A stretch of DNA of 64,000 bases from an uncultured Lachnospiraceae bacterium. Lineage in GTDB: Bacteria > Bacillota > Clostridia > Lachnospirales > Lachnospiraceae. Position 1 is the stretch's first letter, and the number at the start of each line of letters is the position of its first letter. A program made the position numbers and the translations under genes. The stretch is taken from contig CANQCY010000005.1 of NCBI GenBank assembly GCA_947591245.1, forward strand, positions 1 to 64,000, read 5' to 3'. This document shows, one piece after another, positions 1 to 64,000 of this stretch. Below the pieces are notes generated by a model. The model did not search any database. It had not been told where the DNA came from and saw only the letters and a program-made list of their open reading frames with translations.

Positions 1-954
1 CGGCCACAGTATATCCCGATAAACAGCCAGCTGGTCGCGACTGTACAGACGTTCCATCGCCTCCCCGTTTTCTTCGGAAAGCCCCGGAAAATTGGACACG
101 GCAAGGCTCTGTGCATTGACAACGGGGTAAATGGCATACGGCTTCACCTCCGCCTCCATTGCGTTCAGAATGCCGATCCCCGCCAGATCAGACATAAAAT
201 CGCCGTTTACGGCAAATACTTTCCCCTTGCCGACGCCGTTGCGCCAAATCAGCGCCGGATACTGCTCATTTTTCACTTCGGGATCCGTCACCATGCCGAC
301 AACATATGTTTTGCACCCAGTCCCGGTCAGATACCATGGAATGGATAAATTCAAATCCTGGCGTTCTTCTTTTTCCTTCTCGTCTTTTGGCACATATATT
401 TCCTGTCCGCCCAGCAAAAACCCGGAAAACAGATTGACTCCGCTGATGATTTTCGTCTTCGCCTTCACTTCCTGAATGCCGAGTATATGTTTCCATTCTT
501 CGGATTCCTCGATAAGCGACGGACCCGGCAGATTACAGAAAACGAGATTCATCCCCCTTTCCGCCATTGCCGTCAGCTCCTGAATCGCCCCTTCCTCGCG
601 GACATGGCTCTCGTCAATGAGAATCATCTCCGCATTTTCCTCCATACTCTTCGGGCAATTTTTCATGCTGGAACGTACCATGAGGCGCCGTTTCGTAAAC
701 AGGCACCACTGGGACGCAACATTTCCGATGTCGCTGCCGGCGTCCCCGATCAACACAACGTACTTTTTGCCGTTGCTGTATGCCGTCCCGGAATACGCCT
801 CCCATTGATCCAGCTTGTTTTCAACCGCATCTTCCGCATATGCGTTGACGTCATACTGATTTCCGACTTCCTTCATTACCTGAGAAAACTGAAACATAAA
901 AAACAGCACAACCATCATAACGACGATAGTGATAAAATTTCGTTTCGATATCAT
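1..954 (-). CDS. DUF2194-type exopolysaccharide protein (3' end outside window)
   Basis: The first 318 codons of a gene that continues past the window edge. It opens with a short positive N-terminus and one hydrophobic segment (about residues 7-22, TIVVMMVVLFFMF), which looks like a signal anchor. A soluble region follows that resembles a Rossmann-like/GATase-like fold (KKYVVLIGDAG, AEMILIDESH, NLVFCNLPG, GKGKVFAVNGDF). This N-terminus resembles the DUF2194 family found in Lachnospiraceae Pel-like loci, where it may play the part of the PelA hydrolase/deacetylase. The deacetylase part would lie beyond the window, so that role is inference. The ATG at 954 follows the previous stop by 4 bases, and a G-rich Shine-Dalgarno lies over that stop. 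It is therefore co-transcribed with the genes upstream. Confidence 0.7.
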   Translation of the reverse strand, partial: MISKRNFITIVVMMVVLFFMFQFSQVMKEVGNQYDVNAYAEDAVENKLDQWEAYSGTAYSNGKKYVVLIGDAGSDIGNVASQWCLFTKRRLMVRSSMKNCPKSMEENAEMILIDESHVREEGAIQELTAMAERGMNLVFCNLPGPSLIEESEEWKHILGIQEVKAKTKIISGVNLFSGFLLGGQEIYVPKDEKEKEERQDLNLSIPWYLTGTGCKTYVVGMVTDPEVKNEQYPALIWRNGVGKGKVFAVNGDFMSDLAGIGILNAMEAEVKPYAIYPVVNAQSLAVSNFPGLSEENGEAMERLYSRDQLAVYRDILWP

Positions 955-958
955 GCCG

Positions 959-3337
959 TCACCCCCCCGCCGGTCCGGAATTATAACCATAATCAATCGC
1001 AAAATTGTACAGACGGTACGGATTCTGCTGTATTTTATAACAGATGAACCGATCCGTCTCCAGATATACTTTCATTTCATTCGGATACAGGCGCTGAAAC
1101 TCCTGCGCCCAATAATAAAGGCGCGACATAACGATCCATCTGTTTTCGCCCTTATACATCTCGATTCCGCCGACGTTCGGCAGATCCCTCCCCGCCCCCA
1201 GCTCAGATATCGCCTGTCCGCTTCCCTCATAGGTCAGGGTATAGTCAATCGGTATCTTTTCGATAAAGAAATAAACGCTGTTGGTCGGTATTTTGATAAA
1301 TGGCTCCGCCCCCTGAACCATATTTTTCAGCTCCATTTCCCGAAGAAACGAGATCAGCTCATAATGATAACCGTGATCCTTTCCCATCTGCGTTTCATCA
1401 TTCGCTGAACAGATCGTCCATGTAAAATCGGTCTCATCATGGATAATATTGGTCAGGCAGGCAATCGCCTCATTTGTCACAAGCTGCGTATTATCGACCG
1501 GCTGCTTTCTGAACTCGCCGTCCCAAAGCAATAAAACAGCTCCGGCAACACAGGCAAGGGAAACGAAATTTCTAAATTTCTTCCAACTCTCCGGCCATAT
1601 AACAAAATACAGGATGCCGTCCGCCACGAAAGCGAACACGACCGGAAGCATATATGCATAATAAATTCTGCACCGTCCCGCGTCCATCAGCTCAGGAAGT
1701 CCGAGCCTGTACGCCGCCTGCAGCACAGACATCAGCGCCATAAAAACGCCCACGGATAAAAGCATCGCCCCATAGCAGCGCCTTTTAAGCACGATAAATA
1801 TAATTCCGAGAATAAACAGGGCGCCGATGCCCGCGGCTATGACCAGATAATGCCACGGTTCCTGTTCCCCCGTCAGCACGCATTCGTTCACTGCATCACG
1901 CATACTCTCACAAGCCCTGGCAAGTTTTTTTCCGATGCTCTCGCGAACCGGCTCTTTCTCTATTTCAGCTTCCTGCATTTGGGAACCGTCCTCCGCCGTC
2001 TGGGCTTCGGAGCCATCTCCGGCTGCCTCCCCGCCAAGCTGCTGCTCGATACGGTTTCCTTCCGAATCATAGTAGATCACTGTAGCGCCGCCAACGCTTG
2101 CCGCATCCCCTCCTTCACCCGTTTCTTCGTCCTGCTCATCCTCCGAGCTGCCGCTAATGACGTTCATGCCCCAGCCCAGGGAGCCCTGGAGCGGAGTTCC
2201 CATAATAAACGCAACCGCCATCGGCAAAACGGCAATCATCACGCTGATCATACACGTGGCCACAACGCGCCAGAAGTATCCCCTCCTCACAAACCAGAAC
2301 AAATATCCCGCCGCTACCCCGACACAGAACAGTCCGGCAATCATTGTGTCGTAAAAATGAACGGCGAGCGTCATGGAAAAACTCATGGCAAAGAACACGA
2401 GACAAATAAACGACTCGCCTGTTACCCCTCTCTGCCGTCGCAGCTCGTCCCGCCTCTTTTCAAAAAACAGGAACGCAAAGTATATGGCGGGCAGTATGAA
2501 GATCATTCCGTATTCCTGAGGGAGCACCGCAAAAAAGCGAAGATATGTACTTGCCTGCAAAAAATCCCCCAGCACATAGATTCCAACCGCCGCATAGGCG
2601 ACAAATTTGCTCCGGCAGCAGAGCCGAATGAATCCCAAAAGGGTCATATGCAGCATAAGCGTCTGTATAAATGGAAATACACGCATAAGCACGTACGTAT
2701 CAATATGGAACACGGCATGAAGATAGTATATTACGCAATGATATCCAAACGGATACACGCCGTCGATAAAAATCTGGTTCTGGCTCAGCCCGTTAATCCA
2801 GAACATATGCACCGGCGTATCTGACGCGGTGTACCCATAGCCTTTAAGCAGGTGAATCCCATAAAACGAGGCGAGCGCCGCCAATACGGCAAACATGCAC
2901 AGCCACTGCAGCCATCTTGTATAAAATACTTTCAGAAACGCCCTGATCCCATGACGCACCGCCTTCCCCGCTTTCGCCAGAAGCCGGCAGATCAGCGATT
3001 TCACTCCCATATACCCCTTGGATATTTTTTGTAAATCCCGCCACACCCCTTTCAAAGAACTGATGCGGTGGCCGCCGTACAAACACCATACAATATACGC
3101 CGGTATCGCCGTCCCCAGTGTAAGCGTGGCCGTATTTGATATTTTCAGGAGCTGGAGCAGAAAGACCAGATTCATCACATAAAAATTTCCGGTCAGAAGG
3201 CATATAAAAAACCTCTGCACAAAATCCCGTTCCTTAATTTTTTCGTGCAGAACAATCGCCGGCAGCAATACCGTGACAAAAAGATATGCTGACAAACTTC
3301 CGGTAAACTGTAAAATTGTAAGCATTCGCATGGTCAT
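959..3337 (-). CDS. Large polytopic membrane protein, GT-C-like, in Pel-type operon
   Basis: A 792-residue protein with at least ten hydrophobic segments spread over its first two thirds, then a soluble C-terminal domain (about residues 620-792). Early in the chain, after a membrane segment, it has SDTPVHMFW and a Tyr/His-rich stretch (YPFGYHCVIYYLHAVFH). This resembles the acidic first extracytoplasmic loop of GT-C glycosyltransferases, but no family is certain. An acidic low-complexity loop (about 390-485, rich in E, G, D and Q) separates two membrane blocks. The ATG at 3337 is preferred to the TTG at 3346 because AAAGGTGG lies 9 bases upstream of it. The gene sits between the PelE-like and DUF2194 genes, so a role in polymer synthesis, modification or export is inferred from context. 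Confidence 0.7.
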   Translation of the reverse strand: MTMRMLTILQFTGSLSAYLFVTVLLPAIVLHEKIKERDFVQRFFICLLTGNFYVMNLVFLLQLLKISNTATLTLGTAIPAYIVWCLYGGHRISSLKGVWRDLQKISKGYMGVKSLICRLLAKAGKAVRHGIRAFLKVFYTRWLQWLCMFAVLAALASFYGIHLLKGYGYTASDTPVHMFWINGLSQNQIFIDGVYPFGYHCVIYYLHAVFHIDTYVLMRVFPFIQTLMLHMTLLGFIRLCCRSKFVAYAAVGIYVLGDFLQASTYLRFFAVLPQEYGMIFILPAIYFAFLFFEKRRDELRRQRGVTGESFICLVFFAMSFSMTLAVHFYDTMIAGLFCVGVAAGYLFWFVRRGYFWRVVATCMISVMIAVLPMAVAFIMGTPLQGSLGWGMNVISGSSEDEQDEETGEGGDAASVGGATVIYYDSEGNRIEQQLGGEAAGDGSEAQTAEDGSQMQEAEIEKEPVRESIGKKLARACESMRDAVNECVLTGEQEPWHYLVIAAGIGALFILGIIFIVLKRRCYGAMLLSVGVFMALMSVLQAAYRLGLPELMDAGRCRIYYAYMLPVVFAFVADGILYFVIWPESWKKFRNFVSLACVAGAVLLLWDGEFRKQPVDNTQLVTNEAIACLTNIIHDETDFTWTICSANDETQMGKDHGYHYELISFLREMELKNMVQGAEPFIKIPTNSVYFFIEKIPIDYTLTYEGSGQAISELGAGRDLPNVGGIEMYKGENRWIVMSRLYYWAQEFQRLYPNEMKVYLETDRFICYKIQQNPYRLYNFAIDYGYNSGPAGG

Positions 3338-3358
3338 TGACGGCAACCACCTTTCCGG

Positions 3359-4255
3359 TTATTGAAACACGCGAATGAGTTCCAGCGTCTCATTATCGAT
3401 CACAATATCGGAACTGCGGAGCTCATCCATTACTTCAAAAAATTGTTCCCGTTTCTCCATGGAGAAGTATAATTTCAGGAGGCACGTATAAGTGGCAAGC
3501 ATATCCGGATAACATTCTTTCGCCCGTCTGCACCATTTCTCGCATGTCTCATATTCGCGCATTTCCAAATGGCGGAGACTCACCGCCTCAAACTGGACGC
3601 TGGTCATCCGTTTTCTTTCTCTGTCATACAGTATCTCGCACATCTCATCCATAACTGCCACAAAAGCGCTCTGCTCCATATCCGTGAATACTCTCTGCCG
3701 AAGCACCTGATCCATATAATCGATCAGCATAACAACATATTCTATCTGGTTTTCTTCCTGTTTCGCAATCTCATTGCGGCATTTCTGCACGGTCGCGCGG
3801 AAATCATTGAGCGAATCCTGCAGTACCGACGCGGCATAGTGAGACGTCTCGGAATCCTCGCTGCCAAGCGCCAGCGAAATCGAAGCCAGCGAATTGCGGA
3901 TATCCCCCCGCACGACATTGAGCATGAGCGTCCGAAGATTATCCTTGTCCGTGACTGCAAGAGCCTCTTCCATGGAAACGACCGTCCTGCCCCATTCCTC
4001 ATCGGCATGCGTATATGTCTGGACGCGGTCTTTCCTGAACACAACGTCCGCCAGGTCAACCTCTTTTGAAAAAAAGCTGAGATATATAACATAAGCAAGG
4101 CACACATACAAAGGTCCCAGCCCCGGACACAAAAACATGATCAGCGACTTTGCCCCGTACCCGAGCATATTTTCCTTTTTCCGCATGAAATTCCAGATAA
4201 AATATACAATAGCTGTAATGCTGTTGGCTATTAACAAAATTACAAATTTATCCAT
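3359..4255 (-). CDS. PelE-like membrane-anchored TPR protein
   Basis: A 298-residue protein. Two N-terminal membrane segments (about 4-18 and 35-60, the latter with PGLGPLYVCLAYVIYL) are followed by a helical region. That region carries a conserved-looking block (NVVRGDIRNSLASISLAL) and C-terminal TPR-like helices (YETCEKWCRRAKECYPDMLATYTCLLKLYF). Two membrane helices plus TPR repeats is the architecture of PelE, which works with PelD, PelF and PelG in the inner-membrane Pel synthase complex. The gene starts 8 bases after the SDR-PelD stop, as pelE follows pelD in described Pel loci. The assignment rests on architecture and position, because sequence identity to PelE is expected to be low. 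Confidence 0.65.
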   Translation of the reverse strand: MDKFVILLIANSITAIVYFIWNFMRKKENMLGYGAKSLIMFLCPGLGPLYVCLAYVIYLSFFSKEVDLADVVFRKDRVQTYTHADEEWGRTVVSMEEALAVTDKDNLRTLMLNVVRGDIRNSLASISLALGSEDSETSHYAASVLQDSLNDFRATVQKCRNEIAKQEENQIEYVVMLIDYMDQVLRQRVFTDMEQSAFVAVMDEMCEILYDRERKRMTSVQFEAVSLRHLEMREYETCEKWCRRAKECYPDMLATYTCLLKLYFSMEKREQFFEVMDELRSSDIVIDNETLELIRVFQ

Positions 4256-4263
4256 ATATGCCG

Positions 4264-6450
4264 CTATACCCCTAATTTTTCTACAATCCTGCTCTCATAG
4301 CCAGCCGCCTTAAACCTGCTCACTACGATTTCTGCTTCCTGCCGTACCGTGTTTGCGAGAAGCACATACAGCCTGCCGTCTGTCATCGCTCCAAGGTAAT
4401 CCGACTGGCGGAGGTTTTTCATAAGCACCTCTCCCGCCTCTTCATATTCCTCCGGCAGCGCCTTGATCTGCAGCAGGGTACACTCCGTCAGATTCCTCTT
4501 TTTCGCCTTCTGGTAAGCCTTGACAAGAGAGGTAAACGCCTCCGGTTCAAGAATCTGGGTATCCACCATATACCTCTGCTGTTCGAGCGCCGCCATATAC
4601 CTCCCGGCACGAAGCACGGCATTCTGAATCAGATAGCTGATAACGACGAGGAGATTCGCTTGTCCGAGCGTCATCCGTTCCCACGGAATTCCCCATACCA
4701 TAACGATCATTTTCATTTCGTCATTTTCGTAAATAGCATTTGCCATCAGCGGATATTTGTCGTCAAGTTTCCGGTTGATAAATACCTTACGCGCCGCCAG
4801 ATCTTCATACAATGCCCCCATGTCCGAGTAGCGTATAGAGTTCCCGAGCTTTCTGGCCTCTTTGGAGCTCGCCGAAAACATTCGCGCATAATTCGAATTG
4901 TACACGACATAGATAGCCACGTCCGGGCTTCTCATGATCTGGGACAATATATCCACTGCATAAAACAGCACTTCCTCCGGCATGTACCGGTCAAGCGTGG
5001 AAGTTATGTCGTACAGCTTGCCGATGCTGTCCTTCTGGTCGATCACCTGCCGCTCTAAAACGTCCTTTACCCGGACGTTACTGCTGTTGATATCTTTAAT
5101 ATCCCTCAACTGCCGGTTCAGATTCTGCTGTATTTCCTCGCTTTCCGCGCGTACCGACCTCGTCCGGTCCTTCATATACCCGACAACGAGTCCCACGATA
5201 AACAGCTGCGCCATCCACACATACGTCGTATAATCAAGCATAACCTCAAACCCGCTCCGCGTATACATCTGACGGAACAAGTAGCCGCTGACGGCTAAAA
5301 CAGCCGAAAATATCGCCTGGCGCTGTCCATACACAATCGCAAAAAGAAGAACGTAAAACAAATAAAAATCAAGTCTTGAAAAATAGGCGCTGCCCGCCGT
5401 CCTGTTGTTCAGCATAAACACCGGAATAAAACAAATCATATTTTCAAGAAAGGGGACGGACGCCTTTAAAAACCAGCCAAAACGCCGCCACATCCGTTTC
5501 CATAACGACGGCCTCGCCTTTCCTCCGTTGAGAAATACGTCTCTGTTTTTCTGCATGTATGAGACGACCCTCTTCACCCCGTCGGCTGGCGGATGACAGA
5601 CAGAACCGCCAAATTCCTTTAAAAACCGCTCGTTAGATAGCACGCGGCTGCTCTTATACGGCTTGCTTATCGGCACGACGTTTACCGGTTCTTTCATATT
5701 CCCGGCTACCAGCTCTGCAAGCCCCACCTCTGTAAGCGGCTCTGCCGCAGACAGATGATACAGTGAATAATTTGTCTTTTTCGCCGAGATAATCAGGTAA
5801 ATAAATTCCACTGCGTCCGACTCATACAAAAGCGAACAGGCAACATCCGGCGCTGCCCGTATCACTCCCGTCTCCATAGCCTTGCGGCACATATTGGCGC
5901 ATACTCCGTCCATTTCTTCCACGTCCCTTGGCACGCTGTACAAATGATCGAGACGCAGCACCAGCACATCCCGCTTCCAGTTCTCCCGGAAACCGGCGCA
6001 TATATCCTCTGCCTGCGCCAGCACCACCCCGCGGAGCCCCTTTGCGCACGCGGGCTGTTCTTCCCGTATTTCCTTTTGGTAATGCCCCTGATACACCTCT
6101 TCCGATGAAAGAAAGACAAATTTGCCCTTATTTACAACAGAATACGCCACGAGAAGATTCATAAGGCTCGATATAAACCGTACTGACTCCCTCTCTCCGT
6201 TCTGCCAGCTGAAATTCGAATCATACGCTCCCAAAAATAAGGTTACATCCGGCGCCACGCTCTCAAAGATCTCATTCAGGTTCGCATTGTCATAAGAAAA
6301 CTCATATCGCTCGAATACTTTTTCATATTCGCTTACAGAAACAGAATACTGCTGCCCCGTTAGCAAATGCACCCTATGGCCCTCTTTTTTCAATTTAATA
6401 ATTAACCGGTTCATAAGACTACAAGAACCGCCAATGAGTAAAATATTCAT
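4264..6450 (-). CDS. SDR epimerase-like domain fused to PelD (c-di-GMP receptor)
   Basis: A 728-residue fusion. Residues 1-300 form an extended SDR/epimerase-like Rossmann domain (MNILLIGGSCSLMNRL, VAPDVTLFLGAYDSN, FVFLSSEEVYQ). The canonical GxxGxxG and YxxxK are altered, so it may not be catalytic. About 345-450 is a hydrophobic block of roughly four membrane helices, then a short coiled coil, a GAF-like domain (about 470-620) and a degenerate GGDEF domain (about 625-728). In the last, LRQSDYLGAMTDGRLYVLL aligns position for position with the usual RxSDxxxRxGGDEFxxLL. The catalytic GGDEF is lost while the RxxD I-site is kept at about 680-684. This is the hallmark of PelD, the c-di-GMP receptor that switches on Pel synthesis. 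The ATG at 6450 is chosen because GGAGGGG precedes it. Confidence 0.85.
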   Translation of the reverse strand: MNILLIGGSCSLMNRLIIKLKKEGHRVHLLTGQQYSVSVSEYEKVFERYEFSYDNANLNEIFESVAPDVTLFLGAYDSNFSWQNGERESVRFISSLMNLLVAYSVVNKGKFVFLSSEEVYQGHYQKEIREEQPACAKGLRGVVLAQAEDICAGFRENWKRDVLVLRLDHLYSVPRDVEEMDGVCANMCRKAMETGVIRAAPDVACSLLYESDAVEFIYLIISAKKTNYSLYHLSAAEPLTEVGLAELVAGNMKEPVNVVPISKPYKSSRVLSNERFLKEFGGSVCHPPADGVKRVVSYMQKNRDVFLNGGKARPSLWKRMWRRFGWFLKASVPFLENMICFIPVFMLNNRTAGSAYFSRLDFYLFYVLLFAIVYGQRQAIFSAVLAVSGYLFRQMYTRSGFEVMLDYTTYVWMAQLFIVGLVVGYMKDRTRSVRAESEEIQQNLNRQLRDIKDINSSNVRVKDVLERQVIDQKDSIGKLYDITSTLDRYMPEEVLFYAVDILSQIMRSPDVAIYVVYNSNYARMFSASSKEARKLGNSIRYSDMGALYEDLAARKVFINRKLDDKYPLMANAIYENDEMKMIVMVWGIPWERMTLGQANLLVVISYLIQNAVLRAGRYMAALEQQRYMVDTQILEPEAFTSLVKAYQKAKKRNLTECTLLQIKALPEEYEEAGEVLMKNLRQSDYLGAMTDGRLYVLLANTVRQEAEIVVSRFKAAGYESRIVEKLGV

Positions 6451-6472
6451 TGCCCCCTCCAAGCCTTGTCCA

Positions 6473-6772
6473 TCAGCTTAAGATCCCTTGTTGTTTCAGC
6501 TGTTCGTAAAACTCGCGGACGTCGCCCCTGATCTCGTCCGGGGAAACCTCATACCATTCTCCGAGCTTTTTGGATATTTCCCCTATATCCATGCCGCGGC
6601 CCGTCATTTCCCATATTCGCGCGCCTTGTTCATTGAGCGGCGCCGGTTTCTTATACGGATACCCCGGCTGGCTCATGTCTAACAGCCAGTAAATCCCCGC
6701 CGCATAACGCATCTGATAACGGGACATGCCTTCCAAATCTAAGCCGGAATCATTTTCTTCTGTCATTCGCAC
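6473..6772 (-). CDS. PqqD-like (RRE-fold) small protein heading the Pel-type operon
   Basis: A 99-residue protein with the PqqD-like pattern. A beta region has GIYWLLD, then LNEQGARIWEMTGRG, then helices ISKKLGEWYEVSPDEIRGDV and EFYEQLKQQGIL at the end. PqqD domains are winged-helix peptide-binding domains (RiPP recognition elements). Stand-alone copies also occur in polysaccharide loci, where their role is not settled. No radical SAM enzyme or precursor peptide gene is visible beside it. It is the first gene after the promoter at 6838-6866 and is followed 22 bases later by the SDR-PelD gene. AAAGGGGC precedes the ATG. Fold assignment is fairly sure; function here is unknown. Confidence 0.75.
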   Translation of the reverse strand: MRMTEENDSGLDLEGMSRYQMRYAAGIYWLLDMSQPGYPYKKPAPLNEQGARIWEMTGRGMDIGEISKKLGEWYEVSPDEIRGDVREFYEQLKQQGILS

Positions 6773-6837
6773 ACGCCCCTTTTATCCGCCGGAAAAGCTA
6801 ATTTTACACGCTTTGCCGGCTCGCATATTTTCCCTCA

Positions 6838-6866
6838 ATTATACCACAATACAATGTCATTGTAAA
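6838..6866 (-). promoter_or_regulatory. Sigma-A-type promoter of the Pel-type operon
   Basis: On the minus strand TTTACA (6866-6861) and TATAAT (6843-6838) are separated by exactly 17 bases. It lies about 65 bases upstream of the PqqD-like start codon and is the only strong promoter seen ahead of the operon. Confidence 0.75.
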
Positions 6867-6871
6867 GGAAA

Positions 6872-6895
6872 GCCTGCTTTTTCACAGAAGCGGGC
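6872..6895 (-). terminator. Hairpin with short U-rich tail downstream of the GT2 gene
   Basis: The arms 6872-6879 and 6888-6895 pair over 8 bp with one G-U. On the minus strand a T-rich stretch (TTTCCTTT) follows. It lies between the GT2 gene and the Pel-type promoter and could insulate the two. Confidence 0.45.
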
Positions 6896-6905
6896 ATAAG
6901 CAATA

Positions 6906-6947
6906 GCGGGGCGGCCGGCAGATAAACGCATCTGCCGGCCGCCCCGC
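6906..6947. terminator. Perfect 17-bp GC-rich inverted repeat
   Basis: The arms 6906-6922 and 6931-6947 (GCGGGGCGGCCGGCAGA and its complement) flank an 8-base loop. The stem is very strong but has no adjacent U-tract on either strand. It lies directly after the GT2 stop codon and probably acts as a 3' stabilising hairpin or works with the neighbouring hairpin at 6872-6895. Confidence 0.7.
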
Positions 6948-6992
6948 TGCAACGAGCGAACAAAACGCACCGGTCGCTTCTCTTATGCAATG

Positions 6993-8066
6993 CTATGACT
7001 CCTCCCGCAGTCCGGTATCCGACAACCGTTCATCGATCCTCAGATCGACCAGAAGCCGGATGCCAAACGACAGCGCGGCGTACCAGTGCAGCCGCATCCC
7101 GCAGGCAAATCCCCAAATCATCACCCTCCACATAAATGGGGAGAGGCTCCTTAGCTGCCTGCCCTTAGCCATCTCCGAAAAATACTTTGCCGCCAGCTCC
7201 TCCTTCCCGTATTCCTTTAACACGCGTTTGACAGCGGCGACCTTTTTCCCATTATGCTCATAATTCATCTTCCCGTCAAAAAAAGCCGCAAAAAAGATCG
7301 TACAGGCGACCAGGTCGCCGCACTCGCCATCAAGTCCCTTTTCACGCAAAAGCCGTTCGGTTTTATCCGCAATTCCCATCCATCCCGCTATGGAATCGCT
7401 GCGATATGCATAGGAAATGGAGGCTTCATTTCTCCGATACACATATACCGGATGTTCCAAAAAGGCATATCCGGCTCCTCTGATATAACATTCAAAATTA
7501 AACAGTTTATCCTCCCCGTACCTAAATTCTGAAAACCAAACGCCATTTTTCTCCAAAAAATCCCGTCTGTACAGTTTCCCCCACACATAGGATAAGGTTC
7601 CAATGGAAAAAAATCCCCGAAAGCGAAACGTTCTCTCGTCCCGTGAAAATGTATTAAATCCACTGCAGCTTCCGGCGGGAAGAAGGCGTTTGCCCCAAAG
7701 GCGGAAATAATCTCCCACCAATATATCGGCTTTCGACTTCTCCATCTCCGCTGCCATACGGGACAAAACGTCTTTCTCCGGCAAATAATCGTCTGCGTCC
7801 GCGAACATGACGCAACCTTCCTCCACATGCTCCAGGCCGACATTTCTGGCGTGCGACGCACCTTTGCCGATTTGCGGGGAAAGATAAACATTCTCATACT
7901 TTGCCGCATAGTCCTCGCATATTTTGCGGCTTTTATCCTGCGAACCGCCCTCCACAAGAACGATTTCCGCTTTCTCGTAATCCTGCCTCAGAATGCTCTC
8001 AATGCATTGGGGCAAATATGGCTCTGCATTATATACGGGGATGATAATAGATATTTTGTCACTCAT
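6993..8066 (-). CDS. GT2-family glycosyltransferase
   Basis: A 357-residue GT-A fold glycosyltransferase of family 2. Residues 1-100 hold the nucleotide-sugar domain: ISIIIPVYNAEPYLPQCIES at the N-terminus, EIVLVEGGSQDKS, and the metal-binding DADD (FADADDY) near residue 92. An acceptor region follows (WGKLYRRDFL, FSEFRYGEDKLFNFECY), with the ED of YGEDKLF as likely catalytic base region. The C-terminus has a weakly hydrophobic, amphipathic tail without a clear membrane helix. Donor and acceptor cannot be told from sequence. It is a single gene between two hairpins, just upstream of the Pel-type operon on the same strand. It may decorate a surface glycan but has its own transcription unit. 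Confidence 0.85.
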   Translation of the reverse strand: MSDKISIIIPVYNAEPYLPQCIESILRQDYEKAEIVLVEGGSQDKSRKICEDYAAKYENVYLSPQIGKGASHARNVGLEHVEEGCVMFADADDYLPEKDVLSRMAAEMEKSKADILVGDYFRLWGKRLLPAGSCSGFNTFSRDERTFRFRGFFSIGTLSYVWGKLYRRDFLEKNGVWFSEFRYGEDKLFNFECYIRGAGYAFLEHPVYVYRRNEASISYAYRSDSIAGWMGIADKTERLLREKGLDGECGDLVACTIFFAAFFDGKMNYEHNGKKVAAVKRVLKEYGKEELAAKYFSEMAKGRQLRSLSPFMWRVMIWGFACGMRLHWYAALSFGIRLLVDLRIDERLSDTGLREES

Positions 8067-8161
8067 AATTCTCCTTATTTCCTCACTGCTGTTAATGTAT
8101 CAGCGTTATTGACATTATTATATTCTATTCCCCATATCATGACAAGCAGGAAAAAAGCCGC

Positions 8162-8536
8162 TTATTTCATTCCCGACCGTATCATCCCTCCCAGAATCCC
8201 CGAAAATACGCAGACCAAAAATGCCGTCAGCATGCCTGGCATCTGCGCTGCAAGGCTCTGGTTCCAAACCGCGCTGACCGCATAGGCGACCAGAAAATAT
8301 ACGACTCCCATGAGGCCTCCGCCCAGATAGCGTTTCTGCGAAAGGCATCCGCTGAATATAAAGCCCCCGACGAGGCAGGAGAGCACATATGTGATCAAAA
8401 TCCCGCTGTTTGCTCCCGTCATAGATATTTTACACTTATACATAATAAAAGAAAGAATGAGCAGCGCAATCGCCGTCAGCACATAAGCGACCGCCACGCT
8501 TTTCAGCATTTTTACCGCCTTCACCCGATTACCCAT
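8162..8536 (-). CDS. Small four-helix membrane protein, TIGR04086-like
   Basis: A 124-residue protein with four hydrophobic segments and the motif QKRYLGGGLMGVVYFLVAY, typical of the TIGR04086 small membrane proteins of Clostridia, whose function is unknown. The ATG at 8536 (MGNRVKAVKM) is preferred to that at 8545 because GGGGG is 10 bases upstream of it and only 1 base from the longer start. It is divergent from the PHP gene. Confidence 0.65.
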   Translation of the reverse strand: MGNRVKAVKMLKSVAVAYVLTAIALLILSFIMYKCKISMTGANSGILITYVLSCLVGGFIFSGCLSQKRYLGGGLMGVVYFLVAYAVSAVWNQSLAAQMPGMLTAFLVCVFSGILGGMIRSGMK

Positions 8537-8602
8537 TTCTACCATCCCCCAGTGTCTCTGATTATAAAATCAAGATTTATTGTTGTTTTTATTATATGAC
8601 AC

Positions 8603-8631
8603 TTACAATTTACTTATGACTGTGGTATAAT
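8603..8631 (+). promoter_or_regulatory. Promoter of the PHP phosphoesterase gene
   Basis: TTACAA (8603-8608) and a perfect TATAAT (8626-8631) are 17 bases apart. Transcription would begin near 8638, after the upstream GTG at 8636. This supports the ATG at 8657 as the true start. Confidence 0.6.
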
Positions 8632-8656
8632 AAGCGTGAAGGAGAATGATGGTTTT

Positions 8657-9511
8657 ATGAGATATATCGATTTGCATGTTCACTCGAACTGCTCAGACGG
8701 CACTCTCACGCCGGAAGAGCTCGTTTTAAGAGGAATTAAAAACGATTTGGTTGCGTTTGCCCTGACCGATCACGACACGGTGGCCGGCGTGGCGCGCGCG
8801 ATAAAAAAAGCCGAAGAACTCGACAATCACATTCAGGTCATTCCCGGCGTGGAACTTTCATGCCAGTACAAAGTCTCGCCTGACCGGAATGCGGAAATTC
8901 ATATTCTCGGCTATCAGATTGATTATGAAAACGAGACGCTTGTTTCAACATTAGAGAAGATTGCCAAAGAGAGGGACAACCGCAACAAAAAAATGTGCAA
9001 AAAGCTTCATGACGCCGGATACCCGATCAGCTACGAAGAGTTGACGGAAAAATACGGCAACATGGTCATCACGCGCGCGCATTTTGCCAAGCTCCTGCTT
9101 GAAAACGGCGGCGTGCCCTCGATGGATTATGCATTCCGTACCTGCCTTGCGGTTGACAGCCCTTATTTCGTAAACCGCGAATATCTCACGCCGAAAGATG
9201 CGGTGGATCTCATTCAAAATTCCGGCGGCATCCCGGTTCTCGCGCACCCGCTCCTATATAAGATGTCGGTGAGCGAAATCCGGCGCATGCTGGAGACTCT
9301 GAAAAATTACGGGATCCGCGGCATAGAGGCGTTATACTCGCGCAACCATGGCACGGACGAGGCGTTTGTGAGAAAGCTTGCCGGTGAGTACAAGCTGTTC
9401 ATCACAGGCGGTTCCGATTTCCACGGGGCAAATAAACCGGATATTGAAATGGGCGTCGGAACGGGGCATCTGCGCGTTCCTGTCATGCTCTTGGAAAACT
9501 TAAGGCGCTGA
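8657..9511 (+). CDS. PHP-domain phosphoesterase (RNase AM / YciV type)
   Basis: A 284-residue PHP metallophosphoesterase. The metal-ligand motifs appear in order: DLHVHSNCSDGTLTPEEL near the start, LTDHDTVAG, IPGVELSC, LAHPLLY, and GGSDFHGANKP near the end. Members of this branch (YciV/RNase AM) are 5'-3' exoribonucleases or 3',5'-nucleotide bisphosphate phosphatases; which applies here is not decidable. The start is the ATG at 8657: GAAGGAG at 8638-8644 serves it, while the GTG at 8636 would lie at or before the transcription start. It is convergent with thiE, with only 4 bases between the two stops. Confidence 0.85.
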   Translation: MRYIDLHVHSNCSDGTLTPEELVLRGIKNDLVAFALTDHDTVAGVARAIKKAEELDNHIQVIPGVELSCQYKVSPDRNAEIHILGYQIDYENETLVSTLEKIAKERDNRNKKMCKKLHDAGYPISYEELTEKYGNMVITRAHFAKLLLENGGVPSMDYAFRTCLAVDSPYFVNREYLTPKDAVDLIQNSGGIPVLAHPLLYKMSVSEIRRMLETLKNYGIRGIEALYSRNHGTDEAFVRKLAGEYKLFITGGSDFHGANKPDIEMGVGTGHLRVPVMLLENLRR

Positions 9512-9515
9512 AGCG

Positions 9516-10151
9516 TCAAAAGATCGCCTCTTCCATTTTGCGTATAAGCTCCTCGGCAGCCTCTGTAATATTTCTTGCACCGAGTACCGCAGAGATGACG
9601 GCTACGCCCTCGATTCCCGTCCCTCTGAGGCGATGAATATTTCCCGCGTTGATCCCGCCGATCGCCACGACCGGTATTTTCACTGTTTTTCTGATTTTCG
9701 CCAATTCTTCGACGGACACATGATGTGTGCCCGCCTTGGTCGACGTCCCAAACACGTCTCCCACGCCGATATAGTCCGCGCCGTCTTTTTGCGCGCGAAG
9801 GGCAAGCTCCGTATTATATGCGGAAACGCCAATGATCTTATGTCTGCCCAGTATTTCCCGCGCCGCCTGCGCCGGAATGTCTTCCTGCCCGAGATGGACG
9901 CCATCGGCGTCTACCGCCATGGCGATGTCAATTCTGTCGTTAATGATAAGCGGGATTTCATAAGCATCCGTAACCTCTTTCACGCTGCAGGCAATATCAT
10001 AAAATTCTTTTCCCGGACAGTCCTTTTCCCGCAGCTGGACGACCGTAACCCCTCCTTTGACCGCAAGCTCAACCCCTTCTTCAATTGTATCTGAAGTCAT
10101 TAACCCCCGGTCTGTGCACAGATAGAGGGAGTAATCGACTCGTGGCTTCAT
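9516..10151 (-). CDS. thiE: Thiamine-phosphate synthase
   Basis: A 211-residue TIM-barrel enzyme joining HMP-pyrophosphate and thiazole phosphate to thiamine phosphate. Diagnostic segments are VQLREKDCPGKEFYDIA (pyrophosphate-binding arginine), PLIINDRIDIAMAVDADGVHLGQED, IGVSAYN, DYIGVGDVFGTSTKAG and PVVAIGGINAGN. It is a full-length member. No TPP riboswitch is visible in the short gap before it and no other thi gene is nearby. It starts 41 bases after the coiled-coil gene upstream and may be read as the last gene of that operon. Confidence 0.93.
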   Translation of the reverse strand: MKPRVDYSLYLCTDRGLMTSDTIEEGVELAVKGGVTVVQLREKDCPGKEFYDIACSVKEVTDAYEIPLIINDRIDIAMAVDADGVHLGQEDIPAQAAREILGRHKIIGVSAYNTELALRAQKDGADYIGVGDVFGTSTKAGTHHVSVEELAKIRKTVKIPVVAIGGINAGNIHRLRGTGIEGVAVISAVLGARNITEAAEELIRKMEEAIF

Positions 10152-10192
10152 AACCGTTTTCTCTCCTTTCCGCTTTTTCGTACCAGCGCCGC

Positions 10193-11386
10193 TTAATATT
10201 TCAATACTTCTTCGATCTCCTGCGCATACTCCGGGCTTTTATTCCGTATCCGTTCCAGCTCGTTGAGAAAGTCTTTCATAAGGCCGTTGTTGTAGTCTAT
10301 CTGGTCACGCAGCTTCTGACGCCGTTCATTCAGGCCATGCCGCACCTCAACCATCTCCTTCGGATCCACAAGCGCCGCCGCCTGATTAAACCAGATTTCC
10401 CTGTCTTTCACCCCCAGAATTTCCAACTCATGGAGCAGTATTTCATTCTTTTCATTGAGCAGAAACGCATCCTCGCGCCGTCTCGCCCATTCCCGTTTTG
10501 CTTTCTGGTACTGGTCGTACACAAACTCAAGCTCCGTTGCATTCCTCACTTTATACTTGCTGTACATATAATCAATCGTTTTTGTATTGTTCACATATTT
10601 GATCTTGACGCGGTTCGCCAGCGAAATCGCACGGTTGCATTTTCGCTCCGTAATGACCATATCCGTACGGTTTTTTCTCGCCTCAAAAACAATGATGCCT
10701 AACACAATCAGCGCAAAGGACGCCGTCGCGACAAAAGGAACCCGCATATCTGCTTCAAAGACAAGCGCTATTGTCAGAATCAGCACGCCAAACGTGAAAA
10801 GCAGGAGCGCCAGCGCCTTGCTCACCAGACGCAGCGTGCTCTGCCGCTTCACAATATCGCGCTTATCCGACAAAAGAATACCCTTCTCCGTCTCCAGCTG
10901 CCTCATATCATTTTTTATCTTAATCTGATAGTCCTCATATTCCTTTAAATTGTTCAAATCCTGCGGCACCTTGGGCTCGAAACTCTCCAATGCCAGCTTC
11001 TGGGCATCCGTAAATTTGAATTTGCGCCGTTTGAGGCGCTCCCGTTCCTTTGTCAGTTCGACGATCGACTGCGCCGTCTCCAAAAGAACCTTCTTATCCT
11101 CCGGCGCCGCCTGATCCATCAGCTGGATATCTTTCAGGTAAGACGTAACCTGTCCGTACTCCGCCTTAATGTCGTCGCACTGGCGCTGCGCCTCCTTAAT
11201 CCCATCATAAAGACGCTTAATATAATCCAGCCTTACTGCCCTATTTTTTAAATCTACATTTACTTTTTCCAAAACCACTTTATTTTCCGGTTTTGCCTGT
11301 TCTGAAATATGAGCGGCGTCCTCCGGAATTTCCGGCGCCTCTTTTACTTCCGCCTTCTTTTTTTTAAACAGCCATTTAAACGCCAT
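10193..11386 (-). CDS. Coiled-coil protein with two membrane helices; last gene of the DUF5716/5717-type cluster
   Basis: A 397-residue protein of unknown function. A basic N-terminus (FKWLFKKKKAEVKE) is followed by a long charged coiled coil (about 45-195). Then come two adjacent membrane helices (about 200-235: LALLLFTFGVLILTIALVF and VPFVATASFALIVLGIIVF), and a second long coiled coil to the end. Both coiled-coil arms would lie on the same, probably cytoplasmic, side. The start is the ATG at 11386: GGAGG lies 6 bases upstream within the end of the preceding gene, and the two genes overlap by 11 bases. Tight coupling puts it in the five-gene operon starting at 17953. Confidence 0.8.
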   Translation of the reverse strand: MAFKWLFKKKKAEVKEAPEIPEDAAHISEQAKPENKVVLEKVNVDLKNRAVRLDYIKRLYDGIKEAQRQCDDIKAEYGQVTSYLKDIQLMDQAAPEDKKVLLETAQSIVELTKERERLKRRKFKFTDAQKLALESFEPKVPQDLNNLKEYEDYQIKIKNDMRQLETEKGILLSDKRDIVKRQSTLRLVSKALALLLFTFGVLILTIALVFEADMRVPFVATASFALIVLGIIVFEARKNRTDMVITERKCNRAISLANRVKIKYVNNTKTIDYMYSKYKVRNATELEFVYDQYQKAKREWARRREDAFLLNEKNEILLHELEILGVKDREIWFNQAAALVDPKEMVEVRHGLNERRQKLRDQIDYNNGLMKDFLNELERIRNKSPEYAQEIEEVLKY

Positions 11387-12167
11387 ATTGCCCTCCATCC
11401 GTTTCTACAAAGGATGACCGCAGTTCGTTTTTGCACGCCTCGATAAAATTAAATTCTTCTTCTCTCGCCCGATACTTGCCTTTCGCATCCGTATAATCTT
11501 TCTTTAACATCTCTAACTCCTCCTGCGTCTTCCCATATTCCGTACCCTCCTTAACAAAGAGCTCTTCTTTACCCGCAATCAACAATGCATATAAATACTG
11601 ATTTAACGACTCGCTGCGGTGATTTCTCGCATAGGCTTCTTTAAACGCCTGCGCCGCCTCCTGAAACGAGGATGCATAAAAGAGGGCGATCGCCTGATTG
11701 TGCAAAAGATCCCCGTACTCCTCCGTGGTAAATTTTTCCGCCATCGCTCCATAAAGCAGCTTTTTATATTCCTCCAAACTCCTCCCGTATTTCCCCGCAT
11801 TCAAATAATTATCGGCTTTTATCTTGTTCTTTTGATGGGGGGGGAGATTGGATATTTTTTCCATCACCTCAACCAGCTTCCTCACTTCAGCTTCCTTATA
11901 ATAGTCGCAAGAGCAGAGCAGCGTCACGACAAGATCCTTCAGATCATTATGCCGGCGGACGAGCGCCTCCATCTTATCTGCCAGCCAGCCGCATTTCGCA
12001 TGCTCCCGCAGCCACACGACAAGCCGCTCATCAAAAAATTCCCCGGTGACGCCATAAATATTATTGTAAATATAGTAACAAAGCTCTTCCAGCGAGTACA
12101 CCGGCACTTCCGAGACCGGAACAACATAAGGCTTCTTTGCCAAAACGCCTTTACACAAGATAAACAT
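11376..12167 (-). CDS. Helical-repeat (TPR-like) protein of the DUF5716/5717-type cluster
   Basis: A 263-residue, largely helical protein of unknown function. The N-terminal 60 residues (MFILCKGVLAKKPYVVPV... YSLEELCYYIYNNIYGV) look like a small distinct domain. TPR-like helices follow (KADNYLNAGKYGRSLEEYKKLL, LLHNQAIALFYASSFQEAAQAFKEAY), with a coiled coil at 215-245. A longer reading to 12413 exists, but it would overlap 230 bases of the previous gene and has a basic, unprotein-like N-terminus. The ATG at 12167 has AGAAAGGG about 7 bases upstream and follows the previous stop by 16 bases. It is likely a scaffold or co-chaperone-like partner of the Hsp70-like protein, by inference from position only. 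Confidence 0.8.
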   Translation of the reverse strand: MFILCKGVLAKKPYVVPVSEVPVYSLEELCYYIYNNIYGVTGEFFDERLVVWLREHAKCGWLADKMEALVRRHNDLKDLVVTLLCSCDYYKEAEVRKLVEVMEKISNLPPHQKNKIKADNYLNAGKYGRSLEEYKKLLYGAMAEKFTTEEYGDLLHNQAIALFYASSFQEAAQAFKEAYARNHRSESLNQYLYALLIAGKEELFVKEGTEYGKTQEELEMLKKDYTDAKGKYRAREEEFNFIEACKNELRSSFVETDGGQYGV

Positions 12168-12183
12168 AATAAACCCTTTCTTT

Positions 12184-13398
12184 CTATAGCGTAATCGTTT
12201 CCTCCCATATTCGGTAAGAGGAAGGGAAAAATTCTCCAAATCCTTTATCACGCAGCGTAATAATACAACGCTCCGGCCCGGCAAAGCGAATCTGCAATGC
12301 GACTCTCGCCTGCCTCTCGGTGCGTCCCTCAATCCCCTCCATCGGTATGAAACATGTCCTTTTCTCCTTAGTGACAATGTTTTTGATGGTAATCTCCATC
12401 TCTTCATCGCCATCGGGAATCAGATCCAGTTCATAGTCAATATGATACCATGCCGTACCCGCCTTTACCAGCAGAATTTCCTGAACCTTCGCATCGGTAT
12501 AAGCCTGTATTGAAATATTGCAGACGACGGCGTCTTCGCCCAGATAGGCGAATTCCTCGATTTTTCTCTCCCCGCCGAGTTCCCTCGCCATATAACAAGC
12601 GCCGCACACATAGAGATTGTCCCCCTTGAAAAGATGCCTGCCAACGCAGAGTTTTTTCATAACGCCATCGGCAAACTCATCTGAAAAGCCCGCCCCCGTC
12701 ATATAAAGGCTCGTAATGACCTGACCATGAATCGCCCCCTGAACCATCCCCTCGAAAATCGACGCTTTTTCCTCGTCCGACTGTTCGCCGCTCGCGAAAA
12801 TTTCCGCATAATCGCTGTAATCTTTCTGCTTCACCTGAACAAGTACGGGACGCTTCAAACGATCCGTTTTCATCTGATAATATGTGAGGCGGTCTTTCTC
12901 ATAATCGAACATTCCCACCTGATTCACCCACAGCTCCTTTTTCTGGCTCATGACATAATACACATACGCCTGCCCCCTGTCTGCCACAAACGCCCTTTCC
13001 TTCGTGATGCCCAATTTTTCAAGAGCGCGGTAAATAATAGCTATAAACCGTAAATCCCGGTATTCCGTCGTCACTACGAGTTTACGAATCGATTCACTTG
13101 GATACCGCTTCTTTGTCAGGGACAGCGTCTTTCTCAAAAATGCAGCCAGAACATTAACCGGATTCGATTCCTTTCCATCCGCATATATCGGTTCCTGTTT
13201 GAAAATTTTTTCCACAAACCCGGAAATGCGCTCTTCCGACCCGGGAATCGCCACTTCCGTTTTTATGTTAATCGTTTCCCCATCTTCCCCGCCGCGCGCC
13301 GTCAGCACGTCCGGCTCGATCCTTCCCGGCCCCATCACTGCAATCTGCGTTATATCATTGCGGATATCCATACCTACATATAATTTCTGCTGGCTCAT
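12184..13398 (-). CDS. Divergent Hsp70/actin-fold ATPase-like protein (DUF5716-type)
   Basis: A 404-residue protein that I read as a divergent ASKHA (Hsp70-like) protein. The N-terminus KLYVGMDIRNDITQIAVMG matches the phosphate-1 loop (DxGxxxxxxAV). FVADRGQAYVYYVMS resembles the Hsp70 segment EPxAAAxxY. ITSLYMTGAGFSDEF with NLYVCGACYMAREL resembles the adenosine-loop pair (GGxSRIP ... AxGAAxxA). After that comes a beta-rich C-terminus (VKAGTAWYHIDYELDLIPDGDEEMEITIKNI) reminiscent of the Hsp70 substrate-binding domain. Several nucleotide-binding residues are changed, so ATPase activity is uncertain. I associate it with DUF5716. The ATG at 13398 is chosen because ATGGAGG precedes it. It lies in the middle of the five-gene cluster. 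Confidence 0.75.
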   Translation of the reverse strand: MSQQKLYVGMDIRNDITQIAVMGPGRIEPDVLTARGGEDGETINIKTEVAIPGSEERISGFVEKIFKQEPIYADGKESNPVNVLAAFLRKTLSLTKKRYPSESIRKLVVTTEYRDLRFIAIIYRALEKLGITKERAFVADRGQAYVYYVMSQKKELWVNQVGMFDYEKDRLTYYQMKTDRLKRPVLVQVKQKDYSDYAEIFASGEQSDEEKASIFEGMVQGAIHGQVITSLYMTGAGFSDEFADGVMKKLCVGRHLFKGDNLYVCGACYMARELGGERKIEEFAYLGEDAVVCNISIQAYTDAKVQEILLVKAGTAWYHIDYELDLIPDGDEEMEITIKNIVTKEKRTCFIPMEGIEGRTERQARVALQIRFAGPERCIITLRDKGFGEFFPSSYRIWEETITL

Positions 13399-13421
13399 AA
13401 CTTCCTCCATCCATTCCTTTA

Positions 13422-16400
13422 TTATAATGGCGTGAACAGCTCATCTGCAATCCTATGGCGGCGTTTATACTCGTCCGCAAGAGCGTCAAACTCCGTTTTG
13501 TCCCCGCGCTCCCGCGCATCGATCATCTCGTTGACCATCTGATAAAACGCCATTTCCCGCACCTCATCCGTTTTTTCCGCTTCCAGTACGCCCTCTTTTA
13601 CGGGTTCATCCATATTTCCCGCAAAAATGCGATAGTTCAGACGCTCTCCCTGAAACAGAATTGTTTCATACACATATACATCCGCGAATACCCGCTTCAT
13701 CTTCTGGGCGGCCATCTTTCCGCCTCCGCCGCTGACCTCGATGTAAACATCCTTTTTATCGGAACAATAAAATTGTACGATACCTGAATTTTCCAGTTCA
13801 AAAGGCATCTCTACCTTGCCCGAAAACGCTTTCATAAAATCCATGATCCTTCCCATGGAAACATACTGCGACAAATGATATGCGATATACTCCCTCTCCG
13901 AATCCGTATACTCTTCTTTTCCCGAATAATATTTGAGCATGGCAAGAATCATCGTCTGATGCTCTTCCGAAAGCCCTTCTTTGCGCACCTTGCTTACAAT
14001 ACCCTCTGGAAGTCCGCATTTTCCCACAATATACTCATATGCCGTATAAGACAAAAATGCCTTCGCCAGCGTTCGGTTTGCCCCGTAATCATAGTAATCC
14101 AAAAAAATATCCGCATACTGCTCCGGATCCGCCGAGACAAATAGCGCTTGTCCCAGAAGCCTCTCCGTGCCCCCGTCGCCGACGTCCGCCGCACTCTTCT
14201 TTGCGTCCCTGTATATGTCGAGCAAATGCTCGGTAGCGCCCATATAGTAATTCGCCAGATATGACAATGTTGCCGCATTGCTGGCGCCGTTCCGGTATAA
14301 ATAATCGCACAGCCTCACATAATAGGAGTCAAAACGCCCTTCATCCTCCTCCAGTTTCCATGTCGCCAGAAGTAAAATCAGTTTCGGGCTGGCATTCATA
14401 ATCCGGTATTTTTTCAACCGTTCCAGCGCCTCGTCATTCATCCTGTGCTGTATCATTGTCTGCAGAACGCCCGCGCGTTTTTTTTCATCCAAATACTGAA
14501 AATCAATCTCCCTGAGTATTTCTTCCAAAAGGGAGTCTTCACCGATCGAGCGGTAATACTCATATAGAACAATCAAAGCCTTACTTCGGTATTCCACTCC
14601 GGTCAAACCGCTTCGTATAAGCATATGAAGAATAATCGCATCCGACGCGCTGATTTCTTCTTTTTCCAACGCCTGGTAAAATAGATTTAACAAAAGAACC
14701 GGGTGTTCAGAACCATTTTCGTAGCACCTTGCGGCAAGAAAATCTAAATTTAACATTTTATCTAATCTATATTTAATTGTTTGGGCGTGATAGTAACCAT
14801 TCTTGTCCTCGAAATACAGCATGTAATGCGGCGTGCCTATATTGATATCTGCCTCGCCGCCCACGAGATTGTATTTCATCTCGCCGCCGCCCTCGTCATG
14901 AACGACGACCACCCTCTCCATATTTTTATTTTTGCATGTGATATGGCGGGCAAATAACACATACGGCAAATCCTTTGCGATCTGCCCCTTGACATTCTCC
15001 TGCGTCAAAAACGCTTCATACAGCACGGCAAGTTCACTGTTGATCCGGTGGTTTGAAAGCTGCCCCTCCGCAAATTTCCATATAACGTCCTGATACACCT
15101 GAAAATATTCCGGATGCTCGTTCCGGTTTCTCACGATGCTCGCATAAAAGGACGCTTTCACTGAATCGCGCAGATGGTTTTCGTACTTAAAGTAAGAAAT
15201 CACCGTGGACAGCGCCTCGTCAAACCGACCCTTATCCATCGTATACATATAGTATTCAAACAGATCCGTAATTCTCAGGGAATTCTCGACCCCCAGCTGA
15301 AACCACTTAAAATAGCGGGGCTCCTGCTTCTCTGAGCGGATCAGAAGCGTACATATACTGTTCAGCGTATCCTTGAGAGCAAACATATCATAACATTTTT
15401 CCAGAAGATTCAAAAGCGCCGGCGTACACCGCCTCTCCCTGGACGCCAGAAAAGACAGCGCCATCGCGACATCCTCCGTCATCAAACCATGCCCCGCTCC
15501 GAAGCGCAGCGCCCCGATCGTCTTGGAATCCAGCTTGCTCAACACATCTACATCCTGCAATATAAGGAGCATGCGGTACATATGCATATATGGACTGCGG
15601 CAGCCATCTTCCCACAGAAGATCAAGCTCTTCTAAAAAGCTTTCCTTATTATCCGCATAAGCCCCCAGACGCTCCAACAAAACAAAAAGCTTCCAATGGC
15701 GGTATCCATTTTCGTAAAAATGCCTGATCTGCCCGGTCGCCGCCTCTTTTTCCTCTTCGGAACCGCTCATTTTCGCTCTCAGGAAAACAGATGCGAGATA
15801 CCGGTATACCGTATCCGTTTCGTCTCCGGGCTTCGGTTCCGCCATATCCTCTGTCGCGCTGCGAAAAAAATTGATTCCCGCTGCGTCCCCGGCGAGATAG
15901 CTCATATACCCTGTCATTTGCAGTTCATATTTATGGCACAGCGAAAAGAGCGCCTGCCTGTTTTCTTCCAGCATCTTATACCATGATTCCCGAAGGCTGC
16001 TGTTCATCATCTGCTGGATATGGCAGCGCACAAGCCCGGCGGTCAGCTTTTTCCGCGCCCGCTCCTCTCTTCGCTCCTCCGCCCCCCTCATGCAGTGAAT
16101 GCGCACTGACACATCGACCGTCTGATAAACCGATTCAAAAATAAGATGGCAGTGATGGCGTCCCGGCATTACATCCGAAGCTGAAATATGGAACGGTACA
16201 ACAGCCTGATTGCCAGTGAAATCATTTACGCCCAGCGCTTCCTTGTCCACACTGAGGAAAGAACGATCAGAGGATATGCGGATTCCGACAAGGCCCCAGC
16301 AATCTTTCACAACAATGACCTCATCCGTAATGTCATCTTCCCTCACCTCAAATATAATCTGCTTTTTATTTACTGTGAATTGCACTGGCTTTTTATCGCC

Positions 16401-16949
16401 ATGTGCAGTTAAAAACTCTTCTAACGCTTGTTTTTTAGAATTTTTTTGAGTTAAATGCTGATATAATCTTTTTTCAGGCAGTTTATTCAGATACATTTTC
16501 TTAAATTTGTCATTATAAAAAAGATGAACCGCATCCTCAAAATCATCTTCTGCAAGCCGGACAAATTCTTCATAAGAGGCGACCGCCCCGGAAGGAGCTT
16601 CCAGATATCTTCCCGTCACCGTAATACGATATGGCAGCGCTTTCTCCCCACAGTCCGTCAAAACATAAATATCGCCCGACATCACATCGCCATGCCGGCG
16701 GGTTCCCGCATGCGCTTTTACCGTAATCTCATTATCCTTCCCGTCAAATACCGGAAGAAATTCAATGTCAAACTCATCTACGGCACAAAAACCCTTCATT
16801 TTTTTATTTAATTTATTTTTTACATGAAAGACCGCCTGCGCCTCTCCGCCTTCCGGTACTTCAAATTCCAGCTTTTCCGTTGATAAAATAATCTCCGGCT
16901 GCTCATACGTAAATTTGCCCTGAGCAAGCAGCATGACCTTCTCCTTCAT
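13422..16949 (-). CDS. Very large helical-repeat protein with N-terminal beta domain (DUF5717-like)
   Basis: A 1175-residue protein, the largest of its cluster, with no signal peptide or membrane segment. The N-terminal 300 residues are beta-rich, with two Ig-like stretches (IILSTEKLEFEVPEGGEAQ, GDIYVLTDCGEKALPYRITV; and a second copy-like unit VVKDCWGLVGIRISSD). They are followed by about 750 residues of helical solenoid. A final beta-rich region has VYIEVSGGGGKMAAQKMKRV and GERLNYRIFAG. I associate it with DUF5717, function unknown. The ATG at 16949 (MKEKVMLL) has GGAGG about 6 bases upstream; the longer frame to 16985 would abut the previous stop and lacks a better site. It may be a platform for client or partner binding beside the Hsp70-like protein. 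Confidence 0.8.
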   Translation of the reverse strand: MKEKVMLLAQGKFTYEQPEIILSTEKLEFEVPEGGEAQAVFHVKNKLNKKMKGFCAVDEFDIEFLPVFDGKDNEITVKAHAGTRRHGDVMSGDIYVLTDCGEKALPYRITVTGRYLEAPSGAVASYEEFVRLAEDDFEDAVHLFYNDKFKKMYLNKLPEKRLYQHLTQKNSKKQALEEFLTAHGDKKPVQFTVNKKQIIFEVREDDITDEVIVVKDCWGLVGIRISSDRSFLSVDKEALGVNDFTGNQAVVPFHISASDVMPGRHHCHLIFESVYQTVDVSVRIHCMRGAEERREERARKKLTAGLVRCHIQQMMNSSLRESWYKMLEENRQALFSLCHKYELQMTGYMSYLAGDAAGINFFRSATEDMAEPKPGDETDTVYRYLASVFLRAKMSGSEEEKEAATGQIRHFYENGYRHWKLFVLLERLGAYADNKESFLEELDLLWEDGCRSPYMHMYRMLLILQDVDVLSKLDSKTIGALRFGAGHGLMTEDVAMALSFLASRERRCTPALLNLLEKCYDMFALKDTLNSICTLLIRSEKQEPRYFKWFQLGVENSLRITDLFEYYMYTMDKGRFDEALSTVISYFKYENHLRDSVKASFYASIVRNRNEHPEYFQVYQDVIWKFAEGQLSNHRINSELAVLYEAFLTQENVKGQIAKDLPYVLFARHITCKNKNMERVVVVHDEGGGEMKYNLVGGEADINIGTPHYMLYFEDKNGYYHAQTIKYRLDKMLNLDFLAARCYENGSEHPVLLLNLFYQALEKEEISASDAIILHMLIRSGLTGVEYRSKALIVLYEYYRSIGEDSLLEEILREIDFQYLDEKKRAGVLQTMIQHRMNDEALERLKKYRIMNASPKLILLLATWKLEEDEGRFDSYYVRLCDYLYRNGASNAATLSYLANYYMGATEHLLDIYRDAKKSAADVGDGGTERLLGQALFVSADPEQYADIFLDYYDYGANRTLAKAFLSYTAYEYIVGKCGLPEGIVSKVRKEGLSEEHQTMILAMLKYYSGKEEYTDSEREYIAYHLSQYVSMGRIMDFMKAFSGKVEMPFELENSGIVQFYCSDKKDVYIEVSGGGGKMAAQKMKRVFADVYVYETILFQGERLNYRIFAGNMDEPVKEGVLEAEKTDEVREMAFYQMVNEMIDARERGDKTEFDALADEYKRRHRIADELFTPL

Positions 16950-16984
16950 TATATCCTCCATTACATTGCGGTGCATCGCACCCA

Positions 16985-17953
16985 TTACGGTGTATTTTCG
17001 ATCCTCTTGATGAGCGCTTCAAGCAAGCGCAGTTCCATGGGCTGACAGCCGACAAGGCGGTAGTCCTTCACCTGCTTAACCGCCTCCATGGCGATCTGTA
17101 ATGCCGCCCCTTTATCTCCCTCTATGAAAAAGAGCCAGTACGCAAACGTCCGCCGCGCATTTACCTCTTCCGCGCCATCCAGCTTCTCCAAAAACGGCTT
17201 GCCGTAAAACTTCGCTTTCCCCTCATTGGGAGCGATAATCACATGGTAAAATACAAATTCACTGAGCATTGCCAGTTCTGACTGCGGCCATTTGTCCGGC
17301 ACATAATTTTCAAACTCGTCCATAACCTTTTTTACAGAGCTGTAATCGCCCGTATCTAAAAAATGATAGTACTGCATGAGCAGATATTTTTTATATACGG
17401 AATAATCCGTGACTTTCCCCGTAAAGGCCACCTGCCGTATATTGATCTTTCCCGGCGGGATGCCCACCTTTGCCGCCGCCATGCATCTTTCATACTCTTG
17501 CCGCATAATCCCGGTTGCATCGCCGCCGGACTTTTTCTTCTGAGTCACGCCCAGACGAAGAATGAGGAACAATGTGCACGCCGCCATGACAGCCGACATT
17601 GCTATCGTCAGCGGATTTTTGGGCATCAGCTTCGTTCCGTATACCCAGATGCACACATTTTCCGTACAAAACAATGCCAGCGCCATGGAAAACGTCCCAT
17701 AAATAAGATTACGCATCTTTGTCTCTTTCGTATCAATCATACTGCAGCTTATGTACGGCTGCGGGTCGCAAAGCCCAACCGACAGCCTTTTATGCTTTTT
17801 GCCAATCCGTACCATAAAAAAAATAAATTCGTCAAAGCGAAACCGAAGTATCGCTCCTACGATCAGCTTTCCTACAGCCGCCGCAAGCCCCACGATAACA
17901 TAGCCCGCGATGGCGCCGCCCAATACCATGAAAAACCGGGTTCCCATACTCAT
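16985..17953 (-). CDS. Membrane protein with TPR-like tail; possibly a degenerate M50-like domain
   Basis: A 322-residue protein, first gene of the cluster. A hydrophobic N-terminus (FFMVLGGAIAGYVIVGLAAAVGKLIVGAILRFRFDEF) and two later helices (about 85-105 and 115-135) form a membrane block. The second half is helical and TPR-like (YLLMQYYHFLDTGDYSSVKKVMDEFE, RRTFAYWLFFIEGDKGAALQIAMEAV). The N-terminal layout recalls site-2 protease-like M50 proteins of Clostridia, with the HExxH position replaced by VGLAAAVGK. That likeness is tentative and would make it catalytically dead. The ATG at 17953 follows GAGGAAGG by 9 bases. The stop at 16985 is 35 bases from the DUF5717-like start. Confidence 0.7.
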   Translation of the reverse strand: MSMGTRFFMVLGGAIAGYVIVGLAAAVGKLIVGAILRFRFDEFIFFMVRIGKKHKRLSVGLCDPQPYISCSMIDTKETKMRNLIYGTFSMALALFCTENVCIWVYGTKLMPKNPLTIAMSAVMAACTLFLILRLGVTQKKKSGGDATGIMRQEYERCMAAAKVGIPPGKINIRQVAFTGKVTDYSVYKKYLLMQYYHFLDTGDYSSVKKVMDEFENYVPDKWPQSELAMLSEFVFYHVIIAPNEGKAKFYGKPFLEKLDGAEEVNARRTFAYWLFFIEGDKGAALQIAMEAVKQVKDYRLVGCQPMELRLLEALIKRIENTP

Positions 17954-18057
17954 ACCGTCCAACCTTCCTCAGAAAACAACCCGCCGGCGCGCATATTCAT
18001 CTGTTATGCCAGCGCCGGATCGAGCCCTGTATGAATTTCGATACTTTCTCTTATATA

Positions 18058-18086
18058 ATTGTATATAAAATACAGCATTTTGTAAA
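18058..18086 (-). promoter_or_regulatory. Promoter of the five-gene DUF5716/5717-type cluster
   Basis: On the minus strand TTTACA (18086-18081) and TACAAT (18063-18058) are 17 bases apart. This leaves a leader of about 100 bases before the ATG at 17953. The leader contains a GC-rich region with self-complementary CCGGCGC/GCGCCGG blocks. Confidence 0.6.
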
Positions 18087-18211
18087 TACCCAATAACAAA
18101 ACTTGCCGTCTTCATTGTCTTTCATGTTCCTTTTGGCGGCATTGGCGCTCGCCGGTTCTTATGCGCCGCCTGTTATTACCGCAAACTATTGAGCGATTGC
18201 GCTGATTCAAA

Positions 18212-18745
18212 TCACAGTCCAAGCATTTGGACAGCGCCAATTACAATCAGCGCCGCTCCCGCAAAATAATGATACGCAGCGCCACACTTCACTTTCCTCT
18301 CCCCAAACTCAAGAAATAAAAAGGTAAGCGCTCCCGCTACTGCCGGAAAAGCGTAAGCTGCATTCCCCACGCCGCACAAGCTCATGCCCGCGCAAAACGA
18401 ATCCGAGGCCAGCACCCCGCCCAGCACGATTCCCTCGACGGGTTCAATCGTCTTTGATTCGTCTATATCATAGTTTCTCCCCTTCTCCCCCCGGAAAACA
18501 TCCCAGATCGATTTCCCTCCGAGAAGTACCAGAACAAGCCCCCCAGCCGCCTGAATATAATACGGATTTATAAAAACCCCCATGCCCTCGCCCAGAAGCA
18601 CCGCAGCAAAAGAGGCAATCGCCGAAATCAACGCAACGACTCCTTTCGTCGTCCATGGAATCGTGATTTCCGCCGCATGGTAAGCCGCCCCAAGCGCCCA
18701 TGAATCGATGCTGCCAGACAAAGCAAGCAGAATTACTTTGAGCAT
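18212..18745 (-). CDS. ytaF: YtaF/MntP-like membrane transporter
   Basis: A 177-residue protein with six predicted membrane helices in two three-helix repeats. Each repeat carries an Asp-Ser motif in a helix: SGSIDSWALGAAY at the start and LGGVLASDSFCAGMSL in the middle. This is the layout of the MntP/YtaF family. MntP exports Mn2+; YtaF is its sporulation-associated relative in Firmicutes, with unknown substrate. A short soluble loop (about 85-105, DVFRGEKGRNYDIDESK) separates the halves. It is divergent from the Ca2+-ATPase gene; no yybP-ykoY-type manganese riboswitch is recognisable in the gap. AGGAGA lies ahead of the ATG at longer than usual spacing. Confidence 0.8.
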   Translation of the reverse strand: MLKVILLALSGSIDSWALGAAYHAAEITIPWTTKGVVALISAIASFAAVLLGEGMGVFINPYYIQAAGGLVLVLLGGKSIWDVFRGEKGRNYDIDESKTIEPVEGIVLGGVLASDSFCAGMSLCGVGNAAYAFPAVAGALTFLFLEFGERKVKCGAAYHYFAGAALIVIGAVQMLGL

Positions 18746-18898
18746 ATTTTACATTTTCTCCTATATTATGACTTAACTTATCGTATGACAGACGCAAAAA
18801 AAAGTGCCCGTCATCATTTGCGCTTTCTGAATTGCATAAAACCCGCATCCCGCTCATAAGGATTATATAAAGATTAAATCAGGACAAAAGGGGTGCAA

Positions 18899-21466
18899 AT
18901 GGGGAAAATCATGCAAAAACCGGCAACGTGGTATCAATATAGCAGTTCGCAGCTGGAACGGGAGCTTCATACAAATAAGGAGAAAGGCCTGACTGAAAAA
19001 AAAGCGGCTGCACTCGCAAAAAAATACGGAAAAAATCAGATCGCACAGAAAAAACAAGACAGTATGCTTAAGAATTTTTTTGACCAGTTTAAGGATTTCA
19101 TGATCGTCACGCTCCTGATCGCCGCCGCCATTTCTTTTGGCATTTCATGGCTGCAGCATGAAGTGGACTTTATCGAACCCGCCATTATACTGGCAATCGT
19201 CGTAATCAACGCCGTTCTCGGCGTCATTCAGGAAGCAAAGGCAAAGCATTCGCTGGAGGCGCTGAAAGATCTCTCATCACCTGTCGCCCTGGTCATCCGC
19301 GACGGCGAAATGAGGCAGATTGATTCCGCGCTCCTCGTACCCGGCGACGTTATCATTCTTGAAGCCGGAAATCTCGTCCCCGCTGACGTGAGAATCGTCT
19401 CATCCATGGGACTCTCCATCGAGGAATCAACGCTAACCGGCGAAACGCATCCGATCGAAAAAAACGTCGAACCCATTCTGATGGACAGCGTTCCGATCGC
19501 GGAACAGAATAATATGGCTTTTTCCGGCACAATCGTCGCCACCGGACACGGAAAAGCGATCGTGACGTCCACAGGTATGAACACGGAGCTCGGGCATATC
19601 GCGGGCATGATTTCTGAAGAAACCCCTCCCGACACGCCGCTTCAGAAAAAGCTAAGCCATACCGGAAAAATTTTGGGAACCGTGGCATTGCTCATCTGCC
19701 TTGCGCTTTTCATCATCGGTATTTTCCATCGCCAGCCGGTATTTTCGATGTTCATGACGTCCGTCAGCCTCGGCGTAGCCGCCATACCGGAGAGCCTGCC
19801 CGCGCTCGTGACAATCATGCTTTCACTGGGCGTTGAGCAGATGGCTAAACGAAAGGCGATCATCCGCCGCCTTCCCGCGGTCGAAACACTGGGAAGCGCA
19901 ACCGTGATCTGCTCAGACAAAACCGGTACGCTCACTGAAAATAAAATGACCGTGATGGAAGAGTATACGCTGGATACCCCTGAAAAACTATTTACTTATT
20001 TTGGCCTGTGCAACCACGGCATTGAACCGATGGAAAAGGCGCTTTTGGAACGCGCTGCCGCACTTTCGATCGATATCTCCGCAGAACGCCGAAAAAACAA
20101 GCTTATTGACGAATTTCCTTTTGACTCCCGAAGAAAGATGATGACTACCATTCACAAAAACCGGACAGGGCTCATAAGCATCACAAAGGGCGCGCCTGAA
20201 ATCATACTGAAACGCTGCGACCGCATTCTCGTCAATGGCGAATGCCGTCCTCTAACGGGAAGCATCCGCCGGAATATAGACCGCATCGCTCTCTCCTATG
20301 CGGGCGATGCGCTGCGCGTACTTGCCGTTGCCTACCGGGACGATAGGGGAAGCAGCCCGCGCAATGACAAAGCTTCCTATGAGAGGGACATGATTTTTGT
20401 CGGCCTTGCCGGATTTATCGATCCGCCACGAAATGAAGCAGAGTTTGCCGTGGCAAAGTGCCGTCAGGCGGGCATACGTCCGGTTATGATTACCGGCGAT
20501 CACAAAATCACGGCATCCGCCATTGCGGCCCGGCTCGGCATATGCCGCCATCCTGACGAGGTCATGACCGGAAGCGAACTGGACAGCATAAACGACGCCG
20601 AATTATCCAAAATCGTTTATAAATATCCGGTTTTCGCGCGAGTATCCCCTGCCCATAAAGTACGGCTTGTCAAAGCATTCCAGCAAAACGGAGAAGTCGT
20701 AGCCATGACGGGCGACGGCGTCAACGACGCCCCCGCCCTGCAGAAGGCAGACATCGGCTGCGCTATGGGAAAATCCGGAACAGACGTGGCTAAAAACGCC
20801 GCCGATATGATACTAATGGACGACAATTTCGCCACAATCGTAGACGCCGTAGAGGAAGGGCGGGGTATTTTCCAAAATATAAAAAAGGCTGTGCATTTCC
20901 TTCTCTCCTGTAATATCGGAGAAATCATGACGATTTTCGTTGCGATCCTAATGGGCAGGCCGTCGCCCCTGCTGCCTGTACAACTGTTATTTATCAACCT
21001 CGTGACAGACTCTTTCCCGGCGATCTGCCTCGGACTGGAACCGCCTGAAAAGGATATCATGAAAAAACCGCCGATATCGGCGGCAAAAGGGCTGTTCAGC
21101 GGCGGCGGCATGTTCACGATTGTCGTAGAAGGGATGTTCATCGGTTCCCTCGCCCTGTATGCTTACATGCTCGGGGGCGATACCGCCGGACGAACCATGT
21201 GTTTTGCCGTGCTGTCCCTATCCCAGCTCGTACACTCCATGAACATGCGGAGTTCCCACTCCCTGTTCCATATCGGCTTTTTCACAAACAAAAAACTGCT
21301 GTTCAGCGTGATCCTGTGCATCGCCATGCAGTGCGCCGTCATCATGCTGCCCGCCCTGCAGATCATATTCAAAACAACCGCCCTTGGCGGGATGCAGTGG
21401 CTTATGGTTATCGTGCTCTCCCTGCTGCCCATCCCGCTCGTAGAGTTGGAAAAACGGAGGCGCTGA
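18899..21466 (+). CDS. P-type (P2A) calcium-transporting ATPase
   Basis: An 855-residue P-type ATPase. The cation-ATPase N-terminal domain (about 1-70) and the actuator-domain motif [12 protein letters not shown] come first. The M4 metal site has [13 protein letters not shown]. The phosphorylation motif [14 protein letters not shown] comes next, with Asp near residue 340. A nucleotide domain has [11 protein letters not shown], followed by the hinge [19 protein letters not shown]5-M10 follow, with [13 protein letters not shown] and [14 protein letters not shown]. The Glu of PESLPA and Asn/Asp of NLVTDSFPA are those expected for Ca2+ pumps of the SERCA/PMCA class. The ATG at 18899 is served by AAAAGGGG 5 bases upstream; the GTG at 18893 is less likely. 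It exports Ca2+ from the cytoplasm. It is a monocistronic gene, convergent with gph. Confidence 0.92.
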
Positions 21467-21499
21467 CACGCCCGCCGAGCAATTTCAGCCGAATGCCCA

Positions 21500-22171
21500 T
21501 TAGCATACGCCGAGCATTTTCAATATCTCCGCGCAGTCATCTGCTACAACCGCTTCCGGGAAGCTCTCCAAGAGCTCGCGATCCCGGAAGCCCCAGCTCA
21601 CAAGAATACAGTCCATGCCGCTATTTCTCGCTGTATTGTAGTCCACCTCTGAATCCCCGATATAGACAGCGCGCTCCTTTACGCTTCCGATTTCCTCCAG
21701 CGCCAGAAAAACCAAATCCGGGGCGGGCTTCCGCTTTATACCTTCCCTATCCCCGACCGCCGCATGCGTATACTCAGAAAAATATATTTTGTTTAACTCT
21801 TTCACCGCGGCGTCGTTTTTATTCGACACGATCGCAAGTTTATACCCCCGCTCCGAAAAAGTTTTCATCATATCAAGAACTCCCTCATACGGTTTCGTCT
21901 TAATTCGGCAGTGTCTCGTATAATAGCTTCTAAATTCCTCCAAAATCCGGTCGAAGCTTCCGTTGTCCCGCCCGTGCGGAATAGCGCGCGCGATCAGGTT
22001 TCCCACGCCGTTTCCCACAAAATTACGGATCTGTTCCAGACTGTGCTCCGGATAGCCATGCCTGCGCATAATAACATTTACACTGTCGCGCAAATCATCT
22101 AATGTATTTAAAAGCGTACCGTCAAGGTCAAAAATGACGGTATCCTTATGTTTCATCTTCACATCCATCAT
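21500..22171 (-). CDS. gph: HAD-family phosphoglycolate phosphatase-like hydrolase
   Basis: A 223-residue HAD hydrolase with a helical cap. Motif I is VIFDLDGTLLNTLDD (nucleophile Asp about residue 15), motif II AIVSNKND, the motif III lysine lies in KRKPAPD, and motif IV is YIGDSEVDYNTARN. It is likely a phosphoglycolate phosphatase or a related small-phosphoester phosphatase; substrate cannot be fixed. AGGAGG directly precedes tandem ATGs, so translation may begin at either of the first two Met codons or at the later MKHKD (22156). A 53-codon small ORF ends 9 bases upstream and is probably translated with it. Confidence 0.85.
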   Translation of the reverse strand: MMDVKMKHKDTVIFDLDGTLLNTLDDLRDSVNVIMRRHGYPEHSLEQIRNFVGNGVGNLIARAIPHGRDNGSFDRILEEFRSYYTRHCRIKTKPYEGVLDMMKTFSERGYKLAIVSNKNDAAVKELNKIYFSEYTHAAVGDREGIKRKPAPDLVFLALEEIGSVKERAVYIGDSEVDYNTARNSGMDCILVSWGFRDRELLESFPEAVVADDCAEILKMLGVC

Positions 22172-22180
22172 CCTCCTATC

Positions 22181-22342
22181 CTACCATAACCCCGGCGCCG
22201 CGCCGTTAATCCACGCGCCAAAAACCATTGACATAAGTATCGCTATAATCAGCGCCAAAGCGGCCGCTGCAACCAGCGGACGTTCATTATTGCTCGCCCT
22301 CCACCAGACCACAAAAAGTATGAGAACCAAAATCAGCCTCAA
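22181..22342 (-). CDS. Small hydrophobic protein with TTG start, upstream of gph
   Basis: A 53-codon ORF encoding two hydrophobic stretches (LRLILVLILFVVWW and VAAAALALIIAILMSMVFG) around a short polar turn RASNNERP. This is a typical small two-helix membrane protein. The only in-frame start after the upstream stop is TTG at 22342, with GAAGGGG about 10 bases upstream. It ends 9 bases before the first gph ATG, and its stop precedes the gph Shine-Dalgarno, suggesting translational coupling. No family is recognised. It is below the size usually annotated, so evidence is composition, start signal and position. Confidence 0.5.
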   Translation of the reverse strand: MRLILVLILFVVWWRASNNERPLVAAAALALIIAILMSMVFGAWINGAAPGLW

Positions 22343-22470
22343 TCCGTCTCAACCCCTTCCAAAGACAAGTATATAATAAATATGAGAATCGCGCCATACT
22401 ATTTTTCGTATAATTTTATAACATAACGAAAAGACTAATACTATTATCCATATCGAAAGGAGTCTGCAGC

Positions 22471-22677
22471 ATGAAAAAAACTGACGCGAAGCAAAATCGG
22501 ACAACCCGGAAGGAGAGCGCCCGGGCGGAAAATAAAAATACGCTGGATGGCATTTCACAGCAAAGATCTGCACAAATCCGCCAGAATTCCCATTATGGCA
22601 AAACAAATCAGGCGTCCCCTGATAACAATCTCTTCTGGGAAGACGAATCCAACCCGCTCAGCAGCAAGGGTAATTAA
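22471..22677 (+). CDS. Small hydrophilic protein of unknown function
   Basis: A 68-residue, highly polar protein rich in Asn, Lys, Ser and Gln (KKTDAKQNRTTRKESARAEN ... QASPDNNLFWEDESNPLSS), probably disordered. AAAGGAG lies 8 bases upstream of the ATG, which makes translation credible. Its size and composition recall small spore proteins, but no SASP signature is seen. A strong hairpin with a T-run follows at 22715-22775. Family not recognised. Confidence 0.55.
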   Translation: MKKTDAKQNRTTRKESARAENKNTLDGISQQRSAQIRQNSHYGKTNQASPDNNLFWEDESNPLSSKGN

Positions 22678-22699
22678 TCTGCTGGCGGACGCGCGTACG

Positions 22700-23500
22700 T
22701 CAACACCGGATTTCAGACCTGAGAATTCTTAATTTGGTTTGTTTCTTTCCTGAAAAATCAGAATTCTCCAGGTCTCTTTTTATTTCCTCACAAAATCGAT
22801 AGCGGCAGTCCCGGTCAGGGTTCAGGCATCGGTTCAATATATGCTTCATCTTTTCGGAAAGCGCTTGTTTTCCCTGAACCCCGGCATTTGCGTCCATCTG
22901 CGCCGGATGGCATCCCGTCAGCATATGAAACAGGACCGCGCCAAAACCGTATATATCTGCCCGTATGTCTATCGCATAATTTCGCAAAAACTGCTCCGGA
23001 GCCGCATATCCTTTCGTCCCGACCGGTATTGCCGCATACCCGCAGCCATTTTTTCCGGAAACAGCAGCCCCGAAATCGATCAATTTCACATGCGAGAGAT
23101 GCGTAATCATAATATTTCCCGGTTTCAGATCCCTGAAAATAAGGGTCGGATTCTGCCGGTGCAGATAAGAAAGTATATCGCACATTTCGACCGCCCATGC
23201 CGCGGCCTGTTCCTCACTGATTTTCCCATTCTCCGCAATTTTTTGTTTCAGCGTCATTCCCGGCACATACTCCATCACGATACTGCCGCCCTCCGCATCC
23301 TCCAATGACTCCACAAAAGCGGGTATGCCCGGATGACAAAGGCGTTCCATCGTCTTGCGCTCTTCTTCCGCCAGCATAAAATCATTCCTATCCGCATACC
23401 GCTTCACTGCGTATTTTTTTCCTGTCCGTTTATCTGCGCCCAAATAAACGCGTGACGTCCCTCCTCTTCCGATCTCACGGATTAACATATATTTTCCCAC
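22700..23500 (-). CDS. Hanks-type serine/threonine protein kinase, soluble
   Basis: A 266-residue protein that is essentially one kinase domain. It has a glycine loop GRGGTSRVYLG, the lysine in YAVKRYA, catalytic loop IFRDLKPGNIMI, DFG motif KLIDFGAAV, APE-like GTKGYAAPEQF and subdomain IX DIYGFGAVLFHMLTGCHP. It lacks the membrane helix and PASTA repeats of PrkC/PknB, so it is a separate cytosolic kinase. The start is GTG at 23500 with a G-run as Shine-Dalgarno. The gene upstream (23539-24258) may be a PP2C-like partner. The last 20 codons extend into the hairpin at 22715-22775. Confidence 0.9.
   Translation of the reverse strand: MGKYMLIREIGRGGTSRVYLGADKRTGKKYAVKRYADRNDFMLAEEERKTMERLCHPGIPAFVESLEDAEGGSIVMEYVPGMTLKQKIAENGKISEEQAAAWAVEMCDILSYLHRQNPTLIFRDLKPGNIMITHLSHVKLIDFGAAVSGKNGCGYAAIPVGTKGYAAPEQFLRNYAIDIRADIYGFGAVLFHMLTGCHPAQMDANAGVQGKQALSEKMKHILNRCLNPDRDCRYRFCEEIKRDLENSDFSGKKQTKLRILRSEIRC
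22715..22775 (+). terminator. Intrinsic terminator overlapping the 3' end of the kinase gene
   Basis: The arms 22715-22729 and 22760-22775 pair over 15 bp with a single bulge and are followed by CTTTTTATTT. It serves the small plus-strand gene. On the opposite strand it encodes the last residues of the kinase, so the element is dual-use. Confidence 0.6.
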
Positions 23501-23538
23501 CGCGCTTCCCCCCCATATTTTATATTCGTGCAGATTCC

Positions 23539-24258
23539 TTATTCTGACACGTTAAGCGCGACTGCAAACGGCGCCTGTCCGTCCAGCCTTTCCATGAACT
23601 TCTGTAATTGATGGCTATTGCTTATTTTCTTTGGATATTCCAGACGAATCTGTCTGGGAAGAATAAGATATAATGTTCCGACCGGCACGCTTCCGTGCAA
23701 AAATACCATGTCCGACGGCTCCCTCACCGGTATCCCCAGTTCCCGGTCAAGGCGTTTGCGCTCTTCACCGGTATGCCATCTGCGGCTGCGCTTCTTCTGA
23801 AAAGAATACTCGCACACCGTCCACTCTCCCAACCCGCAAAATACATACTGCCCCCTGTGAACAAGCAAAGCCGCAAATTCCAGGCATGCTCCGCCGATAC
23901 CGGAAGCATCGCCCGCCGCGGCGCCTGCGTCTTCAAAACCCCCGTACGCTATGCTTTGCCAGTACCGCTCCACCACTTTGACTGAAAACGGCTCAACATT
24001 GTGCGGAAACTCATGGCAAAACCAATGCTCAAACCTCTTCAGCAGCAAAAGCCTGCCTGCGCGGCTCCCTCCTCTTTCATCCGAAGCGGTACGGCACACC
24101 ACGGCAAATGCAGTATCTGCACTTGCCGGCAATATAGAGCGAAATACTGCGCCACAGCGACCCGCCAGTCCCGCAGCGCATTCCTTGCTCCCCTCTGCCG
24201 CATAAATACTGACATTTTCCCTGTCAGGGGCATATAATTCCGACAATTGTATTTTCAT
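23539..24258 (-). CDS. Uncharacterised protein paired with kinase; possibly a divergent PP2C-like phosphatase
   Basis: A 239-residue soluble protein with no firm family. Order of features: an N-terminal MKIQLSELYAPDRENVSIYAAEG, then AFAVVCRTASDERGGSRAG where PP2C enzymes carry DGMGGxxxG, a central GGACLEFAALLVHRGQYVFCGLGEWTVCEY resembling the PP2C region that senses 'GDSRxYxx', and DMVFLHGSVPVGTLYLILP resembling the late PP2C 'DxLLLCSDG'. The metal-binding aspartates are mostly missing, so it could be an inactive phosphatase-like partner. It lies 38 bases upstream of the kinase, a common kinase-phosphatase arrangement. The reading is inference. Confidence 0.55.
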   Translation of the reverse strand: MKIQLSELYAPDRENVSIYAAEGSKECAAGLAGRCGAVFRSILPASADTAFAVVCRTASDERGGSRAGRLLLLKRFEHWFCHEFPHNVEPFSVKVVERYWQSIAYGGFEDAGAAAGDASGIGGACLEFAALLVHRGQYVFCGLGEWTVCEYSFQKKRSRRWHTGEERKRLDRELGIPVREPSDMVFLHGSVPVGTLYLILPRQIRLEYPKKISNSHQLQKFMERLDGQAPFAVALNVSE

Positions 24259-24260
24259 AC

Positions 24261-25547
24261 TTATTTTTTGACCTCGATTTTTTCCATGCCGCCCATATAC
24301 GGCCGCAATGCGTTCGGAATATTTACGGAGCCGTCCGCATTCAGGTTGTTCTCCAGAAAAGCAATAAGCATACGCGGCGGAGCTACAACCGTGTTGTTCA
24401 GCGTGTGGGCAAAATATTTGCCCCCATCGCCGACCACCCGGATCTTCAAGCGTCTCGCCTGCGCGTCGCCCAGATTGGAACAGCTTCCCACTTCAAAATA
24501 TTTCTTCTGGCGCGGCGACCACGCCTCCACATCAATGGACTTCACTTTCAGATCCGCAAGGTCTCCGGAACAGCATTCGAGCGTACGCACCGGAATATCC
24601 AGCGTGCGAAACAAATCAACGGTGTTCTTCCACAGCTTGTCAAACCACATCATGCTGTCCTCCGGCTTGCACACCACGATCATTTCCTGTTTCTCAAACT
24701 GGTGGATGCGGTATACGCCCCTCTCTTCCAGGCCATGCGCCCCCTTTTCCTTCCGGAAACACGGCGAATAGCTTGTCAGCGTCTGCGGCAGGCTCTCTTC
24801 GGGAATAATCTTGTCTATAAACTTGCCGATCATGGAATGCTCGCTCGTCCCGATCAGGTACAAGTCCTCCCCCTCAATTTTATACATCATGGCATCCATT
24901 TCATCAAAACTCATAACGCCGGTCACGACGCTGCTCCGGATCATAAACGGCGGAATGCAATACGTAAAGCCGCGGCCAATCATGAAATCGCGGGCATAAG
25001 CAATGACCGCCGAATGCAGTCTGGCGATGTCGCCCATCAGATAATAAAAACCGTTGCCCGCTACATCACGGGCAGCATCCAGATCGATTCCATCGAATTT
25101 TTCCATTATTTCCGTATGATAAGGTACGTCAAAATCAGGCGTCACCGGCTCTCCGAATTTTTCAATCTCGACGTTTTCACTGTCGTCTCTTCCGATCGGA
25201 ACACTCGAATCGATGATATTGGGAATCGTCAACATGATCTCCCGGATCCTTTCAGACAGCTCGCTCTCTTTTTTCTCAAGCTCTGCCAGCCGTTCCGCAC
25301 CTTTCGCCACTTCCTCTTTGAGCGCCTCCGCCTCTTCTTTTTTGCCCTGCGCCATCAGTCCGCCGATGTTCTTTGAAATTTTCTTGCGGTTGGCGCGAAG
25401 GCTGTCCGCCTCCTGCTGCGCCGCACGGTTCTCTTTATCCAGTTCGATGACTTCATCTACGAGCGGAAGCTTCCTGTCCTGAAATTTATTCCTTATATTT
25501 TCTTTTACTGCGTCAGGATTTTCTCGTAAAAATTTAATATCCAGCAT
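24261..25547 (-). CDS. serS: Serine--tRNA ligase
   Basis: A 428-residue class II aminoacyl-tRNA synthetase that charges tRNA-Ser. The N-terminal coiled-coil arm (about 28-100) binds the tRNA long variable arm. Motif 2 is seen as SYSPCFRKEKGAHGLEERG followed by YRIHQFEKQEM, and motif 3 as TLNNTVVAPPRMLIAFLEN. The start MLDIKFLRENPDAVKEN at 25547 is the conserved bacterial N-terminus; the longer frame to 25613 adds 22 unlikely residues. The upstream gap is too short for a T-box leader. The kinase-phosphatase-like pair follows it with a 2-base gap and may be co-transcribed. Confidence 0.95.
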   Translation of the reverse strand: MLDIKFLRENPDAVKENIRNKFQDRKLPLVDEVIELDKENRAAQQEADSLRANRKKISKNIGGLMAQGKKEEAEALKEEVAKGAERLAELEKKESELSERIREIMLTIPNIIDSSVPIGRDDSENVEIEKFGEPVTPDFDVPYHTEIMEKFDGIDLDAARDVAGNGFYYLMGDIARLHSAVIAYARDFMIGRGFTYCIPPFMIRSSVVTGVMSFDEMDAMMYKIEGEDLYLIGTSEHSMIGKFIDKIIPEESLPQTLTSYSPCFRKEKGAHGLEERGVYRIHQFEKQEMIVVCKPEDSMMWFDKLWKNTVDLFRTLDIPVRTLECCSGDLADLKVKSIDVEAWSPRQKKYFEVGSCSNLGDAQARRLKIRVVGDGGKYFAHTLNNTVVAPPRMLIAFLENNLNADGSVNIPNALRPYMGGMEKIEVKK

Positions 25548-25638
25548 ATTTCTCCTCTTTTCTGCGCCGCCTGCCAAAACCGGCTTCGCTCTATAATTGG
25601 ATTTATTATACACCCTATTTCGCCCTTTTGCAAATGTT

Positions 25639-27159
25639 TCATATATTTACTTTTTCCAATCGGATCGCCATATACGGCCTGCCCGGCAGCTGCACCCTGA
25701 ATTTTCCGCTTACAACGCCCCGTTCCTCGATCGTCATATTCCACGTATCGATTACGCTCAGCCGATAACCGGTTTCATCATCGATATGATATTCCTTAAA
25801 TACCGGCTGCATGAAACTATAATAAATCAAATAATAATCTTTTGCCCGCACAGAGTCGGTCAGGCTGGCTTCCGGAACTGCGCACACCTCCGACCAGAAA
25901 TCCCCGCACGGCATCAGTCCGTCGCCGGGCGCCTCTTTCCATATGTCCATCAAAAACTGAAACCGCTTGTGGCTCTCTCCGTGAAGCGTACCGCCGTGGG
26001 ACCACCACAATACGCCTTCCTCATTCCAATATGTCTCTCCGTGCCCGGGATATCCGCCACGGCAGACCGCCTCCCAAAAACGCCTCACCATTTCCTCCCC
26101 GCTTATATTTCCCCATCCGTGCGGAATATTTCCCTCGTACGCAATTTCGTCCAAAACGACCGGCTTTCCATATCTTTCACGCCATTCCCCAACCATTTCC
26201 GACGTTTTATACAGGTCCTGCCTCTGAATGCTGCAATGCGTGACCCACGGTCTGCTATAATCATAAAAGGGAATGCAGTTATGGATTGAGCGGAGGCGTC
26301 CATACGGGTCTCCTTTGCAGATCAGCGCGGCAAAGCGCTCCCAGTCTTTTATCGTCTTGCTGCGCATGAGGTCATACTCATTCGCCAGCGACCACCAGAC
26401 ATTGCGAAACGCCGAGAAACGCGCCAGCACATAATTCCAATAGCGGTCATCCTCTTCCTCTGACATGCGGGAAAAGCCCCAGCGGTCATACGGATGCATG
26501 ACGATCAAATCCGCCTCAATCCCAAGCTTTCCCAACTCACGGATGCAGTATTCGATATGCCGGAAATGTTCGGGATTAAATCTCGCAAAATCCCAGCTGT
26601 TCCCGGGACTGCAATTGCCGTATTCTAAAAAATTATCCCGGGTCAGTACAGAAGAATCCATCGGCGTCCCCTCAAACGGATACGAACGGGGTTCTCCCAG
26701 ATTAAAGTCATAGTGCTTTGGCAAAATACAGAAACGGATTTTATTGAACGCACTATGCGCCAATGAAGTTAGCGTCTCCGCAATCCTTTCATCTGACTGC
26801 AGATCCCATACATAACATGTGGTTCCGAGGCAGAGGTACGGCGTACCGTCCTCATAGGCGAAGTGAAACCGGTTTTTCACCCTGACCGGTCCGTGATTTC
26901 CCTCTCCCGGCTCCGTCACGCAAAACCCGCCCCTGACCGGCCCGCCAAAACTGGTTTGCACCTTATATGCATATTCGCCGGTGAAGGACGGCATAAAACG
27001 AATTTTGTAAACGCCGTCCCCGTCATAAAACCCGACTGTATGCACCGACTCCCATTTCCCCGCAAACTCACCCTCTATCGTCTGTTCCGTAAAAGGATTC
27101 CCCTCTTCCGGCCCCTTGACTGAAAGCTCAAAGATACCCCATTTTTCTACCTCTCTCAT
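25639..27159 (-). CDS. DUF5060/DUF4038-type glycoside hydrolase
   Basis: A 506-residue intracellular protein without signal peptide. It has an N-terminal beta-sandwich (about 1-95, DUF5060-like: WGIFELSVKGPEEGNPFTE, GVYKIRFMPSFTGEYAYKV). A TIM-barrel DUF4038-like domain follows (about 105-420: YEDGTPYLCLGTTCYVWDLQ, IEADLIVMHPYDRWGFSRM, NVWWSLANEYDLM, PVVLDEIAYEGNIPHGWG). The C-terminal sandwich is DUF5605-like. Glu of ANEYD and Glu of LDEIAYEG are probable catalytic acids by analogy with GH families built on this barrel. Substrate unknown, probably a plant or host glycan oligosaccharide. It follows the ABC exporter gene by 19 bases, so it sits at the end of the MarR-controlled operon. Confidence 0.8.
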   Translation of the reverse strand: MREVEKWGIFELSVKGPEEGNPFTEQTIEGEFAGKWESVHTVGFYDGDGVYKIRFMPSFTGEYAYKVQTSFGGPVRGGFCVTEPGEGNHGPVRVKNRFHFAYEDGTPYLCLGTTCYVWDLQSDERIAETLTSLAHSAFNKIRFCILPKHYDFNLGEPRSYPFEGTPMDSSVLTRDNFLEYGNCSPGNSWDFARFNPEHFRHIEYCIRELGKLGIEADLIVMHPYDRWGFSRMSEEEDDRYWNYVLARFSAFRNVWWSLANEYDLMRSKTIKDWERFAALICKGDPYGRLRSIHNCIPFYDYSRPWVTHCSIQRQDLYKTSEMVGEWRERYGKPVVLDEIAYEGNIPHGWGNISGEEMVRRFWEAVCRGGYPGHGETYWNEEGVLWWSHGGTLHGESHKRFQFLMDIWKEAPGDGLMPCGDFWSEVCAVPEASLTDSVRAKDYYLIYYSFMQPVFKEYHIDDETGYRLSVIDTWNMTIEERGVVSGKFRVQLPGRPYMAIRLEKVNI

Positions 27160-27178
27160 AGCTGTAAATCCCTTTCCG

Positions 27179-29053
27179 TTAATCCAGCTCGACAGCGCCC
27201 GTATACAGCTGATAGTATCTGCCTTTCATCTCCAGCAGCTGCTCGTGCGTTCCCCGCTCAATGATCTCTCCCTGCTCCAATACCATGATGCAGTCCGCAT
27301 TCCGCACTGTGGAAAGGCGATGGGCGATCACAAACGTCGTCCTGTTTTTCATAAGGCGTTCCATGCCGTGGTCGATATGCATCTCAGTCCTCGTATCGAC
27401 AGAGCTCGTCGCCTCATCCAGCACAAGAATCGGAGCTTTGGAAATGGCGGCGCGAGCAATGTTCAAAAGCTGCCGCTGTCCCTGACTCAGATTGATGCCA
27501 TCCCCTTCGAGCATCGTGTCATAACCGTCTTCCAAACGCATAATGAACGAGTGGGCGCTGGCAGTCCGCGCCGCCTGCTCAACCTCTTCATCCGTGGCAT
27601 CCGGACGGCCGTAACGTATATTTTCACGAACCGTTCCCGTAAATAAGTGCGTGTCCTGAAGAACCATGGCGATATTGCTGCGGAGGCTCTCCCTCTTATA
27701 ATTTCTTATGTCTATGCCGTCAATCGTGATGCTCCCCTCCTGAATGTCATAAAAGCGGTTCAAAAGGTTTGTAACCGTCGTCTTGCCCGCACCCGTGGAG
27801 CCGACAAACGCCACCTTTTGCCCGGCGTGCGCATACAGATCGATATGTTTGAGAATGACCTTATCCGGATTGTAGCCAAATGTCACATCCTTCATAATGA
27901 CTTCCCCTTTTATATCATCCATTGTACGGGCATCATCCGGGTCTTTCTCCTCCGGCTTTTCATCCATTACCTTAAATACCCTCTCGGCTCCCGCCAAAGC
28001 GGAAAAAATCGTATTGATCTGCATGGATATTTCATTAATCGGACGGCTGAACTGTCTGGAAAAATTGACGAACACGCTCAGATTCCCGACTGTCAGCTTT
28101 CCTGCGATACAAAACAGGCCGCCCACGCATGCTGTGATGCCATAGCTTACCTGACTCAGATTCCCCATGACCGGTCCCATTATTCCGCCGAAAAACTGTG
28201 CTTTTATCTGCTTATCCCGCAGATCATCATTATAATCTGAAAATTCTCGGATTGCGCGATCCTCATGGCAGAATACCTTGACCACCTTCTGCCCGCTCAC
28301 CGTTTCTTCTATATAGCCGTTCAGTTTTCCGAGCGCCTCCTGCTGCGCGCGATAATATTTTGAGCTTTTCTTCGCGATAAAGCCGCCCGCCTTAATCATC
28401 GCCGGCACCATAAGAAGCGTCAGAAGGGCAAGCCACACATTCATATACAGCATGACGGACAGCGTGCCTGCGATACTGATCGCTCCCGAAATCAGCTGAA
28501 TAATCGTATTATTCAGCATTTCTCCGATGGCGTCTACGTCGTTTGTGAAGCGGCTCATAATATCCCCGGTTGCATTTGTATCAAAATACCGTACCGGAAG
28601 CGTCTGTATATGGTCGAACAGATCCTTGCGGATCGTTCTGAGCGCCCGCTGCGAGACGCCGATCATAATACGCTGCTGAAGATACGTGGTAACAATACCC
28701 GTCGCATAAACGACAGCCATGCATGCAATTCCCGTCAAAAGCGCCGCCAGTCCTTCCTGAATCAAATCATCTGCGTTGGCGGGATTTGCCGATAACCTTT
28801 TACATGTATCCGCCACGCCGTCAATGACCGGAGAAAGCAAATACGAACCCGCGATCATCGTCGCGCTGGAAATAATCGCACATACTAACGCAATAAGCGC
28901 TTTCACCTTATCCCTTCCCACATAGGACAACAGGCGCGCGATTGCCTGTTTTGTATCCTTCGGTTTTCCTCCCATCATACCCCTGCCGCGTCTGCCCGGA
29001 CCCGGCCGTCCCATCATCGGCGGCCTGCCCTGCGGTCTCCTTTCTCCACTCAT
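27179..29053 (-). CDS. ABC exporter half-transporter (second subunit)
   Basis: A 624-residue fusion of an ABC type-1 exporter membrane domain (six helices, about 45-345) and an ATPase. It has Walker A GSTGAGKTT, signature LSQGQRQLL, Walker B PILVLDEATSSVD and switch His in VIAHRLST. The first 35 residues are unusually rich in Gly, Arg, Met and Pro (RRPQGRPPMMGRPGPGRRGR), cytosolic and probably disordered. It overlaps the end of the other half-transporter by 4 bases (ATGA), the usual arrangement for a heterodimeric multidrug or peptide exporter. Substrate unknown. Confidence 0.9.
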   Translation of the reverse strand: MSGERRPQGRPPMMGRPGPGRRGRGMMGGKPKDTKQAIARLLSYVGRDKVKALIALVCAIISSATMIAGSYLLSPVIDGVADTCKRLSANPANADDLIQEGLAALLTGIACMAVVYATGIVTTYLQQRIMIGVSQRALRTIRKDLFDHIQTLPVRYFDTNATGDIMSRFTNDVDAIGEMLNNTIIQLISGAISIAGTLSVMLYMNVWLALLTLLMVPAMIKAGGFIAKKSSKYYRAQQEALGKLNGYIEETVSGQKVVKVFCHEDRAIREFSDYNDDLRDKQIKAQFFGGIMGPVMGNLSQVSYGITACVGGLFCIAGKLTVGNLSVFVNFSRQFSRPINEISMQINTIFSALAGAERVFKVMDEKPEEKDPDDARTMDDIKGEVIMKDVTFGYNPDKVILKHIDLYAHAGQKVAFVGSTGAGKTTVTNLLNRFYDIQEGSITIDGIDIRNYKRESLRSNIAMVLQDTHLFTGTVRENIRYGRPDATDEEVEQAARTASAHSFIMRLEDGYDTMLEGDGINLSQGQRQLLNIARAAISKAPILVLDEATSSVDTRTEMHIDHGMERLMKNRTTFVIAHRLSTVRNADCIMVLEQGEIIERGTHEQLLEMKGRYYQLYTGAVELD

Positions 29054-30792
29054 GCCGGCACCCCCTCATCTTTACCTTTCTGCGAATAGTAAATTTCCCG
29101 ATACTGCTCGCAGTTATCCATCAGCTCCTTGTGAGTACCCTGTCCCACGATCTCTCCCTCATCCAGTACCAGGATTCGGTCGGAACTCTCCACAGAAGAG
29201 ATGCGCTGTGCAATAATAAGCTTGGTCGTATCTTTCAGCGCCGTCGAAAAACTCTTTCTGATCTCCGCCTCAGTCGCCGTATCCACTGCGCTCGTGCTGT
29301 CATCCAAAATCAATATCTTCGGCTTTTTCAGCAATGCCCTTGCGATACAGAGCCGCTGCTTCTGGCCGCCCGACACATTGACGCCTCCCTGACCAAGCTC
29401 TGTGTTATAGCCCTCTGTAAATCCTCTCACAAAAGCATCCGCCTGTGCATACCGCGCCATCTCATACACCTGCTCATCCCCGGCGGTCTCATCCCCCCAC
29501 CTGAGATTATCCATGATTGTGCCGGAAAACAGCGTGTTTTTCTGCAAAACCATGGCAACCCCGTCACGAAGATTCTTAAGCGAATATTGCCTGACATCCA
29601 CGCCGTCTACCAATACCTGCCCCTCGTCCACATCATACAGCCGCGGAATCAGCTGTACGAGAGAGCTCTTCCCGGAACCGGTAGAACCGATGATACCGAT
29701 CGTCTCCCCGGCATTTGCGTGGAATGAAATATGTTTCAGCACATTGCTGCTATGTTTTTTATAATAGCGGAAACTCACATCCCTAAACTCGATCTCTCCT
29801 TTTTGCACGAGTCGTTCCTTCTGCCCCGCCTCGTTATCATTGAGATCGATTTTCGCAGTCAGCACCTGCTTTACCCTCTTAGAGGAAGCAAGCGCGCGGG
29901 AACCCTGAATCATAATCATCGCCACCATCATAAGCGACATCAGAATCTGCACGATATATGTCGTAAATGCCGTGAGGTCGCCTACCTGCATTTCCCCGTA
30001 AATGATCTGGTTTCCGCCAAACCAGACGACAGCCAGCGTTGCGATATTCATAGACAGCGTCATGATCGGCATTGTCAGAATCACAACCTTCAATGCCCGG
30101 AGGCTTCTATATTTCAATTCCTCATTTGCTTCATTAAATGTATCTTTCTCAAAATCATCCCGTACAAACGATTTCACGACTCGCACATTCGTGATATTTT
30201 CCTGAATCCGCGAATTGAGTTTATCGATTCTTGTCTGCATCACATCAAATCTCGGAAATGCCGTCCGGATAACCAAAATGATCGCAATGATCAAAAGCGG
30301 AATCACAACCCCCAGCACAAGCGCCAGCCGGGCATTCATTAAAATTGCCATAATGAGCCCGCCGATCAGCATGCCGGGTGCGCGCAGGAGCATCCTCAGT
30401 CCCATGCAGATGACATTCTGCATATTGGTAATATCGTTTGTCAGCCTTGTCACGAGGGAACCCGTTGAAAATTTTTCAATATTTGCAAAGGAAAATTTCT
30501 GTACTTTCGTGAACACGTCTTTTCTGAGCGACGCCGCAAAGCTTGCCGACGCCTTCACGGCGAAATAAGCGCCCAGCGTTCCGCCCGCCATCATGCACAA
30601 CGCCAGAATCACCATCATAATGCCCTTTGTGATCACATATCCGTTTCCGAAGCCATCCTGAATACCTTGGTTAATAATCATTGCCATCAGCTTAGGCATA
30701 AATACCTCGCCGATCACTTCCACTATCATAAAAATCGGTCCAAGAATAAACGCTGAAAGATACGGCATCACATATTTTTTGTAAATACCCAT
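29050..30792 (-). CDS. ABC exporter half-transporter (first subunit)
   Basis: A 580-residue half-transporter: six membrane helices (about 15-315), then an ATPase domain with Walker A GSTGSGKSS, signature VSGGQKQRL, Walker B ILILDDSTSAVD and H-loop position LIIAQRIS. The Walker B glutamate is Asp (LILDDS) and the switch histidine is Gln (AQRIS). This marks the degenerate ATP site of a heterodimeric exporter, with the partner subunit carrying the intact site. The ATG at 30792 is served by AAAGGAG 10 bases upstream; the GTG at 30801 lies too close to it. It directly follows the MarR gene. Confidence 0.9.
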   Translation of the reverse strand: MGIYKKYVMPYLSAFILGPIFMIVEVIGEVFMPKLMAMIINQGIQDGFGNGYVITKGIMMVILALCMMAGGTLGAYFAVKASASFAASLRKDVFTKVQKFSFANIEKFSTGSLVTRLTNDITNMQNVICMGLRMLLRAPGMLIGGLIMAILMNARLALVLGVVIPLLIIAIILVIRTAFPRFDVMQTRIDKLNSRIQENITNVRVVKSFVRDDFEKDTFNEANEELKYRSLRALKVVILTMPIMTLSMNIATLAVVWFGGNQIIYGEMQVGDLTAFTTYIVQILMSLMMVAMIMIQGSRALASSKRVKQVLTAKIDLNDNEAGQKERLVQKGEIEFRDVSFRYYKKHSSNVLKHISFHANAGETIGIIGSTGSGKSSLVQLIPRLYDVDEGQVLVDGVDVRQYSLKNLRDGVAMVLQKNTLFSGTIMDNLRWGDETAGDEQVYEMARYAQADAFVRGFTEGYNTELGQGGVNVSGGQKQRLCIARALLKKPKILILDDSTSAVDTATEAEIRKSFSTALKDTTKLIIAQRISSVESSDRILVLDEGEIVGQGTHKELMDNCEQYREIYYSQKGKDEGVPA

Positions 30793-30811
30793 ACGATCCA
30801 CACTCCTTTCT

Positions 30812-31240
30812 CTATTCTATTTCTGACAGGTTGTCATACATGCGTTTCAAATAATTGCTCAAAAGCTCCGTTTCCTCTTCTGAAAAATCTTTGACCGCCT
30901 GTTTATCAATATTTTCAAAAATCGCCCGGCTGCTCTCTACGATCTGCCTCCCCTTGCCGGTCAGCTGGATAAAATTTGCGCGGTTATCTGCCGCTTTCGC
31001 CTTCCGCTCGATATATCCGTCCTGCTCCAGCTTTTTGAGCGTTACCGCCACTGTGGCGGCGGAAATCTGCAGCATTTTCGCCAGCTCCAGCTGAGAATCA
31101 AATTCATGATTCGATAGCGTCATAAGCATTCTGTGCTGCGCCCGATGCAGTCCGGTCTTTCCTACAAGCCCCTCCGCCTTTCTCCGGTGCAGCTGGCTTA
31201 CTAATATCATCATTTTCATAGGGTTGTTCAACTCATTCAA
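30812..31240 (-). CDS. MarR-family transcriptional repressor of the ABC exporter operon
   Basis: A 142-residue winged-helix protein. Its DNA-binding core is LTLSNHEFDSQLELAKMLQI-type helices (HEFDSQLELAKMLQISAATV), with the recognition helix and wing LEQDGYIERKAKAADNRANF, which is typical MarR (DxR in the wing). Start: the frame is open to an ATG at 31294, but that would place an operator inside the gene and has no ribosome site. A TTG at 31240 has AGGAGGGG 5 bases upstream, so TTG is preferred. It is the first gene of the operon with both half-transporters. Two palindromes next to the promoter indicate autorepression relieved by an unknown ligand. Confidence 0.85.
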   Translation of the reverse strand: MNELNNPMKMMILVSQLHRRKAEGLVGKTGLHRAQHRMLMTLSNHEFDSQLELAKMLQISAATVAVTLKKLEQDGYIERKAKAADNRANFIQLTGKGRQIVESSRAIFENIDKQAVKDFSEEETELLSNYLKRMYDNLSEIE

Positions 31241-31267
31241 AGAATCCCCTCCTAACAACACAAAATA

Positions 31268-31281
31268 GTTAGCAAGCCAAT
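31268..31281. promoter_or_regulatory. Second, imperfect MarR operator half-matched to site 1
   Basis: GTTAGCAAGCCAAT repeats the operator at 31299-31312 with one arm degenerate. The two sites are centred 31 bp apart (about three helical turns), in the leader before the TTG start. Confidence 0.55.
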
Positions 31282-31298
31282 CATTAACATCCAAACCG

Positions 31299-31312
31299 TT
31301 AGCTTGCTAACT
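31299..31312. promoter_or_regulatory. Perfect palindromic MarR operator at the transcription start
   Basis: GTTAGCTTGCTAAC is a 6-2-6 palindrome directly downstream of the -10 box at 31317-31322, covering the expected transcription start. The longer arms 31266-31277 and 31302-31313 are also perfect complements, so both sites belong to one regulatory region. Confidence 0.7.
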
Positions 31313-31316
31313 ATTC

Positions 31317-31344
31317 ATTATACACATATGCTTTTATTTGTCAA
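31317..31344 (-). promoter_or_regulatory. Consensus promoter of the MarR-ABC operon
   Basis: TTGACA (31344-31339) and TATAAT (31322-31317) on the minus strand are 16 bases apart. Both boxes are perfect, which fits a strong promoter held off by the repressor. Confidence 0.8.
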
Positions 31345-31431
31345 CCCCGTAAAAGTCACGCGAGGGCAGGCGCTCCGCCAAAGGCGGATGAAAGGCGCGC
31401 ACACGTCTCATACAGCGCCGGATTGCCCCGG

Positions 31432-32868
31432 TTACATACGGTTGTACAGATCCTCATATTTTCTCGCAGAATTTGCCCACGAGAAATCCTTTGCCATTCC
31501 ACGGTCAATAATCTTATTCCAATCGCGTTTCTTTTCATAATACACGTATTTTGCATATCGGATCGTGTTCAGCATCTCATGCGCATTGTAATTTGCAAAC
31601 GAGAATCCCGTTCCCGTATTCTCGTACTCATTGTACGGTTCCACCGTATCCTTCAGTCCTCCGGTCTCGCGCACGATCGGCACCGTTCCGTAACGGAGGC
31701 TCATAAGCTGGCTCAGCCCGCACGGTTCAAAGAGCGACGGCATGAGGAATGCATCACAGGACGCATAAATCTTATGCGATCTCTCATTGGAATAAAAGAT
31801 ATTTGCCGACACCCTCTCCGGATATTTCCACGCAAAATGGCGGAATAAATGCTCATATTTCTCTTCCCCGGTTCCGAGAACGACAAGCTGCGTATCCTCA
31901 GAACAGATTTCTTCTATCACATAGTCGATCAGGTCAAAACCTTTCTGATCCGTCAGGCGGGACACGATGCCAATCATAAACTTCCTGTCGTCCTGCGCCA
32001 GGCCAAGTTCCCTCTGCAACGCCCTCTTATTCTTTACTTTCTCCTTGCGGAACGTTCTCGCATCGTAGTGCGCCACAATGAGCGGATCTGTTTTCGGGTT
32101 GTACTCATCATAATCCAGACCGTTTACGATACCGGTCAGGCATCCGGCCTTTGCATTGATCAAGCCATCCAGTTTCTCACCATAAAACGGCGTCCGTATC
32201 TCCTCTGCGTATGTATCGCTGACAGTAGTGATCTGATCTGCATATACAAGACCGCCCTTCAAATAATTCGCATCGCCATAGGCCTCAAGCTTATCCGGCG
32301 TAAAATAATATGCATCCAGTCCGGCGGTGTCCATCACCGTTTTTTTGTCCCATATCCCCTGAAATTTCAAGTTATGAATGGTCATAATCGACTTTATCCC
32401 ACGGAAAAATTCTCCCTGCTGGAACGAATCTTTCAAATATACCGGTATCAAGCCGGTCTGCCAGTCGTGACAGTGGATAATGTCCGGACGGAAATCGATA
32501 AGCGGAAGCGAAGACAACGCTGCTTTTCCGAAAAACGCAAACTTCTCAATGTCCTGATATATTTCGCCATATGGCGTATTCCCGCTGAAATAAAACTCAT
32601 TATCCAGAAAATAAAACGTCACCCCGCCATAGTCCAGCCGGAAAATGCCTACATACTGTTTTCTCCATGCCAGTTCAAGATAAAAGTGCGTGATAAACTG
32701 CATCTGGTTTTTATATTCCTCTGGTATCGCCGTATATTTCGGCATCATGACTCTTACATCAAATTTATCTTTGTTGAAATACTTCGGCAGCGAGCCAACA
32801 ACATCAGCTAGTCCGCCGGTTTTAATAAATGGTACGCATTCAGAAGCTGCAAATAAAACCTTTTTCAT
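31432..32868 (-). CDS. glgA: Glycogen synthase (ADP-glucose type)
   Basis: A 478-residue GT5 enzyme that extends alpha-1,4-glucan from ADP-glucose. The N-terminal KVLFAASECVPFIKTGGLADVVGSLP holds the ADP-glucose-binding KxGGL motif. DIIHCHDWQTGLIPVYLK, IMTIHNLKFQG and the C-terminal Rossmann domain with GIVSRLTDQKGFDLI and FLMPSLFEPCGLSQLMSLRYGTVPIVRETGGLKDTV, including the catalytic E-x7-E region, follow. Full length. The glgB gene lies elsewhere in the window (40576-42900) and no glgC/D is present here, so the glycogen genes are split. Confidence 0.96.
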   Translation of the reverse strand: MKKVLFAASECVPFIKTGGLADVVGSLPKYFNKDKFDVRVMMPKYTAIPEEYKNQMQFITHFYLELAWRKQYVGIFRLDYGGVTFYFLDNEFYFSGNTPYGEIYQDIEKFAFFGKAALSSLPLIDFRPDIIHCHDWQTGLIPVYLKDSFQQGEFFRGIKSIMTIHNLKFQGIWDKKTVMDTAGLDAYYFTPDKLEAYGDANYLKGGLVYADQITTVSDTYAEEIRTPFYGEKLDGLINAKAGCLTGIVNGLDYDEYNPKTDPLIVAHYDARTFRKEKVKNKRALQRELGLAQDDRKFMIGIVSRLTDQKGFDLIDYVIEEICSEDTQLVVLGTGEEKYEHLFRHFAWKYPERVSANIFYSNERSHKIYASCDAFLMPSLFEPCGLSQLMSLRYGTVPIVRETGGLKDTVEPYNEYENTGTGFSFANYNAHEMLNTIRYAKYVYYEKKRDWNKIIDRGMAKDFSWANSARKYEDLYNRM

Positions 32869-32954
32869 GTTTTTCCCTCCGTTCTAATGTATTACCGCAA
32901 GAAATTCCTATTTCTAGTATACACTATTTGCAAGGGATATAAAAGCACTTTTTT

Positions 32955-33791
32955 TCATTTGCGGAAATATTTTTCTACCGCCTCAAGCCCCTTATATAAT
33001 CCGGTTGCCACAATGCAGAGGATCACGATGCTCAGCATAACATAATCCAGCTTAAACACCTGGCTTCCGTATACGATCAAATAACCAAGTCCCGCATTGG
33101 CGGCGAGAAATTCCCCGATAATGACGCCAACCAGAGACAGGCCGATATTTACTTTCATATTGCTCAGGATCGTATGGATATTGCCGGGCAGCACTATATA
33201 CCGCAGGATATCCAGGCGCCCGCCTCCGAGCGTATGAATCAGCTTTATCTTTTCTTCTTCCACGGAACAAAACGCCGTATAGAGCGTGATTATGCTGCCA
33301 AATACCGCCACGGACACCGCCGCCACGATAATCGTTTTCATGTTATTGCCGAGCCATACGATAAATACCGGGGCGAGAGCCGTTTTGGGCAGGCTGTTCA
33401 ACACGACCAGGTATGGCTCGCAAACCTCTGCTACCGTATGATTCCACCAGAGAAAAACCGCAATCGCAATTCCCAAAAACATAATGAAAAAAAAGCTCAG
33501 AAACGTCTCCAGCAATGTAACCCCAATATGATAAAATATGCTTCCATCCGCCGACAGATTGACAAAACATGCCGCCATCCTCGACGGACTGCTGAATATG
33601 AACGGATCGACAAGTCCCGCTCTCGTGGCAAGCTCCCACGCGGCGATAAGAAAAATAAATATGCCCGTCTGCAAAAACCGCACTTTTCGACTGCGGCGGA
33701 TATAAGACCGGATAAATTCTTTTTGTTTTTCCGAGCACTCTTTCGTGAGACTCCGTTTCAATTCCCGGATGGGTCTTTTACTTTCCACCAT
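32955..33791 (-). CDS. NitT/TauT-type ABC transporter permease
   Basis: A 278-residue permease with six helices and the family's cytoplasmic EAA-like loop (IHTLGGGRLDILRYIVLPGNIHTILSNMKVNIGLSLVGVI). It also has LNSLPKTALAPVFIVWLG, typical of SsuC/TauC/ThiX-type permeases. An unusually long basic N-terminal tail (1-38) precedes the first helix. It overlaps the ATPase gene by 14 bases. No substrate-binding protein gene is nearby, so the substrate (sulfonate, nitrate, pyrimidine precursor or other) cannot be told. Confidence 0.87.
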   Translation of the reverse strand: MVESKRPIRELKRSLTKECSEKQKEFIRSYIRRSRKVRFLQTGIFIFLIAAWELATRAGLVDPFIFSSPSRMAACFVNLSADGSIFYHIGVTLLETFLSFFFIMFLGIAIAVFLWWNHTVAEVCEPYLVVLNSLPKTALAPVFIVWLGNNMKTIIVAAVSVAVFGSIITLYTAFCSVEEEKIKLIHTLGGGRLDILRYIVLPGNIHTILSNMKVNIGLSLVGVIIGEFLAANAGLGYLIVYGSQVFKLDYVMLSIVILCIVATGLYKGLEAVEKYFRK

Positions 33792-34551
33792 TCAATTCCT
33801 CCCATATTTCATTAAAATAGTCATGAAATTCCGGTGCGCTTCTCGCCTTAAACGGGGTTATCTCATCTTCAAATGTCAGCCGTATCGGTATCTCCTTTTT
33901 CAGAGACGCCGGACGCTGCGTAAGCACGAGCACGCGGTCGCCCATGCTGATCGCCTCCGAGATGTCATGCGTGATCAGTATCGCCGTCTTTTTTTCTCTT
34001 TTAATGATTTTCCAAATATCGTCCGATACCTCCAGCCTCGTCTGGTAATCCAGCGCTGAAAACGGCTCATCCAAAAGAAGCAGATCCGGTTCCATCAAAA
34101 GGGTTCGGATCAGCGCCACGCGCTGCCGCATGCCGCCGGACAGCTCCGAGGGTTTCGCATGGTCAAAGGAAACCAGCCCGTATGTTTCAAACAAATGGTT
34201 TAACAGCATGAGTTTGTCTTTGTTATCCGACTTCTTCTGTATGGCAAGGCCGAGCGCAGCATTCTGGTACGTATCTTTCCATTCCAAAAGATGATCGCGC
34301 TGCAGCATATATCCAATATTAATTCCTGATTTTTTCCGCTCTTCATTTTCAAATAATATGCTGCCGCCATCCGGTTCAATCAGTCCGGCAATAATTGACA
34401 AGAGGGTCGATTTTCCACAGCCGCTTGGCCCGACGACAGCCAGAAACTCCCCATCTTTTACCTGAAAACTGAGGTCGTCAATCGCAAGCGTTTCCCCATA
34501 CACGCTATGGTACGAATAAGAAATATGGTCAAATGACAATATATCGCCCAT
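33778..34551 (-). CDS. NitT/TauT-type ABC transporter ATP-binding protein
   Basis: A 257-residue ATPase: Walker A VGPSGCGKSTLL, Q-loop GYMLQRDHLLEWK, signature LSGGMRQRVALIRTL, Walker B LLLLDEPFSALD and H-loop LITHDISEAI, all intact. The ATG at 34551 (MGDILSFDHISYSYHS) is chosen because GGGGGA precedes it; the frame extends to 34617 without a site. It is the first gene of the two-gene transporter unit, divergent from the dehydrogenase gene. Confidence 0.9.
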   Translation of the reverse strand: MGDILSFDHISYSYHSVYGETLAIDDLSFQVKDGEFLAVVGPSGCGKSTLLSIIAGLIEPDGGSILFENEERKKSGINIGYMLQRDHLLEWKDTYQNAALGLAIQKKSDNKDKLMLLNHLFETYGLVSFDHAKPSELSGGMRQRVALIRTLLMEPDLLLLDEPFSALDYQTRLEVSDDIWKIIKREKKTAILITHDISEAISMGDRVLVLTQRPASLKKEIPIRLTFEDEITPFKARSAPEFHDYFNEIWEELNGGK

Positions 34552-34756
34552 AAAATCCCCCAAATACTTTATGCACGTCTTAACTTTAATGTATGAAATT
34601 TTTGTCTGAATGTGCATATTTCGACCGCTTTTCGCCGCAATAAGCCGAAACCGCCTGAAAAAGCGGGCGTCGGACGCAGGAATAATATTGCGCGCGAAGG
34701 GAAATGCTCTTACCTATAAAAAGAATATTGCTTTGCGCATGCAAAAGGAGGAATAC

Positions 34757-35737
34757 ATGAAAAAAATTGCTTTTTTCGATACGAAACCATATGATAAAAT
34801 CTGGTTTGACGAGTACAATGAACAATTTGAACTTGACTATTTTGAAGGAAAATTAAACCGCAAGACATGCAGGCTGCTCAGAGGATACGACGGCGTAATC
34901 GCCTTTGTCAATGACGACATTGATGAAAACGTGATCGACACAATGTACGAAGAGAAAGTTCCGGTACTTGCCATGCGCTGCTCCGGCTACAACAACGTAG
35001 ATATAAAAGCAGCGAAGGGCAAAGTAAAGGTTCTTCGCGTCCCCGCATACTCTCCCTATGCAGTAGCGGAACACGCGATGGCGCTCCTGCTGACATTGAA
35101 CCGCAAAATCCACAAGGCTTATATCCGCACGCGTGATTTTAATTTCAGCCTGAACCGGCTGATCGGTTTTGACATTCACGGCAAGACGGTCGGCATCATC
35201 GGCACCGGACAGATCGGACAGGTTTTCGCCAGCATCTGCAGGGGCTTTGGCGCGGACGTCATCGGTTACGACCTCTATCCGTCTGAAAAAAGCGGCATCA
35301 ACTATGTTGATCTGAACGCCTTATTTCAAAAAAGCGACATCATCTCGCTGCACTGTCCGCTGACAAAAGAAACGCACCATCTGATCAACAAGGACTCCAT
35401 CGCCATGATGAAAAAGGGCGTATATATCATAAATACGTCGCGCGGCAGCCTGATCGAAAGCCAGGCTCTCTTAGACGGCCTGACCTCCGGCAGAGTGGGC
35501 GCCGCCGGACTCGACGTCTACGAGGAAGAATCCGATTTGTTTTACGAAGATCATTCCAATTTGGTCATCAAAGACGACATCCTCTCCATTCTCGTGTCGA
35601 GACCGAATGTCATCATCACCTCGCATCAGGCGTTTCTGACCGAAGAAGCATTAAAAAGCATCGCAAACATCACGCTGTCCAACTTGAGCGAATATTTCCA
35701 AACCGGCAGCTGTTCAAATGAAATAACTGATCCGTAA
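34757..35737 (+). CDS. ldhA: D-lactate dehydrogenase (D-2-hydroxyacid dehydrogenase)
   Basis: A 326-residue NAD-dependent enzyme that reduces pyruvate to D-lactate. The substrate domain has AMRCSGYNNVDIKAA and VPAYSPYAVAEHAMALLLTLNRK. The NAD domain has TVGIIGTGQIGQVFASICRGFG, INTSRGSLIESQALLDGL with the catalytic Arg region, GLDVYEEE with the acidic partner, and the catalytic His in ITSHQAFLTEEAL. The closest class by pattern is the LdhA/VanH branch. AAAAGGAGG lies 7 bases before the ATG at 34757. No Rex box was recognised in the divergent gap. It ends 5 bases from recO, which is on the other strand. Confidence 0.92.
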   Translation: MKKIAFFDTKPYDKIWFDEYNEQFELDYFEGKLNRKTCRLLRGYDGVIAFVNDDIDENVIDTMYEEKVPVLAMRCSGYNNVDIKAAKGKVKVLRVPAYSPYAVAEHAMALLLTLNRKIHKAYIRTRDFNFSLNRLIGFDIHGKTVGIIGTGQIGQVFASICRGFGADVIGYDLYPSEKSGINYVDLNALFQKSDIISLHCPLTKETHHLINKDSIAMMKKGVYIINTSRGSLIESQALLDGLTSGRVGAAGLDVYEEESDLFYEDHSNLVIKDDILSILVSRPNVIITSHQAFLTEEALKSIANITLSNLSEYFQTGSCSNEITDP

Positions 35738-35742
35738 AAGCA

Positions 35743-36489
35743 TTACAGCGTGTCAAGAATGGCTCTGGACGGAAACTCCTGATCCGTCTTCTGCGAAAAG
35801 TAACCGGCGACCACCTGATCCAACTCCCTGCATACCTTCTCCGACACGGTAAATGTATACAGCGTTTCGATCGGGGAGGCCGCGATCCGCTGCAGCGTAT
35901 ACGCCGTCGTTCCCGTGATCGAAACCGCTCCCTTCCCATTGTAGGGCGCTTTCTCATAGCACTCGCCGCACAATAACCCCGATTCCTGCTGCGAAAAATA
36001 AACCAGCCCCTGTTTGCAGCCGCAGCCGATACACGCAAATAAACGGGGGGCTTCCCCGTTCACGGCAATCATCTTAAATTCATAAATCGTCTTTACGAGG
36101 CCGCGGGGCAAAGAGGGAACTTTTAACGCCCGGAGAGACTGGTATAATAGCTTGAGAGCTTCTCTTCCGTCCAAATTTTCCCTCGTAAAATAATCCGCCA
36201 CTTCACAAAAATACATCCCCATATAGATATCTTCCAATTCTTCCCGCAATTCAGAAAAGTAATTACTCACTTCCACAGACGATACCGAATAGGAATCCCT
36301 TCCGACGAAAAGCGTAAATTCCCCGAACGTAAAGGGTTCTGCAGCCGCCAGAAGAGAACTTCTCGGTCTTCTGGCGCCCCTTGCGAAGGCAGATATTTTC
36401 CCGCATTCCTTCGTGAGTATGACAAGCCGTTTGTCATACTCACCAACCGGCGTGCCTGATAGCACCATCCCCGTCACTTTTTTCTGCAT
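35743..36489 (-). CDS. recO: DNA repair protein RecO
   Basis: A 248-residue protein of the RecFOR pathway, which anneals DNA and loads RecA. The N-terminal OB fold begins VTGMVLSGTPVGEYDKRLVILTKECGKISAFARGARRPRS. A helical domain follows, with a Cys4 zinc site (CIGCGCKQG ... LLCGECY). The ATG at 36489 (MQKKVTGMVLSG) is the family N-terminus; a longer frame to 36558 reads through the small gene upstream. It overlaps the small YqzL-like gene by 50 bases in another frame. Confidence 0.93.
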   Translation of the reverse strand: MQKKVTGMVLSGTPVGEYDKRLVILTKECGKISAFARGARRPRSSLLAAAEPFTFGEFTLFVGRDSYSVSSVEVSNYFSELREELEDIYMGMYFCEVADYFTRENLDGREALKLLYQSLRALKVPSLPRGLVKTIYEFKMIAVNGEAPRLFACIGCGCKQGLVYFSQQESGLLCGECYEKAPYNGKGAVSITGTTAYTLQRIAASPIETLYTFTVSEKVCRELDQVVAGYFSQKTDQEFPSRAILDTL

Positions 36490-36637
36490 ACTGCACCGAC
36501 TCCATGCTGCCGGACAAGTTGTCCGCATTCGTATACTCCCCATCATTCCCCGACGCATTTCTCACTGAATCTATATACTTCAAATAATCCGATACCTTCC
36601 CCGACCGATAAAACTCTTCCCAGTTATTATTTTTCAT
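36440..36637 (-). CDS. Small YqzL-like protein overlapping recO
   Basis: A 65-residue protein starting NNNWEEFYRSGKVSDYLKYI, the pattern of the small protein (YqzL-like) found between era and recO in Firmicutes. The N-terminal 25 residues look conserved; the polar tail (NASGNDGEYTNADNLSGSME) is probably disordered. Its last 50 bases overlap recO, suggesting coupled translation. Function unknown. Confidence 0.6.
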   Translation of the reverse strand: MKNNNWEEFYRSGKVSDYLKYIDSVRNASGNDGEYTNADNLSGSMESVQYAEKSDGDGAIRHAGW

Positions 36638-36725
36638 AATGGCTTCCTCCGTGGTTTTTTAATCATTCATTTGAATGTGTTATATTTTTATGATCTCCAC
36701 AAAGGAATGCGCATATACTAGAACA

Positions 36726-37652
36726 TTATTCCAACTGTTTTTTATTGTATCCGAAATTTTTGAGAAGATAATCGCTGTCACGCCAGTCTTTCTTTATCTT
36801 TACCCACAATTTCAGGTTGACCTTCGCATGAAGGAAATCCTCGATCTCCGTCCTCGCCTGCGTCCCGATCTTCTTGAGCATCTGTCCCTGTTTGCCGATG
36901 ATAATACCTTTGTGGGACTCTCTCTCGCATATAATCGTAGCGTCAATATCGTATATTTTTTTCCCTTTTCTGCGAAACTTCATCTGGTCAATCGCCACGG
37001 CGATTCCATGCGGAATCTCATCGGAAAGCTGGCGAAGCGCTTTCTCGCGGATAAGCTCCGCCACGATCTGGCGCTCAGGCTGGTCGGTCACGGTATCCTC
37101 ATCATAAAACTGCGGCCCCTCTTCGAGGTAATCAAACATGACGTCTATCAGATGCTCCACATTGTCGCCTTTTTTCGCCGAAACGGGAATAATTTCGCTA
37201 AAATCCATAATATGCTGATAGGCGTCAATACAGCCGAGAAGCGCATCCTTTTTCACGGTATCGATTTTATTCATGACGAGTATAACCGGAATCCGTGCTT
37301 TTTTCAGCTGCTCAGCAATATGCCGCTCGCCCTTTCCGATAAACGTCGTAGCTTCCACGAGCCACAGGACGATGTCCGCCTCGTCAAAGGTCCTCTCCGC
37401 CACATTTACCATGTACTCGCCCAGCTTATTTTTTGCTTTGTGAATACCTGGAGTGTCCAAAAAAACGATCTGTCCGCGTTCCTCATGGTAAACCGTCTGA
37501 ATCCGGTTTCTCGTTGTCTGCGGTTTGTTGCTCGTAATCGCTATTTTCTGACCAATGATACGGTTCATCAGCGTAGACTTCCCGACATTGGGTCTCCCGA
37601 CAAGCGCGGCAAAGCCGGACTTGTACTCATTCCTCTCATTTGATTCCTGCAT
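36726..37652 (-). CDS. era: GTPase Era
   Basis: A 308-residue GTPase required for 30S ribosome assembly. G1 is GRPNVGKSTLM, G2 region TTRNRIQTV, G3 DTPGIH, G4 NKID and G5 SAKKGDN. The C-terminal KH domain has GIIIGKQGQMLKKIG and VNLKLWVKIKKDWRD. The ATG at 37652 follows GGAGG by 6 bases. It lies between the M16 peptidase and recO genes in one long operon. Confidence 0.97.
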   Translation of the reverse strand: MQESNERNEYKSGFAALVGRPNVGKSTLMNRIIGQKIAITSNKPQTTRNRIQTVYHEERGQIVFLDTPGIHKAKNKLGEYMVNVAERTFDEADIVLWLVEATTFIGKGERHIAEQLKKARIPVILVMNKIDTVKKDALLGCIDAYQHIMDFSEIIPVSAKKGDNVEHLIDVMFDYLEEGPQFYDEDTVTDQPERQIVAELIREKALRQLSDEIPHGIAVAIDQMKFRRKGKKIYDIDATIICERESHKGIIIGKQGQMLKKIGTQARTEIEDFLHAKVNLKLWVKIKKDWRDSDYLLKNFGYNKKQLE

Positions 37653-37685
37653 CGTTTCCTCCATGCGCGCACGCCTTTTGCACTC

Positions 37686-40622
37686 TCATATCGTATCAAT
37701 CCTGCGGAACAGGGCGCTGTTTTCCCTGACCTTATCCTCATTGCCGAGAACACAGATCTTATCCGCACCCAGAACGGCTTCCGCCATCTCCGCCGCCTTC
37801 CGGATATCCTCGCTTGTGGCAGCAAGCACCTGATCCCGTTCCCGCTGCACATCTTCTTCATTCACGCCGGTAAAATAAGCCGCCATGGATCGGTTTCCTT
37901 TGGCTTTTGGCATAAGGGGCGCGTCCATATGGCTAATCGTACCGATGATATATTTTGTCATATCCCGCTCATCCGCCGCAAAATTTCTCAAATACTCCGG
38001 CACGGCTTTATAGACATCATTTGTCTCTGCAAGCTTGGGATCGCGGTACGAGACAAAAAATCCCTCTCCCGTATTGCCAAATCCGCACATTGCGCCGTAT
38101 GCGCCGCCTTTTACCCGCACCTCATTCCAGAGGTAGTCAAAACTCAATATGGATCTCACTATTTTGTACACGCCGGTGTAAGCCACGCCGGCATCCATAA
38201 AATTGCCTGAACGCGCCACATACTGAACCTGTCCGGCCGTCATAAATCCCTCGTTGTCCGCGATATCTTCACACCGGCAGTCCGGCTTTTCCAAATCCTT
38301 TTCTGCGGCGCCAGACGCTTTTTCTCCCGCAGGAAACTTCTGCAGGAATTGCAAAAACGCTTTCTCAAACGCGGCATAATCCTCTTTCGCACAAGTGATT
38401 CCCGCAATCATATTGCCACGGACAAAGATCCGTTCCGTGAGCTGCTTCAATACCTGAATGAGATTTTGGCTGTGTTCTTCAAAATTTTCCTCCAGCTCTT
38501 TCAGGAAACGGTAATATGAAATACCGCTAATCTGCTCGTCATACATGCAAGGCTCCGACGTATACGCCATCGCTCGGCTCACCGCCGTACTGTGTCCTGC
38601 TGACACAAGGCGAACCTCAAGGTATGACCTCTGTTCGCCAATGATCTCCCGAAGACGCTTTTTGTCATCAAGATGGGACTTCGTGACCGCCTCGCATAAA
38701 AGTTCCAGAATCCGTTGCGTTTTGCCGGTAAACGCTTTTGTGCCAAAAACGAGGTAAGCGTCATACTGCCCGCGGCGCGCTCTGCTCTGGTACATTCTCG
38801 GCTCAAAATACATATCCCCCGCATTCTGAAGAATCTCATTGGAAAAGGACAGCTTGTCGCGCTCATCCGTATCCACGCACCCAAGCACACTGGAAAGCAG
38901 GCTGATATACGGGGCATACTCGCTCAAAAGCGGCTTTATATTGAAATATAAATTGATATAGTGGATGCCATTTGTAAAATAGTCATGCTGGATGACCGGA
39001 CAATCCCCCGCCATCTTTTTCACATTAGAAAATCCGAGCGCTTTCTTTCCGATATCTTCCCGCGCCAAAAGCGGTATTTTTTCCAGCATTTCTTTCGGCG
39101 ACGGTTCCTCCTGGTACTTTCTTAGCTCTTTTGTCTCCCGGACAAGCTTCTCCTTCTCTTCCTGGGTAAGCGTCTCGAAATATTGTTGCAGGCGCTTCGT
39201 CTGCTCCGCCTCCATCTGCGCAGTAAGGCCTGTTTTCGGCTCCACCGTCACGACAGACCGATGCGTGTTGTCAAGAAGGCAGGTGCGGATCAGAGATTCA
39301 AAATACCCGCTATCCATCTCCTCTCTCAGTTTCTGAAAGGTGTCGTTTGCCCGAATATGGATAAACGGCTGATCTCCGTCATAAAGCCAGCTGTCAAAAA
39401 TCTGCAGCCCATACATCAGCCCTTTCGGATACGCTCCGAAATCCGCCTCCCTGTAGCGGAATTCCATTGCATTCAATCCGGCGCTCAGAGAATCCCGGTT
39501 AATCCCATCTTTTACAAGCTTCTCCAACTCTTCGCGAATGACGGACACAAACTGTTCTTTCTTATCCGCCGACACATTTTTTGCGATAATGGAAAAATAC
39601 GGCTGTCTTATGCTCTCCTCAAAAAAACCTGTTATTTCCGTTCCGATTCCCTGATCGAGAAGCGCCTGCTTCACCGGCGCCCCAACGCCCTGTACGAGAA
39701 CATAATTCAGCACCTGAAAAGCGATATACATATCCCTGTCAAGGGAAGTTCCCGTCACAGCATTATAACTGAAATACGCTTTATTTTCTTCGGACTCGCC
39801 TTCCGCCAGCGAATAATGCCCGCTTACCTCCACAGGCCTATCAAAACCTTTCTGCTCGCGGATAGCAGAATCCACCTCAAGATAATCAAAACTGCTCAGA
39901 TAATTTTCATCAATCCACGCAAGCTTCTCCGCCATATCCATGTCGCCATACAGATAGAGATAACTGTTCGACGGATGATAATAGCGGGAATGAAAGTCCA
40001 AAAATTCCTCATATGTGAGATCCGGAATCACCGCCGGGTCGCCGCCCGACTCCCGTCCATACGCATTATCCGGAAATAAGGATTGCTGGATCTTCCGCTC
40101 CAGAAGCTCTTTTGGAGAAGAAAAAACGCCCTTCATTTCATTAAATACTACGCCGTTATATTTTAATGTTCCGTTTACATCTTCCAGCTCGTAATGCCAG
40201 CCCTCCTGCTTAAAAATCTTTTCTTCCTTGTATATATTCGGATAAAATACTGCATCAAGATACACATGCATTAAATTCTGAAAATCCTTATCATTGCAGC
40301 TGGCAACAGGATACACCGTTTTGTCAGGATACGTCATGGCGTTCAAAAACGTATTGAGAGAACCCTTCTCCAATTCAATGAACGGATCCTTAACCGGAAA
40401 ATCCTTTGAGCCGCACAGCACAGAATGCTCCACAATATGCGCCACACCGGTTGAATCTCCGGGCGGAGTCCGGAATCCGATGGAAAACACTTTATTGTCA
40501 TCTTCCGTTTCAATCGCCACGACTCTTGCTTTCGTTTTCTCGTGTTCAAGAAGATATCCTTGGGCGTCTAATTCCCTAAGCTCCTGTTTTACGATTACCC
40601 TGTATCCGTTTACGTCCTTCAT
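37686..40622 (-). CDS. M16C-family zinc metallopeptidase (PreP/insulinase-like)
   Basis: A 978-residue peptidase. The inverted zinc motif HxxEH is in GVAHIVEHSVLCGSKDFPVKD. The downstream glutamate region (LNTFLNAMTYPDKTVYPVAS) and length match the M16C presequence-protease type that degrades peptides in a closed chamber. The C-terminal inactive half has SRAMAYTSEP and RVKGGAYGAMCGFGNTGEGF. The ATG at 40622 follows CGGAGGG. Its start overlaps the glgB end by 47 bases. It is cytosolic, with no signal peptide. Confidence 0.92.
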   Translation of the reverse strand: MKDVNGYRVIVKQELRELDAQGYLLEHEKTKARVVAIETEDDNKVFSIGFRTPPGDSTGVAHIVEHSVLCGSKDFPVKDPFIELEKGSLNTFLNAMTYPDKTVYPVASCNDKDFQNLMHVYLDAVFYPNIYKEEKIFKQEGWHYELEDVNGTLKYNGVVFNEMKGVFSSPKELLERKIQQSLFPDNAYGRESGGDPAVIPDLTYEEFLDFHSRYYHPSNSYLYLYGDMDMAEKLAWIDENYLSSFDYLEVDSAIREQKGFDRPVEVSGHYSLAEGESEENKAYFSYNAVTGTSLDRDMYIAFQVLNYVLVQGVGAPVKQALLDQGIGTEITGFFEESIRQPYFSIIAKNVSADKKEQFVSVIREELEKLVKDGINRDSLSAGLNAMEFRYREADFGAYPKGLMYGLQIFDSWLYDGDQPFIHIRANDTFQKLREEMDSGYFESLIRTCLLDNTHRSVVTVEPKTGLTAQMEAEQTKRLQQYFETLTQEEKEKLVRETKELRKYQEEPSPKEMLEKIPLLAREDIGKKALGFSNVKKMAGDCPVIQHDYFTNGIHYINLYFNIKPLLSEYAPYISLLSSVLGCVDTDERDKLSFSNEILQNAGDMYFEPRMYQSRARRGQYDAYLVFGTKAFTGKTQRILELLCEAVTKSHLDDKKRLREIIGEQRSYLEVRLVSAGHSTAVSRAMAYTSEPCMYDEQISGISYYRFLKELEENFEEHSQNLIQVLKQLTERIFVRGNMIAGITCAKEDYAAFEKAFLQFLQKFPAGEKASGAAEKDLEKPDCRCEDIADNEGFMTAGQVQYVARSGNFMDAGVAYTGVYKIVRSILSFDYLWNEVRVKGGAYGAMCGFGNTGEGFFVSYRDPKLAETNDVYKAVPEYLRNFAADERDMTKYIIGTISHMDAPLMPKAKGNRSMAAYFTGVNEEDVQRERDQVLAATSEDIRKAAEMAEAVLGADKICVLGNEDKVRENSALFRRIDTI

Positions 40623-42900
40623 TTTTCCCTCCGTTTTCTTTCTTTTTCTGCGTCGGCGTACAGCTGAAAATCTGTACCGCCGACGGCGCCAATACAATTT
40701 CTATGGAATCTTCCAGTCCATCGTATTTTATTGCTTTGGACTGTTTCAGTCTCGGATTTATATTTCCCGTTCCCCCAAAACCTATACTGTCGCTATTGAA
40801 TATTTCCTTATATTTTCCGGCAAATGGCACGCCAATGCGGAAAGCCTCATACGCTACCGGCGTAAAATTGCATACGACCAGTAACGTTTCCTGACTGCCT
40901 TTGCGTATAAATGAAATTACGCTGTGATCCGCGTCCAACATACTGAGCCAGCGAAATCCGTCCGGTTCGCCGTCCTTCTCATAAAGCGCCGGATGGTCTT
41001 TATAAAATTTCCACAACTCCGCCACATAATCATGCAGAAGCGAATTGGGTGATTTTATGGAAACGATTTCCCCGGAGCCGCTCCTTGCCGCTTTCCAGTC
41101 ATCTAACAGCTGCCAGTCCAGTTCCCTCTCTTCACTCCACTCGCGTTCCTGCCCGAAATCCTGTCCCATAAATAAAAGTTTTTTGCCCGGATGAACCGCC
41201 ATATAGCCATAGGTCAGACGAAGCCCGGCAAACTTTTGTTCCGTCGTACCCGGCATTTTCCCGTACATCGACCTCTTCCCATGAACAACCTCGTCATGAG
41301 AAAAAACAAGGGCGAAATTTTCCGAATAATGATATACCATACTGAACGTCAGCATCCCGTGCCGTCCTTTACGAAAAAGCGGATCCGTTTGGATATACTC
41401 CAGATAATCATTCATCCAGCCCATATTCCATTTAATGTCAAAGCCAAGCCCTCCATCTTCCACCGCACCGGTAACCATCGGCCACGCAGTGGATTCCTCG
41501 GCGATTGTAAACGTACCGTCTTTTCTCTCTTTCACTTTCTGATTCAGCCGCTTCAAAAAATCCACCGCCTCAAGATTTTCCACGCCGCCATACATGTTTG
41601 CAACCCACTCGCCGTCTTGTTTGCCATAATCCAGGTAGAGCATGGACGCCACAGCGTCAAACCGGAGTCCGTCAGCATGATACCTTTCAAGCCAGAACAG
41701 GGCGTTTGAAATAAGGAAATTCGCTACTTCGGAACGTCCGTAATTATAAATCACCGTTCCCCAATGCGGGTGCATGCTCTGTCTCGGATCCGGGCTCTCA
41801 TACAGGCAGGTACCGTCAAACCTCGCAAGGCCGTGCTCATCTTTTGGAAAATGAGCCGGCACCCAGTCCAGAATAACGCCAATTCCGTTCTGATGCATGT
41901 AATCAACGAAATATTGGAAATCATCCGGCGTACCATACCTGGATGTCGGGGCAAAATACCCCGTCACCTGATATCCCCACGAAGCGTCGTACGGATATTC
42001 CATCACCGGCATAAGCTCCACATGGGTATAGCCTGTCTTCAGGCAGTAATCAGCCAGCATCGGCGCAATTTCCCGATATGTATAAAAGCGCTCCGGCTGC
42101 TCTGCGCCCTCTTCCGGTTTCGGTTTTCGGAAAGAGCCGAGCTGCACTTCATAAATGATCAGCGGCTCCTTTAGGATCTCTTTCTTTTTTCTATCCTCCA
42201 TCCACTTGCCGTCATTCCATTTATGTTGTCCGATATCCCAGACCACACTGGCTGTCGCCGGACGTTTTTCACAATAATACCCATATGGATCCGCTTTCAA
42301 AACAACCTTCCCGTCGGCTCCGTGTATCTCATATTTGTACAGCGCCCCCGCCGGAACATGCTCTACAAATAATTCAAAAATCCCCGTCTCATGACGCTTC
42401 ATCGGATTTCTTCTTCCATCCCATTTATTAAAATCCCCGACAACGCTCACAGACGCCGCATTCGGCGCCCAAACGGCAAAATTGACGCCGCTGCGTCCGC
42501 CTATTGCGCGCAGATGGGCTCCCAGCTTTTCATATACCGTATCGTGCGTACCATTTGCAAACATCGCCTCGTCCATCGCATCCACAAAATCATCCGCATC
42601 ATAGGGATCGCACATCTCAACCGTACTGCCATCCGCTCCCTGGACGAGATATATATACTCCGGAACCGTTTCCCCTGTCAAAAAAGCGGCGAAATAACCG
42701 CTCTCATCCATTTTCTTCATCTGCACGGCACGCCTGCCCTTGACCTTTACCGATACCTTTTGCGCCTCTGGGAAAAAACAGCGCACAAGCGCCTTCCCGT
42801 CAACAACGGCAGATCCCAGTATTTCCTGCGGGCAGCTGCACTCTGCGTACTCCAAATCCTCAATCTTCGGCCACTCCATGTAGTCTTCTAATTTTGCCAT
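40576..42900 (-). CDS. glgB: 1,4-alpha-glucan branching enzyme
   Basis: A 774-residue GH13 enzyme that makes alpha-1,6 branches in glycogen. An extra N-terminal carbohydrate-binding module (about 10-110) precedes the CBM48 domain (GGRSGVNFAVWAPNAASVSVVGDFNKWDGR). The barrel follows with ELMPVMEYPYDASWGYQVTGYFAPTSR, nucleophile Asp in DGLRFDAVASMLY, acid Glu in TIAEESTAWP and ALVFSHDEVVHGK. It has a lysine-rich, low-complexity C-terminus (about 750-774) that lies over the start of the peptidase gene, so the true protein may tolerate any sequence there. Confidence 0.96.
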   Translation of the reverse strand: MAKLEDYMEWPKIEDLEYAECSCPQEILGSAVVDGKALVRCFFPEAQKVSVKVKGRRAVQMKKMDESGYFAAFLTGETVPEYIYLVQGADGSTVEMCDPYDADDFVDAMDEAMFANGTHDTVYEKLGAHLRAIGGRSGVNFAVWAPNAASVSVVGDFNKWDGRRNPMKRHETGIFELFVEHVPAGALYKYEIHGADGKVVLKADPYGYYCEKRPATASVVWDIGQHKWNDGKWMEDRKKKEILKEPLIIYEVQLGSFRKPKPEEGAEQPERFYTYREIAPMLADYCLKTGYTHVELMPVMEYPYDASWGYQVTGYFAPTSRYGTPDDFQYFVDYMHQNGIGVILDWVPAHFPKDEHGLARFDGTCLYESPDPRQSMHPHWGTVIYNYGRSEVANFLISNALFWLERYHADGLRFDAVASMLYLDYGKQDGEWVANMYGGVENLEAVDFLKRLNQKVKERKDGTFTIAEESTAWPMVTGAVEDGGLGFDIKWNMGWMNDYLEYIQTDPLFRKGRHGMLTFSMVYHYSENFALVFSHDEVVHGKRSMYGKMPGTTEQKFAGLRLTYGYMAVHPGKKLLFMGQDFGQEREWSEERELDWQLLDDWKAARSGSGEIVSIKSPNSLLHDYVAELWKFYKDHPALYEKDGEPDGFRWLSMLDADHSVISFIRKGSQETLLVVCNFTPVAYEAFRIGVPFAGKYKEIFNSDSIGFGGTGNINPRLKQSKAIKYDGLEDSIEIVLAPSAVQIFSCTPTQKKKENGGKNEGRKRIQGNRKTGA

Positions 42901-42912
42901 CCGGTTTCCTCC

Positions 42913-43590
42913 TTATTCTTCGTACCACTCCAAAATCCTCTCGCCCTCTTCTGTATACCTTTCCTCAGATTTCGGCGTATATTTACGCAGCAGATGTTCC
43001 ATCGGGAAGGTGTAAAGAAACGCCGCCGTCCCCGGCACAAATACGAGCAGGATCGGCATTGCCGCAACAAAACCCGCATAGACGCCAAATCCCGCCGCAA
43101 ACAAAATAATCAGCAGCATCAATGTATGCAAAAAATGCCGGAAAGCCAGATAGAGCGAAAAGCGGAAAATCTGCGCTAATTTCATTTGAAAGCGGGACAG
43201 CACGCAAAACGCATACGACATAACGCACGCCGCCAGCAAACCAATCGCAAGATAAGCTCCCGCCAGATATCCGCCGTACTCCGACTCCGCATCCGTGATC
43301 CCGACAGTATTCAGATTAAAATATAAAATCCCGTACAGCGCCGCAAATATGATCCATATAACTGTAGCGGGAACAAAATTCCTGCGGAATCCCCTCCAAA
43401 ATTCCGTCCACACATAACTGCGGTCGTGCCGCAGCACTTTCGCCCCCACATAATACAGCGCCGTCGTTGCCGCTCCGATCGTCACGACCGGAATGCAAAA
43501 TATGACATAAATAATACTCAGCCAGCCGATATCAAATATTTTCGACAACGCCTTCATAACTGCATTATCCGAATTAAAAAAACGCTCCAT
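42913..43590 (-). CDS. YesL-like (DUF624) membrane protein
   Basis: A 225-residue protein with five to six membrane helices. The N-terminus has FDIGWLSIIYVIFCIPVVTIGAATTALYYVGAKVLR followed by SYVWTEFWRGFRRNF, the YesL/DUF624 signature. Members sit beside carbohydrate-use genes; function unknown. It lies 12 bases before glgB and 47 bases after DUF1015. Confidence 0.85.
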   Translation of the reverse strand: MERFFNSDNAVMKALSKIFDIGWLSIIYVIFCIPVVTIGAATTALYYVGAKVLRHDRSYVWTEFWRGFRRNFVPATVIWIIFAALYGILYFNLNTVGITDAESEYGGYLAGAYLAIGLLAACVMSYAFCVLSRFQMKLAQIFRFSLYLAFRHFLHTLMLLIILFAAGFGVYAGFVAAMPILLVFVPGTAAFLYTFPMEHLLRKYTPKSEERYTEEGERILEWYEE

Positions 43591-43637
43591 GCACCTCTCA
43601 CTCCTCGTTCATTCCGTTCTGTATTTCCTAGCGCCTG

Positions 43638-44873
43638 TTATATTTTATGAATAAATAACCCGCTCCTGAGCTTTGGCTCAAACCATGTAGATTTCGGCGG
43701 CATCAAAAGTCCGTTGTCCGCCACGTCAAACAGCTCGTCAATGGAAGTGGGATACATCGAAAAAGAAACGCACATATCATTGTCCGCCCGCCTCTCCAGC
43801 TCCTCCAGCCCCCGGATACCGCCCACAAAATCAATACGGCTGTCCGTCCTCGGATCGCCGATTCCGAGAACCGGCCCGAGAAGTTCATCCTGAAGAACGG
43901 AAACATCAAGACTTCCGACGGCGTCCTTTCCCTCAAAAAGCTGCGGGCGCGCCGTCAGCCGATACCATTTTCCTCCGGTATACATGCCGAATACGCCCTT
44001 TTGATCCGGCGCCACAGGAACATCAGACTCTTTCACCGCAAATTTCTCCGACACCTTCTCCATAAACTCGTCCTGCGTCAAACCGTTTAAATCCCTGACT
44101 GTCCGGTTATAATCCATAATCATCAGCTCGTCATGCGGAAACAGCGCCGAGAGAAAATAATTAAATTCTTCCTTCCCGGTAAACCCCGCATTTTCCCGCC
44201 GCCGTTTCAGTCCTACTTTAACGGCAGAGGCTGCCCGGTGGTGTCCATCGGCGATATAGATCCGGTCAATCTCCTGAAAGGCGCGGTAAATACATTCCAC
44301 ATCTTCTGCTTTGCTGATTTTCCACACGCGATGGGAAACGCCATCCCTTGCTGTAAAGTCATAGAGCGGCTCTGTTTTTATATATTTATTTGTGATTTTG
44401 TTTATCGCCTCATTCGATCGGTAAGCCAGAAAAATCGGTCCCGTCTGCGCTGAACACGTATCCACGTGGGTAATGCGGTCTACCTCCTTATCCGCCCTCG
44501 TATTTTCATGTTTTTTAATCACGTTATTGACATAATCATCCACAGATGAACATGCCACAAGCCCTGTCTGTGAACGTCCGTCCATCACAAGCTGATAAAT
44601 ATAATAGGCTCTGTCCTCATCTGTGACATACACGCCGTCTGCGATGTCCTTCTCAAGCAGCTCTTTCGCCTTCTCATACACCTCCGGAGCATATGTATCT
44701 ACAGAATCCGCAAAGCTTGTCTCCGCCCGGTCTATTTTCAAAAAGGAGAGCGGTTCGCGCTGCACTTCCTTCTTCGCTTCCTCCCTATTGTAAACATCGT
44801 ATGGTAACGCCGCCACTCGCGCTGCCAAATGCGCTGCCGGACGGACACAGCAAAATGGTTTGATCTCTGCCAT
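43638..44873 (-). CDS. DUF1015-family protein
   Basis: A 411-residue protein of the DUF1015 family (about 410 residues): AEIKPFCCVRPAAHLAARVAALPYDVYNREEA at the start, RAYYIYQLVMDGRSQTGLVAC, ENTRADKEVDRITHV and IYIADGHHRAASAVKVGLKRR with the conserved DGHHR. Function is not established. Relatives sit near serine and D-3-phosphoglycerate metabolism genes. It is the first gene of the operon leading through yesL, glgB, M16 peptidase and era to recO; the promoter is at 45019-45047. Confidence 0.9.
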   Translation of the reverse strand: MAEIKPFCCVRPAAHLAARVAALPYDVYNREEAKKEVQREPLSFLKIDRAETSFADSVDTYAPEVYEKAKELLEKDIADGVYVTDEDRAYYIYQLVMDGRSQTGLVACSSVDDYVNNVIKKHENTRADKEVDRITHVDTCSAQTGPIFLAYRSNEAINKITNKYIKTEPLYDFTARDGVSHRVWKISKAEDVECIYRAFQEIDRIYIADGHHRAASAVKVGLKRRRENAGFTGKEEFNYFLSALFPHDELMIMDYNRTVRDLNGLTQDEFMEKVSEKFAVKESDVPVAPDQKGVFGMYTGGKWYRLTARPQLFEGKDAVGSLDVSVLQDELLGPVLGIGDPRTDSRIDFVGGIRGLEELERRADNDMCVSFSMYPTSIDELFDVADNGLLMPPKSTWFEPKLRSGLFIHKI

Positions 44874-45316
44874 TATTCTCCCTCATTTCTGCTTTTTTCC
44901 TTCTGGGCGGCTGCGCTTCATGACAGCCCCACAGGTAAAAATGATTTGCGTTCAGTCGTCCTGCGGGCTGAAAATCCATACTGCGCCATTAAGCCGAAAG
45001 CCAACAAGACATAATACTAGTATATCGAAAAATGAAAAAGAAAACAAGTCTTTTGTTGTTCGCGCGTTCGCCAACATGGCGGCACGACGGTTACGATTCA
45101 CGGTAAGGCGAATATTTTGTTATTTATTGCAAAAAATATCACAGAGTCAAACGCCCGCATGCGCGTGCGGCTCATTGCGCATGCGCTCAACAAACAAGCC
45201 GTCTTTGCAGTATGCCGAGTTCCCCGCAGGAAAAATGATGACGAAAAAAATAGGCTCAGTAAAACCATTTTCATAACGTTTTGTGCCTGAGCGAAGCGAA
45301 AGGAATGGATATAAAC
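44874..45316. other. Intergenic region with a GC palindrome
   Basis: There is no credible gene here; short frames are open on both strands but lack start sites. It contains the promoter at 45019-45047. A GC-rich imperfect hairpin also lies here, with arms GCATGCGC (45157-45164) and GCGCATGC (45177-45184). The segment 45070-45250 has a mixed composition and could be a dispersed intergenic element or a decayed gene. Confidence 0.4.
45019..45047 (-). promoter_or_regulatory. Promoter of the DUF1015-to-recO operon
   Basis: TTGTTT (45047-45042) and TATACT (45024-45019) on the minus strand are 17 bases apart. The -10 box lies in the palindrome ATACTAGTAT (45014-45023). Confidence 0.5.
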
Positions 45317-45721
45317 ATGAAAATACAGGATTCCACAAAAAATTTTATCAAATGCGGCGTATACGGATGGAGCTTTGAATGCCTGTGGACCGGCATTCAT
45401 TCACTTGCCACACGGAAAAAGCAGCTTACCTGCAGCACGTCCATGTGGATGTTTCCCATCTATGGCCTTGCCGCTTTCATTAATCCCATCCACAATCTTT
45501 TTAAAAACATGAATGTCGTTTTCCGGGGTTTGATCTATACTGCATGCATATTCGCAACAGAATACGGAACCGGCAGAATACTGCGAAAAAAACAATGCTG
45601 CCCATGGGACTACAGTGATGCAAAACACAATATAAAGGGGCTGATCCGCCTTGATTATGCCCCCCTTTGGTTTATCGTCGGACTATTTTACGAAAAAATG
45701 CTGAGTCCCAAACGAGATTAA
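45317..45721 (+). CDS. Putative ABC-transporter-type small membrane protein
   Basis: A 134-residue protein with about four hydrophobic segments (FIKCGVYGWSFECLWTGIHSL, WMFPIYGLAAFINPI, VVFRGLIYTACIFATEYGTG, APLWFIVGLFYEKML). The pattern with GRILRK...CPWDYSD and IRLDYAPLWFIVGL matches the family annotated as putative ABC transporter type (pfam06541), function unknown. The ATG at 45317 follows AAAGGA by 12 bases; the ATG at 45305 is too near that site. Confidence 0.7.
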   Translation: MKIQDSTKNFIKCGVYGWSFECLWTGIHSLATRKKQLTCSTSMWMFPIYGLAAFINPIHNLFKNMNVVFRGLIYTACIFATEYGTGRILRKKQCCPWDYSDAKHNIKGLIRLDYAPLWFIVGLFYEKMLSPKRD

Positions 45722-45754
45722 GGCGCCGCCGGCACATTCGCCGCCATTAACTCT

Positions 45755-45814
45755 TGTCTAAAATGGGCATTGGTAAATTGATAAAGAACCTCGAAAAGAT
45801 GTAATTTTAGACAG
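45755..45814. repeat. 10-bp perfect inverted repeat flanking 40 bases
   Basis: TGTCTAAAAT (45755-45764) and ATTTTAGACA (45805-45814) are exact inverted copies. They resemble the terminal repeats of a small insertion-sequence remnant or MITE. No transposase is present. The stretch is AT-rich relative to neighbours. Confidence 0.55.
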
Positions 45815-45827
45815 TCACTATAAAATA

Positions 45828-45887
45828 TAGGGAGAAATTTTATTGAACCAATATTATAGTAACTGATATTAAAAATTTTTCCCTATT
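45828..45887. repeat. 15-bp inverted repeat upstream of the small island gene
   Basis: The arms 45828-45842 and 45873-45887 pair over 15 bp with one G-U. The repeat lies 45 bases before the small ORF at 45932 and may be an attenuator-like hairpin or a terminal repeat. Confidence 0.5.
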
Positions 45888-45931
45888 CTTCAAGAAGGGA
45901 GATTAAGAAAACGGAAGAACTGTATTCAATT

Positions 45932-46141
45932 ATGAGAGACTTTTTAGAGGCAGAGTATAATCAAGAAGCTTTGCTATGTCTTTTAGATGCGGCAGAAACC
46001 GCATATGGCGGCGAAAAAGAGAGCGCGGCGAATTTGATTGCCAACAGTGCGAAATTCTATTCGCAAGCCTTACAAGAGGCATTAAAAACAGCAATTAATA
46101 GATTAGATTCGTACATAGCAGAAAATGCAAAAAAGCGATAG
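45932..46141 (+). CDS. Small helical protein of an accessory island
   Basis: A 69-residue, helix-forming acidic protein (MRDFLEAEYNQEALLCLLDAAETAYGG ... KFYSQALQEALKTAINRLDSYIAE). The frame is open further upstream, where 9-10 codons (reading IKKTEELYSI) look like native N-terminus. There is a Shine-Dalgarno AAGGGAG but only an ATT in place of ATG, so the original start may have been lost. The ATG at 45932 is what remains. It lies next to a broken XRE regulator, an arrangement seen in integrative elements. Family function unknown. Confidence 0.5.
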   Translation: MRDFLEAEYNQEALLCLLDAAETAYGGEKESAANLIANSAKFYSQALQEALKTAINRLDSYIAENAKKR

Positions 46142-46150
46142 GAAGCCAAC

Positions 46151-46188
46151 AGGCAGCAGCATTATATAAATTATCAATGCTGCTGCCT
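46151..46188. terminator. Bidirectional hairpin between convergent island genes
   Basis: The arms AGGCAGCAGCATT (46151-46163) and AATGCTGCTGCCT (46176-46188) form a perfect 13-bp stem with a 12-base loop. It sits between the convergent small gene and the XRE pseudogene. Confidence 0.7.
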
Positions 46189-46411
46189 ATTTCTTTGGGT
46201 ACTCTGTTTTGATGTCGCTTGCTCCTGTAATGTAGTCCATAGAAACATTGTAAAATTTAGCAAGAATCATAAGATTATCAACAGGGATTCTTGTTTTGCC
46301 GCTTTCATAATCCGCATAGGTTCTTTGTCCTATTTAAAGCAGGTCAGCAACTTTTTGTTGTGTTAGCGAAGAATCTTCCCTAATTTCCCTTATCCGCTCA
46401 TTGTATTTCAT
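46187..46411 (-). pseudogene. XRE-family helix-turn-helix regulator interrupted by a nonsense codon
   Basis: The frame reads MKYNERIREIREDSSLTQQ, then KVADLL, a stop, then IGQRTYADYESGKTRIPVD and so on, with 74 codons in total. This is a complete Cro/C1-type HTH protein except for an in-frame TAA at 46336-46334. The frame continues unchanged after the stop, and Lys is a likely original residue, so a single substitution (AAA to TAA) explains it. AGGTG precedes the ATG. It probably controlled a divergent operon now missing. Confidence 0.8.
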
Positions 46412-46592
46412 GCATTATCACCTCTGAAATAGTATAAAGGAAAAAGAAAAAACTATTGACAAACAGATGTGAAAGACTACTGTTAAATTATCCTAAATGG
46501 CAGAGGACAACAAAAGGACAATCAAAAAGGGAACAAACCATTTCCGATTCATTCCCTCTTGTTTCAAAAATCCTTTAAATCAGGCGTTTTGA

Positions 46593-47138
46593 TTAACTGA
46601 AGTATCTCTTAAGCAGTCCCGCAAACGCCTTGCCATGGCGGGCCTCATCGCGAGCCATCTCATGAACGGTGTCATGGATTGCATCAAGGTTCTGTGCTTT
46701 TGCACGTTTTGCAAGATCAAACTTACCTGCCGTCGCGCCATTTTCAGCAGCCACACGCATCTCCAGATTCTTTTTGGTCGAATCCGTTACGACCTCGCCG
46801 AGAAGCTCTGCAAATTTAGCTGCATGCTCTGCCTCTTCCCAAGCTGCCTTTTCCCAATAGAGGCCGATTTCGGGATAACCTTCCCTGTGAGCCACGCGAG
46901 CCATCGCAAGATACATGCCGACCTCAGAACATTCGCCTTCAAAGTTCGCACGAAGATCAGCCACGATATCCTCGCTTACGCCTTTTGCTACGCCTACTAC
47001 ATGTTCAGCCGCCCATGCCATGGAATCATTATCCTGCTCTTTGAATTTCTCCGGTCCCACTCCGCACTGAGGACATTTCTCCGGCGCTGAATCTCCTTCG
47101 TGAACGTATCCGCAAACAGTACATACAAATTTTTTCAT
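46593..47138 (-). CDS. rbr: Reverse rubrerythrin (peroxide reductase)
   Basis: A 181-residue rubrerythrin with its rubredoxin domain at the N-terminus ([26 protein letters not shown], Cys4 iron site). The diiron ferritin-like domain follows ([58 protein letters not shown]). This reversed order is the clostridial type that reduces H2O2 with electrons from NAD(P)H via rubredoxin reductases. It lies 59 bases after the PerR-like gene and is probably co-regulated with it. Confidence 0.95.
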
Positions 47139-47197
47139 TTCAATACTCTCCTTTTAATTATTTTTTAGTCCCATAGGCAAAGCCTTTGAAACTTTTC

Positions 47198-47587
47198 CTA
47201 CATACATTTTTTACATAAACCGTAAAATAATACCTGATGGCCGTAAATTTTGCCAACAAAAGGCTCCATCGCCTCCTGATCCTCAAAAACGATCTGCGGC
47301 ACATTCAGGTCGATCACTCTCCCGCATTCCTCGCAAACAAAATGATAATGCGGGGTAACCGTGGCGTCAAAATGGTCGGCGCCATCTCCGCAGCGCAGCC
47401 GCACAATCTCGCCTTCTTCAGCCAGGAGGTTCAAATTCCTATAAACGGTAGCCAGGCTTATCTTCGCATTTTCTTTTTTGAGATTGTTATAAACCGCTTC
47501 AGCTGTCGGATGTTCCTTCGTCAAATGCAGATAAGCAAGTATTGCTTCCCTTTGCTTACTGTATTTTAATCCAGCCAATTTTTCCAC
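47198..47587 (-). CDS. perR: Fur-family peroxide regulator (PerR-like)
   Basis: A 129-residue Fur-family repressor. The winged helix (about 10-75, HPTAEAVYNNLKKENAKISLATVYRNLNLLAEEGEI) precedes a metal site with DHFDATVTPHYHFVCEECGRVIDL and a C-terminal CKKC. Two CxxC pairs make the structural zinc site and the His/Asp set matches PerR, where metal-catalysed oxidation relieves repression. Pairing with rubrerythrin supports PerR over Fur or Zur, though the regulatory metal cannot be proved by sequence. Confidence 0.85.
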   Translation of the reverse strand: MEKLAGLKYSKQREAILAYLHLTKEHPTAEAVYNNLKKENAKISLATVYRNLNLLAEEGEIVRLRCGDGADHFDATVTPHYHFVCEECGRVIDLNVPQIVFEDQEAMEPFVGKIYGHQVLFYGLCKKCM

Positions 47588-47594
47588 CTCATTT

Positions 47595-47618
47595 TAATAA
47601 TAATAACTATTACTATTT
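47595..47618. promoter_or_regulatory. AT-rich Fur/Per-box-like element upstream of perR
   Basis: A run of TAATAATAATAACTATTACT with loose dyad symmetry lies just upstream of the perR start codon. It resembles Per/Fur boxes (TTATAATnATTATAA type) and would fit autoregulation. The match is imperfect. Confidence 0.4.
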
Positions 47619-47719
47619 TATGATAACGGAAAATTTTTATTTTGTCAACAATTATTTTTTTTTCACTCTTGACGAATTTTGTCATAAATTATACTAAAAA
47701 GACCAAAGGAGTTTTTCAA

Positions 47720-48007
47720 ATGAACAATCCTTATATGAATTCCTGTGGCTGCGACCAGCCTGCGATGCCTGTCGCGCCAATGCCGCACAAGGATCATAAA
47801 AGCCTTGCAATGGCTTATGTTCCCTGGCAAAAGTGGCAAAACGTAATGGACGGCTGCAACGGATTGAAGCACGGCACGATTTTTGAAGATCTCGTCCTTT
47901 CTTTTGAGGGAAAGAAAGCTGCCTGCTCATCTTTTGCAAGATCTGACAAAAATAACAGCGGCTGCAGCGGCTGCAACAACAACTTTATGAGGAGGGGTAT
48001 GCGATGA
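47720..48007 (+). CDS. cotJA: Spore coat-associated protein CotJA
   Basis: A 95-residue protein with the CotJA core SLAMAYVPWQKWQNVMDGCNGLKHGTIFEDLVLSFEGKK, then a Ser/Cys/Asn-rich tail (CSGCNNNFMRRG). Cysteine-rich ends are common in coat proteins. The ATG at 47720 follows AAAGGAG by 8 bases. Overlaps cotJB by 4 bases. The operon is expected to be mother-cell expressed; I could not assign a sigma-E promoter with confidence. Confidence 0.93.
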   Translation: MNNPYMNSCGCDQPAMPVAPMPHKDHKSLAMAYVPWQKWQNVMDGCNGLKHGTIFEDLVLSFEGKKAACSSFARSDKNNSGCSGCNNNFMRRGMR

Positions 48008-48264
48008 ATCAATCAGACAAATCACAAATGCTTCGCTACATTCAGGAGCTTGGGTTCGCCATCGACGATGTCGTTCTCTATCTCGATACCCACCCAAAAG
48101 ATGAAGAAGCATTGAAATACTATGAAAAGTATAAGAAAATGCATCGTGAAGCTGCAAAAGAATATTCAAAATACTACGGTCCCCTTACAAATGAAAACGT
48201 AAACGTAGAAAGCGGCTGCTGGACGTGGGTAGACGATCCGTGGCCATGGGAAGGAGGTTGTTAA
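48004..48264 (+). CDS. cotJB: Spore coat protein CotJB
   Basis: An 86-residue protein with the family pattern MLRYIQELGFAIDDVVLYLDTHPKDEEALKYY and a Trp-rich end (CWTWVDDPWPWEGG). It assembles with CotJC in the coat. It overlaps cotJA by 4 bases (ATGA) and is followed by cotJC after 3 bases. Confidence 0.95.
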   Translation: MNQSDKSQMLRYIQELGFAIDDVVLYLDTHPKDEEALKYYEKYKKMHREAAKEYSKYYGPLTNENVNVESGCWTWVDDPWPWEGGC

Positions 48265-48267
48265 TCT

Positions 48268-48876
48268 ATGTGGAATTATGAAAGAAGACTGCAATACCCG
48301 GTAAATATCAGCCGGCCAAATGCGGAAATCGCTAAGGTAATCATCAGCCAGTTCGGCGGTCCCGACGGCGAGGTCGGAGCCGCGATGCGTTACTTGTCAC
48401 AGCGCTACTCCAATACAAATAGAAAAGTAGCGGGCGTACTGACCGACATCGGTACTGAAGAACTCGCCCATATGGAAATCGTCTGCGCGATCGTTCATCA
48501 GCTCACAAAGAACCTTACAGCTGATGAACTTCAGGAGCAGGGATTCGCGCCATATTATGTCGACCACACCATCGGTCTGTGGCCGCAGGCGGCGTCCGGC
48601 GAGCCATGGAGTTCGTCGTCGATCCAGTCAACCGGGGATCCGATCGCAGATATGCACGAGGATATGGCGGCAGAGCAAAAAGCCCGGCTTACCTACGATA
48701 ATATTCTGCGCCTCGTGAAAGATCCGGAAGTCTGCGACCCGATCCGCTACCTGCGCGAACGCGAGATCGTTCACTATCAGCGTTTCGGCGAAAGCCTGCG
48801 CCTTATTCTGGATAACCTGAACAGTAAAAACTACTACGCTTTCAACCCGGATTTCGACAAACAATTTTGTAAATGA
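48268..48876 (+). CDS. cotJC: Spore coat manganese catalase-like protein CotJC
   Basis: A 202-residue four-helix-bundle protein of the Mn-catalase family. Metal-site helices are seen in DIGTEELAHMEIVCAIV, MHEDMAAEQKARLTYDNIL and YLREREIVHYQRFGESL. The bridging Glu and His ligands are kept, so peroxide decomposition in the spore coat is plausible. It ends the cotJABC operon; the hairpin at 48937-48973 lies downstream. Confidence 0.95.
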   Translation: MWNYERRLQYPVNISRPNAEIAKVIISQFGGPDGEVGAAMRYLSQRYSNTNRKVAGVLTDIGTEELAHMEIVCAIVHQLTKNLTADELQEQGFAPYYVDHTIGLWPQAASGEPWSSSSIQSTGDPIADMHEDMAAEQKARLTYDNILRLVKDPEVCDPIRYLREREIVHYQRFGESLRLILDNLNSKNYYAFNPDFDKQFCK

Positions 48877-48936
48877 TCACAAGACTAAAGAACGATTAAC
48901 AATCAGCCCTTCCGCTTCATTCACGCGTACCCTAAA

Positions 48937-48973
48937 AAGGCGCCGGTTCAGTTTTTTTACTGACCGGCGCCTT
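48937..48973 (-). terminator. Terminator shared by cotJC and the hybrid kinase
   Basis: The arms 48937-48952 and 48959-48973 form a 15-bp GC-rich stem with one bulge and an all-T loop. On the minus strand TTTTT follows the stem, so it ends the histidine kinase transcript. On the plus strand the tail is weak. Confidence 0.75.
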
Positions 48974-48994
48974 CCGCGCTTCTGCCGCGCTGCT

Positions 48995-51900
48995 TCAACC
49001 CAGTATCTCATGCAGCATTTTAAACAATTTATCGATGTCAATCGGTTTTGCCGTATGCCCGTTCATTCCGCTCATTAAAGCCTCCCTCTTATCCTCTTCA
49101 AACGCATTGGCAGTCATTGCAATGATCGGTATGGATGCCAGCTCTTTATCCTCCAGTTTTCGGATTGCCCTTGTCGCTTCGTAGCCATTCATTACCGGCA
49201 TTTTCACATCCATCAATATAAGCTGGTAGTATCCCGGCTCGGACTTTTGCAGCATATCCAGGGCAATTTGCCCGTTTTCTGCAATTTCTACAGTAAGCCC
49301 AACCTCTTCCAATATCGTTTTGGCAATTTCCTGATTCAGTTCATTGTCCTCCGCCAAAAGAATCCGGCCTGTGAAATGAATTTTTTCTTCATCCCCAGAA
49401 ACGGCTCCTGTTGCTTCCAGCTTCGATGCCGCTTTCTCCTGATTGGAAATAGAATACAGGCAACTGTGCAATTCCGACATAAACAAAGGTTTGTTGCAAA
49501 ACGCCGTCACCCCGGCTTCCTTCGCCTCATTCTCTATATCCGCCCAGTCATATACGGTCAGAACCATGATGATTACATCCTCGCCCATCTCTTTTCGGAT
49601 CCGGCGGGTAACTTCGAGGCCATTCATATCAGGAAGCATCCAGTCAATAATATATACTCCATAGCCGTCTCCCCTTGTAGACGCCTGATGGGTACGCAGC
49701 ACCGCTTCCTTTCCCGACAGCGTCCACTCCGCGCGCATACCGAGCTGACCCAGCATAAAAGATACGCTGTCGCACGTGTCGAAATCATCATCCACGACCA
49801 GCGCCCTCTTGCCTTTCAGCCATGGGATCTCATTATAAACTTTTGGCTCGGAACCCAGACGGAAGGTAAAGCAAACGGTAATCTCCGTACCGACGCCCTG
49901 CTCGCTCTTTACATCGATCGTACCATTCATCATATCCACTATATTTTTCGTAATTGCCATTCCCAGCCCGGCTCCCTCAATCCCGCTCGCCGTCGTGCTT
50001 TTTTCCCTCTCAAAAGGCTCGAAAATACGAGTCACAAATTCCTCGGTCATGCCGATGCCGGTATCCTTGATCGTAATCTCATAATTCGCATATCCTGCGG
50101 GCGCGCCGGGCTTTTCTATGATACACAGGTTGACGATGCCGCCAGCAGGCGTATACTTGAGCGCATTGCTGAGCAGATTCAAAAGAACCTGATTCAGCCG
50201 CAGTTTATCACAATATATTTCTTCATTTACAACATCCACCGCATCCATAAACAATTCCAGCTGTTTCGCACGCATATCATTCTGTAAGATATTCCGCAGA
50301 TCATGCAGAACATCCGGCAGGCTGCATAAGTTTTCGTTCAAGCGCATCTTGCCGCTTTCGATCCGGCTCATATCCAGAACATCGTTGATCAGGCTCAGCA
50401 AATGATTTCCTGATGTCATGATCTTCTTCAAATATTCCTCCACCTGTTCCTTTTCTTCAATATGCGAGATCGCCAATCCCGTAAAACCGAGAATTGCGTT
50501 CATCGGCGTACGAATGTCATGCGACATATTGGAAAGGAATACGCTTTTTGCCCTGCTCGCCTCCTTTGCCTGCATAAGGGCGTCCTCAAGCCGTTTTTTC
50601 TGTTCCCGCTCGTTACGGATCATCTCGTCCACACTGTGGAATCCAACAACGATCCCATGGTTTTCCTCCCACGTTCCCGCACGCACGACCTTCATTCGGA
50701 AACACTCGGTCCTGTCCCCTTTTATGATGCGGTAATTCACAGCGTAAAACATTTTTTCTTCCAGCTCCCTTTTCAGGACTTCCCGAGTGGAAGCCCGCCG
50801 CATCATATCCCTGTCATCCTCATATACAAAGTTCTGTATGTACTGCTCCATGCTTTCCTCTAAAGACATTTTGTCATCAAAAACGCCATCAAACAGCTCT
50901 TCATCACTCTGAACCTGAAATCCCATCCCCGTATCGAGATCAAAAAAGCATACAAGGTTATAATCGATACTCAGCGCTTGAACCAGCTCCCGCTGCCGCC
51001 TTTCCTTCTTCCTTTCTTTCTGCTTCTGTTCTGTGCAATCCAAAAGAAAACGCTGGTAAACACGCTTGCCGTTCTGTTCCAAAAGTTTGACGCTTCCCAT
51101 GACATCCAGCAGCTCTCCGCCCTTGTGCTGCACCCGGTATTCCACACTGGCGCTGTCTCCCACCTCCTGCAGCTGCCTGATGGATTCCGAAAGTTTTGGC
51201 TTATCCTCATCCAAAACCGTTTTCGCAATCATATCAAACCCATCCGCCATCATTTCTTCCAGCGATTCATACCCCAAAATTTTCAGCGCCGCCCTGTTCA
51301 CGCTAAAAACCTGTTTCCCATCCTCGGAATGGAGCATCACGCCGCAATCAATCGAGGTAAATATTTTCTCCAGGGACTCATTCTTTCTGAGGATCTCCTG
51401 CTCATATTCGCGCTCTTTCGTCACATCGATTGCCACGCCAACCGTTCCCATCACGCTTCCGTCAATATCGTATAACGGCGATTTGTAAGTCGTAAGCTGG
51501 CGCATGCCCTCTCCGGTCTTGATCGTCTCCTCAGAGATACAGGTCTTTCCTTTCGCCATTACCTCGCGCTCTGACTCGATACATGCCGGATCATCCTCCT
51601 CAACATCCCAGATATAAGCGTGGCGGCGCCCCTGCACCTGCTCTTTCGTCTTACCGACCGTTTCACAGAAGCTGTCATTTACCTTCTCATGGACGCCATT
51701 TTTATCCTTATACCAAATAAGGTTCGGAATATTGTTAATGGTAGCCTCCAGATAATGGCTGGCCTCCCATAAATCCTTGTTCATTTTATATGTCTGCTGC
51801 CATCTCAAAAAACGGAACCGGATCTCTTCATCCGACATGGGAAATGTCCATATGTCGCTAATCTCTGACAGGCTATTTTCGGCAAACGCGATCTGCCCCC

Positions 51901-52147
51901 TGTCTGCGAGCAGAATAACCTCCGCATCCTTTTTTCTTCCGACAATCAGCGCCTGCAATACTTCCTCTGGATCCATTCCCCGCAAATCTGCCGCGATCAC
52001 ATCCGCCTGCGCCGCCAGTTCCCGCTCCGGCCTTTCACTTTCCGTGAATTGATGGGAAAAAGGTTCAAGAGGAGGCATTCCTTTCATTATTTCAAAAGTC
52101 CTGCACGGTTTACCCACAAAATAAAAATGAATGTGGCAATGATACAT
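48995..52147 (-). CDS. Hybrid sensor histidine kinase with PAS domains and two receivers
   Basis: A 1050-residue soluble kinase without membrane helices. Order: an N-terminal domain (about 1-125) that looks like a degenerate receiver (DVIAADLRGMDPEEVLQALI, AEVILLADRG). Three PAS domains follow (about 130-520; LEATINNIPNLIWYKDKNG, FTSIDCGVMLHSEDGKQ, and YNLVCFFDLDTGMGF). The HisKA domain has the phosphorylated His near 542 in SNMSHDIRTPMNAILGF. The ATPase has NLLSNALKYTPAGG, DTGIGM and EGAGLGMAIT. Receiver 1 (about 785-900) has Asp in IIDWMLPDMNG, receiver 2 (about 930-1045) Asp in ILMDVKMPVMNG. Ligand unknown; no partner regulator gene is adjacent. Confidence 0.93.
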   Translation of the reverse strand: MYHCHIHFYFVGKPCRTFEIMKGMPPLEPFSHQFTESERPERELAAQADVIAADLRGMDPEEVLQALIVGRKKDAEVILLADRGQIAFAENSLSEISDIWTFPMSDEEIRFRFLRWQQTYKMNKDLWEASHYLEATINNIPNLIWYKDKNGVHEKVNDSFCETVGKTKEQVQGRRHAYIWDVEEDDPACIESEREVMAKGKTCISEETIKTGEGMRQLTTYKSPLYDIDGSVMGTVGVAIDVTKEREYEQEILRKNESLEKIFTSIDCGVMLHSEDGKQVFSVNRAALKILGYESLEEMMADGFDMIAKTVLDEDKPKLSESIRQLQEVGDSASVEYRVQHKGGELLDVMGSVKLLEQNGKRVYQRFLLDCTEQKQKERKKERRQRELVQALSIDYNLVCFFDLDTGMGFQVQSDEELFDGVFDDKMSLEESMEQYIQNFVYEDDRDMMRRASTREVLKRELEEKMFYAVNYRIIKGDRTECFRMKVVRAGTWEENHGIVVGFHSVDEMIRNEREQKKRLEDALMQAKEASRAKSVFLSNMSHDIRTPMNAILGFTGLAISHIEEKEQVEEYLKKIMTSGNHLLSLINDVLDMSRIESGKMRLNENLCSLPDVLHDLRNILQNDMRAKQLELFMDAVDVVNEEIYCDKLRLNQVLLNLLSNALKYTPAGGIVNLCIIEKPGAPAGYANYEITIKDTGIGMTEEFVTRIFEPFEREKSTTASGIEGAGLGMAITKNIVDMMNGTIDVKSEQGVGTEITVCFTFRLGSEPKVYNEIPWLKGKRALVVDDDFDTCDSVSFMLGQLGMRAEWTLSGKEAVLRTHQASTRGDGYGVYIIDWMLPDMNGLEVTRRIRKEMGEDVIIMVLTVYDWADIENEAKEAGVTAFCNKPLFMSELHSCLYSISNQEKAASKLEATGAVSGDEEKIHFTGRILLAEDNELNQEIAKTILEEVGLTVEIAENGQIALDMLQKSEPGYYQLILMDVKMPVMNGYEATRAIRKLEDKELASIPIIAMTANAFEEDKREALMSGMNGHTAKPIDIDKLFKMLHEILG

Positions 52148-52228
52148 CTTCTTCCCTCCTCGTATTTACTGATAACTATTTTTTACCAAAATACCGAATT
52201 GCTAAAACTCAATTCCAATTTAAAGTCA

Positions 52229-54790
52229 TCAAAAGCCGTCCGCATCAATCACGAACGTATCTCCGGGATGCAGTTCATCCCCCAAAATCTTCTTCGCCAA
52301 AAGCGTCTCCACATGTTTCTGGAGATATCGCTTCAATGGCCTGGCGCCGTACGCCGGCTCGTATGCATTTTCCACAATTTTATCCTTTGCGCCGTCAGTG
52401 AGCTCCACTGACAATTCCCGGTCGGAAAGACGCTCATTCAGCTCCGCCACGAGAAGATCGATGATCGCCCGGATATTGTCGCGGGTGAGGGGCTTAAACA
52501 TGATGATCTCGTCCAGCCGATTTAAAAATTCCGGCTTGAAACTCATCTGCAGCTTTTCCATCACCATATCTTCTGCTTCCGGCTTGATTTCGCCGTTTTC
52601 TTCGATTCCTTCTAACAAGTATTCGGCTCCGAGATTGGAGGTCATGATCAGTATCGTATTTTTAAAATCCACCGTCCGCCCTTTAGAATCCGTCACCCTG
52701 CCGTCATCAAGAATCTGTAGGAAAACATTAAATACATCCGGATGCGCCTTCTCTATTTCATCAAAAAGCACGACTGAATATGGTTTCCGGCGAACCGCCT
52801 CCGTCAACTGGCCTCCCTCCTCATAACCCACATATCCCGGAGGGGCGCCGATGAGTCGGGACACCGAATGCTTCTCCATGTACTCGCTCATGTCGATACG
52901 CACCATATTCTGCTCATTATCAAACAAATTTTGGGCGAGGCTTTTTGCAAGCTCCGTTTTTCCCACGCCGGTCGGCCCCATGAACAGAAACGATCCAATC
53001 GGTTTGCTCGGATCCTTAATGCCGGCCTTCGACCGGAGTATCGCTTCTGTCACTTTTGTCACGCCCTCATCCTGTCCGACGACCCTTCTGTGCAGCGCAT
53101 CATCCAAATGAAGCGTTTTATTCCTCTCCGATTCCGTCAGTTTTGCCACCGGGATTCCCGTCCAGCGCGACACGATCTTCGCGATCTCCTCTTCCGACAC
53201 GCTCTCATGCACCATCGACTGATCGCTGTGCTTCGCCTTTTCTTCCGCCTCTTCCAGCTGCTTCTTAATCCTCGGCAGATCCCCGTATTGAAGCTGCGCT
53301 GCTTTCTCTAAGTCATAACTGTTTTTCGCCGCTTCAATCTGATTATTTACATTCTCAAGCTCCGCCTTTAATCCATTTATTTTCTCTATGGCGTCTTTTT
53401 CATTATCCCATTTCGCCTTGGCGCCCGCAAATTCTTCGCGCAGCTCGGCAAGCTCTTTCTGTAGATTTTCCAGGCGTTCTTTACTCAGGTTGTCCGTCTC
53501 CTTTTTCAACGCCGCCTCTTCGATCTCGAGCTGCATGATATGGCGCTGTACGTCGTCCAGTTCGGTCGGCATGGAATCCAGTTCTGTTTTTATCAGGGCG
53601 CACGCCTCATCCACAAGATCGATCGCCTTATCCGGCAAAAAGCGGTCTGAAATATAGCGATCCGAAAGCACTGCGGCGCTCACGAGAGCGGCATCCATGA
53701 TCTTCACTCCATGAAACACCTCATACCGATCCTTCAGCCCGCGCAAAATAGAAATCGTATCCTCTACTGTCGGCTCATCGACCATGACCGGCTGAAACCT
53801 CCGCTCCAATGCGGCGTCTTTCTCGATGTACATGCGGTACTCATCCAGCGTCGTCGCCCCGATGCAGTGCAGCTCGCCTCTCGCCAGCATCGGCTTGAGC
53901 ATATTTCCCGCATCCATTGCCCCATCGGTCTTTCCGGCGCCGACAATCGTATGGAGCTCATCGACGAACAAAATGATTTTTCCGTCGCTCTCCTTCACTT
54001 CCTGCAAAACAGCCTTGAGCCGTTCCTCAAATTCCCCCCTGTATTTTGCGCCGGCGACAAGCGCCCCCATATCAAGAGCAAAGATCTGCTTATCCTTCAG
54101 CGCATCGGGAACGTCTCCCCGCACAATCCGCTGGGCAAGTCCCTCTACCGCCGCGGTCTTTCCGACGCCCGGCTCTCCGATCATAACAGGATTATTTTTC
54201 GTCTTCCTCGATAAAATGCGAATCATATTGCGGATTTCCGCGTCCCTGCCGATCACCGGATCCAGTTTCTGCTGCCTCGCCCGCTCAACCAGGTCGTAGC
54301 CGTATTTTGCCAGGCTGTCATACACCGCTTCCGGATTATCCGTCGTAACCTTCTGATTCCCTCGAATCTTTGACAACGCCTGCAAAAAACGCTCGCGGTC
54401 GATCTGAAAATCATGAAACAGCTGTTTTACCTCCCGGGAGGGCTTTCGCAGCAGGCTCAAAAACAAATGCTCTACCGAAACGTACTCATCACCCAGAGCC
54501 TTCGCCTCATTTTCCGCATAGACAAGCGCTTTATTTAGGTCCTCGCCGATATAAACCTGACCGCCGCTCACCTTCGGGCGTTTTTTGACGAGCCCTTCCA
54601 CCTGCGCGAGAAACACTTCGCTGTCTATCTCCATCTTTTCAAGCAGTTTCTTCAAAAGGCTGTCCTCAATCGTAAGCATTCCGTAAATCAAGTGCTCCTG
54701 TACGATCTCCTGCGCCCCGAAATCATATGCAATCTTTTCCAGACTGTTTAAAATTTCCACTGATTTTTGCGTAAACTTTGCTATATTCAT
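52229..54790 (-). CDS. clpB: ClpB disaggregase
   Basis: An 853-residue AAA+ chaperone that works with DnaK to dissolve aggregates. It has Clp N-domain repeats (about 1-145), AAA-1 with Walker [10 protein letters not shown] and Walker [12 protein letters not shown], the middle coiled-coil domain (about 400-525, the ClpB mark) and AAA-2 with [16 protein letters not shown] and [18 protein letters not shown]-terminal D2-small domain ends the chain. Full length. CIRCE and a sigma-A promoter lie upstream (54880-54921), so HrcA heat-shock control is expected. Confidence 0.97.
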
Positions 54791-54879
54791 AGTATCCCTC
54801 TTTTCTGCGCCATCATCTGCGCCGGACTGCCGTCAAGCCTAACAATAGTTTGACCATTTAACCCTGCATTTATAATTAT

Positions 54880-54908
54880 GTTATATCACATATATTAGCA
54901 CTCGTCAA
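54880..54908 (-). promoter_or_regulatory. clpB promoter overlapping CIRCE
   Basis: TTGACG (54908-54903) and TATAAC (54885-54880) on the minus strand are 17 bases apart. The -35 box lies in the CIRCE spacer, so HrcA binding would block it. Confidence 0.75.
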
Positions 54909-54921
54909 GAGTGAGCGCTAA
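54895..54921. promoter_or_regulatory. CIRCE operator (HrcA-binding)
   Basis: TTAGCACTC, nine bases, then GAGCGCTAA: the CIRCE consensus TTAGCACTC-N9-GAGTGCTAA with one mismatch in the right arm. Confidence 0.88.
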
Positions 54922-54982
54922 TATATTTTAGGCAATGAGAAACGCGCTTTGAAGGCCCTCGCGTTCGCAGAAGTCATCCTTT

Positions 54983-55018
54983 GGCGCAAAAAAGAGGGGT
55001 ATCGCCATCGCGATACCC
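54983..55018 (-). terminator. Intrinsic terminator of the xylanase gene
   Basis: The arms GGGTATCGC (54997-55005) and GCGATACCC (55010-55018) form a 9-bp stem with a 4-base loop. CTCTTTTTTG follows on the minus strand. It lies 19 bases past the stop. Confidence 0.85.
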
Positions 55019-55036
55019 TGACTTTCTCTTATTGCC

Positions 55037-56854
55037 CTACTGTGCCATTTCTTGCTCAGCCTCAGCCGCTGCCCTGAGCACGCTGTAGTACACGCCCTTC
55101 GCCTTCGTAATGCTGTCGAATAGAAGAGGGCGGTTGTCCCTTCTCCACGAAAAGCCGTCATACAAGCCCCAGAACGTCAATCCGGTTATTTTCCCCGGAT
55201 ACTCTCGATGTGCCGCCAAAATTTCTTTCATCAATTTGTAATAATAATCATCCTGGGTTGTAAGCCCTGAATCCAGTTTGTTTGTGCAAACATCCAGTTC
55301 CGTGATCTGAACCTGGCTGATCGCTTCGGACGAAAGGAATTTTCTCAGTGTTTCACCGTATCTTGCCGGCAGCGGGTAATCGACTGCGAGATGGCTCTGC
55401 ATGCCGACTCCGTCGCAGAGCTTCTCGTCTTCATTGATATATTCCATCAGGTGTACGATTTTATCCGACACCTCGTACGTATTGTAGTCGTTATAGAACA
55501 ACGCAACATGCTGCCTGCCATTTTGATCCAGCATCTCTCTGGCGAAGCGGAACGCCGTCTTAACATATTCCGGCTCAGCCACCTGCGTATAACCGCCGGA
55601 AGCCGACATCGGATTGTCCGGATAATACACCTCGTCCCAGTAGGATTTGACCGTCTGGCCGGTCTTGTCATCTTTCTTGTCATTATTATGGAAATACTCG
55701 TTCGCCACATCGTAACAATAAACAATGTCGCCCCATCCCATTTCATCCTCTTTCATACAGATGTATTTGATGACCGACTTAATGTAATACTCCATGCGGG
55801 CATTCATTATTTCCGGCGTAACCCAATTGCCTTCCACATCAAAATCTTCTTTAAACAGCCATTCCGGCGTCTGAGAATGCCATACAAACGCATGGAAGCG
55901 TATCCGCATATTATTTTCCGCTACCAGCTTAAGGAAAGTATCAAACTCCGAATAATTGATCTTCGGACATACATCCTCCGGATAATTGTCCGGAACATAA
56001 CTATACGGATCATCCATCGCATCATCTACCGATATAAGCGTCGGCTCAAAATCGTCAGACAAATACCCGCCGGTTCCATCCTTTGCATTTAATAGCCTGC
56101 TCGGCTTCGACTCATTTTCCGGCGTAATGCTGTTGTACTGATCCGTTATGAATTTCACCGTCGCTTTGGAATCATTTCCGAAAAAGTTTCCATTGGGATC
56201 AATCTGGAAAATATTCGCGCACGTCCCCACATTTCCGAAAAATCTTCCGTATGCGCTCTTTAAGCTTCCCTCAATATCGTACGTCTGATTCGGATCCGCC
56301 TCTTTTACCGGAATCGGATCCAGCGGAATCGGAGGCGCCGTAGGTATCGCCGGCGTCGGTATCGGAGACGGCGGGTCCGTCATTGCGGTTCCTGCGCCTG
56401 CCGACGGCACTGGATCCGCGTTCCCCGGCTGTACGGCGGCAGGCTGCGACGGCGCAGCCGGAGACGGCGTCTTTTGGACTTGCACCGTATTTCCTTTCGA
56501 CGGAGCTGCTTTTATAAGCACCTTGCATGACAGTTTTTTTACTTTTTTGAAAACGGTAATCCGGCATGTCAGCTTCGTCACTCCCGGCTTTACGCCTGTC
56601 ACCTTCACTGTCTCTTTATTTCCCTTAATCTTTGCCACTTTCTTATTCCCGATAGTCCATTTGATCTTCCCTACACCCCTTAGGTTCTTGAGCTTAACCC
56701 GCTTTGACTTTCCCTTTGAAAGCGTAATTTGCTTCGCGCTCAGCTTAGGTTTTGCCGCTCCCTGAACATGTTCCGTACCAGCCGTGCCTATCGTCCCCGC
56801 CAGCGCTGCGCACAGTACCGGTATCGCAACCGCCTTTCTCGTTTTGTTCGTCAT
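55037..56854 (-). CDS. Secreted GH10 endo-1,4-beta-xylanase with Ig-like domain
   Basis: A 605-residue secreted enzyme. Signal peptide (about 1-33, RKAVAIPVLCAALAGTIGTAGTEHVQG), one bacterial Ig-like (Big_2-type) domain (about 35-115: KLSAKQITLSKGKSKRVKL), a Pro/Ala/Thr linker (about 125-185), then the GH10 barrel (about 195-600). The acid/base Glu is in VYCYDVANEYFHNN and the nucleophile Glu in VQITELDVCTN; FHAFVWHSQTPEW and GLTFWGLYDGFSWR are further GH10 marks. An insertion with NNDKKDDKTGQTVK lies after the acid/base. It cleaves xylan backbone outside the cell; the Ig-like domain may bind wall or carbohydrate. Confidence 0.95.
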   Translation of the reverse strand: MTNKTRKAVAIPVLCAALAGTIGTAGTEHVQGAAKPKLSAKQITLSKGKSKRVKLKNLRGVGKIKWTIGNKKVAKIKGNKETVKVTGVKPGVTKLTCRITVFKKVKKLSCKVLIKAAPSKGNTVQVQKTPSPAAPSQPAAVQPGNADPVPSAGAGTAMTDPPSPIPTPAIPTAPPIPLDPIPVKEADPNQTYDIEGSLKSAYGRFFGNVGTCANIFQIDPNGNFFGNDSKATVKFITDQYNSITPENESKPSRLLNAKDGTGGYLSDDFEPTLISVDDAMDDPYSYVPDNYPEDVCPKINYSEFDTFLKLVAENNMRIRFHAFVWHSQTPEWLFKEDFDVEGNWVTPEIMNARMEYYIKSVIKYICMKEDEMGWGDIVYCYDVANEYFHNNDKKDDKTGQTVKSYWDEVYYPDNPMSASGGYTQVAEPEYVKTAFRFAREMLDQNGRQHVALFYNDYNTYEVSDKIVHLMEYINEDEKLCDGVGMQSHLAVDYPLPARYGETLRKFLSSEAISQVQITELDVCTNKLDSGLTTQDDYYYKLMKEILAAHREYPGKITGLTFWGLYDGFSWRRDNRPLLFDSITKAKGVYYSVLRAAAEAEQEMAQ

Positions 56855-56881
56855 ATGCTTCTCCTTTATTCTTCTTATTTT

Positions 56882-57148
56882 TCACTTTGCCTTACTCTTC
56901 ACTATCCGTTTCATCATTTCCACTTTCTGTTTCTCCGCCGGACTCATGTCCTTTGTCAAGATTTCTAAAAGGACCGAAACCTCCTGCTGGGAAAACGAAA
57001 GGTTGTGATCCTTCAGCTTCTGCATTGCTTCCATAATAATCGGCACCAGGCTCTTCATGTCCTTCCCGTTCGCTTTCATCTCCAGCTCCCGGATAATCTG
57101 AGCTTTCACCGGATGCATATTCCTGAAAATCTCTTCCTGTCCCGTCAT
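56882..57148 (-). CDS. Small helical protein overlapping a Met-rich ORF
   Basis: An 88-residue helical, lysine-rich protein (MTGQEEIFRNMHPVKAQIIRELEMKANGKDMKSLVPIIMEAMQKL, LSFSQQEVSVLLEILTKDMSPAEKQKVEMMKRI). GGGGAGG lies about 9 bases upstream of the ATG. It shares 257 bases with the frame of the Met-rich ORF (56892-57602). Its composition is protein-like, whereas the other frame there is Gly/Glu/Ser-rich and looks like a shadow. The two frames may be separate genes, or one gene split by a frameshift. Confidence 0.6.
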   Translation of the reverse strand: MTGQEEIFRNMHPVKAQIIRELEMKANGKDMKSLVPIIMEAMQKLKDHNLSFSQQEVSVLLEILTKDMSPAEKQKVEMMKRIVKSKAK

Positions 57149-57602
57149 GCGCTTCTTCCTCCCCGCTTTGCTCTGCACTGCGGTCCGCCATATCGCCATC
57201 CGAATGAGGCATAATATCGCCCGGATCCGGCGCGGCAGCATCTGACATTGAAGACATCATCATGGATACCATATCAAACATATCCTTCTGATCTTCAGGC
57301 ATCCGGCTCTTCAGCATTTGAAGCAGCACATCCATGCCGCCCTCCTGCCCGGAGCCGTCTGCATCCCGCATCTGATTCATCTGGTTCATCATACTCATCA
57401 ATGACATCATGCGTTTCATCATAAAAAAATTGAGAAACATATCGATTATTTTCTGTTCCCGATGATGGCAGAAGCTTCGGATCGCGCGAAGCAGCCCCTC
57501 TATATCGATTACGCTTCCCACAGGAATATCCAAATAAGGAAGCGCTGCTTTCACCGCCTGTATGCTCTTGTTGTCCAACATCCGCCCTTCCAAATCGAAC
57601 AT
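56892..57602 (-). CDS. Met-rich protein of unknown function (C-terminal part doubtful)
   Basis: A 236-codon frame. Residues 1-125 are convincing: VKAALPYLDIPVGSVIDIEGLLRAIRSF followed by a Met-rich helical stretch (MFLNFFMMKRMMSLMSMMNQ) and VLLQMLKSRMPEDQKDMFDMVSMMMSS. Residues after about 150 are acidic and low-complexity and lie opposite the helical small gene in another frame. A real product may end before or shift frame near 57150. Its ATG at 57602 follows GGAGAG; an inner ATG at 57581 is also possible. Family not recognised. It lies between luxS and the xylanase on the same strand. Confidence 0.5.
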   Translation of the reverse strand: MFDLEGRMLDNKSIQAVKAALPYLDIPVGSVIDIEGLLRAIRSFCHHREQKIIDMFLNFFMMKRMMSLMSMMNQMNQMRDADGSGQEGGMDVLLQMLKSRMPEDQKDMFDMVSMMMSSMSDAAAPDPGDIMPHSDGDMADRSAEQSGEEEAHDGTGRDFQEYASGESSDYPGAGDESEREGHEEPGADYYGSNAEAEGSQPFVFPAGGFGPFRNLDKGHESGGETESGNDETDSEE

Positions 57603-57734
57603 TCGCTATGGCTCTCCCGCACTGCATTCTTTTTTAATATAAATATGCAAAAAGGGAAAAATAATGACACGCGGAGGACATGCCGTCCATACCGTCCGAT
57701 ACCGGCGGCAAAAAGCAAAGGCCCGGCATCAGCA

Positions 57735-58211
57735 TCATTGATATACAAGCCGTTCCTCTGTAATCCCCTCTAACACGCCGGACAAATATTTATCTGCCAG
57801 ATATTTCGCCATTGGCAGGTTTAAGTCAAGATAATTCCCGCAGGCCTCCGGCGCCGCCCCCGGTATATCTCCCTCGTATTCCTTAATATAAGTAAACATC
57901 TCTTTCAAAAGAGGTACGATATCCGCCGATTCATAATCCCCGGCAACAATGAGGTAAAAGCCGGTGCGGCATCCCATCGGTCCGAAGTATATGATCCTGT
58001 TTCCCATCTGCGGATGATTTCTGAGAAAAGTCGCCCCCAGATGCTCAATCGCATGAATCTCCGCCGTATTCATAACCGGCTCAAAATTCGGCCGCGTCAT
58101 GCGAAGATCAAAGGTCGTCACGACATCCGTACCCGTACTGTCCTTTCTGGATACATACACGCCCGGCAACAGCGTCAAATGATTGACCGTAAAGCTCGCT
58201 ATCGTTTCCAT
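57735..58211 (-). CDS. luxS: S-ribosylhomocysteine lyase
   Basis: A 158-residue metalloenzyme that splits S-ribosylhomocysteine into homocysteine and DPD, the AI-2 precursor. Metal site HAIEHLGATFLRN (His, Glu, His) with the third ligand in ACGNYLD, and the catalytic Cys in GPMGCRTGFYL. The start is the ATG of METIASFTVNH at 58211 with AAGGAGG 9 bases upstream; the GTG at 58217 is inside that spacing. It lies 42 bases after ilvE and may share its transcript. Confidence 0.96.
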   Translation of the reverse strand: METIASFTVNHLTLLPGVYVSRKDSTGTDVVTTFDLRMTRPNFEPVMNTAEIHAIEHLGATFLRNHPQMGNRIIYFGPMGCRTGFYLIVAGDYESADIVPLLKEMFTYIKEYEGDIPGAAPEACGNYLDLNLPMAKYLADKYLSGVLEGITEERLVYQ

Positions 58212-58253
58212 TTTCACACACCTCCTTCTCCATCAATATTCGCAATTCACCGA

Positions 58254-59279
58254 TTAATCAATAACCTGAATCCATCCTTCCGGAGCCTCTATTCTTCCCT
58301 CCTGCATTCCGGTCAGGGTATCATACAGCTTCTTTGTAACCTCTCCCATCTCGTCCATTCCGCTCGGGAAACAAATCTCCTTGCCATGGTCAACAATCTT
58401 GCCAACCGGCGATATCACGGCCGCCGTACCGCAAAGCCCACACTCTGCAAAATCCTTTACTTCATCCAAAAACACTTCTCTCTCTTCCACTTCCATACCC
58501 AGATGATCCTTTGCAATCGCCATAATTGACCGCCTCGTGATCGATGGAAGGATACTGTTTGATTTAGGAGTGACGAGCTTGCCGTCTTTCGTTACAAAGA
58601 TAAAGTTTGCCCCGCCGGTCTCTTCCACTTTTGTCCTGGTTTTCGGGTCAAGATACATATTTTCAGCATATCCCTCGTTATGTGCGTCTACGATCGCATG
58701 AAGGCTCATCGCATAATTCAAGCCCGCCTTGACATGACCGGTACCATTCGGAGCCGCGCGGTCAAAGTCCGACACGCGTATCGTAATCGGTTTTGCGCCC
58801 CCCTTAAAGTACGGTCCAACCGGGGTGCAGAAAATGCGGAACTGGTACTCTGTCGCCGGCGCCACGCCGATGACCGGACCGATACCAAACAAAACAGGCC
58901 GTACATATAGGGTAGCGCCCGAGCCGTACGGCGGTACATACGCCTTATTCGCCCGAACGGTTTCAATCACAGCCTGCACAAATTTACCCTCCGGAAACGC
59001 CGGCATTTCAAGGCGTTTCGCAGTATTTGCCATTCTCTCGGCATTCATATCGGGGCGGAAACAGACGATGCGGCCGTCTACCGACGTGTACGCCTTCAAT
59101 CCCTCGAAACATGTCTGTGCATATTGAATCACGCAGGCGCACTCGCTCATTGTGATATTGGGGTCATCTACCATCTGCCCCTCATCCCATTTTCCATCTT
59201 TGTAATTTGCTACAAACCTCTTATCCGTCTGACGATAAGAAAATCCAATGTTCGCCCAATCCAAATTTTTCTTTTCCAT
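58254..59279 (-). CDS. ilvE: Branched-chain amino acid aminotransferase
   Basis: A 341-residue PLP fold-type IV enzyme that interconverts Leu, Ile and Val with their 2-keto acids. The PLP lysine is in GTGHVKAGLNYAMSL. Other marks are AQTCFEGLKAYTSVDGRIVCFRPDMN, YVRPVLFGIGPVIGV and the C-terminal EVKDFAECGLCGTAAVISPVGKI. The type with this longer N-terminus is the BCAT II group. Its own promoter was not identified. Confidence 0.95.
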   Translation of the reverse strand: MEKKNLDWANIGFSYRQTDKRFVANYKDGKWDEGQMVDDPNITMSECACVIQYAQTCFEGLKAYTSVDGRIVCFRPDMNAERMANTAKRLEMPAFPEGKFVQAVIETVRANKAYVPPYGSGATLYVRPVLFGIGPVIGVAPATEYQFRIFCTPVGPYFKGGAKPITIRVSDFDRAAPNGTGHVKAGLNYAMSLHAIVDAHNEGYAENMYLDPKTRTKVEETGGANFIFVTKDGKLVTPKSNSILPSITRRSIMAIAKDHLGMEVEEREVFLDEVKDFAECGLCGTAAVISPVGKIVDHGKEICFPSGMDEMGEVTKKLYDTLTGMQEGRIEAPEGWIQVID

Positions 59280-59420
59280 ATGCTTATCTCCATTCTTACA
59301 GGCAGATTCTATTCTGCCCTTTCTTTACATGCTGTTTCTGCCTTCCAGTTTACTCTCCCGTCTCTTTTTTGAGTCCGACAGATTTTTTCATCCGGGAAAG
59401 CAGGAAAAAAGTTTCTTACC

Positions 59421-61172
59421 CTATTCGTTTGCCTCTTCCGGTTCCCGCTGCGTTTCTTCTGTTGTCACCGTCGGAACCTCTTCCTTTTCCTCTGACCAGT
59501 CGTTCCGCTTAATTTCAACCCGTCTGACTTTTCCGCTGATCGTCTTCGGGAGCTCCTTAGCAAAATCAACTATTTTCGGCCATTTATAAGAAGCGATATT
59601 GTTCTTCAGATATTTCACAATATCGTTTTTCATATGCTCATCGCCCTCTTTACCGTCAGCAAGAACAATCGTAGCTTTGATCGCCTGTCCTCGTATGCGG
59701 TCGGGTACGGAAGTAACTGCGCACTCAAGTACATAAGGGAGCTTCATAATCTCATTTTCAATCTCAAACGGGCCGACGCGGTATCCGGCGGATTTAATCA
59801 CGTCATCCACGCGCCCCACATACCACAAATATCCGTCCTCGTCTGCAAATGCGGTATCGCCTGTATGATAATATCCGTCGTACCAAACGGAATCTGTTTT
59901 TTCCTGATCATTATGATATCCCCGGAACAGGCCGTCCGGTATGCCGTCCGCCGTCTTTACGACAATTTCGCCCTCTTCGCCCGGCTCTGCCAGAGTCCCG
60001 TCCGGCAGCATAACTGCAATTTCATAAAGCGGATTCGGTTTCCCCATAGAACCCGGACGGGGCGTCATGCCTTTTATGTTGCCTATGAGCATGGTCGTCT
60101 CCGTTTGTCCGAATCCTTCCATGATATCAAAACCCGTCTTTTCCTTAAATTTATCAAACACTTTGGGATTGAGGGCTTCTCCCGCCGTTGTCACATTCTG
60201 AAGGGAGGACAGGTCATAATTTTCCAATTTTAAATGCACCATGACCCGATACACCGTAGGCGGCGCGCAAAACGTCGTTATTTTATACTTTTCGATCTTT
60301 GTCAATATATCCTTGGCGTCAAACTCATCAAAATCATATATAAAAATCGGCGCCTCACAAAGCCACTGTCCATAAATCTTCCCCCACATCGCCTTTGCCC
60401 AGCCGGTATCGGAAATGGCAAAATGAACGCCATTCGGATCAACCTGATGCCAATATTTTGCCGTCACATAATGGCCCAATGGATATTTATAGCAGTGCAT
60501 CGCGATCTTCGGATAGGACGTCGTCCCGGATGTAAAAAACATAAGCATCGGATCCTCTCCGCCCGGCAGCTCGTGCGGCTTGGAAAAATTGGCGGAAAAG
60601 AAGCGGATATCTTTATTAAAACAGTGCCATGATTCCCTTGCCCCGCCAACCATAATTTTCGTTTTTAATTTGGCATTGCCGCGCGCCGCCTTATCTACCT
60701 CGCGCGAAACGTCGCCGTCAGCCGTGCAGACAACGGCGTCCACCTCTCCCACCTTAAAGCGGTATTCAAAATCTTTTTTCGTCAAAAGATCCGCCGCAGG
60801 AATCGCAATTGCGCCGATTTTGTGAAGGGCAAGCAGGGAAAACCAGAATTGGAAATGACGTTTCAGGATGAGCATAACCTTATCACCCTTGCTAATACCC
60901 AGGTAGCTAAAGTAATTGGCCGCCATATTGGAATATTTTGCCATATCGCGAAACGTGAACCGCCTCTCGCGTCCTGCCTTCGACACATACAGCATCGCCA
61001 ATTTATCCGGACATTTTTTCGCCATCACGTCTATGACGTCGTAAGCAAAATTAAAATTTTCATCATTCTTACAGTTAATTGATTTCAAAACGCCGTTTTC
61101 ATCAAAATCAGTATCAAAATAACGATCTGCAATACCTACCAGCTCAAATACCTTTTTATCTGCATTTCCCAT
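59421..61172 (-). CDS. Acyl-CoA synthetase (AMP-forming, medium-chain type)
   Basis: A 583-residue ANL-superfamily ligase that activates a carboxylic acid to acyl-AMP, then acyl-CoA. A3 motif MFFTSGTTSYPKIAMH, A5 GFGQTETTMLIG, A7/A8 YHTGDTAFADEDGYLWYVGRVDDVIKSAGYRVGPFEIE and the C-terminal Lys in PKTISGKVRRVEIK are all intact. The closest pattern is the medium-chain/acetyl-CoA synthetase-like (ACSM) group. The C-terminus ends in an acidic tail (about 565-583, EEKEEVPTVTTEETQREPEE). A 25-bp palindrome covers its transcription start. Substrate unknown: a short, medium or aromatic acid. Confidence 0.9.
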   Translation of the reverse strand: MGNADKKVFELVGIADRYFDTDFDENGVLKSINCKNDENFNFAYDVIDVMAKKCPDKLAMLYVSKAGRERRFTFRDMAKYSNMAANYFSYLGISKGDKVMLILKRHFQFWFSLLALHKIGAIAIPAADLLTKKDFEYRFKVGEVDAVVCTADGDVSREVDKAARGNAKLKTKIMVGGARESWHCFNKDIRFFSANFSKPHELPGGEDPMLMFFTSGTTSYPKIAMHCYKYPLGHYVTAKYWHQVDPNGVHFAISDTGWAKAMWGKIYGQWLCEAPIFIYDFDEFDAKDILTKIEKYKITTFCAPPTVYRVMVHLKLENYDLSSLQNVTTAGEALNPKVFDKFKEKTGFDIMEGFGQTETTMLIGNIKGMTPRPGSMGKPNPLYEIAVMLPDGTLAEPGEEGEIVVKTADGIPDGLFRGYHNDQEKTDSVWYDGYYHTGDTAFADEDGYLWYVGRVDDVIKSAGYRVGPFEIENEIMKLPYVLECAVTSVPDRIRGQAIKATIVLADGKEGDEHMKNDIVKYLKNNIASYKWPKIVDFAKELPKTISGKVRRVEIKRNDWSEEKEEVPTVTTEETQREPEEANE

Positions 61173-61207
61173 AATATGAACTTCCCTTCATTGCAATCTG
61201 ATTTTCC

Positions 61208-61232
61208 GCATGTAGTTTTCAAAACTACATGC
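61208..61232. promoter_or_regulatory. 25-bp perfect palindromic operator at the acyl-CoA synthetase promoter
   Basis: GCATGTAGTTTT and its exact complement flank a single central base (61220). It lies 6 bases downstream of the -10 box, over the expected transcription start. This is the placement of a repressor operator. The regulator gene is not adjacent. Confidence 0.85.
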
Positions 61233-61238
61233 ACTTTT

Positions 61239-61267
61239 ATGATATAACACGCCGTTTCTTGTGTCAA
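61239..61267 (-). promoter_or_regulatory. Promoter of the acyl-CoA synthetase gene
   Basis: TTGACA (61267-61262) and TATCAT (61244-61239) on the minus strand are 17 bases apart. Confidence 0.75.
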
Positions 61268-61366
61268 GATATATTTCACGAAAAATAGGCCGATCGCTTA
61301 ATAATTTATATACCCGAAAGGACATAATACGGCATTCGGCGCCCCCTGAGTTTCATTCGCGCCCCA

Positions 61367-61395
61367 TTGACCGCCATTCCCAAATATGATATTCT
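61367..61395 (+). promoter_or_regulatory. Promoter of the NusG-II/Gx gene pair
   Basis: TTGACC (61367-61372) and TATTCT (61390-61395) are 17 bases apart and about 28 bases before the first start codon. Confidence 0.55.
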
Positions 61396-61422
61396 AAACA
61401 GGCAGATTGTTTGAAAGGCGGC

Positions 61423-61830
61423 ATGATCATGGAGATAAAACAAGCGGACAAACGATTCCTTTTGTTTCTAATATTATTGGGAGCCGGACTCAGCATCGTT
61501 GCGTACATGCCCCGAATGGGCTCCGGCACGCATCTGGAAGTCCGGATAAACGGCCGGGAAACCGCCTCTTACCCCCTTTCATCCGACCGCAGGCAGACGA
61601 TCTCCTGCCCTGACGGGGGAGCCAATACCTTTGAAATCAAAAACGGCGCCGTCTACATGCGGGAAGCAGACTGCCACGACAAAATCTGCGTCGGCATGCA
61701 CAGTATTTCAAAGCCGGGAGAAACCATCGTCTGCCTGCCGCACAAGCTTGTGCTTGCCATTGCCGCTTCCGATGAAAAGCGGGCGCCGGAACCGGATGCT
61801 GTCACCGGCTTCGCAAACAAACAAGAATAA
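61423..61830 (+). CDS. NusG domain II-like membrane-anchored protein
   Basis: A 135-residue protein: one N-terminal membrane helix (about 10-30: RFLLFLILLGAGLSIVAYM), then an extracytoplasmic NusG-II-like domain with EVRINGRETASYPL and the conserved ADCHDKICVGMHSISKPGETIVCLPHKLVL. The Cys pair (DCHDKIC and VCLPHK) is a family mark. AAAGGCGG precedes ATGs at 61423 and 61429; either may be used. It is followed 18 bases later by a Gx-family gene. Members pair with quinone, flavin or Rnf-type redox genes. Confidence 0.85.
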   Translation: MIMEIKQADKRFLLFLILLGAGLSIVAYMPRMGSGTHLEVRINGRETASYPLSSDRRQTISCPDGGANTFEIKNGAVYMREADCHDKICVGMHSISKPGETIVCLPHKLVLAIAASDEKRAPEPDAVTGFANKQE

Positions 61831-61848
61831 CAGGAAAGGGGAGGCTCT

Positions 61849-62370
61849 ATGAACCGCGTTAAACAACAGGCAGAATTTGCCGTTTATACCTCGCTGGCTT
61901 TTATCTTCGGTTACATCGAAAGCCTGATTCCACTGCCGCTTCCTTTCCCCGGCATGAAACTCGGTCTGGCGAATCTGGTCATTATGATCATTCTATATAG
62001 AAAAAACTTTGCATACGCATTCGGTGCCGCAATGCTGAGAAACATTCTAAACGCCATTACTTTCGGCAGTTTGTTCAGTTTTTTTTACAGCCTTGCCGGA
62101 AGTACGGCAAGCCTTCTTATTATGGCGTTGATGCGCAGATGGGGAAACGGCAGATTGTCCATCTTGTCCGTCAGCGCTCTTGGCGGCATTTTCCATAATA
62201 TGGGACAGCTGATCGTCGCCTCCTTTCTTGTCGGTCCGGCGCCGCTCCTCTGGTACGTGCCGATTTTATATTTTTCCGGCCTGTTGACCGGTGCGGCAAT
62301 CGGAATAATCAGCGGGCAATGTCTGGCGCGGCTGCCAAAAGATATCGGCTCCGGCGCCGGGAATTTATAA
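61849..62370 (+). CDS. Gx transporter family membrane protein (Hpre_diP_synt_I type)
   Basis: A 173-residue protein with five to six membrane helices and the signature IESLIPLPLPFPGMKLGLANLVIMI, followed by MLRNILNAITFGSLFSFFYSLAGS and SALGGIFHNMGQLIVASF. The family was once named heptaprenyl diphosphate synthase component I but is now seen as an ECF-S-like Gx transporter. AAGGGGAGG precedes the ATG. Paired with the NusG-II-like gene as in eetA/eetB-like arrangements, so a link to flavin or quinone export or redox is possible but not shown. Confidence 0.85.
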   Translation: MNRVKQQAEFAVYTSLAFIFGYIESLIPLPLPFPGMKLGLANLVIMIILYRKNFAYAFGAAMLRNILNAITFGSLFSFFYSLAGSTASLLIMALMRRWGNGRLSILSVSALGGIFHNMGQLIVASFLVGPAPLLWYVPILYFSGLLTGAAIGIISGQCLARLPKDIGSGAGNL

Positions 62371-62421
62371 AATTTCTCTAAATTCTTTTATTTTTCTTTA
62401 ATTTTTTTAACCAAAATTTTA

Positions 62422-62450
62422 TTGACTACTGTCGAAACTAGTGATAAAAT
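62422..62450 (+). promoter_or_regulatory. Promoter of the AbrB-type gene
   Basis: TTGACT (62422-62427) and TAAAAT (62445-62450) are 17 bases apart. AT-rich sequence upstream resembles an UP element. Confidence 0.65.
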
Positions 62451-62536
62451 GATGCGGAAAGGGTAAAAAGAAACAATTATGGCATATACTACAGAAAGTG
62501 CTTTGTGTAAGAAACAGCGCGGAAATGAGGCTTATT

Positions 62537-62791
62537 ATGAAGAATACAGGGATTGTCAGACAGTTAGATATGCTCGGCCGCATTACGATTCCGATTGAGC
62601 TCAGACGTTCGCTTGGCATCGGCGACAGAGAATCTTTAGAAATTTATACGGAAGATAATAAGATTGTATTGGCAAAGTATGAACCTTCGGATGTTTTTAC
62701 GGGTTCGCAGGAAGATTTGATTGAATATCACGGAAAGCTGGTATCAAAAAAATCCATCGAAGAATTATCAAAGCTAGCTGGTTTAATTTAA
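62537..62791 (+). CDS. AbrB/SpoVT-type transition-state regulator
   Basis: An 84-residue protein whose N-terminal 50 residues are the swapped-hairpin AbrB DNA-binding domain (NTGIVRQLDMLGRITIPIELR, GDRESLEIYTEDNKIVLAKY). A short C-terminal helical tail follows (SKKSIEELSKLAGLI). Such regulators govern transition to stationary phase and sporulation in Firmicutes. The ATG at 62537 has GAGG 8 bases upstream; the longer frame to 62498 is not supported. Monocistronic, with its own promoter and terminator. Confidence 0.9.
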   Translation: MKNTGIVRQLDMLGRITIPIELRRSLGIGDRESLEIYTEDNKIVLAKYEPSDVFTGSQEDLIEYHGKLVSKKSIEELSKLAGLI

Positions 62792-62810
62792 TCATATATC
62801 CCTTTAGTGT

Positions 62811-62850
62811 GGCAGGAGTTCCCCTATACTCCTGCCTTTCTTTTTTCTCT
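62811..62850 (+). terminator. Intrinsic terminator of the AbrB-type gene
   Basis: The arms GGCAGGAGT (62811-62819) and ACTCCTGCC (62828-62836) form a 9-bp stem with an 8-base loop. TTTCTTTTTTCT follows. Confidence 0.9.
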
Positions 62851-62875
62851 CGCGCATGAAGCGCAGGCGGCGCGC

Positions 62876-63718
62876 TTACTCCCTGAACAGCTCCTTATAC
62901 ACCTGATTTTTACTGATTCCCCGTTCCTTAGCGACGACCTTCATAGCCTCTTTCCTATCCATCCCCCCGGCGATATGCATCTGCATATGTTCCTCCAACG
63001 TTACGCCCTCCCACTGCTTTTTCTGCATTTCCTCCAGTTTGTCCGCATCTGCACCCGCTATCACAAACACATACTCTCCCTTGGGCTGATGATCGGCATA
63101 GTAATCCAGCGCCTCCGCAAGCGTGCACTGCATCACCGATTCATGCTTTTTCGTCAGTTCATGGCAGACTGCGATCTTCCTCGCGCTCTCCACGACGCCC
63201 GCGACCAGCTGCAATGTCTTTACGAGCCGATGCGGGGCTTCATAAAATACCGTCGTATAAGCCGTCGTTTTCAGACGCTCCAATACGCGCTCCCTGTCCT
63301 TTTTGTCCCGGGGCAGAAACCCTTCAAAGGCAAAGCTTCCAACATGCAGCCCGGACAGCGTAAGCGCCGTAATAACTGCAGATGCGCCTGGCAGGGATGT
63401 CACGGGAACTCCCGCCTCGTAAGCGGCGAGGGCAAGTTCCGCACCCGGATCTGAAATCGCCGGCGTTCCCGCATCTGTCACAAGCGCAATATCCTTCCCA
63501 TCCAAAAGCTCTCGAACAAGAACCGGCGTTTTCTGCATTTTGTTGTGTTCGTGATAGCTGACCAGCGGCTTCCTGATCTCAAAATGATTCAGCAGTTTGA
63601 CCGTCTGCCGCGTATCCTCCGCCGCGATCATATCCACTTCCTTCAATATTCGCAGCGCCCGCAGCGTGATATCTTCCAAATTTCCAATCGGCGTAGCGCA
63701 AAGAAATAACGTACCCAT
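62876..63718 (-). CDS. rsmI: 16S rRNA (cytidine1402-2'-O)-methyltransferase
   Basis: A 280-residue tetrapyrrole-methylase-fold enzyme that methylates C1402 of 16S rRNA using SAM. Family marks: GTLFLCATPIGNLEDITLRAL at the start, AEDTRQTVKLLNHF, LVTDAGTPAISDPGAELALAAY and VTSLPGASAVITALTLSGL with FEGFLPRDKKDRERVLERL. The C-terminal small domain includes VAKERGISKNQVYKEL. The ATG at 63718 is preceded by GGAGG. It follows the methyltransferase gene by 14 bases. Confidence 0.96.
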   Translation of the reverse strand: MGTLFLCATPIGNLEDITLRALRILKEVDMIAAEDTRQTVKLLNHFEIRKPLVSYHEHNKMQKTPVLVRELLDGKDIALVTDAGTPAISDPGAELALAAYEAGVPVTSLPGASAVITALTLSGLHVGSFAFEGFLPRDKKDRERVLERLKTTAYTTVFYEAPHRLVKTLQLVAGVVESARKIAVCHELTKKHESVMQCTLAEALDYYADHQPKGEYVFVIAGADADKLEEMQKKQWEGVTLEEHMQMHIAGGMDRKEAMKVVAKERGISKNQVYKELFRE

Positions 63719-63732
63719 ACTTTCCTCCAGCA

Positions 63733-64000
63733 TTAATATAATTCCCGCACCTCAGGCGTATATTCATTGGCCGCCTGATATACAATAAGCGGCTTTTCTA
63801 CCGTTATATGCGGATTTCCCCCTCTTACGCCCTCAATCAATACCATATTGGGCTCCCTGTCCGCAAACGGATAAACCAGACGCATTCGCTTTGGTTCCAA
63901 TTTATACCGGGTCATCGTATTCATAATCTCACTCAGGCGAAACGGACGGTGTACCATGAAAAAGCGCCCGCCCGGCTTCAGAAGCATGGCGCTCTCGCGC
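63733..64000 (-). CDS. C-terminal part of a tRNA(Val) adenine-N6 methyltransferase-like protein
   Basis: The last 88 codons of a gene running off the right edge. LLKPGGRFFMVHRPFRLSEIMNTM and LEPKRMRLVYPFADREPNMVLIEGVRGG are the C-terminal half of a Rossmann SAM methyltransferase of the TrmN6/YfiC type, which modifies A37 of tRNA1-Val. The NPPY motif that would fix the call is outside the window. Its neighbour rsmI is the usual partner in Firmicutes. Confidence 0.8.
   Translation of the reverse strand, partial: RESAMLLKPGGRFFMVHRPFRLSEIMNTMTRYKLEPKRMRLVYPFADREPNMVLIEGVRGGNPHITVEKPLIVYQAANEYTPEVRELY

Follow-up and report, generated by a model that had tools for sequence, protein, structure and literature searches.

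A pseudo-Hsp70 operon of Lachnospiraceae and its relation to a longer multi-Hsp70 cluster

Lachnospiraceae are among the dominant human gut bacteria, and nearly all of the genomes sampled carry a gene, here called C, that resembles Hsp70 and sits at the centre of an operon with no described function found. C occurs in 195 of 200 genomes of the family, with two copies in two of these, and is missing from the other five; this is a real gap in knowledge. The example analysed here lies in a stretch of 64,000 nucleotides from an uncultured Lachnospiraceae bacterium (the window). In the open-licence literature the Pfam family of C, DUF5716, turns up in a single paper, which deals with something else, and that of its neighbour B, DUF5717, was not found; neither the short operon of Lachnospiraceae nor the longer cluster considered below is described in the literature searched, which consisted partly of titles and the starts of abstracts. 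Added here, from sequence comparison, are an Hsp70 ancestry for DUF5716, a TPR-like partner and the longer cluster.

The operon and its conserved unit

Five open reading frames, A to E, lie co-directionally and closely packed on the minus strand. Gene A (16985-17962, 325 aa) has at least two membrane segments within residues 1-135. Gene B (13422-16985) encodes 1187 aa, or 1175 aa if translation begins at an ATG at 16949, and is followed after 11-23 nt, depending on the start of C, by C itself (12184-13410, 408 aa; 404 aa from 13398), a lidless Hsp70 relative whose phosphate motifs are degenerate. Gene D, 16 nt further on, is listed as 11376-12413 (345 aa) and is taken here as 11376-12167 (263 aa), from a conserved ATG at 12167 chosen from the alignment. 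It overlaps by 23 nt gene E (10193-11398, 401 aa), a membrane protein with a hairpin of two helices close to its midpoint. The tight spacing and overlaps agree with the preliminary description of the locus. That description also proposed one promoter, at 18058-18086 on the minus strand upstream of A. A promoter-like site does exist there (TTTACA-17-TACAAT, 10/12), the sole one listed in the gap; it is weak, since the number of sites found by the whole scan is that expected by chance (16 versus 13.7 +/- 4.0 in shuffled sequence). The downstream genes that were scanned encode purine-synthesis-type enzymes, an antiporter and a tRNA synthetase, and a functional tie to them was rejected.

The assignment of B and C to DUF5717 and DUF5716 is secure, both proteins scoring far above the Pfam cut-offs in families whose descriptions give no function: B matches DUF5717_N (PF18984; E 2e-201, 671.6 bits) and DUF5717 (PF18983; E 7e-58, 196.6 bits) against a cut-off of 25, and C matches DUF5716_C (PF18980; E 7e-96, 321 bits) against 34.7. 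A, D and E have no Pfam match above the curated cut-offs. Hydropathy gives E a pair of neighbouring membrane segments (196-214 and 220-238), A at least two, and B, C and D none; A is thus a membrane protein, as had been proposed, and E, whose sequence reads as a coiled coil, conforms to its earlier portrayal as a coiled-coil, double-helix membrane protein. Of the solenoid suggested for B only weak TPR-like matches remain (TPR_19 in 2/32 B proteins, best E 0.0086). A profile of Lachnospiraceae B finds nothing in the PDB up to E 1. Kinship of the N-terminal domain of B to a known family was rejected: in long-cluster B, Pfam gives DUF5717_N in all 13 parts scanned and, apart from that, weak matches that are each confined to one or two members, and the best PDB hit has E 0.028. 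The helical-repeat character of D fares better, with four TPR_2 stretches in its relative at the long-cluster locus L060, although the signal in the window's own D is weak. In two lineages (L093/L095 and L132/L139) D relatives are joined to the C-terminus of C.

Neighbourhoods were surveyed around the 80 best of at least 539 relatives of C that a database scan confirmed, a set that is accordingly not a random sample. Cultivable Lachnospiraceae with the locus include Butyribacter intestini, Kineothrix alysoides, Lacrimispora algidixylanolytica and Anaerocolumna sedimenticola. Among these 80 loci B is present in 78, both misses beginning at a contig end, and E lies near D in 54; E was not found in the other 26, some of which end at a contig end. 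The conserved unit in these loci is B-C-D (DUF5717, pseudo-Hsp70 and TPR-like protein), often with E. Gene A stands apart from it. A is upstream of B in only 6 of the same best 80 loci (L106, L110, L111, L115, L117 and L119), and in a separate sample it was found in 7/25 genomes of the window's genus and 0/16 from other families (7/41 overall). It is an accessory gene of part of that genus and of two further loci of unestablished genus. The proposal that all five genes travel together therefore holds for B, C and D, which co-occur, and is not supported for A as a member of a conserved five-gene unit.

A diverged Hsp70 without its catalytic residues

The Pfam HSP70 model (PF00012) has no direct match to the window's C. 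A relative of C at 6282-7853 of L060 (523 aa) matches both DUF5716_C (1.5e-26) and HSP70 (1.4e-17), and finds DnaK chains in the PDB at 4.9e-11. The profile of Lachnospiraceae C aligns with that of long-cluster C over 423 columns (E 3.2e-46), and the C profile aligns with four DnaKs over 385 columns (E 6.8e-7, Prob 92), as against E 0.71 and Prob 0.1 for a TPR alignment used as a control; the six PDB sequences that the Lachnospiraceae-only profile finds below E 0.01 are all DnaK. Against DnaK, C is collinear with the nucleotide-binding domain and with the beta portion of the substrate-binding domain. By homology over these two regions C is an Hsp70, its predicted fold following from the profile comparisons, and the earlier reading of C as related to Hsp70 but changed in its nucleotide motifs is upheld. 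Across 105 C proteins, Trp, Gly and Phe positions are near-invariant.

C differs from DnaK in its catalytic residues, which we take to be the counterparts of Lys-70, Glu-171 and Thr-199, in one lobe and in its lid. In 104 short-operon loci, 102 of them distinct, the Lys and Glu are retained in none and the Thr in two; the window's C has V, R and R at the three places. The first Asp is kept in 92/104 and the second in 72/104, so that C may still bind ATP or ADP without hydrolysing it. The distance from the phosphate-2 motif to the adenosine motif, 142 residues in DnaK and 135-151 in long-cluster C, is 59-98 (median 70) in short-operon C, corresponding to a deletion of about 75 residues around lobe IIB, and sequence conservation is lowest in the shortened lobe. 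In DnaK, lobe IIB is the part held by GrpE. Past the adenosine motif C has 169-185 residues, as against 306-320 in DnaK, and hence no helical lid. With the Lys and Glu gone from all 104 loci, the Thr from 102, and the lobe-IIB stretch missing for the most part, the proposal of C as a functioning Hsp70 core is not sustained.

The longer cluster of related families

Elsewhere in the order, B, C and D belong to a longer locus, B-H1-GrpEL-C-H3-H4-D(-E), which was opened in eight families, in one of them partly. B is present in all 15 of a hand-picked set (L059-L073), and the order B-H1-GrpEL-C-H3-H4-D holds in 14 of them, as well as in L057 and L160. H1, H3 and H4 are Hsp70s with intact ATPase motifs by Pfam and motif inspection: in 23/23 chosen H1, H3 and H4 proteins the catalytic Lys, Glu and Thr are all present, and the interval between the phosphate-2 and adenosine motifs is 145-181 residues. 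They depart from DnaK at the C-terminus, H1 and H3 being too short for a lid (182-185 and 196-202 residues past the adenosine motif) and H4 bearing a vWA domain in its place. In GrpEL a long N-terminal extension precedes a C-terminal part of GrpE type. B was found in 145 of 295 genomes of the order and GrpEL in 94, from 14 families, all 94 of which also have B or C.

From the locus in Lachnospiraceae H1, GrpEL, H3 and H4 are gone. GrpEL was found in 0/48 genomes of the family, and the short operon has no detectable private exchange factor or J-protein, Pfam matching no J-domain in A-E, nor any among the long-cluster proteins scanned. A search of four Lachnospiraceae genomes for separate copies of H1, H3 and H4 returned in each a single canonical DnaK and a single GrpE; the remaining HSP70 matches were weak and short.

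The long-cluster C is itself already degenerate, in company with GrpEL and three good Hsp70s: in 16 such proteins (L057 included) the Lys and Thr are found in none and the Glu in two. C may therefore have done without ATPase activity for a long time as a subunit, and little can be concluded from its condition about how the other genes were lost. In a tree whose long branches were flagged, C looks like a diverged copy nearest H3. Loss of the lobe does not strictly go with loss of GrpEL, since L161 has GrpEL together with a presumptive C that is likewise short (assigned from its position; 40 bits and without a Pfam match). L057 has the full cluster and a C that groups with those of Lachnospiraceae. 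The short operon also occurs at L051, in a genome (G167) placed in another family and carrying 5% contamination; two genomes of this family, f8, carry either the short operon or only B, namely G167 and G111.

Origin and possible role

Because the locus of related families encodes a GrpE-like protein and three Hsp70s that look intact, the most fitting interpretation of the Lachnospiraceae operon is that of a remnant. It is rather probable that B-C-D(-E) is what is left, without ATP dependence, of a dedicated multi-Hsp70 machine, and now serves as a scaffold or peptide-binding platform. The parts of the ancestral machine would have been the Hsp70s H1, H3 and H4, GrpEL, the TPR-bearing D and the large B. 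In Lachnospiraceae the three Hsp70s and GrpEL would have been lost from the locus, and C would have lost its ATPase residues together with most of the stretch holding lobe IIB, to persist as a pseudo-enzyme that works without ATP hydrolysis. Its core and short beta domain could bind a partner peptide or fix the geometry of B and D; D, fused to C in two lineages, would clamp onto it, and E, where present, would tether the assembly to the membrane.

The opposite direction of change, with a short ancestral operon to which other families later added H1, GrpEL, H3 and H4, draws on the fact that neither form occurs in any outgroup drawn (C is in 4/299 phylum genomes, all four of them Lachnospiraceae, and GrpEL in 0/249 of the genomes drawn); the outgroup accordingly does not fix the polarity. 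GrpEL is, however, spread over 14 families and the short form confined to one (plus G167), in long-cluster C the lobe stretch is still of full length and the Hsp70 motifs are better preserved, and L057 combines a full cluster with a C of Lachnospiraceae type, all of which makes later gain improbable. Equally hard to credit is a working membrane-anchored chaperone machine, with C as ATPase core, D as co-chaperone and B as client platform. The Hsp70 homology of C, the TPR-like D, the membrane segments of E and the C-D fusion would fit it, yet its ATPase would have to run with Lys and Glu in 0/104 short operons, Thr in 2/104 and lobe IIB largely deleted, and with GrpEL missing from 48/48 Lachnospiraceae and no J-domain matched in the proteins scanned. 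C could instead be an adaptor that recruits ordinary DnaK, either to B or to a site at the membrane, the operon borrowing the ATPase of DnaK. One canonical DnaK and one GrpE are at hand in 4/4 genomes examined, and private Hsp70s would be easiest to lose if DnaK can substitute for them; no J-domain was matched by Pfam in A-E, however, and no observation points directly to DnaK, so that this reading too is unlikely.

A conflict or defence module is suggested by two known systems. GAP1-N2 neighbourhoods, as described by Kaur et al. 2020 (PMC7159879), contain HSP70 and GrpE, in some cases a second HSP70 that lacks the peptide-binding domain, and a fusion of FNIII with DnaJ or TPR; they share with the present loci HSP70, GrpE, sometimes the second HSP70, a TPR-bearing partner and membrane association. 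In CoCoNuT operons, according to PMC11090510, CnuD is a degenerate Hsp70 encoded with vWA and coiled-coil proteins and proposed to bind RNA, and like C it is a degenerate nucleotide-binding and substrate-binding unit. In addition, H3 and H4 of L060 match PDC-M61B, a candidate model of PADLOC, along some 190 residues (8.7e-11 and 4.4e-7), and D matches two PADLOC models through its repeats. Unlike GAP1-N2 systems, however, the long cluster has four Hsp70 paralogues, one with vWA; the GAP1-N2 domain (PF20013) is in 0/11 genomes, as against a match in 1/14 control genomes; and Pfam matched no GTPase, McrB, McrC or nuclease in the cluster proteins scanned. PADLOC matched none of the window's B, C and E, nor B, C, H1 and GrpEL of L060. 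The operon is near-universal in Lachnospiraceae and syntenic, and most mobile defence genes are neither. With few PADLOC matches and GAP1-N2 in 0/11 genomes, the defence label was rejected, and a reading of this kind has only a slight chance of being correct.

The remnant reading can be widened, tentatively and with somewhat less than even confidence, to a new, order-wide bacterial multi-Hsp70 assembly whose ATPase-free core Lachnospiraceae have retained as a near-obligatory, family-wide structure. The proposed assembly would join three lidless Hsp70 ATPases (one ending in vWA) and a pseudo-Hsp70, together with a long exchange factor resembling GrpE, on a platform of 900-1300 residues, tied to the membrane where E is present. 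Its long cluster opens to biochemistry three lidless Hsp70s with a GrpE-like partner. If the remnant reading is true, an Hsp70 machine has outlived its ATPases in Lachnospiraceae, and a chaperone machine that lost its engines and kept its chassis would show what part of an Hsp70 system has value without ATP.

The operon and its conserved core

In the window, genes A to E lie on the minus strand from 17962 to 10193 with small overlaps or gaps of a few bases, in keeping with the tightly spaced five-gene operon of the preliminary description. B matches Pfam DUF5717 (E 2e-201 and 7e-58) and C matches DUF5716 (E 7e-96). The other three genes, A, D and E, have no Pfam match above the curated cut-off, and NCBIfam names none of the five. 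Membrane proteins do stand at both ends of the operon, as had been proposed: by hydropathy E has a pair of adjacent membrane segments and A has two or more, with none in B, C or D. The upstream promoter fared less well: its pattern is present, but the whole promoter scan is at chance level. Upstream of A on the same strand, 18212-18745 encodes an MntP-like manganese efflux pump (PF02659, E 3.2e-9).

The expectation that the genes travel together holds for B-C-D, often for E and seldom for A in 80 Lachnospiraceae loci, the best 80 of 539 relatives. Among these best 80, B is present in 78, with both misses beginning at a contig end, D is a separate gene in 76 and part of a C-D fusion in four, E is present in 54 and A in six. 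Measured between longest open frames, the median gap in this set is 20 nt from B to C (77 loci), 14.5 nt from C to D (76 loci) and 4.5 nt from D to E (52 loci). The C-D fusions are single open frames of 709-747 aa (L093:9917-12160, L095:9968-12163, L132:10007-12136 and L139:9980-12121). They form two pairs, L093/L095 (88% identical) and L132/L139 (74%), with ~30% identity between pairs, and are read as two separate events. At L052:4261-7113, E and a glutamyl-tRNA-synthetase-type enzyme (PF00749) share one 950-aa open frame, either a real fusion or a frame error.

Gene A occurs in 7 of 41 relatives, all from the window's genus, and is missing from 18 of 25 genomes of that genus; it lies immediately upstream of B in each of the five A loci opened besides the window's. 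Four of the six A loci among the best 80 of 539 match members of the genus, the other two being L111 and L117. Distant second copies of A (22-23% identity) are found in two genomes of the genus, at G606:C149:5318-6262 and G589:C98:823-1764.

A longer cluster in other families of the order

Distribution was assessed in even draws of genomes, many of which are incomplete, and the loci to open were picked by hand. In the draw from the window's order, DUF5716_C is found in 142 of 295 genomes and DUF5717_N in 145; all 48 Lachnospiraceae carry both B and C, as do 89 of the 247 genomes from other families, where five have C only and eight B only. In the family draw C is present in 195 of 200 Lachnospiraceae genomes, two of them with two matches; this corresponds to 194 of 199 genera, and among good assemblies 161 of 164 carry it. 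A phylum-wide draw yields C in 4 of 299 genomes, all four Lachnospiraceae, the window's among them.

Across the order 40 loci and then five more, selected from the matches, were opened. Apart from that of genome G167, which has the short operon B-C-D(-E), the loci outside Lachnospiraceae have the order B, H1, GrpEL, C, H3, H4, D and sometimes E, where H1, H3 and H4 are Hsp70s, GrpEL is a GrpE-like protein and B is a single protein or split into two. The families represented by these long-cluster loci are f4, f6 (partial), f7, f11, f16, f19, f22 and f24. Of the 15 loci L059-L073, 14 contain all seven genes, the stretch at L073 being without H4 and D, and a closed genome (L160) has eight of eight; L162 and L164 are interrupted by contig ends. 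L057, from the intermediate family f4, has a complete cluster in which H4 (3840-5884), D (2705-3731) and B (11552-15429) each comprise two open frames, the split H4 and D reflecting either decay or sequencing error.

In the representative locus L060, HSP70 is matched by H1 (5e-76), H3 (7e-63) and H4 (5e-96, with a vWA match of 2e-10), GrpE by GrpEL (3e-13, residues 517-641 of 644), several TPRs by D (5e-26), and both DUF5716_C (1.5e-26) and HSP70 (1.4e-17) by C. GrpEL (L060:7870-9804 and relatives) is ~560-645 aa long, with its GrpE domain C-terminal to a long extension (279 aa in L057). H4 (L060:2495-4573 and relatives) is an Hsp70 with a vWA domain in the lid's place, whose metal-binding motif looks intact; nine relatives are 69-90% identical to L060 H4, exceeding aligned GrpEL, C, D and part of B. 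GrpEL is found in 94 of the 295 order genomes, from 14 families and always with B or C, and in none of the 48 Lachnospiraceae of that draw; eight non-Lachnospiraceae genomes there have B or C without it. Phylum-wide it is absent from all 249 genomes, a result that says little, since the order is represented among the genomes listed there by four Lachnospiraceae and a single further genome that lacks the cluster.

C as an Hsp70 relative without catalytic residues

The Pfam HSP70 model alone does not match the window's C. The proposed kinship with Hsp70 was upheld by profile comparison, in which Lachnospiraceae C aligns with DnaK over 385 columns (E 6.8e-7) and with long-cluster C over 423 (E 3.2e-46), long-cluster C aligns with DnaK (E 1.5e-21), and a control alignment against Lachnospiraceae C gives E 0.71. 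Motif positions were anchored on DnaK from the window's own genome. All 23 proteins in a selected subset of H1, H3 and H4 (8, 8 and 7) retain the catalytic Lys, Glu and Thr, both phosphate-1 Thr and both Asp. None of the 16 long-cluster C proteins, that of L057 counted, retains Lys or Thr, and two of them retain Glu. The nucleotide motifs of short-operon C are altered, as first noticed in the window: across 104 loci (102 distinct; the 80 best of 539 plus 24 others including L051, the G167 locus), Lys is kept in none (two gaps), Glu in none and Thr in two, compared with 92 loci for the first Asp and 72 for the second.

Lobe IIB, the part of DnaK gripped by GrpE, sits between the phosphate-2 and adenosine motifs. 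DnaK has 142 residues in this interval and long-cluster C has 135-151, compared with 59-98 in short-operon C (median 70; above 85 in 4 of 104). L161 argues against any strict tie between loss of the lobe and loss of GrpEL: its cluster retains GrpEL, H1, H3 and H4, and its presumptive C (L161:8604-9842, 412 aa; 40 bits, no Pfam match) is very diverged and short; an unmatched 308-aa gene occupies the D position there. From the adenosine motif to the C-terminus, C, H1 and H3 have 169-202 residues versus 306-320 in DnaK, from which we conclude that all three lack the helical lid. In a tree viewed from DnaK, C falls nearest H3, with long branches that drew a warning from the tool.

Conservation in 105 short-operon C proteins is highest near the adenosine motif and in the beta domain and lowest in the shortened lobe, and several Trp, Gly and Phe positions are near-invariant; on this pattern C looks to have been retained for a role other than ATP hydrolysis. 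In each of four Lachnospiraceae genomes, three of which are assembled into one or two contigs, there is a single canonical DnaK and a single GrpE; additional weak matches to HSP70, in open frames of 274-371 residues, are taken to be other actin-fold proteins. DnaK and GrpE are likewise present, besides the cluster, in two closed long-cluster genomes.

Relation of the two forms and a possible assembly

In 9 of the 15 loci L059-L073 a divergently transcribed aminotransferase gene (PF00155) lies no more than 1.4 kb from B, and 22 of the 80 Lachnospiraceae loci (best 80 of 539) have the same neighbour at that distance, which suggests that the short and long forms occupy one chromosomal locus. In L060 this class I/II gene (15568-16716) adjoins B, as in several families; at its position the window has gene A and the MntP-like gene.

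Of the parts lists in the papers searched, the closest are those of GAP1-N2 systems, with their HSP70-GrpE theme (PMC7159879), and CoCoNuTs, with the Hsp70-like CnuD (PMC11090510). The likeness to the former lies in the HSP70-GrpE parts, but none of the 11 genomes tested has the GAP1-N2 domain; that to the latter lies in CnuD, but no McrB-type protein was matched among the locus proteins scanned. PADLOC has no match for the window's B, C or E, and one of its candidate models matches L060 H3 and H4 over ~190 residues.

The most parsimonious reading is that the long cluster was already present in the ancestor of the order and that Lachnospiraceae retained B-C-D(-E) and lost the ATPases, a direction of change drawn from parsimony and from C's own sequence. 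In the complex that we infer, going a step beyond homology, gene content and fusion, C would be a rigid, ATP-independent, Hsp70-shaped part that stands on B and is clamped by D, and E, where present, would hold the assembly at the membrane.
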